Assembly (NCBI GenBank): GCA_022749895.1 | Contig: JAKIWS010000012.1 | Span: 1-42,931 of the forward strand | Origin: Thermoplasmata archaeon | Lineage (GTDB): Archaea > Thermoplasmatota > Thermoplasmata > Lutacidiplasmatales > UBA184 | DNA: 42,931 nt | Direction: 5' to 3' | Shown: one piece after another, positions 1 to 42,931 of the stretch | Position numbering within the stretch: position 1 is the first letter of the stretch | Layout: every line of letters begins with the position of its first letter | Translations under genes and position numbers: made by a program | Notes under the pieces: model-generated | The model's database searches: none | What the model saw: the letters and a program-made list of their open reading frames with translations, nothing else | What the model was told of the DNA's origin: nothing

Positions 1-506
1 CCGATGGCAAGGGCGAGCTCCAGGAACGGCTTCGGAAGCCGGCCGCCCAACCGACGGCGCCCCTGTTCGAGCAGCGCGGGGACCGCTTCCAAGGTCCGCG
101 CCATCGCCGCGACCCGCTGGTCGAGCGGAGCGTACTCCCGGACCATGTACGGCGTCAGCGAGATGGTGCCGAGGAACGACATCGGGTTCCGTTCGAGCTC
201 GCGCGCCTCGACGAGGTCGAACCGCGGGCTCTCGAGGAGCAGCTCGAGGAGTTGCCCATCCAGCGCGCGTCCGTCTCCGTCGCGTTCCGACCGGGGCGCT
301 CGGAGGCGGGCGAGGAGGCGGTCGCTCTCCGCGAGCCACTTCTCGGTGAACGCCTCGCTCAGGTCCGGGAGACGACCGTCGTACTGGTGGAGCCCAAGGA
401 ACACCGCGTACCCGGGTTGCAGGCGGAAGACGTGGTCGACGACCGACCGCTCGAGCTCGGTGGGTTCGGTCGGCGACGGGGGAACTGGGTGGGGGGTCGC
501 TTCCAT
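1..506 (-). CDS. DUF885-family protein, N-terminal part only
   Basis: The reverse frame opens at the ATG at 506 and stays open to the window edge, giving the first 168 residues. The early segment GYAVFLGLHQYDG, followed by long Leu/Glu/Arg-rich helices, resembles the start of DUF885 proteins, a mostly uncharacterised, peptidase-like family. Any catalytic motifs would lie beyond the window, so activity cannot be judged. A TATA-like TTATAG (plus-strand 548-553) sits about 42 nt upstream of the start. It is transcribed in the same direction as the zinc-ribbon gene behind it, with about 115 nt between them. The family call rests on general resemblance only. Confidence 0.6.
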   Translation of the reverse strand, partial: MEATPHPVPPSPTEPTELERSVVDHVFRLQPGYAVFLGLHQYDGRLPDLSEAFTEKWLAESDRLLARLRAPRSERDGDGRALDGQLLELLLESPRFDLVEARELERNPMSFLGTISLTPYMVREYAPLDQRVAAMARTLEAVPALLEQGRRRLGGRLPKPFLELALAI

Positions 507-620
507 CCGCGATCGCGCCTCGGTCGGCGCTTCGACCCGGGGGCGGGCTATAACCTCGAGCGTTCGGCGGAAACGGCGCGGGCGAGGCGTTCCTTGACTG
601 GGCGGAAGCCCGATGCGCGA

Positions 621-1097
621 TCAGTCGCGCCAGATCATCCGGCACCTCGGGCAGAACGACCCTTCCATCGGCGTGCCGCAGAGGAAGCAGTCGACGAGCG
701 GCGATCGGGCGGCCGCCGGCGGCGGGGCCGCGGCGGTATCGGCCTCGGGCAGCGGGGGCGGAGGCCGGGAGGCCGTGGACGGAGGCGGGGCGATGGAGTC
801 GCCCGTTGCCGCCGCCGGGACCGGCGGCGCGGGTGCGGACGCCGTGGGAAGGTCGGGTAGCGGTGATGCAGGATTCGGATCGGCGTCCGCGACGGGGCGC
901 GTCGGGTTCTCGTCCGCCGCCTCGACGGGCGCGGCATCCCCGGTTCCGACCTCCGCCACCTCCTCCGGCGGCGCCTCGGTGGCGTCGTCCGGAAGCGGTT
1001 CCACGAGCTCGGGCACCTCGTCCGGATTCTCGTCCAGCGGTTCTTCCGGGACCTCGTCGGCCTTCTCCCGGCGGAACCGGCGGAAGAAACCGGACAT
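621..1097 (-). CDS. Zinc-ribbon protein with long acidic/proline-rich linker
   Basis: 158 residues. It starts with a short basic segment (MSGFFRRFRREK), continues as about 110 residues of low-complexity Glu/Asp/Pro/Ala sequence, and ends in a compact zinc ribbon with Cys137, Cys140, Cys149 and Cys152 (CxxC-x8-CxxC). The ribbon at the extreme C-terminus probably binds one zinc ion, and the middle is probably disordered. Function unknown; archaeal genomes carry many such ribbon proteins as adaptors or nucleic-acid binders. The ATG at 1097 is supported by a TATA box about 28 nt upstream that it appears to share with the divergent RidA gene. An overlapping 599-codon frame on the other strand is rejected because this frame carries the clear zinc ribbon. 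Confidence 0.75.
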   Translation of the reverse strand: MSGFFRRFRREKADEVPEEPLDENPDEVPELVEPLPDDATEAPPEEVAEVGTGDAAPVEAADENPTRPVADADPNPASPLPDLPTASAPAPPVPAAATGDSIAPPPSTASRPPPPLPEADTAAAPPPAAARSPLVDCFLCGTPMEGSFCPRCRMIWRD

Positions 1098-1122
1098 GGC
1101 TCGGACTAGCGGGTCGGTAGCC

Positions 1123-1128
1123 TATAAA
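1123..1128. promoter_or_regulatory. Shared TATA box of a divergent gene pair
   Basis: TATAAA on the plus strand (TTTATA on the minus strand). It lies about 25 nt before the RidA ATG at 1151 and about 28 nt before the zinc-ribbon ATG at 1097. That is archaeal TATA-to-start spacing on both sides, so a single AT element between two GC-rich flanks seems to direct leaderless transcription both ways. Inferred from spacing only. Confidence 0.65.
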
Positions 1129-1150
1129 CTGACGGCCGGATGCCGACCGC

Positions 1151-1615
1151 ATGCCCACTCCCCCCTCGGTCCGGCTGCGCGAACTGGGGCTCGAGCTTCC
1201 CGAGCCCGCCGCGCCGGCCGGTTCGTACGCGCCGGCCGTCGTCGACGGCGATCACGTCTGGGTCTCCGGCCAGATCGTCTCGCACGAGGGAAAGGCCCGG
1301 CCGAGCGGCAAGGTCGACCGCGACGTCGACCTCGCCGGGGCGAAGGCCGTCGCCGGCCAGGCGACCTTGCAGGGGTTGGCCGCGATCGCCCGCGTCGTCG
1401 GGGGGATCGACCGCATCCGCCGGATCGTCCGCGTGGGCGTCTACGTCGCCTCGTCGGAGGGGTTCACGCGGCAGCACGAGGTCGGGAACGGGGCGACCGA
1501 GCTGCTCATCGAGCTGTTCGGCGAAGACGGTCGCCCGTCCCGCGCGTCGATGGGGGTCTACGCGCTCCCCCTCAACGCGCCCGTCGAGATCGACCTGCTG
1601 GCGCGGATCGGCTGA
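1151..1615 (+). CDS. RidA-family protein (YjgF/YER057c/UK114)
   Basis: 154 residues, typical RidA length. RidA proteins form trimers and hydrolyse reactive enamine/imine intermediates released by PLP enzymes. Family marks are the VSGQI strand near residue 38, the long central helix, and the C-terminal SRASMGVYALPLNAPVEID block, in which Arg131 matches the substrate-carboxylate-binding arginine. The early residues (GLELP.P..P.GSYAPAV) also fit the family. The ATG at 1151 is about 25 nt after the TATA box at 1123. Stops 9 nt before flpA, so the two are probably co-transcribed. The exact Rid subgroup and substrate are not determined. Confidence 0.9.
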   Translation: MPTPPSVRLRELGLELPEPAAPAGSYAPAVVDGDHVWVSGQIVSHEGKARPSGKVDRDVDLAGAKAVAGQATLQGLAAIARVVGGIDRIRRIVRVGVYVASSEGFTRQHEVGNGATELLIELFGEDGRPSRASMGVYALPLNAPVEIDLLARIG

Positions 1616-1624
1616 GCCGCGCCC

Positions 1625-2281
1625 GTGGAACCGACCGCGTGGCCGGGCGTCTTCCGGTTGGGCCGCGACCTGTTCACCGTGAACGGCGCGCCCGGCCACC
1701 GCGTCTACGGCGAAGAGCTCCGCACCGAGCGGTCGACGGAGTACCGGAAATGGGACCCGTTCCGGTCGAAGCTCGCCGCCCTCCTCGTCAAGTCCCCGCG
1801 CCAGCTCGACCTCGCACCGACCGCCCGGCTCCTCTACCTCGGAGGCGCGCACGGGACGACCGCGAGCCATCTCGCGGACCTCAACCCGGACGGCCGGCTG
1901 TTCGTCGTGGAGAAGAGCCCGACCGCGTTCCCGACCCTGCTCGAGGTCGCGCGCACGCGCGACAACCTCCTTCCGATCCTGGCCGACGCGCAGCTCCCCG
2001 AACGGTACGCGGCGGACGTCGGTCCGGTCGGGTTCGTGTACCAGGACATCGCGCAGCGGGCGCAGGCGCGGATCTTCCTCGAGAACTCCTCCGCGCTCCT
2101 CACGCCCGGCGGTCGGGGGATCCTGATGCTCAAGGTCCGCTCCGTCTCCCAGTCGACGCCCGCGCGTCGCGTGCTCAACGACGCCTGTCGGGAACTCGAG
2201 GCCGGGGGACTGCGGGTCCTCGAAACCGTCGATCTCGCCCCGTTCGCGCGCGAACACCACGCCGTGATCCTGCGCGGCTGA
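1625..2281 (+). CDS. flpA: Fibrillarin-like rRNA/tRNA 2'-O-methyltransferase
   Basis: 218 residues, normal for archaeal fibrillarin. FlpA is the SAM-dependent methyltransferase of box C/D sRNPs that methylates rRNA and tRNA at guide-specified positions. The SAM-binding loop is YLGGAHGTT (71-79), followed by VVEKS (94-98), the LLPILADAQLPERY block (115-128), VYQDIAQRAQ (138-147) and MLKVRS (168-173), all in family order. The SAM loop is slightly divergent, with Gly-Ala-His where Ala-Ala-Ser is common. Start is GTG, 9 nt after ridA. The partner scaffold Nop5, often adjacent in other archaea, is absent from the window. Confidence 0.92.
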   Translation: MEPTAWPGVFRLGRDLFTVNGAPGHRVYGEELRTERSTEYRKWDPFRSKLAALLVKSPRQLDLAPTARLLYLGGAHGTTASHLADLNPDGRLFVVEKSPTAFPTLLEVARTRDNLLPILADAQLPERYAADVGPVGFVYQDIAQRAQARIFLENSSALLTPGGRGILMLKVRSVSQSTPARRVLNDACRELEAGGLRVLETVDLAPFAREHHAVILRG

Positions 2282-2319
2282 AGCGCCAGATTCCACCGTT
2301 CACGACTCCGGCCGTCGGC

Positions 2320-2324
2320 AAATA
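2320..2324 (+). promoter_or_regulatory. TATA-like box of the type IV secretion-like operon
   Basis: AAATA inside CAAATACC, about 27 nt upstream of the GTG at 2349, in an otherwise very GC-rich gap after flpA. Its spacing supports the 2349 start and a leaderless or near-leaderless transcript for the operon. Confidence 0.5.
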
Positions 2325-2348
2325 CCGGGGGCCCCCGTCGGCGCCCCG

Positions 2349-4616
2349 GTGGTGGCCGTGCGGACCTGCTCGACCCGAAGCGCCCGACCGTCGCGAACGA
2401 CCCCGTGGCTGATCGTCCTCGTGGTCGCCGCCGTCGGGGGGGCCGGTCTCGTCCTCCTCTCCTCGTCGCCCACGCGGCCCCCGGCATCGCTCGCGCGGGC
2501 CGCCTCGGTGTCGGGAACGACGCTCGATCCCACGCTACCGATCTCCCCGGGCACCTGGACGATGGCCGCCGGCACGCACGCCGTCTTCTCGGCGACCTTG
2601 GGCAACCTGCCGTCCGGCTGTGCGATCGTCGCACTCGAGGTCACCTGGAGCTTGCCGGGTATCGCGAGCCAAGACGGGTTCCTCAACTCCAGTAGCGGCC
2701 TCCAGGTCGAGCTCCTCACCTTCGCGGGGGCCGGAGGTCCGGCCTCCGTGGCCGCGACCGGCACCGGCGAGGTCGCCTGCAACGGCCAGCTCTACGGGGT
2801 CGGCCCCAGCGGAACGGCGGAGGTCACGATCGTCCCGAGCCTCGCCCTCGGGTCGCCGGTGGTCGCGCCGGACCCCGCGACCGTCGGCTCGCTCGTCACG
2901 CTCGAAGAGACGGTGGCGGGAGGAGTGGCCCCCTACGCGATCACCCTGGATTTCGGCGACGGGACGTCGGGTTCAACGTCGCTGGCGGCGCCGGGTCCCC
3001 TCGTCGTCGTCCACCGGTACCTCGAGGGACGGTTCTCCCCCCTCTGGTCGATCGTCGATGGGATCGGCGACGTCGGTCGGGCCGAGCCGATGCAGCCCCT
3101 CGTCGTGACCAACATCCTCGCGGTCGTGATCACCCCCTCGGCCCGTACGGTCGACGTCGGAGTGTCGACGACCTTCATCGCAAACATCACGGGGGGCAGC
3201 CCCCCGTTCGCCGTCAGCTGGACCTTCTCGACCGGCGGATTCGGGCTCGGTCCGAGCTGGACCGTCATCCCGTCGGCGCCCGGGACGATCGACGTCCGCG
3301 CGGTCGTCGTCGACGCGGGCGGGGCGAGCGCGGCGAGCGATGCGACGCTCCGCGTAGCCCCTCCCCTGAGACTCGAGGAATCGACCGTGACGCCGACCGG
3401 GGACGTGGGGCGGTCGATCCCTTTCTTCGTCAACGTGACCGGGGGCGTCGCCCCGTTCACCGTCACCTGGGGGCCTGTGGGCGGCGTCGCCAACCGGAGC
3501 GCGGCGCTGACCGCGGACGGATGGTACGTGGAACCGGCGGTCGCACCGACCGTAGGTACCCTCTGGATGACCGCCTTGGCGGTCGACGCCGACGGGGCGC
3601 GCGTCACCACGACCTCCGCGATCGCCGAGATCTACCCGCCCCCGGGACTCACCCTCGCAACCGGCTCGCTCGTGGTGGAAGCGGGTCATCCTCTGCTGGT
3701 GGGCGGCCTGCTCACGGGCGGGGCGCCCCCGCTCGCCTGGAGCCTCAGCCCGTCGCTCCCGGTCAACACCACGAGCCCCGCCACCGGCACGATGAACGGC
3801 ACGGGGGCGTTCTCGTTCCGGGCGACCCCCGTCACCGGGGGGAACCTCACCATCCTCGGCACGGCGCGCGACGCGGCCGGGGCGATCGCGAGCGCGAATG
3901 TGACGGTCCGCGTCCTCCCCCCGGTCCTGGTCGCGCTGTTGCCCGTCCCGACGTTGTCGGTCGGGAGCGCGGCGACGTTGTCCGCCGACATCGGCGGGGG
4001 TCAGCCACCGTACGCGTACGCCGTCACCGTGAGCGACGGGGAGCGACTTCTCGGCAACCTCTCCGGAGGCGGGCCGGTCGACTTCACCATCGCACCCCGC
4101 GTGACCGGCTACATCGAACTGCACGTCGTCGTGACCGACGTTCTCGGCGGCCGCACCGACGTCGCGCTCACTGGGGTCGTGGCAGCGGGAGGCCCCGCGT
4201 CGACGCCGCCCGGCACGACGCCCCCGACCGGGTCGGCCGCGGCTCCCTCCGTGGGCGCCCCGACGTGGGTCGCCGCGATCCTCGGGGCGGGGGGCGTCGT
4301 GGCCGCGATCCTCCTCCCCCGCCGACGGCGGCGCAAGCGGGGCGGCGAATCGAGCGGGCGCGCCGAGGCGATGCAGTCGGTCCGTCGGTACCTCCAGGAA
4401 TCCGAAGGGCTCGACCGGACCACGCTCTACTTCCTCGCCGAGGACGACGGCATCTCCGAAACGGCGACGGACGACGCGCTCCGCCGGTGGATGCGCTCGG
4501 GCCGCATCCGGACCGGGCCCGGACCGGACGAAGAGGAGCTGTTCACCTGGGGCGGAGCTGCGAGCGGGGTCCCCGACCGACGCCCCGCGGCCGACCGGGA
4601 GGAGTCCGACCCATGA
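2349..4616 (+). CDS. PKD-repeat surface protein with cytoplasmic winged-helix-like tail
   Basis: 755 residues. An N-terminal membrane helix (about 20-39) is followed by about 590 extracytoplasmic residues with at least five PKD/Ig-like modules. The first holds the classic FGDG motif near residue 200, and later ones begin with GG(S/V/A/Q)PP(F/Y/L) turns. A Pro/Thr linker leads to a second membrane helix (about 638-656) ended by a run of arginines, then about 90 cytoplasmic residues with helix-helix-hairpin character (RRYLQESEGLDRTTLYFL ... RWMRSGRIRTG), like a small winged-helix domain. Several NxS/T sequons fit surface glycosylation. It is the first operon gene; its TGA overlaps the next ATG (ATGA). 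Likely an adhesin or cell-recognition subunit that may also signal inward. No database match could be run. Confidence 0.75.
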   Translation: MVAVRTCSTRSARPSRTTPWLIVLVVAAVGGAGLVLLSSSPTRPPASLARAASVSGTTLDPTLPISPGTWTMAAGTHAVFSATLGNLPSGCAIVALEVTWSLPGIASQDGFLNSSSGLQVELLTFAGAGGPASVAATGTGEVACNGQLYGVGPSGTAEVTIVPSLALGSPVVAPDPATVGSLVTLEETVAGGVAPYAITLDFGDGTSGSTSLAAPGPLVVVHRYLEGRFSPLWSIVDGIGDVGRAEPMQPLVVTNILAVVITPSARTVDVGVSTTFIANITGGSPPFAVSWTFSTGGFGLGPSWTVIPSAPGTIDVRAVVVDAGGASAASDATLRVAPPLRLEESTVTPTGDVGRSIPFFVNVTGGVAPFTVTWGPVGGVANRSAALTADGWYVEPAVAPTVGTLWMTALAVDADGARVTTTSAIAEIYPPPGLTLATGSLVVEAGHPLLVGGLLTGGAPPLAWSLSPSLPVNTTSPATGTMNGTGAFSFRATPVTGGNLTILGTARDAAGAIASANVTVRVLPPVLVALLPVPTLSVGSAATLSADIGGGQPPYAYAVTVSDGERLLGNLSGGGPVDFTIAPRVTGYIELHVVVTDVLGGRTDVALTGVVAAGGPASTPPGTTPPTGSAAAPSVGAPTWVAAILGAGGVVAAILLPRRRRRKRGGESSGRAEAMQSVRRYLQESEGLDRTTLYFLAEDDGISETATDDALRRWMRSGRIRTGPGPDEEELFTWGGAASGVPDRRPAADREESDP

Positions 4617-4996
4617 AGCTCGGCGGCGGTCGCGGTTCCGGCGCCTGGATCGCGGTGCCGTTCGTAGTGGCGCTCCTCACCACTCCGTCGCCCGGGGTCC
4701 CGCGGCCGGGGGCCGATGCGGGATCCACTCCGTTCGCCGTCGGGGAGAACGGCACCGCGGTCGGCAACTTCTCCGCCGCGATCGGCCGGCTCGTCACGTT
4801 GGTCGGAGCAGCGGGCGGCGGCCTCCTCGCGCTCGTGTGGACGCGCGTCGCCCTGAGTTGGTTCTCCAACGACCTCTCGAAGAAGGTGCAGGCCAAGGAC
4901 CGGGCGCGGGACGCGCTCATCGGAACGTTGCTGTTCGTCGCCGCCCTGAGCGGTCTCCTCTGGGCGCTGGCGCGGTGGGTCGTCGGCGGCGGCTGA
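4613..4996 (+). CDS. VirB2/TrbC-like pilin subunit (two-helix)
   Basis: 127 residues with the architecture of conjugative-pilus subunits. There is a signal-peptide-like N-terminus (helix about 11-25, small residues near 35), a short mature head, a first helix (about 57-80, rich in Gly/Ala/Leu), a short positive loop (DLSKKVQAKDRARD, about 88-101), a second helix (about 102-122) and almost no tail. VirB2 pilins and the archaeal CedA1/TedC proteins are built this way. It overlaps the upstream PKD gene by 4 nt and lies 17 nt before the VirB6-like gene, as expected for an operon encoding a pilus plus channel. Sequence alone does not prove filament formation; a small accessory membrane protein is the alternative. 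Confidence 0.68.
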   Translation: MKLGGGRGSGAWIAVPFVVALLTTPSPGVPRPGADAGSTPFAVGENGTAVGNFSAAIGRLVTLVGAAGGGLLALVWTRVALSWFSNDLSKKVQAKDRARDALIGTLLFVAALSGLLWALARWVVGGG

Positions 4997-5013
4997 ACCG
5001 CGCGGAGCGCTCC

Positions 5014-6159
5014 GTGACCGACCTCAACCAGGTGATCCAGACGCTCCTCTTCGCCATCTTCGCCGGCCTCACCGCCGTGCTCGCGGCGATCATCGGACCG
5101 ACGTACGACAACCTCCTCGTCCCCGAGCTCGCCCCCTCGGCACTGTACCCGTCGTTTCCCGCGTCGGGGGGCGGCGCCGGCTCGTTCCTCGCCCGCGCGG
5201 GAGATTTCAGCGGCTTCCTGGTCGTCCACCTCGTCGATCCCGCGCTCGGCCTCGTCGCCGTCGGGGTCGGGGTGCTGTACCTCGCCCGCGCGACCTCCGC
5301 GCGGCTCACCGACCGCACCCAGGCGATGTTGCCCCGGCTCGTCGTCGCGGCGCTCCTCGCGAACTTCACGCTCCCGGTGGCGGGCGCGATCTTCGCGATC
5401 GCGGGGGCGACGTACCCGGTCATCGAAGGCTACGACCACGGATCGTGGCAGCATTGGGTCAACCTCGCCGGGTTCGGTGCGTTCTCCTTCTCCTGGGACA
5501 ACGGCGTCCTCGCCTTCGTCGTCTCGTTCCTCCTATTCTCCCTCGTTCTGCTTCTCACCGCCGCGGTCGCGCTGCGCGACGCCATGCTCGCCGTGCTCGT
5601 CGTCCTCCTCCCCGTGGCGACGCTCCTCTGGCCGCTCCCGACGTTCGCGCCGCTCGCGCGCCGTGCGTGGCTGCTGTTCGTCGAGCTCGCGTTCCTCCCG
5701 TGCGTCGTCGTCGTCCCGCTCGAACTCGCCGTTGGCGCTCCGAACATCCTCCTGCTCCTCGGCTACCTCACGGTCGCCGTCTCCGCGCCCTCCCTGATCA
5801 GCCTCGCCGGGGCGCCGCTCCGCGAGGCCGGATTTCCGAGCGGGGGCGCCGGGCTCGTCGGGGGCCTCCAGCGGGGCCTCCTCCTCGGCTCCTCCGGGAG
5901 CGGAGGGTACCTGCGGCCGCTCGCGGCCGGCGGTCGCGCGGGGCGGGCCGGTCCCATCGCGGGGTCGCTTGCCCGAACGGCGACGGCGATCACGCTACCG
6001 GCCTCGATCCCGGCGCTCAGTGCCGAAGCGATCGGATGGGGGGCCCACCAACTGATCCACCACCTCCCGAAGGCGATCCGAGCGGCGCGAGGCCGTGACC
6101 GGTTCCCACCGGTGAGGGCCGCGAACGGCCTCGCGGTGAGCGGGGCGGGCGAACCGTGA
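5014..6159 (+). CDS. VirB6/CedA-like polytopic membrane channel protein
   Basis: 381 residues with about seven predicted membrane helices (roughly 7-28, 67-91, 105-128, 163-187, 190-208, 218-238, 242-262) and a basic, Gly-rich cytoplasmic C-terminal 100 residues. VirB6/TrbL proteins form the inner-membrane core of type IV secretion channels, and CedA and TedA are the archaeal DNA-import counterparts. Assignment rests on topology and on its place between a VirB2-like pilin and PrgI/VirB4-like genes, because this family is poorly conserved in sequence. The start is GTG at 5014, the best in-frame choice after the pilin stop. Its TGA overlaps the next GTG (GTGA). Confidence 0.65.
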   Translation: MTDLNQVIQTLLFAIFAGLTAVLAAIIGPTYDNLLVPELAPSALYPSFPASGGGAGSFLARAGDFSGFLVVHLVDPALGLVAVGVGVLYLARATSARLTDRTQAMLPRLVVAALLANFTLPVAGAIFAIAGATYPVIEGYDHGSWQHWVNLAGFGAFSFSWDNGVLAFVVSFLLFSLVLLLTAAVALRDAMLAVLVVLLPVATLLWPLPTFAPLARRAWLLFVELAFLPCVVVVPLELAVGAPNILLLLGYLTVAVSAPSLISLAGAPLREAGFPSGGAGLVGGLQRGLLLGSSGSGGYLRPLAAGGRAGRAGPIAGSLARTATAITLPASIPALSAEAIGWGAHQLIHHLPKAIRAARGRDRFPPVRAANGLAVSGAGEP

Positions 6160-6935
6160 GCGGGCCGGACGGTCCCCCCTTGCTCCGTCTGAGCGCGGCG
6201 ATTCCCCGATCGCCCTCGCTCGGGCCGTTCGCGTCGGCCCGGGACGCGCTCAAGTTCCTCGCCTACGCCGTCGTCGGCGCGGTCGTGGCCGGGTTCGTGA
6301 GCCCGTGGGCGTGGCTCCCGTTCCTGGCCGTCGGGTTCGCGGTCGGGGCCCGACGGTCCGACGGGGCCGGATTCGACCGTCGCGTCGCCGACTTCCTGGG
6401 CTGGGCGATCCGGTGTCGGGGTCGGGCGGGCGGATCGACGGCGCGTTCCCGGCGCCCGGTGCGCGAAGGGCGGGCCGTCGCGGAGGTCGGCGCGGGGACG
6501 GCGGTCGCGATCCTCCGCAGCGAAGGGATCCCGGTCGCGTTCCTACCCCCGACGAACGCGCGCGACCTGTTCGCGGAGTACTGTCGCCTCCTCGGGAGTC
6601 TCGACGGGGGCGTGGCGCTCCTCGTCCGGGGTCGACCCCTCGCCACGCGCACGCTCCTCCCGCGGACCGGGCCCGGAGCGCCGGAGGAGGTCGCGGCGCG
6701 CCGCGGCTACGCGGAGATGCTCGGGCTGCTCGGTCGCCACCGGCGGCGGCGGGAGGTGTTGATCGCTCTCGGAGGACCGACCGGCTCGGCCGCCGCGTTG
6801 AGCCAGATCGAACGGCGGACCGGCGACCTGCAAGATCGCCTCGGGACCCTGGGCATCGTCAGCGAGCGGCTCCGAGGGCCGTCCCTCGCCGAGGGGCTGG
6901 TCGCGTTCGGATGGCCCGCGGGGGGGTCGACGTGA
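6156..6935 (+). CDS. PrgI/VirB3-like protein with VirB4-N-terminal-like domain
   Basis: 259 residues in two parts. Residues 1-90 have a polar N-terminus, two adjacent membrane helices (31-49 and 50-66) and a short amphipathic segment ending in basic residues, the layout of PrgI/VirB3 subunits. Residues 105-259 are soluble, opening with a strand pair (VAILRSEGIPVAFLPP), then helix and strand (GVALLVRGRPL), then long Arg-rich helices. This resembles the substrate-side N-terminal domain of VirB4/TraC ATPases. VirB3-VirB4 fusions are known; here the split may fall differently, with the VirB4-N part on the PrgI protein. Overlaps both neighbours by 4 nt. The domain assignment is by pattern and context. 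Confidence 0.6.
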   Translation: MSGPDGPPLLRLSAAIPRSPSLGPFASARDALKFLAYAVVGAVVAGFVSPWAWLPFLAVGFAVGARRSDGAGFDRRVADFLGWAIRCRGRAGGSTARSRRPVREGRAVAEVGAGTAVAILRSEGIPVAFLPPTNARDLFAEYCRLLGSLDGGVALLVRGRPLATRTLLPRTGPGAPEEVAARRGYAEMLGLLGRHRRRREVLIALGGPTGSAAALSQIERRTGDLQDRLGTLGIVSERLRGPSLAEGLVAFGWPAGGST

Positions 6936-7300
6936 GAGGGCGTTCCACGCCGCAGGTCCCCTCCAGCCTCCTCGGGACGATCGCGCTGTACGCCGTCTTG
7001 GCCGGAGGTCTCTCGATAGTAGAACCGTACTTCATCGGGCTCACCGGGACCCTGGCGGCGATCGGCGCGGTCGTATGGGCGGTGCGCCGGCCGGGACGCT
7101 CCGTCGCGGGATCGGCGCCGCCCCAGTGGGGTCGGCGACCGTGGCTGCTCGCGCTCCCGGCGACGGCGGGGGGATGGGTCGTCGCCCTCGGCGCCCAAGG
7201 ACCCTGGGCGCTCGGCCGGGGACCGGCGCTCGCCCTGGCGTGCATCGCTCTGTGGCTGTCGCGTCGATCGGGGACGATGCGCTCCGCGGGTGGGCCATGA
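6932..7300 (+). CDS. Small polytopic membrane protein of the T4SS-like operon
   Basis: 122 residues with about four hydrophobic segments (near 14-32, 34-51, 70-88 and 94-109) joined by short basic loops. No family recognised. The GTG at 6932 overlaps the upstream TGA by 4 nt and the gene ends in an ATGA overlap with the VirB4 gene, so it is translationally coupled on both sides and probably part of the same membrane complex. An in-frame ATG at 6911 is an alternative start adding seven residues. Ced systems also carry small membrane subunits, which makes a channel-accessory role plausible but unproven. Confidence 0.7.
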   Translation: MRGRSTPQVPSSLLGTIALYAVLAGGLSIVEPYFIGLTGTLAAIGAVVWAVRRPGRSVAGSAPPQWGRRPWLLALPATAGGWVVALGAQGPWALGRGPALALACIALWLSRRSGTMRSAGGP

Positions 7301-9009
7301 GCCCCTCGACCGGTGTCCCTCCCGCGTCGGAGGGGTCGTCGTGGATCCGGCGTCGGGGCCGCGTCGACGCGCCGTTGCTGGTCACCGCTCTTCCCTCCGA
7401 GGCCGCGTTCGGGTTCGTCGGCCGCCTGCTCCCCACCTCGAGCGGCGGGGAGCTCCGCCTCCAACTCCACCGGCTCCCGCCCCCCGACGCGATGGAACTG
7501 CTCCACGCGGCCGATCTCGGGGCGTCGACCGAGCTCGAGAGCGGCACGACGGTCCGGGGCGCGCGTCCGGCCCGTCTACGGGTCGAGGCCGCCGCGGCGG
7601 CGGAGCTCGCGGAATCGGTCGCGGCGCGCGTTCAGGACCTCTGGAGGGTCGGGCTCTCGCTGCACGCGGTCGACCGGCGACCGGTCGTCGCCGAGCGACT
7701 GCGCCGCGACCTGGCCCGCCGCGCCGCCGCGCTCGGTCTGCGCACCCGCCCGCCCGAGTTCGACACGGCACGCGTGGTCCGGCCGCCGGAGTTCCCGCCG
7801 GCCGACGGTCGCCCGATGGGGTACTGGCACCTGCTCGCCACGGAGGGCGCGGCCGCGTTCTTCCCGTTCGTCGACGAATCGATCGCCGAGGAAGGGGGGG
7901 TGCTGGTCGGCCTCCTCCTCGACGATGCGGCCCCGGTCGTCGTGAACCGGTGGAGCCACGGCAGCTACTCCTGGGGCGTCTTCGGGACCACCGGCGCGGG
8001 GAAGACGTTCGCCGCGGCGCTGTGGGCGCTTCGGACCCGGTGGATGACCCCGGGGCTCTCGCTCACGTTCATCGATCCGCTCGGGGAGTTCACGCGTCTC
8101 GGTCCGCTCCTTGGCGGGGACGTCGTCACCGTCGGCCCCGAGGAGCGGGGCCGGGTGAACCCGCTCGACCCCGCGACCACGGGGGAGGACCGTCGCGCGA
8201 AGACGGTCCACTTGGTCGCCATGATGCGCGCGCTGTTCCCGAGCTTGACGGACGAGGAGTCGGCGGTGCTCGAGAGCAGCCTGGATGGGCTCTACCAGCG
8301 TGGCCGCGATCGAACTCCGACGTTCCGTGATCTCGCGGAGGCGGTCGCACGAGCTCCCGGCCTGTCGCCGAACCGACTCGCCACGTTCCTCGAGCTGTTC
8401 CGGAGCGGCCCGCTCCGTCACCTCGACGGTCCGACGACGGTCGACCTCACCGCGAACCCGCTCGTGGTGAACCTGGTCGACGCCGAGCCGAGCCACCTCC
8501 CGTTCCACCTGGCGTACTTGCTCGACGCGGTGTACGGACGGCTGCGGTCGACCCCGGGTCCCAAGCTGGTCGTGGTCGACGAAGCCCACCTCCTGACCCG
8601 CCACCCCGCCACGACGGAGTTCCTGGACCGGATCGTGCGGCACGTGCGCCACTTCGAGGCCGGGCTGCTCTTGCTGAGCCAGAACCCGGACGACTTCCTC
8701 ACGAGCAGTACCGGCCGTTCCCTCCTGCGCAATCTCTCGGCAACGGTCCTCCTGCGGCTCCCGGAAGTGTCGTCGGAGACCCGGTCGTTCTTTCAACTCA
8801 CGGAGGTCGAGGCGGAGTGGCTCCCCCGGGCGCGGTTGCCGGCGGAGGCCGGCTACGCCGAGGGGTTGCTCCGCTTCGGGCCGTCGCACCTCCCGATCGC
8901 GGTCGTCGCCTCCACGCCGGAGTTCGACCTGCTCGCCGGGGCCCTGCGGACCCGTCCGCCGGTCCGGGCGAAAGATCCGGCCGCGTCGGCGGTCCCGGAC
9001 ACCCGGTGA
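7297..9009 (+). CDS. VirB4/TraC-type conjugation ATPase
   Basis: 570 residues. Walker A is GTTGAGKT (230-237), Walker B is LVVVDEAH with Asp428-Glu429, and the following LLLLSQNPDDFL helix-strand matches the conserved segment after Walker B in VirB4/TraC/CedB ATPases (HerA-FtsK superfamily). The phrase LTFIDPLGEF after Walker A and the VNPLDP turn also fit this family. VirB4 ATPases power pilus assembly and substrate movement across the inner membrane; CedB and TedB do so for DNA import. The N-terminal 200 residues are shorter than in full VirB4, consistent with part of that domain lying on the upstream PrgI-like protein. HerA is less likely because NurA is absent and the gene sits among membrane subunits. 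Confidence 0.88.
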   Translation: MSPSTGVPPASEGSSWIRRRGRVDAPLLVTALPSEAAFGFVGRLLPTSSGGELRLQLHRLPPPDAMELLHAADLGASTELESGTTVRGARPARLRVEAAAAAELAESVAARVQDLWRVGLSLHAVDRRPVVAERLRRDLARRAAALGLRTRPPEFDTARVVRPPEFPPADGRPMGYWHLLATEGAAAFFPFVDESIAEEGGVLVGLLLDDAAPVVVNRWSHGSYSWGVFGTTGAGKTFAAALWALRTRWMTPGLSLTFIDPLGEFTRLGPLLGGDVVTVGPEERGRVNPLDPATTGEDRRAKTVHLVAMMRALFPSLTDEESAVLESSLDGLYQRGRDRTPTFRDLAEAVARAPGLSPNRLATFLELFRSGPLRHLDGPTTVDLTANPLVVNLVDAEPSHLPFHLAYLLDAVYGRLRSTPGPKLVVVDEAHLLTRHPATTEFLDRIVRHVRHFEAGLLLLSQNPDDFLTSSTGRSLLRNLSATVLLRLPEVSSETRSFFQLTEVEAEWLPRARLPAEAGYAEGLLRFGPSHLPIAVVASTPEFDLLAGALRTRPPVRAKDPAASAVPDTR

Positions 9010-9103
9010 CGCCGAACGGCGGAAGGGCCCCCCGTCCCTCCGGACTCCGTCGGGGGCGTTCCTTTGAGGTCGGTCGACCGGGAACTACCGCTCCAACGGT
9101 ACG

Positions 9104-9109
9104 TTTATC
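9104..9109 (+). promoter_or_regulatory. TATA-like box before the gene at 9135
   Basis: TTTATC about 29 nt upstream of the GTG at 9135. It indicates that the gene after the VirB4 ATPase has its own promoter and that the operon ends near 9009. The gap also holds C-rich and G-rich tracts near 9028 and 9052 that could pair as a terminator-like stem. Confidence 0.5.
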
Positions 9110-9134
9110 TGAGCTGGAACCGGCTTCGCTGGGT

Positions 9135-9692
9135 GTGAGCGCGGAGCCCGCGGCGTCGGCCGACGGTCCCGCGCGCCGGCGCGACTCCTGGAGCCTCAAG
9201 ACCATCGTCGAGGAGGTCGCGGGCCGCCCGATCAGCGAGCTGCAGGACCCCGCGCGCCCGATGCATCCGTACCTGAAAGTGAAGCTCGGCTCGTCCTCGC
9301 CCTCGGCGGCGTACGGTGCCGCGACCCCGGCCCACCTCCCGTCCCCGTCGTTCGACCCGAACGAGCCACCCGATCCGGTGAACCGGGTCTACCCCCCGCT
9401 TGTCGGCGCCACCGGTCGCGCGCTCCACGGGGAGGAGAACGCCCACCATGCGGCGACCCTCGCGAGCGTACATCCGCCGCACGAGGCCTCCGTCCCGGGA
9501 GTGCACCACCATCCGCCGGGGCCCTCCGGACGGCCCGAGCGGATCTACCTGCACTACCTCTTGCTCCACCTGGACCGGCTCACGGATTCCGCGCTGCAGT
9601 ACCTCGGTCACGCGGTGAGCGAGGAACTCGAGCACCGGGAGGCGTCGACGACCGCCGCCGCGTCCCCGTCCACGACCGCGCCCGGGCCCTGA
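9135..9692 (+). CDS. Hypothetical protein, Pro/His-rich with C-terminal helix
   Basis: 185 residues, no family recognised. A short helix (SWSLKTIVEEVAGRPISEL) is followed by about 90 Pro/Ser/Ala/His-rich residues without obvious structure, then a hydrophobic amphipathic helix (IYLHYLLLHLDRLTDSALQYLGHAV) and a Thr/Ala-rich tail. No signal peptide or membrane helix. The GTG start is chosen from the TATA box at 9104. The last 113 nt overlap the convergent methyltransferase gene. It could be an accessory of the preceding secretion-like operon, but nothing beyond position suggests this. Confidence 0.6.
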   Translation: MSAEPAASADGPARRRDSWSLKTIVEEVAGRPISELQDPARPMHPYLKVKLGSSSPSAAYGAATPAHLPSPSFDPNEPPDPVNRVYPPLVGATGRALHGEENAHHAATLASVHPPHEASVPGVHHHPPGPSGRPERIYLHYLLLHLDRLTDSALQYLGHAVSEELEHREASTTAAASPSTTAPGP

Positions 9693-10446
9693 GCCGCTCG
9701 ACGAGCACCGGATCCCGTTCCACCCCCACCGCGCGGCGGCCCAGCTCGGACGCGACCCAGAGCGTCGTGCCGGTGCCGGCGAACGGGTCGAGCACGGTGT
9801 CGCCCACAACGGAGAACATCCGGATCAGCCGCTCGGGGATCGCCGGCGGGAAGGCGGCGGTACGTCGCCCGTCCTTCTCCTGCCGCCGGCCGCGGACGTC
9901 CGACCAGATCTGCGAGAACCAACGGTCCCGTTCGGGCCGCGTGTAGCGGCTCACGGCGCGCCGCGGGTCCCCTGCGGGGAAGGCCCGTCGGTCCCCCTTG
10001 CGGAACAGGAGGACGAACTCGCAGTCGAGGGTGACGTAGGCGTTCGGCGGGGAGAACCCGGAACCGAGGAACGCGTTCGGCTTGTTGGTCGGTTTCTTCC
10101 AGAGCACGTACGGCAGCGAGCGGAAACCGACCCCCTCGCAGGCGTGCGTCACGCGGGCGTGGTTCGACCAGAGTCGGAACTCGCCGTCCAGCGTGCGAAC
10201 GGCGTCGCCGATGTTGATCGCGAGCAGTCCCCCCGGAACGAGCACGCGATGACAGGCCCGCCACGCCTCCGCGAGCACGGCGTGCATCCCGTCGAAGTCG
10301 CGGGCGCCGAGCTCCCGGAACAACCCGTCCCATTGCTCGATCATCGGGTAGGGCGGGCTGGTCACGACGAGGGCAATGCTGGCGTCGGCGACGTCGGGAA
10401 GTTCACGGGCATCCCCCAGGATGATGCGGATGTCGCCCGGTTCCAA
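9580..10446 (-). CDS. DNA methyltransferase, amino-methyl (N4-cytosine/N6-adenine) type
   Basis: 288 residues. The catalytic motif TSPPY (residues 29-33) comes first and the SAM-binding motif DPFAGTGTT (220-228) near the C-terminus, which is the permuted beta-class order. SPPY is common in N4-cytosine enzymes. The recognition sequence cannot be read from the gene. No restriction endonuclease is adjacent, so it may be an orphan enzyme. The start is uncertain: no ATG or GTG precedes the motif in frame, and TTG at 10446 gives an N-terminus of MEPGDIRIILGD that matches the family. A TATA-like element at 10488-10493 is shared with the divergent gene. The C-terminal tail overlaps the convergent gene by 113 nt. 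Confidence 0.88.
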   Translation of the reverse strand: MEPGDIRIILGDARELPDVADASIALVVTSPPYPMIEQWDGLFRELGARDFDGMHAVLAEAWRACHRVLVPGGLLAINIGDAVRTLDGEFRLWSNHARVTHACEGVGFRSLPYVLWKKPTNKPNAFLGSGFSPPNAYVTLDCEFVLLFRKGDRRAFPAGDPRRAVSRYTRPERDRWFSQIWSDVRGRRQEKDGRRTAAFPPAIPERLIRMFSVVGDTVLDPFAGTGTTLWVASELGRRAVGVERDPVLVERLRARARSWTGTRRRSSTPPGARVPRSPRDRGTAARNP

Positions 10447-10487
10447 CGTCGCGGCTCCGCTTTCGCCGGCCGCTACCCCGCCGGCGG

Positions 10488-10493
10488 TTAATA
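10488..10493. promoter_or_regulatory. Shared TATA-like box, methyltransferase / hps-rraA
   Basis: TTAATA on the plus strand, 25 nt before the ATG at 10516. Its minus-strand reading (TATTAA) would start transcription about 15-20 nt before the TTG at 10446. A second divergent pair arranged around one AT-rich element. Confidence 0.55.
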
Positions 10494-10515
10494 GGCGGGG
10501 CGGCGTGGGCGGCCG

Positions 10516-11820
10516 ATGCGCCTCGAGCGGCCGGTCCTGCAGGTCGCCCTGGACTTCGAGAACCTCTCCCGCGCGCTCCCGGCCGCGCGGGAAGCGGTCG
10601 AGGGCGGCGCCGATTGGGTCGAGGCGGGTACCCCGCTCATCAAGAGCGAGGGGCTCGACGCCGTGCGGGAGCTCAAGCGGGCGTTCCCGTCCAAGCGGAT
10701 CGTCGCCGACATGAAGATCATGGACACGGGCGCTTTCGAGGTCGAGATCGCCGCCAAGGCCGGCGCGGACCTGGTGACGGTGCTCGGGGCGAGCGACGAC
10801 GACACGATCGCCGACGCGGTGCGGGGTGGCGAAAAGTACGGCGCGGAAGTGGTCGTCGACCTCCTGAACGTCCCGGACCCTCTCGCGCGGGCCCGACGCG
10901 CGCACGAGCTCGGCGCCGCCGCGGTCTGCCTGCACATCGGAATCGACATGCAGATGCAGGGTCGCACCCCGTTCGCGATGCTCGAGAGCTTTGCGCGCGA
11001 CGCTCCGCTCCCGGTCGCGGTCGCGGGCGGGCTCAACAGCGAGACGGTCGCGAGCGCCGCGCGCGCCGGGGCGCAGATCCTCATCGTCGGTGGGGCCATC
11101 ACGAAATCCCCGGACATCAAGGGGGCGACCGAGCGGATCGTGACCGCGATCCGCGAGCTCAAGGAGGTACCGACCGAGCTGTTCCGGCGGTACGGCACCC
11201 CCGAGATCCGGGATGCCTTCGCGAAGGTCTCGACGCCGAACCTGAGCGACGCGATGCAGCGCCAGGGAGCGATGCACGGCCTCCATCCCCACCTGAAGGA
11301 CGCCACGGTGAAGGTCGCGGGCCCGGCGGTCACGGTCGTCACCCTCGACGGTGACTGGGCGAAACCGGTCGAGGCGATCGACCGGGCGGGGGAGGGGGAC
11401 GTGATCGTCGTCGACGCGGGGGGCGGCGAGACGGCGGTCTGGGGGGAGCTCGCGTCGTGGAGCGCCCACGGACGGAAGGTTCAGGCGGTCGTCATCGACG
11501 GGGCGGCGCGGGACATCGATGCGATCCTCGAGCTCGGATTCCCGGTCTTCAGCCGACATCTTGCTCCGAACGCGGGCGAACCGAAGGGGCACGGCGAGAT
11601 CGGCGTCGAGGTCGTCGTGGGGGGCCAGAAGGTCCGGCCGGGCGATTGGATCGTCGGCGACGCGAGCGGGGTCGTCGTCGTTCCGCGCGAGCGGGCCGCG
11701 GAGATCGCGAACCGGGCCCTCGATGTGCTCGAGCACGAGAATCGGGTGCGCGAGGAGATCCAACGGGGATCGACGTTGAGCTCCGTCCAGAAGCTCGAGC
11801 GCTGGGAACGCGTGGGCTGA
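10516..11820 (+). CDS. Bifunctional 3-hexulose-6-phosphate synthase / RraA-like protein
   Basis: 434 residues, two domains. Residues 1-210 are an orotidine-decarboxylase-superfamily barrel with the Hps signature VADMKIMD (63-70; Asp65, Lys67, Asp70) and the phosphate-binding VAGGLNS and ILIVGGAITKS loops. Residues 220-434 are an RraA/demethylmenaquinone-methyltransferase-like domain (STPNLSDAMQ, DGAARD, VGDASGVVVVP). In archaea lacking the oxidative pentose pathway, the reversed ribulose-monophosphate route uses Hps with Phi to make ribulose-5-phosphate. The RraA part is fused in several archaea and its role there is unclear. The ATG is 25 nt after a TATA-like box. Phi is not in the window. 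Confidence 0.92.
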   Translation: MRLERPVLQVALDFENLSRALPAAREAVEGGADWVEAGTPLIKSEGLDAVRELKRAFPSKRIVADMKIMDTGAFEVEIAAKAGADLVTVLGASDDDTIADAVRGGEKYGAEVVVDLLNVPDPLARARRAHELGAAAVCLHIGIDMQMQGRTPFAMLESFARDAPLPVAVAGGLNSETVASAARAGAQILIVGGAITKSPDIKGATERIVTAIRELKEVPTELFRRYGTPEIRDAFAKVSTPNLSDAMQRQGAMHGLHPHLKDATVKVAGPAVTVVTLDGDWAKPVEAIDRAGEGDVIVVDAGGGETAVWGELASWSAHGRKVQAVVIDGAARDIDAILELGFPVFSRHLAPNAGEPKGHGEIGVEVVVGGQKVRPGDWIVGDASGVVVVPRERAAEIANRALDVLEHENRVREEIQRGSTLSSVQKLERWERVG

Positions 11821-11873
11821 CCCGCGACCGGCCGGGGAAATCGTTTAGTGGCGGCGCGCGGCGTGCCGGGGGC

Positions 11874-11948
11874 GCTCCCGTAGTCTAGTCCGGTCAAGGA
11901 TTCGGGGCCTTCGACCCCGTAACGCGGGTTCGAATCCCGCCGGGAGCA
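11874..11948 (+). tRNA. tRNA-Glu (anticodon TTC)
   Basis: 75 nt cloverleaf: acceptor GCTCCCG/CGGGAGC, D-arm GTC...GGAT, anticodon stem CGGGG/CCCCG with loop CCTTCGA, T-arm GCGGG-TTCGAAT-CCCGC, discriminator A and no encoded CCA. The 7-nt loop gives anticodon TTC. Position 33, almost always T, is C here. A TATA-like TTTAG at 11844-11848 lies 28 nt upstream. No intron. Confidence 0.92.
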
Positions 11949-12111
11949 CTCTCTGGGAAGCGGAGGTCGTTCCGTGCTGTGCTCGGTGGGCCCGGGACCT
12001 GCCGGGGCACCGGGGGTTCCCCCCCACCGGGGAGCGGCGGGGTCCAGGTTCTGGCACCGGAGGCCGATGTTGCGTCCTACCCGTTTATGGTCCGGACGGC
12101 GGTTCGGGTCC

Positions 12112-14268
12112 GTGCCGCCGCGGGAGGCGGAAGGTTGTGGGAACGTGCGGGGAGTTGTGGGATCGATCGCGATAGTCGTCGTTCTTCTCGCCGTGGGCGC
12201 TTTCGTGCACCCGGGCTCCGGCGGTCGTGGGCCGGGGTCGCTCGGCCACTCCGGCCCCGCCCCCCGCCTAGGGACATCGGAGCTGCAGAATGCGGCGAAG
12301 TCTCTGTCCAGCGGCGGGGGACCGGCCCGCGGCCTCGCGTGGAGCTGCCAGAGCGGCAGCGGACCCGGGTCCGTCTCGTGCGGTCCGGCGACGACGCCGG
12401 CCCCCCTAGTCGCGACGTCTCCGAACTGGAACCCTCTCCCGACCGCGCCCCCGCACCGGTACTCGACGGAGGGCGCGTACGATCCCCTCGACCGGGAGGT
12501 CGTGATGTTCGGCGGGTGGAACGGCGGGGGGTTCATGGGCGACACCTGGGTGTTCCTGAACGGGGCGTGGAGCCAGCTCCACCCGTCCACCGCGCCGTCG
12601 GCCCGTTCGAGCGCGATGATGACGTGGGACGTCAAGGACCATTACGCCCTCCTGTACGGCGGTGAAGGAACGGGGGGCCTCCTCAGCGATACCTGGACCT
12701 TCGTCCACGGACATTGGACCCACCTTACCCCGGCGACGTCCCCGGGGACGCTCGCGAACGCCGGGATGGCCTACGATTCCAACGACTCGTATGTCGTCCT
12801 ATTCGCCGGGCAGCCGACGGGCTCGACGGTGACGGCCGCGACGTGGACGTACTCCGGAGGCGTCTGGACCCACCCGACCCCGGCCGCGTCGCCGGCGGCG
12901 CGGTCGTACCTCGGGATGGCGTACGACAACCGCGACGGGTGGATCGTCGTCTTCGGAGGCCAAACCGCCACCGGGAGTCCTCTCGGGGACACGTGGAACT
13001 TCTCGAAGGGGCATTGGACCCAGCAGGCGGTTGGGGGCCCCGCTCCCGCGAACCGTAGCGGCCCGGCCCTGGCGAACGACACCTCGGACTCGTCCCTCAT
13101 CCTCTTCGGCGGAGTGTCAACGGGTTCAGGCCGGTTCGCGGATACCTGGTCGTTCGTGCAAGGCGCGTGGACGCAGCTCGGTCCCGCGAGCGCCCCGTCC
13201 GCCCGCGGCGATGCGCTCGCCGTCTTCGACAGCGCGATCGGAAAGGTGTTCCTCTACGGCGGGAATCCGCATGCCGGTCCGATCCTGCAGAACACGTGGA
13301 CCTACCGGGGGGGCGTCTGGAAGAGCGTCCCGCCGATCCACCCCGACGCTCGGCTCGACGTCGCGATGGTCTACGACGAGGCCGACGGCTACGTGGTCCT
13401 GTTCGGAGGCCAAGACTTGGGGGGCGCCCGGGCCGACACGTGGACGTACCTCCACGGACTCTGGAAACCGCTGACGCTGTCGCCCGCGCCGCCGGCGCGT
13501 TCCGGCGCGGCCATGACCTTCGACTCGACCGACGGGTACGTGGTCCTGTTCGGCGGGGGCTGTCCTCCCGGGGTGATCTGCACCATCCTCGGGGACACGT
13601 GGGAGTTCCTTGGGGGACACTGGAGTCAGCTGTTTCCCGCGTACAGCCCGTCGCCCCGAGAATGGGCGTCGATGGCGGACGATCCGAACGACGGGTACGT
13701 CGTGCTGTTCGGCGGGTACTCAGCCTCCGGCGACACGAACGACACGTGGACGTTCGTCGGCGGGGCGTGGACCAACGTATGGGCGAACGGCTGCACGTAC
13801 TGCGGCCAGCCCGCGGCGCGGTTCTCCGCGGGGATGGTCTACGATGCCTACGACGGCTACGTCCTCCTGTTCGGGGGCACGAACGCGACGGGGTCCGTCA
13901 GCTTTCGAAGCTTGTCCGACACCTGGACCTTCCTCGCCGGCAACTGGACGAACGTGACCTTTAGCGCGGGGACGCCCCCACCTCAGACGTCCAATCTCGG
14001 CCTCGCCTACGACGGGTTCGACGGCTACGTACTTCTCAACGGAGGATGGACCTGGAACGGCGGCACGACGTACGCGACGTCGTGGAAGTTCGTGGGCGGC
14101 GCCTGGAGCCAGCTCGCGCCGTCGACCTCGCCCCCGGCGCTCGCCGACTTCAACTTGGCCTACGATGCCGCGGACAACTCCGTGGTCCTGTTCGGGGGCG
14201 TCACCTGTGGGTCTTGCCTCTGGAGCCTTTCCTACACGCCGCTGTCGGGCGCGACGTGGCTCTACTGA
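12112..14268 (+). CDS. Secreted Kelch-like beta-propeller protein, 12 repeats
   Basis: 718 residues from the GTG at 12112, chosen because TTTATG at 12084-12089 lies 25 nt upstream; ATG 12067 and GTG 12145 are alternatives. A hydrophobic signal/anchor segment (about 14-32) precedes a Pro/Ser-rich spacer and twelve repeats of about 50 residues built on DGYVVLFGG ... DTWTF..G.W..L ... A..YD. This is a Kelch/galactose-oxidase-like propeller pattern, enough for two six-bladed propellers. It has several sequons and a few Cys pairs in later repeats, and no C-terminal anchor is seen. Probably an S-layer-associated or secreted binding protein. Galactose-oxidase active-site residues were not identified, so a catalytic role is not claimed. 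Confidence 0.85.
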   Translation: MPPREAEGCGNVRGVVGSIAIVVVLLAVGAFVHPGSGGRGPGSLGHSGPAPRLGTSELQNAAKSLSSGGGPARGLAWSCQSGSGPGSVSCGPATTPAPLVATSPNWNPLPTAPPHRYSTEGAYDPLDREVVMFGGWNGGGFMGDTWVFLNGAWSQLHPSTAPSARSSAMMTWDVKDHYALLYGGEGTGGLLSDTWTFVHGHWTHLTPATSPGTLANAGMAYDSNDSYVVLFAGQPTGSTVTAATWTYSGGVWTHPTPAASPAARSYLGMAYDNRDGWIVVFGGQTATGSPLGDTWNFSKGHWTQQAVGGPAPANRSGPALANDTSDSSLILFGGVSTGSGRFADTWSFVQGAWTQLGPASAPSARGDALAVFDSAIGKVFLYGGNPHAGPILQNTWTYRGGVWKSVPPIHPDARLDVAMVYDEADGYVVLFGGQDLGGARADTWTYLHGLWKPLTLSPAPPARSGAAMTFDSTDGYVVLFGGGCPPGVICTILGDTWEFLGGHWSQLFPAYSPSPREWASMADDPNDGYVVLFGGYSASGDTNDTWTFVGGAWTNVWANGCTYCGQPAARFSAGMVYDAYDGYVLLFGGTNATGSVSFRSLSDTWTFLAGNWTNVTFSAGTPPPQTSNLGLAYDGFDGYVLLNGGWTWNGGTTYATSWKFVGGAWSQLAPSTSPPALADFNLAYDAADNSVVLFGGVTCGSCLWSLSYTPLSGATWLY

Positions 14269-14342
14269 ACCACGCTCGGAACGTCGGGCGGAGGCCCGAC
14301 GAGGAGCCGATCGTCTCCGGATCACGTTGGCGCGCAATATAC

Positions 14343-14350
14343 TATAAATA
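14343..14350 (+). promoter_or_regulatory. Strong TATA box before the nucleotidyltransferase module
   Basis: TATAAATA in a locally AT-rich stretch, 27 nt upstream (centre to start) of the ATG at 14373. The best TATA match in the window, suggesting a strong leaderless promoter. Confidence 0.7.
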
Positions 14351-14372
14351 CTTAAGAGCCGATTACTTGGTG

Positions 14373-14939
14373 ATGAAGGTCGAGGCACGTCTGCTTCGCG
14401 AACCGGGGGAGCACCCGCTGCCCCGAGGGATGCTGGCCCGCACCCCGAAGGCGCGGGGGCGGCCCCGGGTCGAATATCGACCCACGGTGCGAACCCCTCG
14501 CGACGTCGCGCGACTGCGGCGCCACCGGGTCCCGTCGCTTCTCCTCACGCCCGAATGGGTGACGGATTCCGGGTACCCGGTCAACTTCCGGCCGTGGCTG
14601 GTGGTCCCCGAGACGCTCCTCGCCCAGATTTCCTCCGACTACCGCATCCTTCCGATCAAGGACGAGGACGCGCTGCGCAATCCGGGTCCGGTCGAGTTGG
14701 TGACGTTCCTGCTCCGATTCGATCCCTTGGCCGCGCGGGTGGTGGCCACCCGGAACCGGGCGAAGTTGGACCCGAACGAACTCTACCGCCGGGTCCGGAA
14801 CGAAGGGCTCGAGCGCCCGGCGACCAAAGTGCGGCTCCAGGATTTCGCCCCGGCGATCCCGATCGTCGGCTCGGCGCTTCCCTCCGAGGAGCTCGCGTAC
14901 ATCGAACGGAACAACCCGGAAGTGGGAGCGCCGCCGTGA
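14373..14939 (+). CDS. Hypothetical protein paired with a nucleotidyltransferase
   Basis: 188 residues, no recognised family. The first 55 residues are strongly basic (Arg/Pro-rich). The rest is a compact alpha/beta domain with PWLVVPETLLAQI and LVTFLLRFDPLAARVVATRNR segments. No membrane helix. Its TGA overlaps the GTG of the nucleotidyltransferase gene (GTGA), so the two are coupled. In AbiE/MNT-type modules the upstream partner is an antitoxin or transcriptional regulator, and the basic N-terminus would suit nucleic-acid binding, but the fold is not identifiable by eye. The start is fixed by the TATA box at 14343. Confidence 0.7.
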   Translation: MKVEARLLREPGEHPLPRGMLARTPKARGRPRVEYRPTVRTPRDVARLRRHRVPSLLLTPEWVTDSGYPVNFRPWLVVPETLLAQISSDYRILPIKDEDALRNPGPVELVTFLLRFDPLAARVVATRNRAKLDPNELYRRVRNEGLERPATKVRLQDFAPAIPIVGSALPSEELAYIERNNPEVGAPP

Positions 14940-15514
14940 CCGACGCGGCGGTTGCGGCGGCGAGCGCGATCCTTCGGAAGCACGGGATCCGGTTCGCGAT
15001 CGTGGGCGGCCAGGCGGTCGCGCTGAATGCGGCCACCGCGACGCGGGACGTCGACGTGATGGTGACCACCGACGATTACCGGGAGGCCATCGCTCGACTG
15101 GGCCGGGACACCGAGCTGACCCTCGCGATCGAAGGTGGTCCGGTCACCCGTTTCGGTATCACCGCCCTTCGGGGACTTCCGCTCGACCTGGTCGACGCCG
15201 GCTTCTTCGCCGGAAGCAAGACGGGCGCCGAATTCTTCGACTTCCTCCTGAAGGAGGGGTCGACCGACCCCGACGGTCTCGTCTACGCCTCCCCAGAGGT
15301 GGTGTGGTACACCCGCCTCATGACGACGCGCTGGCGGGCGTACGCCGAGAAGATCGTCACGAATGTCATCGACGGTCTCTCGGTCGGATACCTCGACCGC
15401 GTCGAGGAGATCGCCCGGAAGTTCGGGACCGAGGCGACGATCCACGAACGGATCGCGTACGTCCGAGAAGAGCTCAAGCGTCCCGACCTGGACGGGCTCA
15501 TCCGCCGGGAGTGA
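14936..15514 (+). CDS. MNT/AbiEii-type nucleotidyltransferase
   Basis: 192 residues. The N-terminal IVGGQAVAL loop (residues 22-30) and RDVDVMV strand (37-43; Asp38 and Asp40) form the GG...DxD signature of the minimal nucleotidyltransferase fold, followed by a mixed helical C-terminal half. Such proteins act as toxins or antitoxins that nucleotidylate tRNA or partner proteins (AbiEii, MenT, HEPN-MNT), or have unknown substrates. The four-base overlap with the 188-residue partner makes a two-gene module. Both metal-binding Asp residues are present, so activity is plausible. A housekeeping role cannot be excluded. Confidence 0.78.
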   Translation: MTDAAVAAASAILRKHGIRFAIVGGQAVALNAATATRDVDVMVTTDDYREAIARLGRDTELTLAIEGGPVTRFGITALRGLPLDLVDAGFFAGSKTGAEFFDFLLKEGSTDPDGLVYASPEVVWYTRLMTTRWRAYAEKIVTNVIDGLSVGYLDRVEEIARKFGTEATIHERIAYVREELKRPDLDGLIRRE

Positions 15515-15697
15515 CGTCGACTCTCGGGGAGATCGCCTCGACCCCGGGCGTCGCGCAGCGAGCGTTCGTTCGGAGCGGCCGCAAGATCAGCACCGGTAGG
15601 CGAGGGACGGACCTCGCATGGCCGCCGAACCCCGGAATCGGGCCACGCGGGGGGGGAACTCGACCACGGCGGTCGAGGGTGAAATGGCGAGGGGCCG

Positions 15698-16450
15698 TCA
15701 GTTGCCCGTGACCGAAATCCCGGCGCTGCCCTGGCTCTTGAAGAAGACTCCGTGAACAGGGTAGTGGGCGTACATGTACGCCGAGCCGACCGTATTGTCC
15801 GCCGGGGTGAAGACGACGGAGCAGCTCCCCTGAACGAGCGGGCAGATCCCGTGGTGGCTGAACGTGCCGTAGAAGCTCGTGTAGGTCGAGAACGTCACGT
15901 TCCCCGCGACCACCTTGGCGCCGTTCGCGAGGTCGGTCACCTTCGCCGTGCACGTCGTGGAATTGCCGGCCGGGAAGGTCGAGGGGGTGCAGCTGACCGC
16001 GGTCGAGGTACCGTCGTACGCCGAGGGGTGGAACACGATCGTCCCGTTCACGAGCGCGTAGGTGTACCCGCAGCCGTTGTGGCTGCAGTGTTGTGTGACG
16101 TTGATGTACGTGTCCGTCGCCCCGAAGAGGACCTTGCCGGTGTTGACGTCGGTGGCCACGAACTTTCCTTTGACGTGATCGATGTGCCCGGACACGTTCA
16201 CGACGGTCGCCGAGTACGGCACTCCGCTCGTGGTGTTCGGTTCGCCGGGCAACCGGAACGCGATCGAGCTCGGTGTGGTGTACGCCCAACCGGTCAAGCT
16301 CCCGCTCCCGAGGGTGTAGGTGCAGTACGCGAGTCCAGCGGAGCAGGATTTCGCGGTCCCGCTCGTCCCGGCGGCGGTGGACCCAGCCGGCACGACAAGG
16401 AGGATCAGGAGAGCGACCGCGGGAACGGCCAGGAAGCCCGTTCGCCGCAT
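15698..16450 (-). CDS. Secreted Ig-like protein with cysteine pairs
   Basis: 250 residues from the ATG at 16450, chosen over upstream in-frame codons because TTAATA (plus-strand 16472-16477) sits 24-25 nt before it and the N-terminus becomes a clean signal peptide: MRRTG, a Leu/Val/Ala core (6-22), then small residues. The mature part is Thr/Ser/Gly-rich beta sequence with about eight Cys (for example CSAGLAYC, CSHNGC, and CPLVQGSC) and NxS/T sites, pointing to an exported glycosylated domain with disulfides. No C-terminal anchor. No family recognised. Confidence 0.72.
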   Translation of the reverse strand: MRRTGFLAVPAVALLILLVVPAGSTAAGTSGTAKSCSAGLAYCTYTLGSGSLTGWAYTTPSSIAFRLPGEPNTTSGVPYSATVVNVSGHIDHVKGKFVATDVNTGKVLFGATDTYINVTQHCSHNGCGYTYALVNGTIVFHPSAYDGTSTAVSCTPSTFPAGNSTTCTAKVTDLANGAKVVAGNVTFSTYTSFYGTFSHHGICPLVQGSCSVVFTPADNTVGSAYMYAHYPVHGVFFKSQGSAGISVTGN

Positions 16451-16588
16451 GCTCGCGCCACCCGCGCCGTCTATTAAGCTCCGGTTGCGCGACGGATAAA
16501 TCCCATCGATCCGGTCCACCTATCCGATCCCGATCCGCGGTTCCCGGAGCTCGGGTGCCCCGCCGGGGCGGGAGGGAGGCTTCCCCCG

Positions 16589-16906
16589 TCAGCCCACGTC
16601 GTTTTTGGCCTCAGGGTAGGCCGGGTGGTGCGTGGGGCGCGCCTCGATCGGGGGGATCCACGGGACGGGGTCGCGGGACTGGTAACTGTCCTCGACCGTG
16701 AACACGCGGTACAACGCCCCGGTGCCGTGGAGCGCCGCATGGATCGCCCGGATCCTCGCGTCGAACTCGGCCGCGGATTTCCACCGGAACATCACGTCGT
16801 GCTCCCCCATGACCGACGAGACACCCTCCAGGTGCTGGAGCTTCGCGACCACGATCCCGGCGTGCATTCCATTCGGCGAGAACGTGAGATCGACGAAGGT
16901 GATCAT
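16589..16906 (-). CDS. Stand-alone Lrp/AsnC effector-binding (RAM) domain protein
   Basis: 105 residues with the beta-alpha-beta-beta-alpha-beta pattern of the RAM domain: FVDLTFSPNG strand, helix ending KLQHLEGVSSVM, HDVMFRWKSAAEF, helix, LYRVFTVEDSYQ. The helix-turn-helix of full Lrp proteins is missing. Stand-alone RAM proteins are common in archaea and are thought to bind amino acids or pair with full-length regulators. The last 25 residues are a Pro/His-rich tail. The ATG is about 31 nt from a TATTTC box (plus-strand 16935-16939). Divergent from the membrane-protein gene at 17004. Confidence 0.75.
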   Translation of the reverse strand: MITFVDLTFSPNGMHAGIVVAKLQHLEGVSSVMGEHDVMFRWKSAAEFDARIRAIHAALHGTGALYRVFTVEDSYQSRDPVPWIPPIEARPTHHPAYPEAKNDVG

Positions 16907-17003
16907 GCCCGCCGAATCCTCCGCCTCGCGTGAGAAATACGTTTCGATTCGGCGGCACTGACCCCGGCGATTGGTTACAAGTTCGGCCGCCCATCCCCCC
17001 GCG

Positions 17004-17444
17004 ATGGTGGCGTCCTCGTGGACAACCTACGACAGCGTGATTGTGCTCGTCACGATTCTGGTTCCCGCGGCCATGGTCGGATTGCTCGTCGCCATGACGC
17101 GGAGCCTCAAGCGACGGCAGATGCTCCAGCGGGGCCTCGCCCACATCGTCTTCCTCCCCGAAAAACGGCGACGTTTTCTCATCGCCCTGACGATGCTGAG
17201 CACGTTCTTCCTCGCAAGCGGCGCGGTGGACGCGTTGACCGGCGTCGGGCTGATCAGCGGCGGCCTGGCGACGGTGCTGTCGGGTACCACCTTCATCGGC
17301 GGCGCCGTCTCGCTGTTCCTGCTGATCATTACGAGCCTCCGCCCGGGCACGCTCACCGAGGACCAGAAGGCGACCCTCGCGTGGTTGCCCCAGCAGTACT
17401 ACCCGTTGGCGCTCGGCCCCATCGAGCTCGCCGACAACGGCTAA
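17004..17444 (+). CDS. Small polytopic membrane protein, unknown
   Basis: 146 residues with hydrophobic helices at about 9-31, 57-77 and 82-111 (long enough for two passes) and a basic loop (SLKRRQMLQRG) after the first helix. No motif recognised. The start is ATG 17004 rather than an upstream ATG because GTTACAAG (16974-16981) lies about 27 nt before it. Faces the PD-(D/E)XK gene convergently, with 73 nt between their stops. Confidence 0.7.
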   Translation: MVASSWTTYDSVIVLVTILVPAAMVGLLVAMTRSLKRRQMLQRGLAHIVFLPEKRRRFLIALTMLSTFFLASGAVDALTGVGLISGGLATVLSGTTFIGGAVSLFLLIITSLRPGTLTEDQKATLAWLPQQYYPLALGPIELADNG

Positions 17445-17517
17445 GATTCGACCGAGGTCGCCCTCGGCGATCGTCCCAGGAGACCCAGGTTGGACGCCCT
17501 TCGATCGGATGGACCGG

Positions 17518-18186
17518 TTAGATCGCGTACCGGACTGCCAGGTTTTCGACGTACTCCAGCACCTTGTCCGTCCCGTGCTGCAACGTAAGTTCGAGAGCGG
17601 TGCGCAGGAGCTGGTCCCGGCGGGTGGGGTCCACCGGGGGAATTGGCCAGCGAGAGACCTGGACGGGCCGCGCCCGTCGTTCGAAGCAGACGAGCTCTCC
17701 GGCGCATTCCGGAAAGGCGAGCTGAAACAGTTCGAGTTGCAGCAGGACGTCGGGGCGCGGGGGGATCGCCCGGTAGCTCTTCATCTCGAAGAACCGGCGA
17801 CCGCCGTCCCAGTAGTCCGGTTGAGCGTAGACACCCGCACGCTCCGCGATCAAGATGAGCCGACTGCGCGGGCGAGGGAGACCCAGGAGGTCGCTATGCC
17901 GGAACGCGTGGAGCACCCCGAGGATCTGCGCGTCGAGGTCGGCGCGCGTGGGGGCATCGACGGTCAGATCGGCGTCCTGGAGTTCGTCGTTCAGGATCTC
18001 TTGGGCATACTGGTTCATCGAGGTGACGGACGGCTTTCGACGCAGCCGCGCCTCGTGACTCATGCGGGAGAGCGAGGAATCGATCGCCTTCCCCACCGCC
18101 ATGCCGATCTCGTCCTGCTCGGTCGCAGCCCGGGGGTGAACGAGCTGCACGATGTCGTGGGTGGCGAGCGTCTTGATCGTGCTCAT
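17518..18186 (-). CDS. PD-(D/E)XK nuclease superfamily protein (Cas4/RecB-like core)
   Basis: 222 residues. The centre carries QPDYWDGG (122-129; Asp124, Asp127) followed nine residues later by FFEMKSY with Glu134-x-Lys136, then QLELFQLAFPE with Gln150. This is the D-(x9)-ExK plus downstream Gln pattern of PD-(D/E)XK nucleases related to Cas4 and RecB. No Cys cluster is visible, so it would not carry Cas4's iron-sulfur cluster. The N-terminal 100 residues are helical. No cas genes or repeats are nearby. Possible roles are DNA repair or defence. No TATA box is evident at the usual distance. Confidence 0.65.
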   Translation of the reverse strand: MSTIKTLATHDIVQLVHPRAATEQDEIGMAVGKAIDSSLSRMSHEARLRRKPSVTSMNQYAQEILNDELQDADLTVDAPTRADLDAQILGVLHAFRHSDLLGLPRPRSRLILIAERAGVYAQPDYWDGGRRFFEMKSYRAIPPRPDVLLQLELFQLAFPECAGELVCFERRARPVQVSRWPIPPVDPTRRDQLLRTALELTLQHGTDKVLEYVENLAVRYAI

Positions 18187-18365
18187 GCAGGAGGTTCAGC
18201 CCAGCCACGGGAGGCGGAGCACCCGTTGAACCTTCGCCGACCCTCCGGCCCGAATCGCCGAGAGCCCGGTCCGGTCGCCCGGTGAGGAGGACCCGACGCG
18301 GCATCGCAACCTCCCGCGGCTCAGGTTTATCACTCCGCCGAGCTACCCTCGCCGTCGTAGCTGCC

Positions 18366-18797
18366 ATGCCCGGGTCCGGCGATTCCACCGTGCTCCGGAT
18401 GCTCGGTTCGGTCCCGCTCTTCTCGAGCCTCTCGGAGCGCCAGCGGAAGACGCTCGCCGAAACCGGGAAGGAACGGTCGTACGCCGCCGGCGCGTCGATC
18501 GTCAAGCGGGGCGACAAAGGCGTCGGATTCTACCTGGTGCTCGACGGCAAGGCGGACGTCCGCAAGGACAACAAATCGGTCGCCGCGCTCGGGCCGGGCC
18601 AATTCTTCGGCGAGATGGCGCTCTTCGACGAGCAACCTCGGACCGCCGACGTGGTGGCGGAGATCCCCACCCGATGCCTCGTCCTGTCCTCGTGGGAGTT
18701 CTGGGGTGCCCTCTCGAAGGAACCGGAGGTTCTCCGGAGCCTGATGCAGGAGATGGTCCGCCGCCTGCGCGCCCCGGTACCGACGCTCAGCGAGTGA
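18366..18797 (+). CDS. Cyclic-nucleotide-binding domain protein
   Basis: 143 residues, essentially one CNB domain: entry helix (LRMLGSVPLFSSL), beta-roll with GxGFYLVLDGKADVR (52-66) and a phosphate-binding cassette FGEMALFDEQPRTADVV that keeps the Arg-Thr-Ala of cAMP/cGMP binders. No DNA-binding or enzymatic domain follows, so it would work as a sensor subunit for another protein. A TATA-like TTTATC (18326-18331) lies 37 nt before the ATG. The gene ends 11 nt inside the convergent cyclase-like gene, which suggests a functional pair. Confidence 0.85.
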   Translation: MPGSGDSTVLRMLGSVPLFSSLSERQRKTLAETGKERSYAAGASIVKRGDKGVGFYLVLDGKADVRKDNKSVAALGPGQFFGEMALFDEQPRTADVVAEIPTRCLVLSSWEFWGALSKEPEVLRSLMQEMVRRLRAPVPTLSE

Positions 18798-19521
18798 CCG
18801 CTGGACCGGCGGCCAAGGACAGCAAGAGCTCGAACGCCTCCTGACCATCGGGGTACTCCTTCGTCCGGACCGTCGTGCGTTCGACCCGGATGCCTTCGGA
18901 GCGGAGCTCCTCGCGATCGCGGTGGAGGCGCTCGCCGAGCGAGATGTTCACGAGCGTTTGATTCGCCGCCGCGCCGGCGACCATCCGCGTCGCGCCGACG
19001 ATCGGGCTTCCGATGAGGGTGAGCGTACCCCCCACAACGGCGAGCTCGCACGGGCCGGAATCGATGCCGAGCGAGAGCCCGACCCCGACCGGAAAATTCC
19101 GGGAGTTGCGCCGCAGTTTGGTGATCAGGAGTTCGGCCGCCGGCAGAACATTCTGGCAGAACACGGCGACCTTACGCGAGTCGGGAGCTCCTCCCTCCGG
19201 AAAGACCCAGAAGACGATGAACCCGTCCCCGGTGAACTTGTCGAACCACCCCTCGTTCGCGCCGGCGAGGGTTCGAACGGCCTCGGTGAACCCGATGATG
19301 AAGTGGGCGAACAGGGAGGGTTGTACCGCCTCCTTGAGCACCAACGATGACATCCGGAGATCCCCGGCCACCACGGCCGCCTCGACCGTGGTCGAGCCGC
19401 GTTCAGCGAGCTCGTCGAGGCTTCGCCGCGAAAGCTGGTGCTGGGCGGTCGGGGGACCGTGCCGGGCGATCAGCTCCGCATATCGTCCCGGGTCCTCGGG
19501 CGCAGTAAGATTCGACTGCAT
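18787..19521 (-). CDS. Class III adenylate/guanylate cyclase-like protein
   Basis: 244 residues. Cyclase homology domain with the first metal Asp in AGDLRMSS (Asp54), the KFTGDG turn (Lys95 and second metal Asp99), the VGVGLSLGIDSGP strand and LTLIGSPIVGATRM. In this last block the adenine-selecting position is Thr168 and the transition-state Arg179 is kept, but the usual Asn is Val175. A product and full activity are therefore uncertain. Soluble, no membrane or sensor domain. A GTG at 19581, about 32 nt after a CGATAACC element, is an alternative start adding 20 basic residues. The next gene, facing it, encodes a CNB domain. Confidence 0.75.
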   Translation of the reverse strand: MQSNLTAPEDPGRYAELIARHGPPTAQHQLSRRSLDELAERGSTTVEAAVVAGDLRMSSLVLKEAVQPSLFAHFIIGFTEAVRTLAGANEGWFDKFTGDGFIVFWVFPEGGAPDSRKVAVFCQNVLPAAELLITKLRRNSRNFPVGVGLSLGIDSGPCELAVVGGTLTLIGSPIVGATRMVAGAAANQTLVNISLGERLHRDREELRSEGIRVERTTVRTKEYPDGQEAFELLLSLAAGPAVTR

Positions 19522-20114
19522 GCGCTTCTCGCCCGACCGTGCCCGCGGGGTCGGCCTACAGCGGGACGCCGTGCTCGGCACTTAGGCGCGACGCACCGGC
19601 GTCTCGGCGGTTATCGTTCATCCCTCGGGAACCGCGAGTGGTCGCTATCGCCCCGGCTGCGAGTTCCCATTTCATCGGGAACCGGCGGACGAGGCGCTCT
19701 CACCGTCCTAAATCGTTGGCGAACTGAACCGACCATAGTCTATTTAGAACAGGCTCAATGTATCAAAGATTTACCGACTCTCAGGGACGACCGCCCACGA
19801 ACAGCTGGCCGACGGCCATGCAGAAGAGCCCCGTAATCTCCGGTGGCCCATAGAGACTCTATACTGTCGCCCCGCCCAGGGGTGCGGGGCCACTCGCAGG
19901 GCAAGCGCGATGCGCGGAGCGTGAGAGGGATCACTGCTCGATCTGTCATTGTCGGCCGGCGTCCGCTCCTGGGAGTTCGCGGGGAACGCGTACGTATTGA
20001 TGCGCATTCGTTGTCTGTCGATTCTTGGCTTCGTCATTCAACGTGTGCCCGGTCCCACACTTCAAGTAGGAGTTCCCGAGCATACGCGCCCTTCCGAGGA
20101 GCGCGACGACTGAG
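19522..20114. other. Gene-free, AT-richer intergenic stretch
   Basis: About 590 nt without a convincing gene. Around 19735-19775 it is clearly AT-richer than its surroundings. Small ORFs up to 88 codons occur on both strands, but they overlap each other, lack motifs and have no TATA at start distance. A GC-rich hairpin is at 19869-19890. An unannotated small RNA or a long upstream control region for the pilin gene is possible. No known RNA family was recognised. Confidence 0.5.
19869..19890. repeat. GC-rich hairpin in the intergenic stretch
   Basis: Perfect 7-bp inverted repeat GCCCCGC / GCGGGGC around an 8-nt loop. It lies inside the gene-free stretch and could be part of a small RNA or a transcription terminator; no T-tract follows directly. 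Confidence 0.4.
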
Positions 20115-20636
20115 ATGGCTCGCAACGGAGCGCGAGGATGTCGAGGGATCCGCGGTGTTAGCCCGATCGTGGCGACGATCCTGCTCGTGGCCATGACGAT
20201 CGTTCTCGCGGCGGTTCTCTACGTCCTGGTGAGCGGCCTCTCCCACGGCACCGCCCCGAAGACCCCGATCGCGACCGCGTTCGCGCTCGGAACCCCGGTC
20301 GCGGCCAACCATTCCGGGGGGAACTGGTACAACTTCTCCGTACAGGCCGCCGGGCACGGCCTGCGGTGGGGCGATGTCCAGTTCCAGATAATCGGGAGCA
20401 ACGGCGCGGCGGTCGTTCTGCCGGGCGCCGCCACGATTACCGTTCTCAACCTCACGGGCGGGACCGTCGGTTCGTACTCGTACGGCTCGGCGTCGTGGGC
20501 GATGGGGACGACCCTGACCATCACCTCCCAGCACACGCTCTCGATCTATTCGGCGGCGATCGGGCTCCATGGCGACCGTCTCGTGGTCTACGGCGTCGGC
20601 ACGTTCCAGGGCTCGGTCGCCCTGACGATCCCCTAA
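20115..20636 (+). CDS. Archaeal type IV pilin-like protein (class III signal peptide)
   Basis: 173 residues. The basic leader ends at Arg13-Gly14, followed by VSPIVATILLVAMTIVLAAV, the signature of archaeal type IV pilins (DUF1628 group) cut by a PibD/EppA-like peptidase before Val15. The mature head is a beta-rich Gly/Thr/Ser domain with NxS/T sites. Such pilins act in adhesion or as minor pilins. No pilus ATPase or platform gene is adjacent, so the assembly machine must be elsewhere. It is separate in type from the VirB2-like pilin at 4613. Convergent with truA; their stop codons overlap by a few bases. Promoter not clear; a CATACG about 30 nt upstream is weak. Confidence 0.85.
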   Translation: MARNGARGCRGIRGVSPIVATILLVAMTIVLAAVLYVLVSGLSHGTAPKTPIATAFALGTPVAANHSGGNWYNFSVQAAGHGLRWGDVQFQIIGSNGAAVVLPGAATITVLNLTGGTVGSYSYGSASWAMGTTLTITSQHTLSIYSAAIGLHGDRLVVYGVGTFQGSVALTIP

Positions 20637-21469
20637 CCGCTCGCGGGCCCCGCGGGCGTTCCACGCGCGAGGAGCTCCTCGCCGATTAGGCCCAGCAGTT
20701 CGACCCGGCTCCGAGACGCGTAGAGCTCGCCGCTCCAATGGGTGATCTGCTCTCGGGTCGGGCGTTTCTCGGCAACGGTCCAGGGTCGGTCGTACTCGAC
20801 CGCCCACAGGATAAGAGGTTCGGGCTCGGCGAGAGGGATTCCCAGGGGGGCGGTGCCCGCGACGGCGGCTTGCAGCCGGTCGAGGGCGAGGTTCCCCCGC
20901 GTTACGGCCCGCCCCGCCGCGACGATCTTCCGCACCATGCCCCACACGAACGACGGGGCCCTCAGGTCCAGCAGCAAGTGGCCGGGTCGCTCCGTGACCT
21001 CAAAGCTATCGATGTCGCGCCAGATTGGCTCGCGCCACGACTGCCGACGTCCGAAGGACCGAACGTCGATGCGCCCGCGGAAGCATCGGGCGACGTCCCT
21101 CCAAGCGCCAACGACGGATGGTTTCGTTTCCGCCGCGGCTTCGACGTAGCGGTACCACCGACGGACGGCACGTCGGGGTGAGTAGGTGGTTTCGACCTCC
21201 ATCGCCGCGGTGAAGTAGAGGTCGGGAGCGATGCCGTTCAAGGCGCGGAGGAGGGCTACGCCCGGGAGCTCGCTGGTCAGGGCGATGGCGTTGCCCCGGG
21301 CCCCGACGCCCCGGTCGGTCCGGCTCGCCACCCGGAGACGGGCGGTCGCGACCGTCTTCGCGACGCCACGGCGAACGATCCCGTGTGCGATCTCGCCCTC
21401 GATCGAGCGGACGCCCGGCTGCCGAGCCCAGCCGTGAAAGCCCCGGCCGTCGTACCCTACCCGAACGAT
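20633..21469 (-). CDS. truA: tRNA pseudouridine synthase TruA, start codon unclear
   Basis: TruA isomerises uridines 38-40 in the anticodon arm of tRNAs. The catalytic motif SRTDRGVGA (Asp conserved) is encoded near 21300-21325, with VGYDGRGFHGW upstream (about 21432-21463) and FVWGMVRKI downstream, all in family order. Tools that require ATG/GTG/TTG would start at the GTG at 21331 and lose the N-terminal third. Between the upstream gene's stop (21546-21548) and the conserved YDG block no in-frame ATG, GTG or TTG exists. I placed the start at an ATC (21469), which gives IVRVGYDG. A frameshift near 21480-21497, where an out-of-frame GTG exists, or another near-cognate start is also possible. 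Confidence 0.8.
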   Translation of the reverse strand: MVRVGYDGRGFHGWARQPGVRSIEGEIAHGIVRRGVAKTVATARLRVASRTDRGVGARGNAIALTSELPGVALLRALNGIAPDLYFTAAMEVETTYSPRRAVRRWYRYVEAAAETKPSVVGAWRDVARCFRGRIDVRSFGRRQSWREPIWRDIDSFEVTERPGHLLLDLRAPSFVWGMVRKIVAAGRAVTRGNLALDRLQAAVAGTAPLGIPLAEPEPLILWAVEYDRPWTVAEKRPTREQITHWSGELYASRSRVELLGLIGEELLARGTPAGPASG

Positions 21470-21545
21470 CCAACGCGCCGTGGGCGCCCGACCCCACCCT
21501 CGCCCAAGAGAGTTCCCGGTGCCTTCCGTCGAGTACGGCGCGCGC

Positions 21546-22127
21546 TCAGGGGTTCGCGCGGCCGGGCACCACCGGCGCGGCGGCTTTCGCGGTGGCCCGA
21601 TCGAGGAGTTTCGCGAACGTCTCGAAATGGCGCAGGAACGGGTCGGCCCGCCGTCGTTCCTCGAGCTCGCCGAGGGCGATCGCGTACTGCGCTTTCGCCT
21701 TGGCGTCGCCGTCCTTCGCGCGGACCGCGTAGACGCAGAGCAGTTGATAGTGCGGCAGCACGAACGCTTCGGGGCGGGGGGTGCTCATGTCACCTTTCCG
21801 CGGCCGGTACACCTTCTCGAGCGGAAGCGCTTCGGCGATCGCGCGCCGGTGCGAAAAGCCGAGATACCGCCCGGGTCCGACGACCCGGGTCACGTCGCGA
21901 ACGCTGCCGTTGAACGCGTTCGTGAGGCGGTCGATCTCGAGCCAGCACCAGAGCCCGAACCCGTAATCCCCCTCGAGGTACGCTTCCCACGCCCGGCCGT
22001 ACAGCTGTTGCTCCCGCGCTTCCTGGGCGATCTCCGGCGGGATCTCCGCCCGCCAATCGGCCAACAAGGCAGCGACGCGCATGGACGGCGAGAACATCTT
22101 CTGGGCGGGCACGGCCGGGGGGTCCAT
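21546..22127 (-). CDS. Hypothetical protein upstream of truA
   Basis: 193 residues, soluble, largely helical with many Ala/Arg/Glu residues and aromatic-rich patches (YGFGLWCWLEIDRLTNAF, near residues 55-72). No recognised family and no zinc or nucleotide motif. It follows the amidohydrolase gene by 12 nt and lies upstream of truA on the same strand, so the three are probably one transcript. Its start ATG at 22127 is well placed for translational coupling to the amidohydrolase. Confidence 0.65.
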   Translation of the reverse strand: MDPPAVPAQKMFSPSMRVAALLADWRAEIPPEIAQEAREQQLYGRAWEAYLEGDYGFGLWCWLEIDRLTNAFNGSVRDVTRVVGPGRYLGFSHRRAIAEALPLEKVYRPRKGDMSTPRPEAFVLPHYQLLCVYAVRAKDGDAKAKAQYAIALGELEERRRADPFLRHFETFAKLLDRATAKAAAPVVPGRANP

Positions 22128-22139
22128 CGCTCGAGCCGG

Positions 22140-23720
22140 TCAAACTCCCCCTGCCTTAGCACCTTCCCGCGGCGGCCGGGCGGCGACCCGGACCCCGTCC
22201 CGCCACGTCTCCAAGGCCACATGCTCGCGCGGGCGGACCGCGATGTCCAGGTCCGGGGCTCCGACCCGGACGAAGTCGGCGGGTGCGCCCTCGGAGATCC
22301 CCCAAGGCCCGGTCTCGTCGAGCGCACGAGCCGCGCCGACGGTGTAGGCAGCGACCGCCTCTTCCGGGGTGAGGCGCTCTGGAGCGAACCCCGGCGCGGT
22401 TCGTCGCCACGGCGCGCCGTCCACGGCCGCCCGCAGGCCGACCCACGGGTCGAACACATCGAACGGCGCGTCACTCGAACCGGCCAGGTTCACCCCCGCG
22501 TCGATCAGCGTGCGCCACGCGTAGGCTCCTCGGGCCCGCTCACTCCCCAATCGATCCGGGACCCACCCGTCGGTGATCGCGAAATTCGGCTGCACCACGG
22601 CCCATCCGGAAAAGGCGCCGAGCTTTTCGAGCAGCGACGGCGGAACTAGCGAGGCGTGCTCAAGGCGCGGGGACGGAATCGCGGGGTTCGCTTCGAAGAG
22701 GTCGAGCGCCCGCCTCAATGCCCGGTCGCCGATGGCATGGAGCGCCAGCGGAATCTGCTGCGCAGCGGCGTCCGCCCCGAGCTGGCGGAGGTCAGTGTCG
22801 GACCAGACCGGCACGCCGCACTCTCCCGGCGCGTCCACGTACGGCGAATCCAGCCACGCCGTACGCGCTCCGAATGAGCCGTCGGTGATGGCTTTGAGAC
22901 CGCGGACCAGCGACCGTTCCTCCTCCCGCACACGAAGCTCGGGAAGCGGCGTGCCTGCGCGCCAGAGGTCCGCCTGGGGATAGACGCGGATGCGGGTGGA
23001 CAGGGGCCGCGTGGTTACGAGTTCGGCGAGCACTGCGACCTCTTCCGGAGAGGAGTTAACGGTCGCCACGGTCGTGAGCCCCGTCGTCGCGGCCTCCTCG
23101 AGAACGACCCGCAACTCGGCGGGGGTTACTCTCGGCATCTGGTCGACGATCGGTTGCAGCCGGTCGAGCGCGCGCTCGTAGAGGAGTCCGTTCGGTCGTC
23201 CGTCGGACCCAGCGCCAAACCGCCCTCCGGCAAGGTCGGATGGCGTTTCGTGGACGTTGATCGCCTCGAGCGCGGCAGAGTTTACCGCGGCCGCGTGGCC
23301 GCAGGCTCGGTAGAGGATGACCGGCCGATCCCGCTCGACTCGGTCAATCTCGCGGCGCGTCGGGGCCTCCCGACCGGGAAACTCGCTCTCGTCCCAACCT
23401 CGGCCAACGATCGGTCCCACTGGATGCCGCTCTCCCCAGGATGCAACGCGGGCCGAGAGTTCGTCGAGGTCCCGCGCCCCTCGAAGCGGTACTCCTCGCC
23501 CACCGCGGACGATGGCCGTCAGATGCAAGTGCGGGTCGACGAGCCCGGGGATGACGAGGTGGCCGCCCAAAGCATGGACGGGGCACCCGACCGGTCGTCG
23601 TCGTCGGACCTCTTCGTTCGTGCCGACGGCCACGAACCGGCCCGACTCGACCAGGAACGCCTCCGCGTATCCCGAGCCGGTGAAGACGCGGCCGTCGACG
23701 AACGCGCCGTCCCCGCTCAT
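22140..23720 (-). CDS. Amidohydrolase of the YtcJ-like (Amidohydro_3) family
   Basis: 526 residues. The metal-binding start of the barrel is PGLVDPHLHLTA (HxH, near residues 58-69), with further family blocks GRGWDESEFPGR, RACGHAAAVNS, GLKAITDGSFGARTAW, LALHAIGDRALR, PRLEHASLV and LAGSSDAPFDVFDP. These are metal-dependent hydrolases of C-N bonds; the YtcJ group has mostly unknown substrates. Cytoplasmic. Preceded (same strand) by glnA with a strong hairpin between, and followed 12 nt later by a small unknown gene and truA. No TATA box is seen, so read-through from glnA is possible. Confidence 0.88.
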   Translation of the reverse strand: MSGDGAFVDGRVFTGSGYAEAFLVESGRFVAVGTNEEVRRRRPVGCPVHALGGHLVIPGLVDPHLHLTAIVRGGRGVPLRGARDLDELSARVASWGERHPVGPIVGRGWDESEFPGREAPTRREIDRVERDRPVILYRACGHAAAVNSAALEAINVHETPSDLAGGRFGAGSDGRPNGLLYERALDRLQPIVDQMPRVTPAELRVVLEEAATTGLTTVATVNSSPEEVAVLAELVTTRPLSTRIRVYPQADLWRAGTPLPELRVREEERSLVRGLKAITDGSFGARTAWLDSPYVDAPGECGVPVWSDTDLRQLGADAAAQQIPLALHAIGDRALRRALDLFEANPAIPSPRLEHASLVPPSLLEKLGAFSGWAVVQPNFAITDGWVPDRLGSERARGAYAWRTLIDAGVNLAGSSDAPFDVFDPWVGLRAAVDGAPWRRTAPGFAPERLTPEEAVAAYTVGAARALDETGPWGISEGAPADFVRVGAPDLDIAVRPREHVALETWRDGVRVAARPPREGAKAGGV

Positions 23721-23736
23721 CGTACCCTCGCGACGG

Positions 23737-23763
23737 GGGCCCGGGGACGGAGTCCCCGGGCCC
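23737..23763. terminator. Perfect 12-bp hairpin between glnA and the amidohydrolase gene
   Basis: GGGCCCGGGGAC, a GGA loop, then GTCCCCGGGCCC: an uninterrupted 12-bp stem. It lies 15 nt after the glnA stop in the direction of transcription and 17 nt before the amidohydrolase start. Without a T-tract it is not a classical archaeal terminator. It could protect the glnA mRNA 3' end or reduce read-through. Structure certain, role inferred. Confidence 0.6.
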
Positions 23764-23778
23764 GGGGGTTCGGCGACC

Positions 23779-25263
23779 CTAGACGTCGAGGTACCGGTAG
23801 AACTCGTACGGGTGCGGACGCAGGTTGAGCTGGAGCTGCTCTTCGCGCTTGAGCTCCTGCCACGTGTCGAGCACCGACGACGGGAACACCCCGTGGAGGA
23901 ATGCGTTGTCGCTCGCGAGGCATTCGAGCGCCTCCCCCAGCGACCCGGGTAGCTCGCGGATGGCGAGCTCCTTGCGTTTCGCCGGGGAGAGCTTGTAGAT
24001 GTCCGTGTCGACCGGGGCCGGTGGTTCCATCTTCTTTCGGATCCCGTCGAGCCCCGCGAGCGAGAGGGCCGCCTCGGTGAGGTAGATGTTCGCGGCGGAG
24101 TCCGGCGTCCGGTACTCGACCCGCTTCGCGGCCGGACGTCCCCGGTGGTAGAACGGGATCCGCACGTTCGCGGAACGGTTCGCCCGGCTCCAGGCGATGA
24201 ACACCGGGGCTTCGTAGCCGGGGACGAGACGGCGGTAGGAGTTCGTCGTGGGATTGGTGATCGCGCAGAGCGCCCGAGCGTGGTTCAGAAGGCCCCCCAC
24301 ATAGTACCGGCACGTCTGACTGACCTCGGCGTACGGGTCGTCCGCGTCGTAGAAGGCGTTCGTCCCCCCGCTCCAGATCGACTGGTTCATGTGCATGCCG
24401 ATCCCGTTGTCGCCGAACACGGGTTTCGGCATGAACGACGCGATCTTGCCGGCGCGGTGGGCGACATTCTTCACGACGTAGTGGACATCCTGGACGTGGT
24501 CCGCGGCGGGGACGAGGTCGTCGAACCGGATGTTGATCTCTCCCTGACCCGCGGTCGCGACCTCGTGGTGGTGGGCGTCCATCGTGATGTGGAAGCTGTC
24601 GGCGAGAATGTTGCACATCTCGCTCCGGAGCCCTTCGAGCGCATCGCCGGGCGCGGTGCGGTGGTACCCTTCTTTGAAGCGGATCGCCCCGTGGCCGTCC
24701 GGGGCCTGCCACGGCGCTTCCGAGCTCTCGATGAGGTACCCGGCCCCGCCCCACGCGTCGCGGACCGCGTGCGTCGAGGGGATCAGCTTGACCGAATCGA
24801 AGACGAAGAATTCGACCTCGGGGCCCCAGTACGACCGGTCGTAGCCCGCGTCGGCGAGGACCTGGACGGTTCGCCGCGCCATGCCGCGAGGATCGTGGCC
24901 ATACGGCTCCTTCGAGGCGCCCACGAGGATGTCGCAGATGAACCGTGCCGTCCCGCCGTGCTCCGCGCCCCACGGGATCGTGCCGAAGGTCGCCGGGTCG
25001 GGTTTCAGGATCATGTCGGATTCGTGGATTTCGCGGAAACCTCGGACCGACGAGCCGTCGAGCTTCGGAACCCCGCTCGCGAACGATTCCGCGTCGATCG
25101 TGTGCGATGGGACGTGGACGTGGTTGTACCCGCCGAACAGGTCGGTGTAGAACAGCTCGACCCAACGGATCCGCTGCGCCCGGATCTCGTCCAGGACCTG
25201 CTCCACCGCTCCGCCCTTGGTACCCGGGCCCTCGCTCCCCACTCCCTCCGCTGCCAACGCCAC
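23779..25263 (-). CDS. glnA: Glutamine synthetase, type I
   Basis: 494 residues. Makes glutamine from glutamate, ammonia and ATP as a dodecamer. Family marks in order: DLFGGYNHV, WGPEVEFFVFD (metal-binding Glu), the HHHEVATAGQGEINIRF block (metal and ammonium site), KPVFGDNGIGMHMNQS, ITNPTTNSYRRLVPGYEAPV (substrate loop) and EYRTPDSAANIYL. The segment TDIYKLSP carries a Tyr at the position that is adenylylated in beta-type enzymes; that control is not expected in archaea. The first 20 residues look like an unconserved extension. The GTG start at 25263 is about 35 nt after an AAGTAACC element. Faces the Lrp gene divergently, suggesting nitrogen- or amino-acid-linked control. Confidence 0.95.
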   Translation of the reverse strand: MALAAEGVGSEGPGTKGGAVEQVLDEIRAQRIRWVELFYTDLFGGYNHVHVPSHTIDAESFASGVPKLDGSSVRGFREIHESDMILKPDPATFGTIPWGAEHGGTARFICDILVGASKEPYGHDPRGMARRTVQVLADAGYDRSYWGPEVEFFVFDSVKLIPSTHAVRDAWGGAGYLIESSEAPWQAPDGHGAIRFKEGYHRTAPGDALEGLRSEMCNILADSFHITMDAHHHEVATAGQGEINIRFDDLVPAADHVQDVHYVVKNVAHRAGKIASFMPKPVFGDNGIGMHMNQSIWSGGTNAFYDADDPYAEVSQTCRYYVGGLLNHARALCAITNPTTNSYRRLVPGYEAPVFIAWSRANRSANVRIPFYHRGRPAAKRVEYRTPDSAANIYLTEAALSLAGLDGIRKKMEPPAPVDTDIYKLSPAKRKELAIRELPGSLGEALECLASDNAFLHGVFPSSVLDTWQELKREEQLQLNLRPHPYEFYRYLDV

Positions 25264-25344
25264 GCGATATCCCTCGCCCTCCCGACCCGTTCCGGTTACT
25301 TCAACCCTCGGGCGCGTCGATTGGACGAATGACCACCTTTCTCA

Positions 25345-25362
25345 CAAATGGCTTTAAATTTG
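25345..25362 (+). promoter_or_regulatory. Inverted repeat at the glnA-lrp divergent promoter
   Basis: CAAAT and ATTTG separated by 8 nt, overlapping the TATA-like TTTAAA about 35 nt before the Lrp ATG, in the only AT-rich patch between the two genes. Half-sites about one helical turn apart suit a dimeric Lrp-family regulator, so autoregulation and possibly glnA control are likely. Inferred. Confidence 0.5.
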
Positions 25363-25390
25363 CTCATATCATAGACATGTAGAGCCCTAG

Positions 25391-25876
25391 ATGTCCAGTC
25401 TCGATGAGACCGACCGGTCGATCCTGCAGGAGCTGAACATCGACGCGCGCCGCAGCCATCGGGAGATCGCGCACCGTCTTCGCATCTCCCCGACGACAGT
25501 GAGCCACCGGCTCGCACGTCTCGAGCGGGAAGGAGTCGTGCGCGGTTACATCCCGGTCCTCGACGACGAGCTCGTCGGCTTCGAACTGACGGCGACGATC
25601 GGGATCCGCATCTCCAAAGGGAAGCTCCGGGAGGTCGAAGAGCGACTCGCACGCGACCCACGCGCCTACGCGATCTACGATGTCACCGGCGATTTCGACG
25701 CGCTGTTGATCGGCCGATTCCGGGACCGTCGGGACCTGGACCGGTTCATCAAACACGCGCTCCAGGACCCCTACGTGGAGCGAACGTACACCCAGGTCGT
25801 GCTCAATCGGGTCAAGGAGGACCGGAGGGTCCCGGTCTCTGCGCGGACCCCCGACCGCGCGTCCGGCAACGCATAA
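25391..25876 (+). CDS. Lrp/AsnC-family transcriptional regulator
   Basis: 161 residues. N-terminal helix-turn-helix (residues 4-55: LDETDRSILQELNIDARRS, REIAHRL, SPTTVSHRLARLE), a linker, then the RAM ligand-binding domain (about 66-140, with YDVTGDFDALLIGRF). Lrp proteins sense amino acids and act as repressors or activators. The neighbouring glutamine synthetase, read the other way, is a natural target. The promoter region holds a palindrome that may be its own operator. The last 18 residues are an unconserved tail. Followed 37 nt later by the LsrF-like gene on the same strand. Confidence 0.92.
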   Translation: MSSLDETDRSILQELNIDARRSHREIAHRLRISPTTVSHRLARLEREGVVRGYIPVLDDELVGFELTATIGIRISKGKLREVEERLARDPRAYAIYDVTGDFDALLIGRFRDRRDLDRFIKHALQDPYVERTYTQVVLNRVKEDRRVPVSARTPDRASGNA

Positions 25877-25913
25877 GAGGCCTCGGCCGGCTCCGGGGCG
25901 AAGGTGCGCCACG

Positions 25914-26738
25914 ATGGATTGGGGATTGCGCAACCGACTGGCTCGAATGTTCCCGGAGCGCTCCGGAAACTCGGTCATGCTCGCCGTGGACCACGGCTAC
26001 TTCATGGGCCCGACCCGACGACTCGAGAATCCCCGGGCGACGATCACCCCGCTCCTCCCATACGCCGATGCCCTTGCGTTGACCCGCGGGGTGCTCCGCA
26101 CGAGCGTCGTGCCGGGAGCCACGACCCCGATCGTTCTGCGGGTCTCCGGCGGGGCGACGATCCTCAAGGACGACCTCTCCCACGAGACGATCACCACGTC
26201 GATGGACGATGCGCTCCGCCTGAATGCGAGCGCGGTGGCAATGTCGATCTTCGTCGGGGCCGCCCACGAGCACGAGAGCCTTGCGAACCTGGCGCAACTC
26301 GTCGACGACGGAGAATCCGTCGGGATGCCCGTCCTAGCAATCACGGCCGTGGGGAAGGAGCTCGAAAAACGCGATGCACGCTATCTCGCCCTCGCCTGCC
26401 GGGTCGCTGCGGAGCTCGGTGCCCACCTCGTCAAGACGTACTACTGCGACGACTTCACAAAGGTCGTCGAGGGATGCCCGGTTCCCCTCGTGGTGGCCGG
26501 GGGACCCAAGCTCGACAGCGACCGAGCCGCGCTGGAGCTCGCCCACGGGGCGATCGCCGACGGGGCGCGTGGGGTCGACATGGGCCGGAACATCTGGCAA
26601 TCCGACCACCCGGTGGCGATGTTGAAGGCGCTCCGGGGAATCGTCCACGACCACGCTACGGTGGACGAAGCGTACCAGATCCTCGAGCACGAGAAGGCCC
26701 GGACCACCGCCCCGGCGAACCGACCGGTCGCCGCGTGA
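25914..26738 (+). CDS. lsrF: LsrF-like class I aldolase/thiolase
   Basis: 274 residues. The sequence follows bacterial LsrF closely: MDWGLRNRLARMF, VMLAVDHGYFMGPT, ADALALTRGVLR, TSMDDALRLN, GMPVLAITAVGKE, HLVKTYYCDDF (Lys174 is the Schiff-base lysine) and GVDMGRNIWQSDHPVAM. LsrF performs the last step of autoinducer-2 breakdown, transferring acetyl from 3-hydroxy-5-phosphonooxypentane-2,4-dione to CoA. No lsrK, lsrG or transporter is nearby, and other DhnA-type aldolases share this fold, so the archaeal substrate may differ. Probably co-transcribed with the Lrp gene, or from CATAAGAG near 25871. Confidence 0.85.
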   Translation: MDWGLRNRLARMFPERSGNSVMLAVDHGYFMGPTRRLENPRATITPLLPYADALALTRGVLRTSVVPGATTPIVLRVSGGATILKDDLSHETITTSMDDALRLNASAVAMSIFVGAAHEHESLANLAQLVDDGESVGMPVLAITAVGKELEKRDARYLALACRVAAELGAHLVKTYYCDDFTKVVEGCPVPLVVAGGPKLDSDRAALELAHGAIADGARGVDMGRNIWQSDHPVAMLKALRGIVHDHATVDEAYQILEHEKARTTAPANRPVAA

Positions 26739-26756
26739 CCCGACGTCAGCGGATTG

Positions 26757-26762
26757 TTATAC
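26757..26762 (+). promoter_or_regulatory. TATA-like box of tRNA-Leu
   Basis: TTATAC 27 nt upstream (centre to start) of the tRNA-Leu 5' end at 26787. Confidence 0.6.
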
Positions 26763-26786
26763 GGGAATTTGGGTAGCGCCCCGCGC

Positions 26787-26871
26787 GCGGGGATTGCCAA
26801 GCCTGGCCAAAGGCGCCAGATTCAGGGTCTGGTCTCGTAGGAGTTCGTGGGTTCAAATCCCTCTCCCCGCA
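26787..26871 (+). tRNA. tRNA-Leu (anticodon CAG)
   Basis: 85 nt, class II with a long variable arm. Acceptor GCGGGGA/TCCCCGC, anticodon stem CCAGA/TCTGG with loop TTCAGGG giving CAG, T-loop TTCAAAT, discriminator A, no encoded CCA. The T-stem reads GTGGG/CCCTC and leaves one T-T mismatch. No intron. It marks the left edge of an AT-richer segment carrying a nucleotidyltransferase pair. Confidence 0.92.
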
Positions 26872-27000
26872 GCCCAACTCCACGGGGACGGTCTCTGACG
26901 GGATCACTGACCGAGGGCCGGAGCGTAAGCCGTCCCGTTCGTCGGGCACTATTCGAGGTCTCCCCACCGGGCCTCCTCTTCTGTCATAGTATGCATAAGA

Positions 27001-27010
27001 TATATTATAG
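27001..27010 (+). promoter_or_regulatory. TATA-rich promoter of the winged-helix/nucleotidyltransferase pair
   Basis: TATATTATAG, centred about 25 nt before the ATG at 27031, within a roughly 45-nt stretch of almost pure A/T that contrasts sharply with the surrounding DNA. Confidence 0.65.
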
Positions 27011-27030
27011 AGAAATGATATTAAACACTC

Positions 27031-27348
27031 ATGCGAACCAAAAACCTCTTCGGGAGCAGAGTGCGGGCCGGTACTCTCGAAACCTTGGCTTCCACATCCA
27101 AACCGCTGACGGCCTACCGACTGGCAAAGGTGATCGGGGCACAGCCGATTCAGGTCTTGACTATCCTCAAATCGTTACAATCGGACGTGGTGCAGCGTAC
27201 GGACCAAGGGTGGGTCCTGAGGAGCGATCCACTCCGTCGCTTTCTGCGGGACGAGCTGGGCCGGCGGGAGATCGAGCGACGCGTGGAGAAAGACGAGTTA
27301 CTGACTCGGCTAAGGTTGAAGCCGAGGCTCGGGCGTGGACGCAGCTGA
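27031..27348 (+). CDS. Winged-helix DNA-binding protein, putative antitoxin/regulator
   Basis: 105 residues. Helix-turn-helix core (TLETLASTSKPLTAYRLAKVIG, QVLTILKSL) and a wing (VVQRTDQGWVLRSD), in the style of ArsR/MarR-like archaeal regulators, then a charged C-terminal helix. It overlaps the next gene by 14 nt, a typical layout for a regulator or antitoxin with its nucleotidyltransferase partner. A strong TATA box 25 nt upstream gives a leaderless start. The segment is visibly less GC-rich than its neighbours, which suggests acquisition. Confidence 0.75.
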   Translation: MRTKNLFGSRVRAGTLETLASTSKPLTAYRLAKVIGAQPIQVLTILKSLQSDVVQRTDQGWVLRSDPLRRFLRDELGRREIERRVEKDELLTRLRLKPRLGRGRS

Positions 27349-27883
27349 GTTCGCTCGGATCATCAGAAAGGCGGGAACGCCCGAGGACCGGATAGCCTGG
27401 TTCGGCGCTCTACTCGCAAGGGAGGCCCGAAAGCCCGTTGAAGTAGTCGGGGGCTCGGCCATCGAGATCTACCTCTCCTCGGCGTCCTACGTCTCGCAAG
27501 CCGTCGATCTTGTTGGGGACCCCGCAGCGATCGAATCGGTTCTGCGCCGTTGGGGTTTCCGCCAACTGGAAGGGAGGAGCGGTCGAACCTACTGGACGGA
27601 CCAGATTGTAGGGCTGGTGGACCTCGTCGGACTCGCAGATCGCTCCGGCCTGTCTCCCCACAAGGTCTCGACTCCTTTTGGGCCGGTGACTCTGAGCGCA
27701 CCGGAACCTCTGATCATCCGTCGTTTGATGCGCGCGGATCGGGAGAATTCCGTAGACCGCTTCCGCCAAGCGGTTGCACTTGCCCGGATAGGGAATCTGG
27801 ATTGGGAGTATCTCCAAAGTGAAGCCCGGTATGAGAAGGTCGAGCCGGCGCTGAGGAGACTTCGGAAGCTCATCCAAACCTGA
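27335..27883 (+). CDS. Nucleotidyltransferase-fold protein (MNT/DUF6036-like)
   Basis: 182 residues. PVEVVGGSAIEIYLSSASYVS (34-54) is the GG-containing first loop and helix of the family. The catalytic strand reads QAVDLVG, so the second Asp (Asp58) is present but the usual first metal Asp is Ala56, hinting at altered or lost catalysis. The C-terminal half (PEPLIIRRLMRADRENSVDRFRQAVALAR) is the helical domain common to such proteins. The GTG start overlaps the winged-helix gene. Similar pairs are type IV-like toxin-antitoxin or abortive-infection modules. A second, different nucleotidyltransferase module is at 14373-15514. Confidence 0.75.
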   Translation: MDAAEFARIIRKAGTPEDRIAWFGALLAREARKPVEVVGGSAIEIYLSSASYVSQAVDLVGDPAAIESVLRRWGFRQLEGRSGRTYWTDQIVGLVDLVGLADRSGLSPHKVSTPFGPVTLSAPEPLIIRRLMRADRENSVDRFRQAVALARIGNLDWEYLQSEARYEKVEPALRRLRKLIQT

Positions 27884-28131
27884 AAGGGAATATTCGAGAC
27901 CATCCCCACACGAGCGGTCCTGCGCTTTTCGGGCTCACAATATCCCTTTAGGACCCTGAGGAGAAGTTTGGAACTTTTCGGCGTACCGGTACATTTCCTG
28001 GCGGATTGAGAAAGGGCACGTGACGGACGGCGCGTACCGCCGTTCGGGGGGAAGTTACGCATCGCGCCGATTCTCGATCATCGACCGGGCCCCGGACAAA
28101 CGGCCAGGCGTTGGGGGCGGACCATCGGAGG

Positions 28132-28620
28132 TTACTTCGCGACGTTCGTCGGCGGGAGGATCTCCCGCTCGACGAACTGCCGGAACGCCGGGTCGACCCA
28201 CTCGTGCATCTGCGCGTCTTTCCAATACTGGCCGAGCCTACCCTGCTGGAACGCGTTCTTCGTCCATTGGAGCCAGCCCGCCCAGTCGTTGTCGCTCAGG
28301 ATGCCGCGTTGTCGCATGTGGAAACAGTGGGCGCAGAAGAACATCACATAGTACGCGAACGCCGCCTCGGGGGCGAACGTGGCGCCGGGCCCGGACGTGG
28401 GGGGGACATCGTTGAGGACCCGAACGTATTCGGGTTTCTCCATGAAGATCTCCCCGATCCGATGGAGTTTCTCGTCCAGGTCGTTCATGACCCGCGCCTC
28501 GAGATCGGCCGAGAGCGCCTGGATCTGCCGGCGCGAAAAGTACACGGCGATCACGATGGCAATGATGATGGCGACGGTCTGTACGAGGGTGAGGAGCTCC
28601 GGGAAGTCGAGGTTCGCCAT
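28132..28620 (-). CDS. Single-helix membrane protein, unknown
   Basis: 162 residues from the ATG at 28620; an ATG 30 nt upstream (28650) is possible. One N-terminal membrane helix (about 9-32: LLTLVQTVAIIIAIVIAVYF) followed by RRQIQAL and a soluble cytoplasmic domain with aromatic and His/Cys-rich patches (YYVMFFCAHCFHMRQRG) and W-containing helices. Similar single-helix plus helical-domain proteins are widespread in bacteria and archaea with no assigned function. No clear TATA box. Confidence 0.7.
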   Translation of the reverse strand: MANLDFPELLTLVQTVAIIIAIVIAVYFSRRQIQALSADLEARVMNDLDEKLHRIGEIFMEKPEYVRVLNDVPPTSGPGATFAPEAAFAYYVMFFCAHCFHMRQRGILSDNDWAGWLQWTKNAFQQGRLGQYWKDAQMHEWVDPAFRQFVEREILPPTNVAK

Positions 28621-28845
28621 GGCGCACCCGAGGCGGGTCGGCTTCATCAAGGCAGAGCCGCGGCAGTTGCAACACCTCCGCCCACCCGGTCTCCACCTTC
28701 CGGCGCGGCCGTCACTCCCGATAGCGTTGCAGCCGCCCCCGCGAGGGTGCGTTGCGTTCAGAAACCGACCCTAGCCAACGGGGAAATACCTCGCCCGGCT
28801 GACGATAGCGGCGTCCGGTGAAGGCCGGCGCCGAAAGAGATTCCG

Positions 28846-29298
28846 ATGACCGTCGATTTTGAGTTGAAGAAGAGCCCGAAGACCCGCGTCGCCAGCATCG
28901 ACTACCGCGGCCCCTGGAAGGAGAACCACCTCCGCAAGGAGTTCGGCGATCTCGTCAGGTGGGCCACGGCGAACAAGGTGAAGACCGGTGCGTGGATCTT
29001 CCGGGAGCGCGGGGAAAAGCGGCACCAGGCGTGCCTCGTGCTCAAGGGGCCGGCAACGTCGAAGGGCCGTGTCAAGATCCGCACGATCCCGGCCACGTGG
29101 GTGGCGAGGGTCACGTTCGACCCCGAGGTCGTCTCGCCCCGGGTGATCTACCACGGGCTCAACGATTGGACCAAGTGGCGGAAAAAGGACAAGACCATCA
29201 AGGGCGTCGGGACCAGCCGCGAGGTCTACGCGGGCGACCCGTGGTCCGACAAGAAGGCCTGGTCGATGGCGACCGTCGAATTCGTCGTCCGCAAGTAA
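28846..29298 (+). CDS. GyrI-like small-molecule-binding domain protein
   Basis: 150 residues. Begins MTVDFELKKSPKTRVASIDYRGPW, with the strand-helix-strand of a GyrI/SOUL-type effector-binding domain, a loop with NKVKTGAWIF, and a second half repeating the pattern (RVTFDPEVVSPRVIYHGLNDWTKW). No DNA-binding domain is attached. Such stand-alone domains bind or neutralise small molecules. The ATG at 28846 has a weak TATA candidate (AAATACC near 28785) too far upstream to be decisive. Confidence 0.65.
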   Translation: MTVDFELKKSPKTRVASIDYRGPWKENHLRKEFGDLVRWATANKVKTGAWIFRERGEKRHQACLVLKGPATSKGRVKIRTIPATWVARVTFDPEVVSPRVIYHGLNDWTKWRKKDKTIKGVGTSREVYAGDPWSDKKAWSMATVEFVVRK

Positions 29299-29349
29299 CC
29301 ACCCGATAGTCGGCCCCGTCTGCGCACGCGTCGAGTAGGGGGTACGACG

Positions 29350-29673
29350 GTGCCGACGCGACGACGTCGCCCGCGCGCGCGACCCCCGCGTCGGACCCCC
29401 CCTCGGGTCGCGGAGGAACCGGTCCTCGAGATCCGGATGCGGGAAGCGGGTCCCCCCGCCACCGGTCCATCGGGAATGCCACGGTTCGATCCCCCCCATC
29501 TTCACGCGGTCTGCCGGAACTGCGGTCGCATCGTCGAGGTCGTCCCGATGCCCGACGACCTCCCCGCGCTCTTCGCCCTGACGAAGCGCCGCCCGGACGG
29601 ATGGACGTTCGACGCGATGACGGTCGCGTTCACCGGCCTCTGCGCGCGGTGCCGCCAAGGGTCGCCACCTTGA
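29350..29673 (+). CDS. Fur C-terminal-domain-like zinc protein lacking the winged helix
   Basis: 107 residues. The C-terminal part HLHAVCRNCGRIVEV ... FTGLCARCRQ carries two CxxC pairs and the His-x-x-Cys start of the Fur dimerisation/metal domain, but the winged-helix half of Fur is missing. The N-terminal 30 residues are Arg/Pro-rich and probably disordered. Start choice is uncertain: GTG 29350 is used, while an ATG near 29437 or 29476 would leave only the zinc domain. It could be a metal-responsive partner or a relic of a split regulator. Adjacent to the iron alcohol dehydrogenase gene. Confidence 0.6.
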   Translation: MPTRRRRPRARPPRRTPPRVAEEPVLEIRMREAGPPATGPSGMPRFDPPHLHAVCRNCGRIVEVVPMPDDLPALFALTKRRPDGWTFDAMTVAFTGLCARCRQGSPP

Positions 29674-29719
29674 GGGTCGCTCCCCGGCGCCGCCTTCGCC
29701 CGCCGGGGCGCCGTCCTTG

Positions 29720-30871
29720 ATGGGTTTCGCCACCACCCCGCGGCTCAGCTGGGGACCCGGTGCCATCGAACTCCTGAATGGACTGGGGGTCCGGCGGGCG
29801 TTCGTCGTCGTCGACCCGAACCTCGCGCCGGCGAACCGTCAACGCCGGCTCGTGGAGGAACTCGAGGGAGGGGGCGCGAGTGTCACGTCGTTCGCCGACG
29901 TCGCGATCGAACCGACCGTCGCCTCGGTCGCACGCGCGGTCACGGCGGCCGAGGCGTTCGGGCCCGACTGGATCATCGCCCTCGGCGGTGGCAGCACCAT
30001 CGATACGGCGAAAGCCGCCTGGCTCGGGTTCGAGAAACCCGGTTTCCCGTTCGACGACCCGCCGCCGCTCTTGGAGCTCGGACTTCGGGCCAAGGCGCGG
30101 TTCGTCGCAGTACCGACCACGAGCGGGTCGGGAAGCGAAGGGTCGTGGCTCACGCAGTACCGCCGGGCGAACGGCCAGTTCGTCGAGATCGCCTCGCGCG
30201 ACCTGGTCCCCGATTGGGCGCTCCTCGACGCCGGCTTCCCGGCGTCGATGCCGCGGGAACTCACCGCGACGACCGGCGCGGACGCGCTCGCCCACGCGCT
30301 CGAGGCGTTCGTCTCGCCGTGGGCGAACCCGTTCTCCGACGCACTCGCGCGCGACGCCCTCGAGCGGCTCGCGCGGGACCTTCCGACGGTCTACCGCCAC
30401 GGCGACGACCTCGACGCGCGTCTCTCCGTTCACTTCGCCTCCGCGCACGCCGGCCTGGCGGTTTCGAACGCTCAGGCCGGCCTCGCCCACGCGCTCGCCC
30501 ACGCCGTAGGCGCGGTCGTGCCGCTACCGCACGGACGTCTCGTCGCTGCGCTCTTGCCCGACGTCGTGGAGTTCAACTTCCCGGCGACCCGTGATCGCCT
30601 AGGTCAGCTCGGAGGGACTCTCGGCATCGGCGCGGCCCACGGACGGACGACGCTCGCCGACAAACTCCGGGAACTCTGGACGACGATCGGGCTGCCGCGC
30701 ACCCTCGCCGAGGCGGGAGTTCCCACGGAACTCCTCGCCGAGCATCGCGACCGGATCGTCGCGGAAGCCCTGGTCGCCCCCGGCGCCATCGCGAACCCGC
30801 GCGTCGCGTCGGTCGAGGAGATCCGGAACCTGCTGTCCGCCACCCATCCCGAGCGACCGAGGCTCGCGTAG
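29720..30871 (+). CDS. Iron-containing alcohol dehydrogenase family protein
   Basis: 383 residues. NAD(P)-dependent oxidoreductase of the Fe-ADH/dehydroquinate-synthase-like fold. The dinucleotide-binding GGGSTIDTAKA (near 94-104), TTSGSGSEGSW loop, DALAHALEAFVS helix (metal Asp and His) and HALAHAVGAVVPLPHG (two metal His) are all present, so it should be active. Length is standard. The ATG at 29720 is the natural start; a TTG just before it is in frame. Substrate not predictable. It ends 8 nt before the stop of the convergent surface-protein gene. Confidence 0.92.
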   Translation: MGFATTPRLSWGPGAIELLNGLGVRRAFVVVDPNLAPANRQRRLVEELEGGGASVTSFADVAIEPTVASVARAVTAAEAFGPDWIIALGGGSTIDTAKAAWLGFEKPGFPFDDPPPLLELGLRAKARFVAVPTTSGSGSEGSWLTQYRRANGQFVEIASRDLVPDWALLDAGFPASMPRELTATTGADALAHALEAFVSPWANPFSDALARDALERLARDLPTVYRHGDDLDARLSVHFASAHAGLAVSNAQAGLAHALAHAVGAVVPLPHGRLVAALLPDVVEFNFPATRDRLGQLGGTLGIGAAHGRTTLADKLRELWTTIGLPRTLAEAGVPTELLAEHRDRIVAEALVAPGAIANPRVASVEEIRNLLSATHPERPRLA

Positions 30872-30878
30872 CCCTGGA

Positions 30879-31730
30879 TCAGGTCCGTCGTCGGGGTGGG
30901 TACCGGCGCGGGTCGTTGCTCCGCTGGGGGAGCGGTAGGTTCGGGTCGCGCTCGCCGGGAATCCCGGCGAGCGGGCCCGGCCGGCGGCGGAATCGGATCC
31001 GGTAGCCCGACGACGCCAGGATGAGGTACCCCAATCCGACCACGCCGGCGGCGACGCCAAGCCCGATCGCGAGCAGCGCGGTCGGGTCGGAGCCCCCCCC
31101 GCCGCCGCTGCCCGCGGGAGGCAACAGGACAAACTTCGATAGCGGGCTCCCGTTCATGACGATCGTCACCGAGCCGTTCAGGAATCCGGAGGCGGAGGCG
31201 TTCACCTGGTACGTCCCGTTCTCGAGGGTGAGGTGGAATTGGCCCGACGCCCCGGTCGTCGTGCTGAGCCCGCCGGGGTCCGCGTTCACCCGGGCGCCGA
31301 TGATCGGCGTCGACGTCGCGAGGTCGAGGACCGAGCCGCTGAGGATCCAGACGTACGGGTTCAGCGCCACGTCCTCGATGCGGGGGGAGACCACGGGCAA
31401 GTTGACCGAACGGCCGTGGTACCCGGTGTGGGAGTAGGTGAAGGTCTCCGGACCGGATTGGACGACCAGGACGTACGACCCGTTCGCGGTGGTCATCGTC
31501 ATCGGTCCCGAGCTCGCTCGCACGGTCGCGCCGACGATCGGCTCCCCGGTGAGCGAGTCCGTCACCGTCCCGTTCACGGGATAGGTCGGCGGCGGGGGGG
31601 CCGTCGGGGCCGCACCGAAGGCGCGCGGTCCGGCGATGGCTCCCGCCGTGCTCAGGGAGGTCGGACCGACCGGGAGGAGGAGTATGATCGCGAGCAGAGC
31701 GCCCGCGACCGCCGGGACGAACGGCCGCAC
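30879..31730 (-). CDS. Membrane-anchored surface protein, two carboxypeptidase-regulatory-like domains
   Basis: 283 residues. Signal peptide (helix about 7-21), Pro/Ala linker, then two CarboxypepD_reg-like beta-sandwich domains (NGTVTDSLTGEPIVGATV ... and SGSVLDLATSTPIIGARV ...), a Gly-rich linker, a C-terminal membrane helix (about 216-240) and a short basic Pro/Arg cytoplasmic tail. Sequons suggest glycosylation. Probably a cell-surface structural or binding protein. Convergent with the alcohol dehydrogenase; not obviously co-transcribed with its upstream neighbour. Confidence 0.8.
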   Translation of the reverse strand: MRPFVPAVAGALLAIILLLPVGPTSLSTAGAIAGPRAFGAAPTAPPPPTYPVNGTVTDSLTGEPIVGATVRASSGPMTMTTANGSYVLVVQSGPETFTYSHTGYHGRSVNLPVVSPRIEDVALNPYVWILSGSVLDLATSTPIIGARVNADPGGLSTTTGASGQFHLTLENGTYQVNASASGFLNGSVTIVMNGSPLSKFVLLPPAGSGGGGGSDPTALLAIGLGVAAGVVGLGYLILASSGYRIRFRRRPGPLAGIPGERDPNLPLPQRSNDPRRYPPRRRT

Positions 31731-31815
31731 GCGACTTTGAAGGTCGCTGGGGGCTCTTGGAGGTTTGCCCGTTCGGGTCCGGCGTTACCCGGCGTCGGGT
31801 CGGCGGCCGGGCCGC

Positions 31816-32904
31816 TCAGACCGAGGCGATCGCCGGTGCGCGGGATTCGCCTCGCCGGGGCGTCGGCGGGGACTCCTTCGTTTCCCCCAGCTCGACCGCG
31901 TGGTTGATCGCAATCTCGGCCAGGTCGGCGGCGTAGAGGGCGCTCCGTTCCAGGCTCTCGAGGACGTACGCGAGCCCCACGGCCACCCGACCGCGCTTCG
32001 TCCCGAGCTCCTGGAGGATCTTCTCGCGTTGGCGGGCGAACCGCTCGGCCGCGTCGACGACCTCGTTCGCGGACTCGATCTTCCGACCCTCGAGGGCCTC
32101 GAGGGCCGTCGTGAGTCCCTGAGAAGCGCCGGTGGCCAGCCCCTCGAGCTCGGCGACGACGGAGGGGGGCGGCCGCTCCTTACCGAACACCGCGACCGTG
32201 TTCGCGATCCGGACCGCGTGGTCGGCGATCCGTTCCATCACGCGGGAGGCGAGTAGGTAGGTGGCGCATTCCGGCAACGTTAGGCCAAGCGACGTGAGCG
32301 TCCGCGCATCGCGCAACGCGGTCGTCACCTGCTTCTGGACGAACCAATGGAGCCGGTCGACCTCCCAGTCCCGCTCCACCACGTCCTTCGCGATCCCGGC
32401 GTCCTGCGCCCGGAACGCCGCCATCGCGTCCGCTTGCATCGCGCGGACCATCTGGTGCATCCGCCGGATCACCTGGGGGATCGGGAGCGGGTTGGCGCCG
32501 ACGACGTCCTGGAGCACCACGGCCTCGCTCGTCTCTTCGAGAATCTCCGGCCCGATCATCCGCTGGGCGAAGCCGCGGACGACGTTGCGCGTGCGCGCCT
32601 GCATCCGCCCATTGGTCCGGATCTCGAGGAGGGGGGCACCCGCGATGTACTCCGCCACCAGCCGTCGGAACAGGTGGTCCTCCGGCATGTCGTTCGTCAC
32701 CATCACCACGCGCTTGACCGGTTCGCCGCCGGGACCCGGATCCGTGTAGAGCAGGAGCGACCCGTCCGGCCGCGGGACGAACATGAGGACGTCCCCGGCG
32801 CCGAGATTGCGGCTCGTGACCCACGTTTTGGGCAGCGACACGATGAACGTGGAACCCCCGGTTTTCTGGATACGACGGCCGTGGTACCCGCCTTGCGTCC
32901 TCAT
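31816..32904 (-). CDS. AbrB-N / PhoU-domain phosphate-signalling regulator
   Basis: 362 residues from the ATG at 32904. N-terminal SpoVT-AbrB-like DNA-binding domain (RRIQKTGGSTFIVSLPKTWVTSRNLGAGDVL, about 10-42), a spacer, then two PhoU helical bundles with the DExxR-like helices RDWEVDRLHWFVQKQ and EVVDAAERFARQREKIL. AbrB-PhoU fusions in archaea are thought to control phosphate transport. No Pst transporter genes are in the window. The promoter region carries nested palindromes. The next gene upstream on the same strand encodes an SRPBCC protein, about 200 nt away. Confidence 0.85.
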   Translation of the reverse strand: MRTQGGYHGRRIQKTGGSTFIVSLPKTWVTSRNLGAGDVLMFVPRPDGSLLLYTDPGPGGEPVKRVVMVTNDMPEDHLFRRLVAEYIAGAPLLEIRTNGRMQARTRNVVRGFAQRMIGPEILEETSEAVVLQDVVGANPLPIPQVIRRMHQMVRAMQADAMAAFRAQDAGIAKDVVERDWEVDRLHWFVQKQVTTALRDARTLTSLGLTLPECATYLLASRVMERIADHAVRIANTVAVFGKERPPPSVVAELEGLATGASQGLTTALEALEGRKIESANEVVDAAERFARQREKILQELGTKRGRVAVGLAYVLESLERSALYAADLAEIAINHAVELGETKESPPTPRRGESRAPAIASV

Positions 32905-32907
32905 AGA

Positions 32908-32946
32908 TGGAGGCCTCCACACTTCCACCAATACTATAGAGATTGG
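32908..32946. promoter_or_regulatory. Nested palindromes and TATA box upstream of the AbrB-PhoU gene
   Basis: Perfect palindrome TGGAGGCCTCCA at 32908-32919, right before the start codon (transcription-start region), and an inverted repeat CCAAT ... ATTGG at 32928-32946 flanking TCTATAGT (TATA, minus strand), about 32 nt before the ATG. The layout suits autoregulation by the AbrB-type domain. Role inferred. Confidence 0.5.
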
Positions 32947-33113
32947 GGGGGAGGCTCGACCGTGCCCGAGCCGGAGGGGGCCCGGCCGGAATTTGGCACC
33001 GGATCGACCCGAACGGCCGAGTCCCTTGAGGGCTATGAATGGGGGTCGTCCCCCTCGGGCCCATCGCCGGGGCGGGCGCCCGCGTTCCGTCCGCCGACGA
33101 GACCGGTTCGTGC

Positions 33114-33611
33114 CTAGGAAGGGCGAACGTGGGGCACGGGGGACGGGCTCGTGGCCCCTTCCCCGAGTTCCTTCCTCATCCCGGCCACGATGTCGTTGTA
33201 GTTATCCTCGTGCTCTGCGGCAAACGTCCGCCACATCAGCCCGACGGCCAGCCGAGCGAGGAGGGAGACCGGGGTCACCTCGAGCCTCACCGTGATGCGG
33301 GAACCTCCCGGGCACGGGGTGAGCTGGTAATCGAGGGTGTACGTCGCCACGCGCCGGTTCCGGGAGGAGAAGATGCCTTCGCCGGTCCAACGATCCGGGG
33401 GTCGGAGGGTCATCATCGTATCTTCGAGGATATGCGGATGGAGCGGCCTCGGATTGGTGACGCGGACGCGATCCTTCCCCACCCATTCGACCCTGCGCGA
33501 TCCGGAGGACTCTCCCACCAACGTCAGGTCGTCGGCACGAAAGTCTGTCAACCATGAGTACGCGGTTCCGACGTCGACGGGCAAATCTCGTGAGATCGTC
33601 TGGATGAACAT
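33114..33611 (-). CDS. SRPBCC (START-like) ligand-binding protein
   Basis: 165 residues. Begins with a strand (MFIQTISRDLPVDVGTAYSW) and contains alternating strands typical of the helix-grip fold (RRVEWVGKDRVRVTN, RRVATYTLDYQLTPCP, GGSRITVRLEVTP) followed by the long C-terminal helix (LLARLAVGLMWRTFAAEH). This family binds lipids or hydrophobic ligands or acts as small cyclases. Substrate unknown. The ATG is 26 nt after a TGTAAAGTGG element (plus-strand 33635-33638). About 160 nt downstream, on the same strand, of the ATPase gene's stop. Confidence 0.75.
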   Translation of the reverse strand: MFIQTISRDLPVDVGTAYSWLTDFRADDLTLVGESSGSRRVEWVGKDRVRVTNPRPLHPHILEDTMMTLRPPDRWTGEGIFSSRNRRVATYTLDYQLTPCPGGSRITVRLEVTPVSLLARLAVGLMWRTFAAEHEDNYNDIVAGMRKELGEGATSPSPVPHVRPS

Positions 33612-33770
33612 CCGAGGGACTACTCCCCCCCCACTTTACAGGGTTTCCCCTCGCGAGAACACCGGGCCGGGGGTGGGGGGCGGCGGTTTCGACGGTGGCC
33701 CTTGCGAGGGATAGGCGGAGTCGCCCGCGGATTCGTATCGACCGCTTCCCGCGCCGAGACGGCGAGGCCC

Positions 33771-36563
33771 TCACCCCCGGGTGCGAGCTTCGAGCCCGGC
33801 GATCTCCGGAGCCGCCGACATCTCGGTGAACATGCGCAACGCGGTGCGGTTCGCGGCGCCGGCCTTCTCCCGCTCGCCGCGGCGACCGTAGAGGTCGCCG
33901 AGTTGTGCCAAGGTCGAAGCGAGTTCGTACCCCCAGTCGAGCTTCTCGAAGACCGATCGACTCTTCTCGAGGAGGCGGACCGACTCCGCGCGCTCCGTCC
34001 CCCCCGCGGTGAGGCACTGCGCCTCCGCGCGCCACGCAAAGGCCCAGCCGAGCTCGATCCCGAACCGTCGAACGAACGTCTGGAGCACGTCCAAGTGCCT
34101 CCCGGCCTCCGTGAAGTTCCCCCCGGCCAAGGAGCTTCGGACGAGCAGGGAAAGGGTCTCGATGTGCCACAGCGCGTGAAGTGCGGTCGGGCCGGATTGA
34201 CGGGTCAGTTCGAGCGATCGAAGGAGCGATTTCTCGGCTTCGGGAAATCGTCCTTGCCGGAGGCGGAGGCGTGCCTCGACGACCCGGAGGCCGACATCCC
34301 AGTACCAGCTCGCGCGGTCGGCCAGCAGCCGCACACTCTCGTCCAGGTAGGATTCGGCCCGCTCGTCGTCGCCCTGGATGACTGCAATCCAGCCCAGGTA
34401 GGCCGTCGCTTCGATCCCGGGATTTCCTGTGTGCCGACTCCGGAACTCCCCTCCGGCCCGGGCCGCCTCCAAGGCGTCGTCGACGTGTCCCTGGCGGAGC
34501 AGCAGGTACGGGTGTCCGACCCCGCGTAACCACATCAGGCGCTCCACGCTCCCGGCCCGGGTGGCCGCCGCCAACGCCTCGTCGAGGTAACCGAGCACCT
34601 CGGGCAGCGGTTCGCCGCATTGAATGGTGTACAACGATCGCTGGGCGAGCACGTCGCACCGAAGTTCGTCGAGCCCGTGCGTCCGAGCGATCGCCAGGGC
34701 CTCCTCGAGGAGTCGCCGACAATCCTCGCGGGCCTCGGCGGGGATGCTGAACGCCAGCTGAAGCCGGCAGGTCGCCTGCTCGGAGGGGGTGCCGAGCTGT
34801 TCGGCGAGATCGAGGCCATGACGCGACTCTCGCTCCGCCTCGGGGATCCGGGCATCCCGATAGAGCATCCTCGCGTGGAGGCTGAACCAGTGCACCATCC
34901 GGGCGCTCGCCCCCTCGGTTTCGAGGAGGACCCGGGCCCGGGCGAGCAACGCGTACGTCGCCGCATTCGGCCCCGGTTCGCAGCTGGCGGCCTTTCGAAG
35001 GCAGTCGCCGGCGTCGGCCGTTCGACCCAACGTCACTAGGCCCTCCGCGGCCTCCACGTACAATCGCGCGGCGGCGGGCGCATCCCCCAGCGAGGCGGTC
35101 TGGTCGCCGAGTCGCTCCTGGACGCGGGCCTTCGTTTTGGGGTCGGGGCGGATCTCGAGGATCGAAAGTGCACGCCGGCAGTGCTCGGACGCTTCCGACC
35201 GAGCGAACATCTTCGCCGCCTCGTCGGCCGCGCGGACCGAGTAGTCGAGGGCCTTGCGCAGCTCGTTCCCGTGGAAGTAGTGGTAGGCGATGGCCGCCGC
35301 GGCGACGCCCTCGCCGGAGTCGCGGAGCCGTTCGAGCACCCGGCCGACCTTGAGGTGGATCCGCTGCGCGCGCGGGCGGCTGATGTCCCGGTACAGCACC
35401 TCCTGGATCAGGGGGTGTCCGAACGCCAGCGATACCGGGCCGAGGCCCGGCGCGACCTCCTGCACGAGGCCGCTCTTCTGGGCGGTCTCGAGCGCTCGCA
35501 GCAGGTCCTTCTCCCGAGCCCCGCAAACGCTCGAGAGGACCGGCACCGAGAAAACGACGCCGAGGACCGAGGCCGTCCGAAGTACGTTGAGGCCCGCCTC
35601 GTCGAAGTGGCCGAGCCGCTGACGGATCCCGCTCGCAATGCTTCCCGGAATGGCGAGCGCCTCGCCCGAACCCTGCGGAAGGTCCGCGGCCCCGGGCGGG
35701 AGGAGTCCCCCCTCCACCAGGGCGCGCAAGATCTCCTCGAGGAAGAACGGGTTGCCCCCCGATTTGCGGTACAGCAGTTCCTGGAGCCGGGGGGAGGGGG
35801 TGACGCCCCCGAGGCCTGTGGCGGCGAGCTCCCCCACTTGCTGCCCGTCGAGCCGACCGATCGTGACCGTGGTTGCGAGGTGGTCGAGCTCCAACCGCTG
35901 AAGGACCTGTTGGAGCGCGAGGTTCTCTTCCAGGTGAACGTCGCGGGAGGCGGCGATGAGCGCGATCGGATGCCCCGAACCGATGCGTACGATCGATTCC
36001 AGAAGGTCCGAGGATGCGGCATCGGCGAGCGCCACATCGTCGATGGTGATCAGCAGCGGGGCTTTGGCGGCCACCTCGCATAAGAAGCGCGCGATTTCGC
36101 TGAGCAATCGCGCCGGTTCGAGGGCCTCCGACCCTACGGGCTCCGGTGAAAACAACCAGAACTTCTCCGACAGTTCGGGGAGGATCGCGGTGAGCGCGGG
36201 AAGGCGCGGCGCGACCGCGTCGTGCACCGTCCTCGGCGGGGACGACGCGACGAACTGCTGGATCACGTCGATCCAGGGCGCGTACGGCTCCGAGCGCCGC
36301 ACCTCCTGGCACGTGGCCGACAACATCGCCAGCCGACGTCGATGCGCGTAGTCGGCTACTTCGGCGAGCAGACGGGTTTTACCGATCCCCGGTTCTCCGG
36401 TCAGGAGGATGAATCCTCCGTCCCGGGCGTGCGTCCGGTCGACCAACGCCTCCAACGACGTGAGTTCGGACTCTCGACCGACGAGCGCGGACGATCGACG
36501 GAACCTTGCGGGGGAGCCGCGTGACCTTCGACTCCCCGCCGGGGGGAGCGCATCGGATGGCAA
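33771..36563 (-). CDS. STAND-type ATPase with TPR-like repeats (MalT/AAA-ATPase-like)
   Basis: 930 residues. After a basic N-terminal 25 residues comes the LVGRESELTSLEALV lead-in, Walker A GEPGIGKT (56-63), Walker B LITIDD (171-176), a sensor segment GHPIALIAASRD and a PFFLEEILRAL winged-helix-type lid. The C-terminal 500 residues are tandem helical repeats with TPR-like spacing (Ala-rich pairs such as AGDCLRKAA and AERESRHGLDLAEQL). Bacterial relatives end in a LuxR DNA-binding domain; this one does not, and no nuclease domain is fused. Likely a signalling switch. The start is a TTG; a CTAGATT element lies about 20 nt upstream. A 1036-codon overlapping frame is rejected as a GC-driven shadow. 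Confidence 0.85.
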   Translation of the reverse strand: MPSDALPPAGSRRSRGSPARFRRSSALVGRESELTSLEALVDRTHARDGGFILLTGEPGIGKTRLLAEVADYAHRRRLAMLSATCQEVRRSEPYAPWIDVIQQFVASSPPRTVHDAVAPRLPALTAILPELSEKFWLFSPEPVGSEALEPARLLSEIARFLCEVAAKAPLLITIDDVALADAASSDLLESIVRIGSGHPIALIAASRDVHLEENLALQQVLQRLELDHLATTVTIGRLDGQQVGELAATGLGGVTPSPRLQELLYRKSGGNPFFLEEILRALVEGGLLPPGAADLPQGSGEALAIPGSIASGIRQRLGHFDEAGLNVLRTASVLGVVFSVPVLSSVCGAREKDLLRALETAQKSGLVQEVAPGLGPVSLAFGHPLIQEVLYRDISRPRAQRIHLKVGRVLERLRDSGEGVAAAAIAYHYFHGNELRKALDYSVRAADEAAKMFARSEASEHCRRALSILEIRPDPKTKARVQERLGDQTASLGDAPAAARLYVEAAEGLVTLGRTADAGDCLRKAASCEPGPNAATYALLARARVLLETEGASARMVHWFSLHARMLYRDARIPEAERESRHGLDLAEQLGTPSEQATCRLQLAFSIPAEAREDCRRLLEEALAIARTHGLDELRCDVLAQRSLYTIQCGEPLPEVLGYLDEALAAATRAGSVERLMWLRGVGHPYLLLRQGHVDDALEAARAGGEFRSRHTGNPGIEATAYLGWIAVIQGDDERAESYLDESVRLLADRASWYWDVGLRVVEARLRLRQGRFPEAEKSLLRSLELTRQSGPTALHALWHIETLSLLVRSSLAGGNFTEAGRHLDVLQTFVRRFGIELGWAFAWRAEAQCLTAGGTERAESVRLLEKSRSVFEKLDWGYELASTLAQLGDLYGRRGEREKAGAANRTALRMFTEMSAAPEIAGLEARTRG

Positions 36564-36578
36564 CCTCGCCCTCGGAAT

Positions 36579-37220
36579 CTAGGCGATCTCTCGCTCGCCG
36601 CCGGCCGCGGAGCGAAAGGCCGTCCAGCCATCGGACGAATCCGCGATGAGTTCCCCGTCCAATCGCGCCCGCCGCGTCCCTTGCGTGATCGCGAACTCCA
36701 CCCCGAGCGCGAACCGCAGCTCAGCGTGCGCCGGAGCATCTAGCGACGCTGAACGAACCTCGTCGTTCTTGTACCATGCCACCTCGGCAAAGCTCCCGGG
36801 CGTAAGCGCGGGTTCGAAGCCTACGTCCTTCGTGCCGAGGCGAACCCGGATCTCCCGAAGCGTCTCGGTGGAACAGTTGTGGAGGAACACCCGATGGGAG
36901 GCTCGGAACCGAGTCGGGCGTGCGGTGAACGACGGCTGAAGCGCCTGACGTTGCCGCTCGCCGATCGGCCAGATGCGATGGTACAGGGGCTTCGCGCCTC
37001 GGGTCAACGTTCGGACGCCTCCCGCTCCCCTCCAACGTTGGATCTGACGGGACCTCGACGCGGGATTGGGGGTGTCGTCCTTCCAGTTACCGTAGAGGAC
37101 GGGTACCAGGGTCTCGAGCTCCTTCTCGATGCGCGGCGAGTCCCAATCCGGATGGGCACGGTCGAGCGACTGGACGCGGCGGATCAGCTCGTCGCGAGGG
37201 CGGGTCGGCCGGTCCGACAT
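36579..37220 (-). CDS. Hypothetical protein with C-terminal beta domain
   Basis: 213 residues from the ATG at 37220 (MSDRPTRPRDELIRRVQSLD). The first 40 residues form a charged helix. The central part is W/R-rich, and the C-terminal half is strand-rich (VFLHNCSTETLREIRVRLG, AELRFALGVEFAITQG). No signal peptide or known motif. A CTTATCGG element about 50 nt upstream suggests a short leader. It lies just 15 nt upstream of the ATPase start on the same strand, so the two may form a pair. Confidence 0.65.
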   Translation of the reverse strand: MSDRPTRPRDELIRRVQSLDRAHPDWDSPRIEKELETLVPVLYGNWKDDTPNPASRSRQIQRWRGAGGVRTLTRGAKPLYHRIWPIGERQRQALQPSFTARPTRFRASHRVFLHNCSTETLREIRVRLGTKDVGFEPALTPGSFAEVAWYKNDEVRSASLDAPAHAELRFALGVEFAITQGTRRARLDGELIADSSDGWTAFRSAAGGEREIA

Positions 37221-37402
37221 GTCGGCGATGCTCCTCCGCGAGGTCGGGGGGATTTCCGACCGGACCGATAAGGCTGCGTGTGGCGGGCGACAAATGTCCG
37301 CGTTCTTCCCATCCGATGTGGAGGCGGCCCAATGAGGAGAGAACGACGAATCCGGCGACATGCGCCCGAAAGGTCCGCCGAACCAGGAGCAAGGTCGCTG
37401 TC

Positions 37403-38806
37403 ATGCCGAACGCAACCGAATGGGTCCCACCGCCACAGGACGAGCTGCCGGTCGGCCGACCACCGGGGTCGACGCCGAGGCCGAACCATCCGCTCTCGCC
37501 CCGACGCCCCGCTCGGTGGGGGGCGGTCGGCATGATCGTCGTGAGCATTCTGGTGGTCGTGCTACTCACCCTCCCCGCCGGATCCTCGTCGCGGTCCGTC
37601 ACGGCGAAGCCCGCCCTCTACGGAACGACCGTGACCAGTACCAACCTTCCCACGTGGTTCGAGGTGGCCCAAGTCTCGGTCCAGAAGCAAACCAACTTCA
37701 CCTTTGAGTTCACGCTCGCCGGCGCGCTGCCGTCGAAACCGAGCCTCCTGGGGGGGCAGATGCTCGATTGGCAGATCGCCATCGACACGAACCGGACGAC
37801 CGCGGCCGCCGGTTGGCCGTACGGCAACTCCACGCCCGCTCCTCCCGAGTACGCCGTCTACCTGTGGTGGGACGGACAGCACTTTGCCGCCGGCGTGGTC
37901 GATCGGACGCCGCTCCTTAACGGCGGAAACGTTGTCATCACCCCGGTCGCCTACGCGATTCACGGTAGCCGGATCGATTTCTCGGTCCGGGCGGCGACCC
38001 TGGGCAACCCGATCTCGATGGGATTCTTGGGGATCACGGACCAGTGGGCGCCGGCGAGCGTCAAGATCGTCTCGACCACGAAGATCCTTCCCCGCTCTGG
38101 AGGCCTGATGAACCAGGGATCCCCCGAGGCGCCGTTCCCCAGCGCGATGGCGAAGGGTTGCGCCTACACGGACATTCTCTTCTACGAGTTCGTCGGGGTC
38201 GATTGTTGGGCGAAATGGTCCTTCGCGGAGGACCTTCACTCCCCCGCGACCGCAGTCGGCCCGCCGGGTTGGTTGGACATGCGTTCGACCTCCGTCACGG
38301 GTGGACTGGGAGCGTTTACGGTCTCGATCCGATTACGGTCCGAACTCCCGGCCCACCCGAGCGTGCTCGGGGAGCAGGTGGTCGGGTGGGCCGTGGGGTT
38401 CAACCTGAACCGGACCCTCTGCGCGTGCGGGTGGCCATTCGGCAACAACGACTCCGCCGACTACATGTTCCTCCTCTGGTGGGACGGGCTCCATTTCGCG
38501 AGCATGATCGCGAACCGCACCCAGATCGGGACCGGGGGACCGCTCGTCCTCACGACCCAAAACGTTCAGTTCGATGAGACCGGATTCCGATTCACCGTTC
38601 CCAGCTCGAGGATCGGAGACCCGAGCGCCTTCGGCTTCGTCTCGGCGTCGGGCATCTTCGACGTCTCGCCCATTCACATCGTCTCTCCCACGAACTACAC
38701 CGCCCTCAACTCGAGCTTCCCGAACTACATCTCGTCGTACGAGGCGAACGCCCCGCTGTGCTCGGCCCAGTGGTCGTTCGGGGAGTGCTACACGGCGTGG
38801 CCGTGA
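37403..38806 (+). CDS. Membrane-anchored surface protein with tandem-duplicated domain
   Basis: 467 residues. Cytoplasmic Pro-rich N-terminus, one membrane helix (about 39-58), then an exterior part with two copies of a domain of about 165-190 residues. Both copies share the order W.(I/V)..(I/N)(D)TNRT..(A/C)(A/C)GWP(Y/F)GN, a Y..(Y/L)LWWDG.HFA strand, and a late F..(S).GI.D. Sequons and a few Cys are present. No family recognised; it may be a new archaeal surface module. It ends at a strong hairpin. The ATG 37403 is in frame with a longer reading frame that has no better start. Confidence 0.75.
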   Translation: MPNATEWVPPPQDELPVGRPPGSTPRPNHPLSPRRPARWGAVGMIVVSILVVVLLTLPAGSSSRSVTAKPALYGTTVTSTNLPTWFEVAQVSVQKQTNFTFEFTLAGALPSKPSLLGGQMLDWQIAIDTNRTTAAAGWPYGNSTPAPPEYAVYLWWDGQHFAAGVVDRTPLLNGGNVVITPVAYAIHGSRIDFSVRAATLGNPISMGFLGITDQWAPASVKIVSTTKILPRSGGLMNQGSPEAPFPSAMAKGCAYTDILFYEFVGVDCWAKWSFAEDLHSPATAVGPPGWLDMRSTSVTGGLGAFTVSIRLRSELPAHPSVLGEQVVGWAVGFNLNRTLCACGWPFGNNDSADYMFLLWWDGLHFASMIANRTQIGTGGPLVLTTQNVQFDETGFRFTVPSSRIGDPSAFGFVSASGIFDVSPIHIVSPTNYTALNSSFPNYISSYEANAPLCSAQWSFGECYTAWP

Positions 38807-38811
38807 GGCCC

Positions 38812-38856
38812 CCCCGTCGGATGAAACGGGTCCCCGGGTCCGACCCGCCGACGGGG
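38812..38856. terminator. Hairpin just after the surface-protein gene
   Basis: CCCCGTCGG (38812-38820) pairs perfectly with CCGACGGGG (38848-38856) around a 27-nt loop that can fold further. It begins 6 nt after the stop at 38806, so it probably ends or stabilises that mRNA. No T-tract follows. Confidence 0.5.
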
Positions 38857-39174
38857 CCTTTCGGCCGGGATCCCGCGGCGGAAGGGGACCTCGCGTTCCG
38901 GGGCGGCTCGACCGATGGGTCACCGGAGCTCCCGACGACCCGGCCCGCCGGATTCGCTGGGAACCCACGGGACCTCGACGCCCTCGGGGGGATGGTCGGT
39001 CGACGGGGGCTCGGGAATCGGTCGGACGACATCGCGTCGAGGGCGGGTCCAAGGTCGAGCGCGACGGCTCGATGCTGTTCGAGAGTTCACCACCGCGCGG
39101 GCGTCTTCGAACGGGAAGATGCGGAGATGGGGCCCGCCATCGGTACGCTCGTGGGCCCGAAGCCACCCCGCCCG

Positions 39175-39182
39175 TTCAAATA
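39175..39182 (+). promoter_or_regulatory. TATA-like box of the FAD oxidoreductase operon
   Basis: TTCAAATA about 31 nt upstream of the ATG at 39211, the only AT-rich element in the preceding 400 nt. Confidence 0.5.
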
Positions 39183-39210
39183 GGCGTGCTTCCGCTCGTC
39201 GCGGCCGCCG

Positions 39211-40869
39211 ATGGATACCGCCCCGCCCCGGGAGTACACCGTCAACGGGGCCGGGCTCCGGTCCGCGCCCGCGGTCCCCCTCGCCCGGGCCCTGTCGAGG
39301 CGGCACCCGCCCCTCCTCCAGCGGTCGATCCGGTACCACCGGCCCCGAGCGCCGTTCTGCGGCGTCGGGTTCTGCACGGGCTGTCTCGTCCGCGTCAACG
39401 GAATCCCGAACGTCCGCGCCTGCACCTACGAGCCGCGGTCCGGCGACCGCATTCGGACCGAGAACGCCTGGCCGTCGTCGCGGTTCGACCTCTTGGGGCT
39501 CCTCGACGTCATCTTCCCCCATGGGATCGATACCCTGCACGGCTTCCGTCGGCCGCGCATGGTGGTCCCGTGGTACCACCGCGTCGTCCGCCAGCTCGCG
39601 GGCTATGGGAAGCTCCCCACGCCGGGCCCCGCCGCAACCCCACCTCCGGGCGAACTCGTCGACCGCCCCGTCGTCATCGTGGGAGCCGGTCGGACCGGCC
39701 GATGGGTTGGCGAGCAACTGAACGCGCGGGGAGTGCGCGCGCTCCTCCTGGATCGCCGCGCGCCCACCCAACCCGAGCCGGCCCTCGAGATCCGGTCCCG
39801 GACGACCGTTGCGTTCCTTCCCCCTCCCGCCGGGACGACCGGCCGTCGGTTTCGCCTCGTCGCGACCCAGCCCGGTAGTTCGGCCTTGATGGTCCGCGCC
39901 GAGAGCGTCGTGGTCGCGAGCGGAGGCTATGATACGTCGCTCCTTTTCCCGGGGAACGACCGCCCGGGAGTGCTCACCGCGGACGGCACACTCGCTCTCT
40001 CCGGGGATCATGGCGCACCGCCGTTCACCCACGCCGTGGTCGTAGGTGGGGGCCAACGGGCGGCCGCGATGCTCGACCGGTTCGGGGAGGCCGTGGACGC
40101 GGTCGTGGCCCCGGGGGCCATCGAGCCTCAAGTCACCGCGCGGGCGACCAACCTCGGCGTCCCCCTGTACCCCCGTACGATCATCGCCCGGGCGAACGGA
40201 CATCGACGTGTGCGCTCGGTCCTCCTCGCGTCGAGAGGACGCGGAGCGTCGTTCGAGGTGCCCGTCGACGCGGTCGTCCTCGCGCATCGGCGACTGCCCA
40301 ACAACCAGCTGTTGTTCCAAGCCGGCGCCCGGATGTCGTGGCGCTCGATCCCGGGGGGCTACTACCCCGAGCTCGATCCCGCGGGGCGGACGAGCGTTCC
40401 CGGGCTGTTCGCCTACGGAACGGTCGCGGGGGGCGCGGGGGCGCCGGCGGACGCCTCGACCCTCGCGGAATGCGTCGTCACCAACGCCGGTCCCTGGCCG
40501 GACCCCTCCCCCTCGATTGTCGAGGAGATGCCGAACGAGCTCGACGGCTACTACCGCGAGTTCCTCGACCGTCCGCGCGGACGCGGCAAGACCATTGCCT
40601 GCGCGTGCGAGGACGTTCTGCTCGAGGAAGTCGAAGAAGCGTCGCGGGCCGGATTCCGCGGTATCGAGGTGGTGAAGCGGTACACGAGTCTTGGCACGGG
40701 GCTCTGCCAGGGTCGCTACTGCCTCCCGGATGCGCTGCTCCTCCTCGCGATCCTGGAGGGCCGAACTCCTCCGGAGGTCGGCTACATCCGTCAGCGGCCC
40801 CCGGTGGTTCCGGTCACGCTGGGCGCGCTCGCCGAACTTCCTGAACCCGCACCCGAGTCGGCGGCGTGA
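39211..40869 (+). CDS. Iron-sulfur FAD/NAD(P) oxidoreductase subunit (sarcosine/opine/proline dehydrogenase alpha-like)
   Basis: 552 residues in three parts: an N-terminal [2Fe-2S] domain of the Fer2_4 type (Cys50, Cys55, Cys58, Cys71), a dinucleotide-binding oxidoreductase domain (VVIVGAGRTGRWVGEQL near 155-172 and AVVVGGGQRAA), and a C-terminal BFD-like [2Fe-2S] domain (Cys464, Cys466, Cys499, Cys504). This order is found in the large subunits of heteromeric sarcosine, opine, octopine and archaeal proline dehydrogenases and hydrogen-cyanide synthases, where it passes electrons from the partner FAD subunit. The next gene overlaps by 4 nt (GTGA) and encodes that partner. Confidence 0.85.
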   Translation: MDTAPPREYTVNGAGLRSAPAVPLARALSRRHPPLLQRSIRYHRPRAPFCGVGFCTGCLVRVNGIPNVRACTYEPRSGDRIRTENAWPSSRFDLLGLLDVIFPHGIDTLHGFRRPRMVVPWYHRVVRQLAGYGKLPTPGPAATPPPGELVDRPVVIVGAGRTGRWVGEQLNARGVRALLLDRRAPTQPEPALEIRSRTTVAFLPPPAGTTGRRFRLVATQPGSSALMVRAESVVVASGGYDTSLLFPGNDRPGVLTADGTLALSGDHGAPPFTHAVVVGGGQRAAAMLDRFGEAVDAVVAPGAIEPQVTARATNLGVPLYPRTIIARANGHRRVRSVLLASRGRGASFEVPVDAVVLAHRRLPNNQLLFQAGARMSWRSIPGGYYPELDPAGRTSVPGLFAYGTVAGGAGAPADASTLAECVVTNAGPWPDPSPSIVEEMPNELDGYYREFLDRPRGRGKTIACACEDVLLEEVEEASRAGFRGIEVVKRYTSLGTGLCQGRYCLPDALLLLAILEGRTPPEVGYIRQRPPVVPVTLGALAELPEPAPESAA

Positions 40870-42032
40870 ACGTCCCGTCCCGCCGCGAGTACCGGACGGT
40901 GATCGTCGGCGCCGGCATCGTGGGACTGTTCACCGCGTACCATCTCCTCCGTGCGGGCGCCGGACCGGTGCTCGTGCTCGACCGGGGGTTCCTCTCGAGC
41001 GGCGCCTCCGGCCGTAACGGTGGCGGCGTTCGTCAACAGTGGGAGACCCGCGCGACGGTGCGGCTCGCCCGGGAGGCGGTCGCCGCGTATCGCCGGTTCG
41101 GCGCCGACTTCGGCTACAACATCTGGTTCCGCCAGGGAGGGTACCTGTTCCTCGGCGGGACCGACGCCGACATGGCCCGGCTCCGGAAGGTGAACGAGGT
41201 CGTCCGGTCGGAGGGGTTGGACGCGCGGCTCCTTGACCCGGCGGGCGTAATCCGGATCGCCCCCGAGCTCAACCCGACGGGGATCGCCGGCGGCGCGTTC
41301 CTCCCGACCGATGGGACGTTGTACCCGTTCCCCGCCGTCTGGGGGGTCTACGAGGCGGTCCGTCGGTTGGGCGGCGAAGTCGTGCTCGGTCTCGAAGCGC
41401 GCGGTGTGCGGACCGACGCGGGGCGGGTCGTCGGCGTCACGACGGACGCCGGCGAGGTGACGACGGGCCACGTCGTCAACGCCGCGGGGGGCTGGTCGGC
41501 GGAGTTCGCCGCGCGCGCCGGGCTCTCCGTGCCGAACGTGGCGAGCCGGCATGAGATCCTTGCGACCGAGCCGCTGAAGCCGTTCTTAGACCCGATGATC
41601 GTCCGCCTCGGGGACGGCCTCTACTTCAGCCAGACGATGCGCGGGGAGATCGTCGGGGGCCTTTCGCTCCCGCATCCTCCGGGAACCGAAGGGGGGATGC
41701 CGACCTCCCCGGAATTCCTGCGCGCGTTCGCACGCGCCATGGTCGGCCTCGTGCCGGCGCTCCGACATCTCGGCGTTCTTCGCGCCTGGTCCGGCTTCTA
41801 CGACGACACGCCCGACGGCCTCCCCGTGATCGGCGAGGACCCGCGGCTTCCGGGCTTCGTCCAGGCGAACGGATTCGGCGGCCACGGCTTCATGCTCGCC
41901 CCGGCGACGACGCTCCGCGTCGCGCGGTCGGTCCTCGGGGAGCCGACCGACCTCGACCCGGCGCTGTTCTCCCCCGGACGCTTCCGGACGCCCGGCGGAC
42001 CCCGCCCGGCCGAGGGTCTCCAGCTCGGCTGA
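40866..42032 (+). CDS. FAD-dependent amine/amino-acid oxidoreductase (DAO family, beta subunit)
   Basis: 388 residues. N-terminal FAD fingerprint VIVGAGIVGLFTAYHLLRAG with SSGASGRNGGGVRQQWE after it, central substrate/FAD region and the C-terminal WSGFYDDTPDGLPVIGED ... NGFGGHGFMLAP block, as in sarcosine oxidase beta, proline dehydrogenase beta and related enzymes. It oxidises an amine or imino acid and donates electrons to the iron-sulfur subunit upstream. Substrate not decidable from sequence. Start GTG overlaps the partner's TGA. A glycerate 2-kinase gene follows 47 nt later. Confidence 0.9.
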   Translation: MNVPSRREYRTVIVGAGIVGLFTAYHLLRAGAGPVLVLDRGFLSSGASGRNGGGVRQQWETRATVRLAREAVAAYRRFGADFGYNIWFRQGGYLFLGGTDADMARLRKVNEVVRSEGLDARLLDPAGVIRIAPELNPTGIAGGAFLPTDGTLYPFPAVWGVYEAVRRLGGEVVLGLEARGVRTDAGRVVGVTTDAGEVTTGHVVNAAGGWSAEFAARAGLSVPNVASRHEILATEPLKPFLDPMIVRLGDGLYFSQTMRGEIVGGLSLPHPPGTEGGMPTSPEFLRAFARAMVGLVPALRHLGVLRAWSGFYDDTPDGLPVIGEDPRLPGFVQANGFGGHGFMLAPATTLRVARSVLGEPTDLDPALFSPGRFRTPGGPRPAEGLQLG

Positions 42033-42079
42033 CCGGGAATCGGGGCCAACCCTATCTTCCGTCGCGCCCCGGGCCGCCC

Positions 42080-42931
42080 GTGCCCGAGGCCGACGACCGC
42101 GTCGCCGCGATCGCGGGGTCGTTCGACGCCGCGTACCGGGCCGCGGTCACCGGCGCCGACGCCTACCGCGGGGTGCGCGCGGCGCTCCGCCGCGACGGCC
42201 CCACGCTTAGGCTCGGCAACCGATTCGTCCCCCTCGCCGGCTTCCGGGAGATCGCCTTCTTCGCCGTCGGGTCCGCCGCGAGCTCGCTGGCGCTCGCCAC
42301 CGCGGCCGCGCTCGGCGAACGGTTGACCCAGGGGTTCGCCGTGGGACCGGAAGCGCTCCCGCCGCAGGTGCCGTTCCGCTCGACCGCGGTCCCGCTACGT
42401 CGCTCCCCCCGGGACGGTGGCGCGAGCGTCGCCGCCACGGCGCTCGAGCTGGCCGGGGAGCTCACGGAGTCGGACCTCCTGATCACGCTGCTTTCCGCCG
42501 GATCCCTCTTCGCGCTCGCCGAGGCGCCGGAGGGACTCGGAGCCGCCGCGTGGGGAGAGCTTCTGGGCGAGATCCGCAACCGGGGCGCGACCGCGGCCGA
42601 GCTCGCGCGCGTCGTCCGCGTGGTCGGCGCCGGGGTCGTCGGGGGCGCGCTGGCGGCCGCGACGCCCGCGACGATCCTCACCCTCGTCGTCGCGCGGGGC
42701 GACGGGGCGGCGCTCGTCGGCGGAGGGCCGACCTGGCCGGTCACGCGGACCGAACGGGAAGAGGTCCGCGCCCTCGTGACCCGTCTCGATCTTCGCGACG
42801 CCTGGCCCGCGTCGCTCGCGCGACGTCTCGACCCCGGCCTCGCGACGCGGCCGAACCCCCCGCGCCCGGTCATCGTCGCGGAGCCGCCGGATGCCCTGCG
42901 CGAAGCGAGCGCGGTCCTCGCCGGACGCCGG
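42080..42931 (+). CDS. Glycerate 2-kinase (DUF4147 type), N-terminal part
   Basis: 284 residues up to the window edge, open frame. The N-terminal GSFDAAYRAA helix, the GNRFVPLAGFREIAFFAVGSAASSLA region, and DLLITLLSAGSLFALAEAPEG with further nucleotide-binding strands match the glycerate kinase family of GckA type, which phosphorylates glycerate at C2. The C-terminal MOFRL domain would lie beyond the window. A CCCTATC element about 28 nt upstream suggests its own promoter. In archaea this enzyme works in glycerate/serine or sugar-acid breakdown, loosely compatible with the preceding amino-acid oxidoreductase. Confidence 0.85.
   Translation, partial: MPEADDRVAAIAGSFDAAYRAAVTGADAYRGVRAALRRDGPTLRLGNRFVPLAGFREIAFFAVGSAASSLALATAAALGERLTQGFAVGPEALPPQVPFRSTAVPLRRSPRDGGASVAATALELAGELTESDLLITLLSAGSLFALAEAPEGLGAAAWGELLGEIRNRGATAAELARVVRVVGAGVVGGALAAATPATILTLVVARGDGAALVGGGPTWPVTRTEREEVRALVTRLDLRDAWPASLARRLDPGLATRPNPPRPVIVAEPPDALREASAVLAGRR

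Follow-up and report, generated by a model that had tools for sequence, protein, structure and literature searches.

A run of six genes in a 42,931-nt stretch of DNA from a Thermoplasmata archaeon (the window) is, judged from its sequence, a stripped-down VirB-type type IV secretion system (T4SS) that resides in the chromosome and comes without a recognised relaxase. We put the probability at roughly 60% that it specifies a domesticated chromosomal machine for DNA exchange upon cell contact, analogous to the Ted system. In the available portions of the literature, T4SS-derived exchange of chromosomal DNA is described for two crenarchaeal groups only, through Ced and Ted (PMC9905601, PMC11868833). 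A related machine conserved in Thermoplasmata would extend it to another major archaeal lineage, some members of which are in culture and so open to experiment.

Composition of the operon

An ORF check of the window confirmed six open frames, all on the plus strand (Table 1). The initial annotation had described six consecutive genes with four 4-nt overlaps, and the frame coordinates bear out both: the junctions at 4613 and 7297 read ATGA and those at 6156 and 6932 read GTGA. With gene 3 starting at GTG 5014, a 17-nt gap separates it from the pilin gene. The operon is beyond chance because its order repeats in relatives and all six genes are under apparent purifying selection. The euryarchaeal host that had been surmised is a member of the Thermoplasmatota.

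Table 1. Features of the operon and its upstream neighbour
Feature	Position	Strand	Description
Fibrillarin-like paralogue	1625..2281	+	just upstream of the operon; Pfam Fibrillarin 3.4e-57
Gene 1, surface protein	2349..4616	+	N-terminal hydrophobic segment, PKD/Ig-like ectodomain, C-terminal membrane segment (~635-658), cytoplasmic tail
Gene 2, VirB2-like pilin	4613..4996	+	signal-like N-terminus; basic loop between two hydrophobic helices
Gene 3, VirB6/TrbL-like polytopic membrane protein	5014..6159	+	putative, from relatives' Pfam matches; lies between pilin and VirB3/VirB4
Gene 4, VirB3/PrgI-like membrane hairpin plus part of VirB4 N-terminal domain	6156..6935	+	putative, from orthologue matches and position
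Gene 5, small membrane protein	6932..7300	+	2 helices by threshold, perhaps 4; fast evolving, dN/dS 0.47
Gene 6, VirB4 ATPase	7297..9009	+	Walker A residues 230-237, DEAH 428-431; conserved motifs; tree

The VirB2-, VirB6- and VirB4-type identities originally proposed for the parts were supported, and the VirB3/PrgI-type identity is probable. Sequence matches make the assignment strong for VirB4 and the pilin, and link gene 3 and gene 4 to their families by way of relatives. Gene 6 matched the CD1110 VirB4 family of NCBIfam (6e-35) and, in the PDB, the VirB4 structure 4ag5 as a single sequence (9.7e-14) and VirB4 as a profile (8.7e-41). In both the profile search of the PDB and the NCBIfam search VirB4 scored far ahead of HerA, and a HerA/FtsK identity, the outcome against which the initial annotation had set its proposal, was dropped. 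Its suggestion of a CedB-like ATPase did not hold up, since gene 6 is a classical VirB4, with no match to CedB and one of only 1.4e-7 to CedD; no member of the CedB family was found in the window's genome.

For the pilin, 9 of 12 family segments matched T4SS_pilin (PF18895, best 2.6e-9) and two matched TrbC/VirB2 (1.3e-6). The window's own segment gave a weak T4SS_pilin match (0.0051, under the cut-off) and its whole pilin none in Pfam. TedC was absent from the PDB matches of the pilin profile, in a library that may be without it. Two relatives (L045 and L117) encode tandem pilins with large ectodomains. A simple hydropathy threshold gave two helices for the pilin, as predicted, about six for the VirB6-like protein in place of the predicted seven, one for the PrgI-like protein and two for the small protein. 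Two of seven members of the VirB6 family matched TrbL/VirB6 (PF04610, best 6.6e-4), the window member not among them, and the family profile matched neither a PDB entry nor PrgH of the conjugative plasmid pCF10. No match to a Ced or Ted membrane part was obtained in NCBIfam or the PDB, libraries that may lack CedA, CedA1 and TedC.

Gene 4 appears to combine a hairpin of the VirB3/PrgI type with a stretch of VirB4 N-terminal sequence. Its N-terminal hydrophobic hairpin is located where a VirB3/PrgI linker would be; a comparison with PrgI gave a probability of 24.7 (two controls below 1), the PDB a weak VirB3 match (E 0.6) and Pfam none. Against 12 bacterial VirB4s the soluble domain scored E 0.05-0.19, with one of five shuffles reaching 0.066, and hhalign of alignments A3 and A8 gave 41.7%, for the soluble region only. 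In the orthologue from the Aciduliprofundum-like locus L045, residues 102-244 matched VirB4_plasma 126-273 (4.3e-5) and CD1110 20-164 (0.01), and on a single VirB4 model gene 4 of that locus covers 20-164, weakly, and gene 6 the complementary 182-734. VirB4-N-like sequence, which the initial annotation had placed in gene 4, was seen in this one of nine family members, the window member matching neither VirB4_plasma nor CD1110. Genes 4 and 6 are fused in four of six Thermoplasma-family loci. Structure models built from two-sequence alignments were poor for both gene 3 (pLDDT 37.6) and gene 4 (pLDDT 38.0).

The PKD match of gene 1 (9e-5, 22.8 bits) fell just under the Pfam cut-off of 23.5 bits. 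The PKD adhesin proposed for the operon is variable: of 14 loci in the genus, three lack its ectodomain, two of which (L039 and L044) keep the tail, the gene being unseen in the third (L035). By eye the cytoplasmic tail resembles a winged helix, and it could be aligned across 10 Lutacidiplasmatales and two Aciduliprofundum-family proteins. Gene 5 had no Pfam match, and tblastn recovered it from just 4 of the 15 loci in the genus; L045 and L117 encode proteins that match it in size and place. Five flanking genes scanned with Pfam were a RidA-like gene, the fibrillarin, one unknown, a methylase and Hps-RraA. The fibrillarin paralogue is probably a neighbour, and we rejected it as a machine part, flpA not being found beside the operon in five of eight loci that represent the family's other genera. 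A second, diverged fibrillarin lies elsewhere in the genome.

Distribution and inheritance

Within the window's genus the operon is apparently near-universal and vertically inherited. VirB6 was found in 41 of 47 genomes, against 41.9 expected, given completeness, if it were universal. Pilin, VirB6, gene 4 and VirB4 occur together in 14 of 15 loci, a contig end truncating the fifteenth; an ATPase found apart from the membrane genes, which would have spoken against the initial proposal, was thus not seen at any of the 14 sufficiently long loci. The gene order is the same in an Aciduliprofundum-type locus, where gene 5 was assigned by place and size alone. Against the nearest relative (G025), dN/dS was 0.22-0.47, below 0.5 for all six genes, which look to be under purifying selection. 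Across 15 genomes, the distances given by VirB4 follow those given by a chromosomal gene unlinked to it (Mantel r 0.81, p 0.0005), and the flanks are stable, ordinary genes in the genus and in three of eight loci from other genera. This agreement, the stable flanks and the near-universality support the view that the operon is chromosomal and not a conjugative element.

The initial annotation envisaged a single new branch in one genome. That was too narrow: the VirB6 profile found relatives in 121 of 300 genomes of the class, in six families, and pieces had been noted earlier in the accessible parts of three reports (PMC5155288, PMC3158045, PMC10354927). A contig scan with one degenerate pattern returned at least one named relative of the family among the matches listed.

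Some genomes depart from this pattern. Three family members (G070, G195 and G256) had a strong VirB4 with no VirB6 match, 13 Thermoplasma-family genomes had a VirB4-profile match (4e-8 to 3e-25) with none to VirB6, and in G121 the two lie on separate contigs; draft assemblies and low search sensitivity may account for these cases. The operon was absent from five genus MAGs (G001, G013, G163, G183 and G251), and so were its neighbours on either side, the fibrillarin paralogue upstream and Hps-RraA downstream, in a search without an internal positive control. We rejected true loss, as the canonical-fibrillarin tree scatters these MAGs (five changes), and it places G001 as a near twin of the operon-bearing G002. 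Assembly gaps are the best explanation.

In line with the initial annotation, no relaxase was recognised: PF03432, the only relaxase family searched, was found in none of 12 genomes, G051 included. Its claim that VirD4 is missing is right for the operon's surroundings but not genome-wide, since an unlinked VirD4/TrwB-like candidate ATPase occurs in the genome and the genus. The VirD4 label is uncertain; in NCBIfam the L135 candidate matched ABC-transporter P-loops best (7.6e-7) and TraD at only 0.0015. A coupling-protein partnership argued from co-loss was rejected, the ATPase remaining strong in three of the five operon-less genomes (G001, G251 and G163); it is weaker, at paralogue level, in G013 and G183.

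Comparison with described systems

Judged by the available text of one report (PMC9905601), a close parallel is Ted of Thermoproteales, for which DNA import is inferred: it is chromosomal, has a VirB2/VirB6/VirB4-type trio with a signal-peptide pilin and the VirB4 kind of ATPase, and has no recognised relaxase. By the same text, the putative VirB3/PrgI-like protein with its VirB4-N piece, the small membrane protein and the surface protein with its winged-helix-like tail are features of the Thermoplasmata operon, whereas Ted's common but not universal neighbours ParA, Rad50 and HerA are not among the five flanking genes scanned. Ced of Sulfolobales, a chromosomal VirB2/VirB4/VirB6-type system without a relaxase that imports DNA (PMC9905601), shares these parts and, as far as the sources describe it, also divides the VirB4 N-terminal domain over two proteins, CedB and CedD there and apparently genes 4 and 6 here (PMC9905601, PMC11868833). 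It differs in its ATPase, which is of the CedB/CedD type. VirB3 homologues are stated in part of one source to be absent in archaea (PMC11868833) and in part of another to occur in thaumarchaeal ICEs (PMC6563490).

Patescibacteria T4SS are likewise chromosomal, mostly relaxase-less and built from VirB4, PrgI/VirB3, VirB6 and VirB2-like pilins in arrays; the available text reports neither VirB3-VirB4 fusions nor a PrgB-like adhesin (PMC12102498), whereas Thermoplasma-family relatives have fusion-like proteins. Components listed for Cuniculiplasma (CSP5_1185-1189) and E-plasma are, in the accessible parts of the reports, not tied to Ced or Ted, with no VirB2 or VirB3 named (PMC5155288, PMC10354927). 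Likened by description, they probably belong to the same Thermoplasmata family, as VirB4 and membrane proteins, and to the extent of these sources the machine is previously known as scattered components only.

Monoderm conjugation of the MPF_FATA type, represented by pCF10 (L139), shares the gene order channel-PrgI-VirB4, and the pCF10 VirB4 is annotated as CD1110, the curated VirB4 family closest to gene 6. The channel and VirB4 genes on either side of PrgI are, we take it, PrgH and PrgJ. The operon departs from MPF_FATA in its VirB2-like pilin and apparently divided VirB4 N-terminal domain, and Pfam recognised neither a relaxase nor a gene of the VirB1 or VirB8 type in it.

Proposed mechanism and competing readings

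In the proposed machine, VirB4 would sit under the membrane, linked to the VirB6 channel through gene 4, which would supply the missing first part of its N-terminal domain. VirB4 would pull out VirB2-like pilins and polymerise them, forming a conduit or short filament. Sensing or gripping a partner cell, or a surface, is the probable task of the surface protein, which may signal inward through its winged-helix-like tail; the likeliest cargo would be single-stranded chromosomal DNA, swapped between kin cells. We infer pilus formation, DNA as cargo, import as the direction and the role of the surface protein, and the VirD4-like candidate leaves room for export or protein secretion.

Protein secretion by the same parts, delivering protein to neighbouring cells on contact, seems to us unlikely. 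The relaxase result, the variable surface ectodomain, the fast-evolving small membrane protein and the large ectodomains on relatives' pilins would all suit it, and the available text on the Patescibacteria systems holds that they serve functions other than conjugation (PMC12102498); against it, Pfam recognised no effector, toxin or immunity gene among the five neighbours. Pilins and a surface protein dominate the gene set, and with the tandem ectodomain pilins of L045 and L117 this might point to VirB4 assembling attachment filaments with no cargo at all. We consider that improbable, because a VirB6-type gene is present at the intact VirB4 loci inspected gene by gene.

Least credible is an ICE remnant or local copy that still transfers itself, a reading already unlikely for the window. 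Several observations speak for it: an integrase-family gene lies about 7 kb from the Aciduliprofundum-type locus, A. boonei was scored as an ICE carrier in the accessible part of one survey (PMC3158045), candidate VirD4-like ATPases are present, and VirB4s from haloarchaeal plasmids group with the archaeal side in a VirB4 tree drawn from 12 of at least 21 non-Thermoplasmata loci, 6 of at least 12 plasmid matches and pCF10, with three Thermoplasma-family rows trimmed at the N-terminus and no TedA or TedB included. The PF03432 null fits poorly with the A. boonei call, and in the window's genus we saw no mobility and no patchy distribution; stable shared flanks, near-universality and the tracking of an unlinked gene also stand against self-transfer.

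A broader and more tentative picture, to us less likely than not, has an ancient domesticated T4SS, inherited by Thermoplasmata, serving much of the class as a permanent organ of DNA exchange. The VirB4 of this system would have been split, with the first part carried on the VirB3 protein and rejoined in the Thermoplasma family; pilins may bear whole ectodomains for sensing or adhesion, and a surface receptor whose tail is DNA-binding-like would couple contact to gene expression. Natural experiments on the T4SS energy centre and filament assembly are offered by the apparently divided VirB4, by the fused proteins and by the pilins with ectodomains. The host is a soil archaeon, and its machine is kin to the apparatus with which bacteria pass DNA from cell to cell.

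Components of the predicted secretion machine

The window is contig 11 of a 2.02-Mb genome of 83% completeness, and its six genes, four of whose junctions overlap by 4 nt, lie exactly as the initial annotation had them; for gene 3, GTG 5014 is the most likely start. Sequence comparisons identify gene 6 as a VirB4. Gene 6 alone matched 4ag5, a Thermoanaerobacter-type VirB4 structure in the PDB (9.7e-14), and a seven-member profile matched it at 8.7e-41, ahead of a DptH restriction protein (1.1e-9), a helicase (1.4e-8) and a HerA-domain protein (5.5e-8). An NCBIfam scan returned the CD1110-family VirB4 (6e-35), VirB4_CagE (2.7e-16) and CedD (1.4e-7), and no match to CedB. The 4ag5 and CD1110 matches bear out the annotation of a VirB4-type ATPase.

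The VirB2-like pilin and VirB6-type protein proposed for genes 2 and 3 hold through their relatives. T4SS_pilin (Pfam) was matched by 9 of 12 pilin segments (best 2.6e-9) and TrbC/VirB2 by 2 (1.3e-6); the window's own segment matched weakly (0.0051). TrbL/VirB6 was matched by 2 of 7 gene-3 family members (best 6.6e-4), and the window's gene 3 had no such match in Pfam. In the Aciduliprofundum-type locus L045, the surface protein gene is separated from the VirB6 gene by a run of five VirB2-like pilin genes, the first of which precedes four with large N-terminal ectodomains; L117 has one pilin of this kind after its pilin gene.

Gene 4 had been described as PrgI/VirB3-like with a VirB4-N-like domain. 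The latter part was recovered through one of nine family members, the L045 orthologue, whose residues 102-244 match near the N-terminus of VirB4 families (VirB4_plasma 126-273, 4.3e-5; CD1110 20-164, 0.01). Because the L045 VirB4 gene spans the complementary part of CD1110 (182-734, 6.7e-62), the two genes seem to divide one VirB4 between them. Direct comparisons gave weaker results for gene 4: its soluble domain had no significant match among 12 bacterial VirB4s, and the family reached prob 24.7, against two controls below 1, with three PrgI-type sequences (two annotated PrgI and one from Priestia picked for its size and place). Low-confidence models (pLDDT 38.0), not counted as evidence, place an alternating strand-helix domain after a helical hairpin. 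A single protein with a hydrophobic N-terminus and an ATPase occurs in four of six Thermoplasma-family loci examined (L109 and L110, 703 aa each; L113, 536 aa; L128, 669 aa), and L111 and L112 have two genes instead.

The PKD surface protein placed in the operon is common rather than constant. Among 14 genus-level loci with the full fibrillarin-to-VirB4 interval (the window, L031, L033-L037, L039-L041, L043, L044, L051 and L127), 11 have the ectodomain, two (L039, L044) have a tail-bearing 98- or 113-aa protein alone and one (L035) has neither. In the family's other genera, all eight loci gave PKD-query matches. The gene-1 tail is alignable throughout Lutacidiplasmatales, and same-position Ig-domain surface proteins of L045 and L117 align with it weakly (12-15% identical to the window). 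The pattern of the tail, rather than any profile match, suggests a winged helix.

Distribution and inheritance

Genus and family here are group codes of the genome collection searched. At 14 of 15 genus loci, tblastn detected the full set of pilin, VirB6, gene 4 and VirB4; the fifteenth (L050) is interrupted by a contig end. A pilin match adjoined VirB6 or VirB4 in 19 of 20 further class loci; the exception is a VirB6 locus (L116) whose genome (G121) has VirB4 on a different contig. Across 300 class genomes, each at least 80% complete, the VirB6 profile found relatives in 121 (32 of 89 genera, six families) and the VirB4 profile matched 173, many weakly and HerA-like. Strong VirB4 matches without VirB6 came from three drafts of the window's family (G070, G195, G256). 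Thirteen Thermoplasma-family genomes had VirB4 matches (4e-8 to 3e-25) and no VirB6 match; VirB6 matches in that family can be as weak as 3.6e-4. VirB6 was present in 41 of 47 genus genomes, compared with 41.9 expected if it were universal and hidden by incompleteness only.

In 15 genomes, VirB4 distances correlated with VirB6 distances (r 0.89), and both correlated with those of an unlinked chromosomal gene (r 0.81 for VirB4, 0.76 for VirB6; p 0.0005 in each case). A VirB4 tree of 38 rows, which included no Ced or Ted sequences, recovered Lutacidiplasmatales as one clade (100/100) and placed the archaeal rows, four haloarchaeal plasmid VirB4s among them, on one side (89/95, not starred), without a resolved order among families. 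Relative to G025, a genome used for comparison, dN/dS for genes 1-6 was 0.40, 0.26, 0.24, 0.27, 0.47 and 0.22.

The ATPase of L051 (MAG AcS5-116) is 56% identical to that of the window. The Lutacidiplasmatales paper (PMC9287336) includes this MAG in its table of genomes and has no mention of 'type IV', 'secretion' or 'pili'. The source organism of the window therefore very probably belongs to Ca. Lutacidiplasmatales. T4SS components have been named in Cuniculiplasma and E-plasma, and there is one ICE call for A. boonei. Among the open-access papers surveyed, mostly at listing level, we found no description of a Thermoplasmata-wide T4SS or of a link of one to Ced/Ted.

Function and candidate partners

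Analogy with Ced, a DNA importer, and with Ted, inferred to be one (PMC9905601, PMC11868833), makes DNA exchange the likeliest function of the machine; the main rival is protein delivery. We file the machine as a kind of T4SS that would work like Ted, and claim identity with neither Ted nor Ced. For DNA exchange, transfer could run either way: the import first proposed followed from the absence of export genes alone, and the genome encodes a candidate VirD4-like ATPase.

A second ATPase lies directly 3' of VirB4 in L114 and L115, and a search with it gave matches, many weak, in 21 of 22 genomes; a Lutacidiplasmatales homologue sits apart from the operon in the chromosome. The TrwB/VirD4 coupling domain scored above the Pfam cut-off in four of six scanned ATPases (L132, L133, L135, L137), and the L132 ATPase matched SXT TraD (1.6e-12). 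Generic P-loop families match the L135 and L136 ATPases equally well or better. The VirD4-like ATPase persists in three of the five genomes lacking the operon, so its partnership with the machine is no more than a possibility. No relaxase (PF03432) was found in 12 genomes searched.

Features near the operon and elsewhere
Feature	Location	Strand	Remarks
Fibrillarin paralogue (flpA)	window 1625-2281		beside operon
Small protein without Pfam match	window 9129-9692	-	downstream of operon
N6/N4 DNA methylase	window 9580-10446	-	3.7e-36; downstream of operon
Large repeat protein	window 11974-14268		Kelch-like 'YVVLFGG' repeats, seen by eye
Candidate VirD4/TrwB-like ATPase, large gene	L140 7500-9517 (G000, the window's genome, contig 40)		near nop5-fibrillarin; homologues throughout family
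Phage-integrase-family gene	L045 1251-1844	-	5.5e-8; ~7 kb from Aciduliprofundum-type T4SS

The small protein and methylase also adjoin the operon in genus relatives and some sister genera. Two fibrillarins occur in several genus members: the operon's neighbour and a diverged copy (~40% identical) next to nop5; only the latter was detected in the five MAGs without the operon region. On haloarchaeal plasmids (L179, L180), VirB4 is embedded in clusters of genes without names; two genes past it, L179 encodes a PH-domain protein, and the Thermoplasmata locus L046 seems alike.
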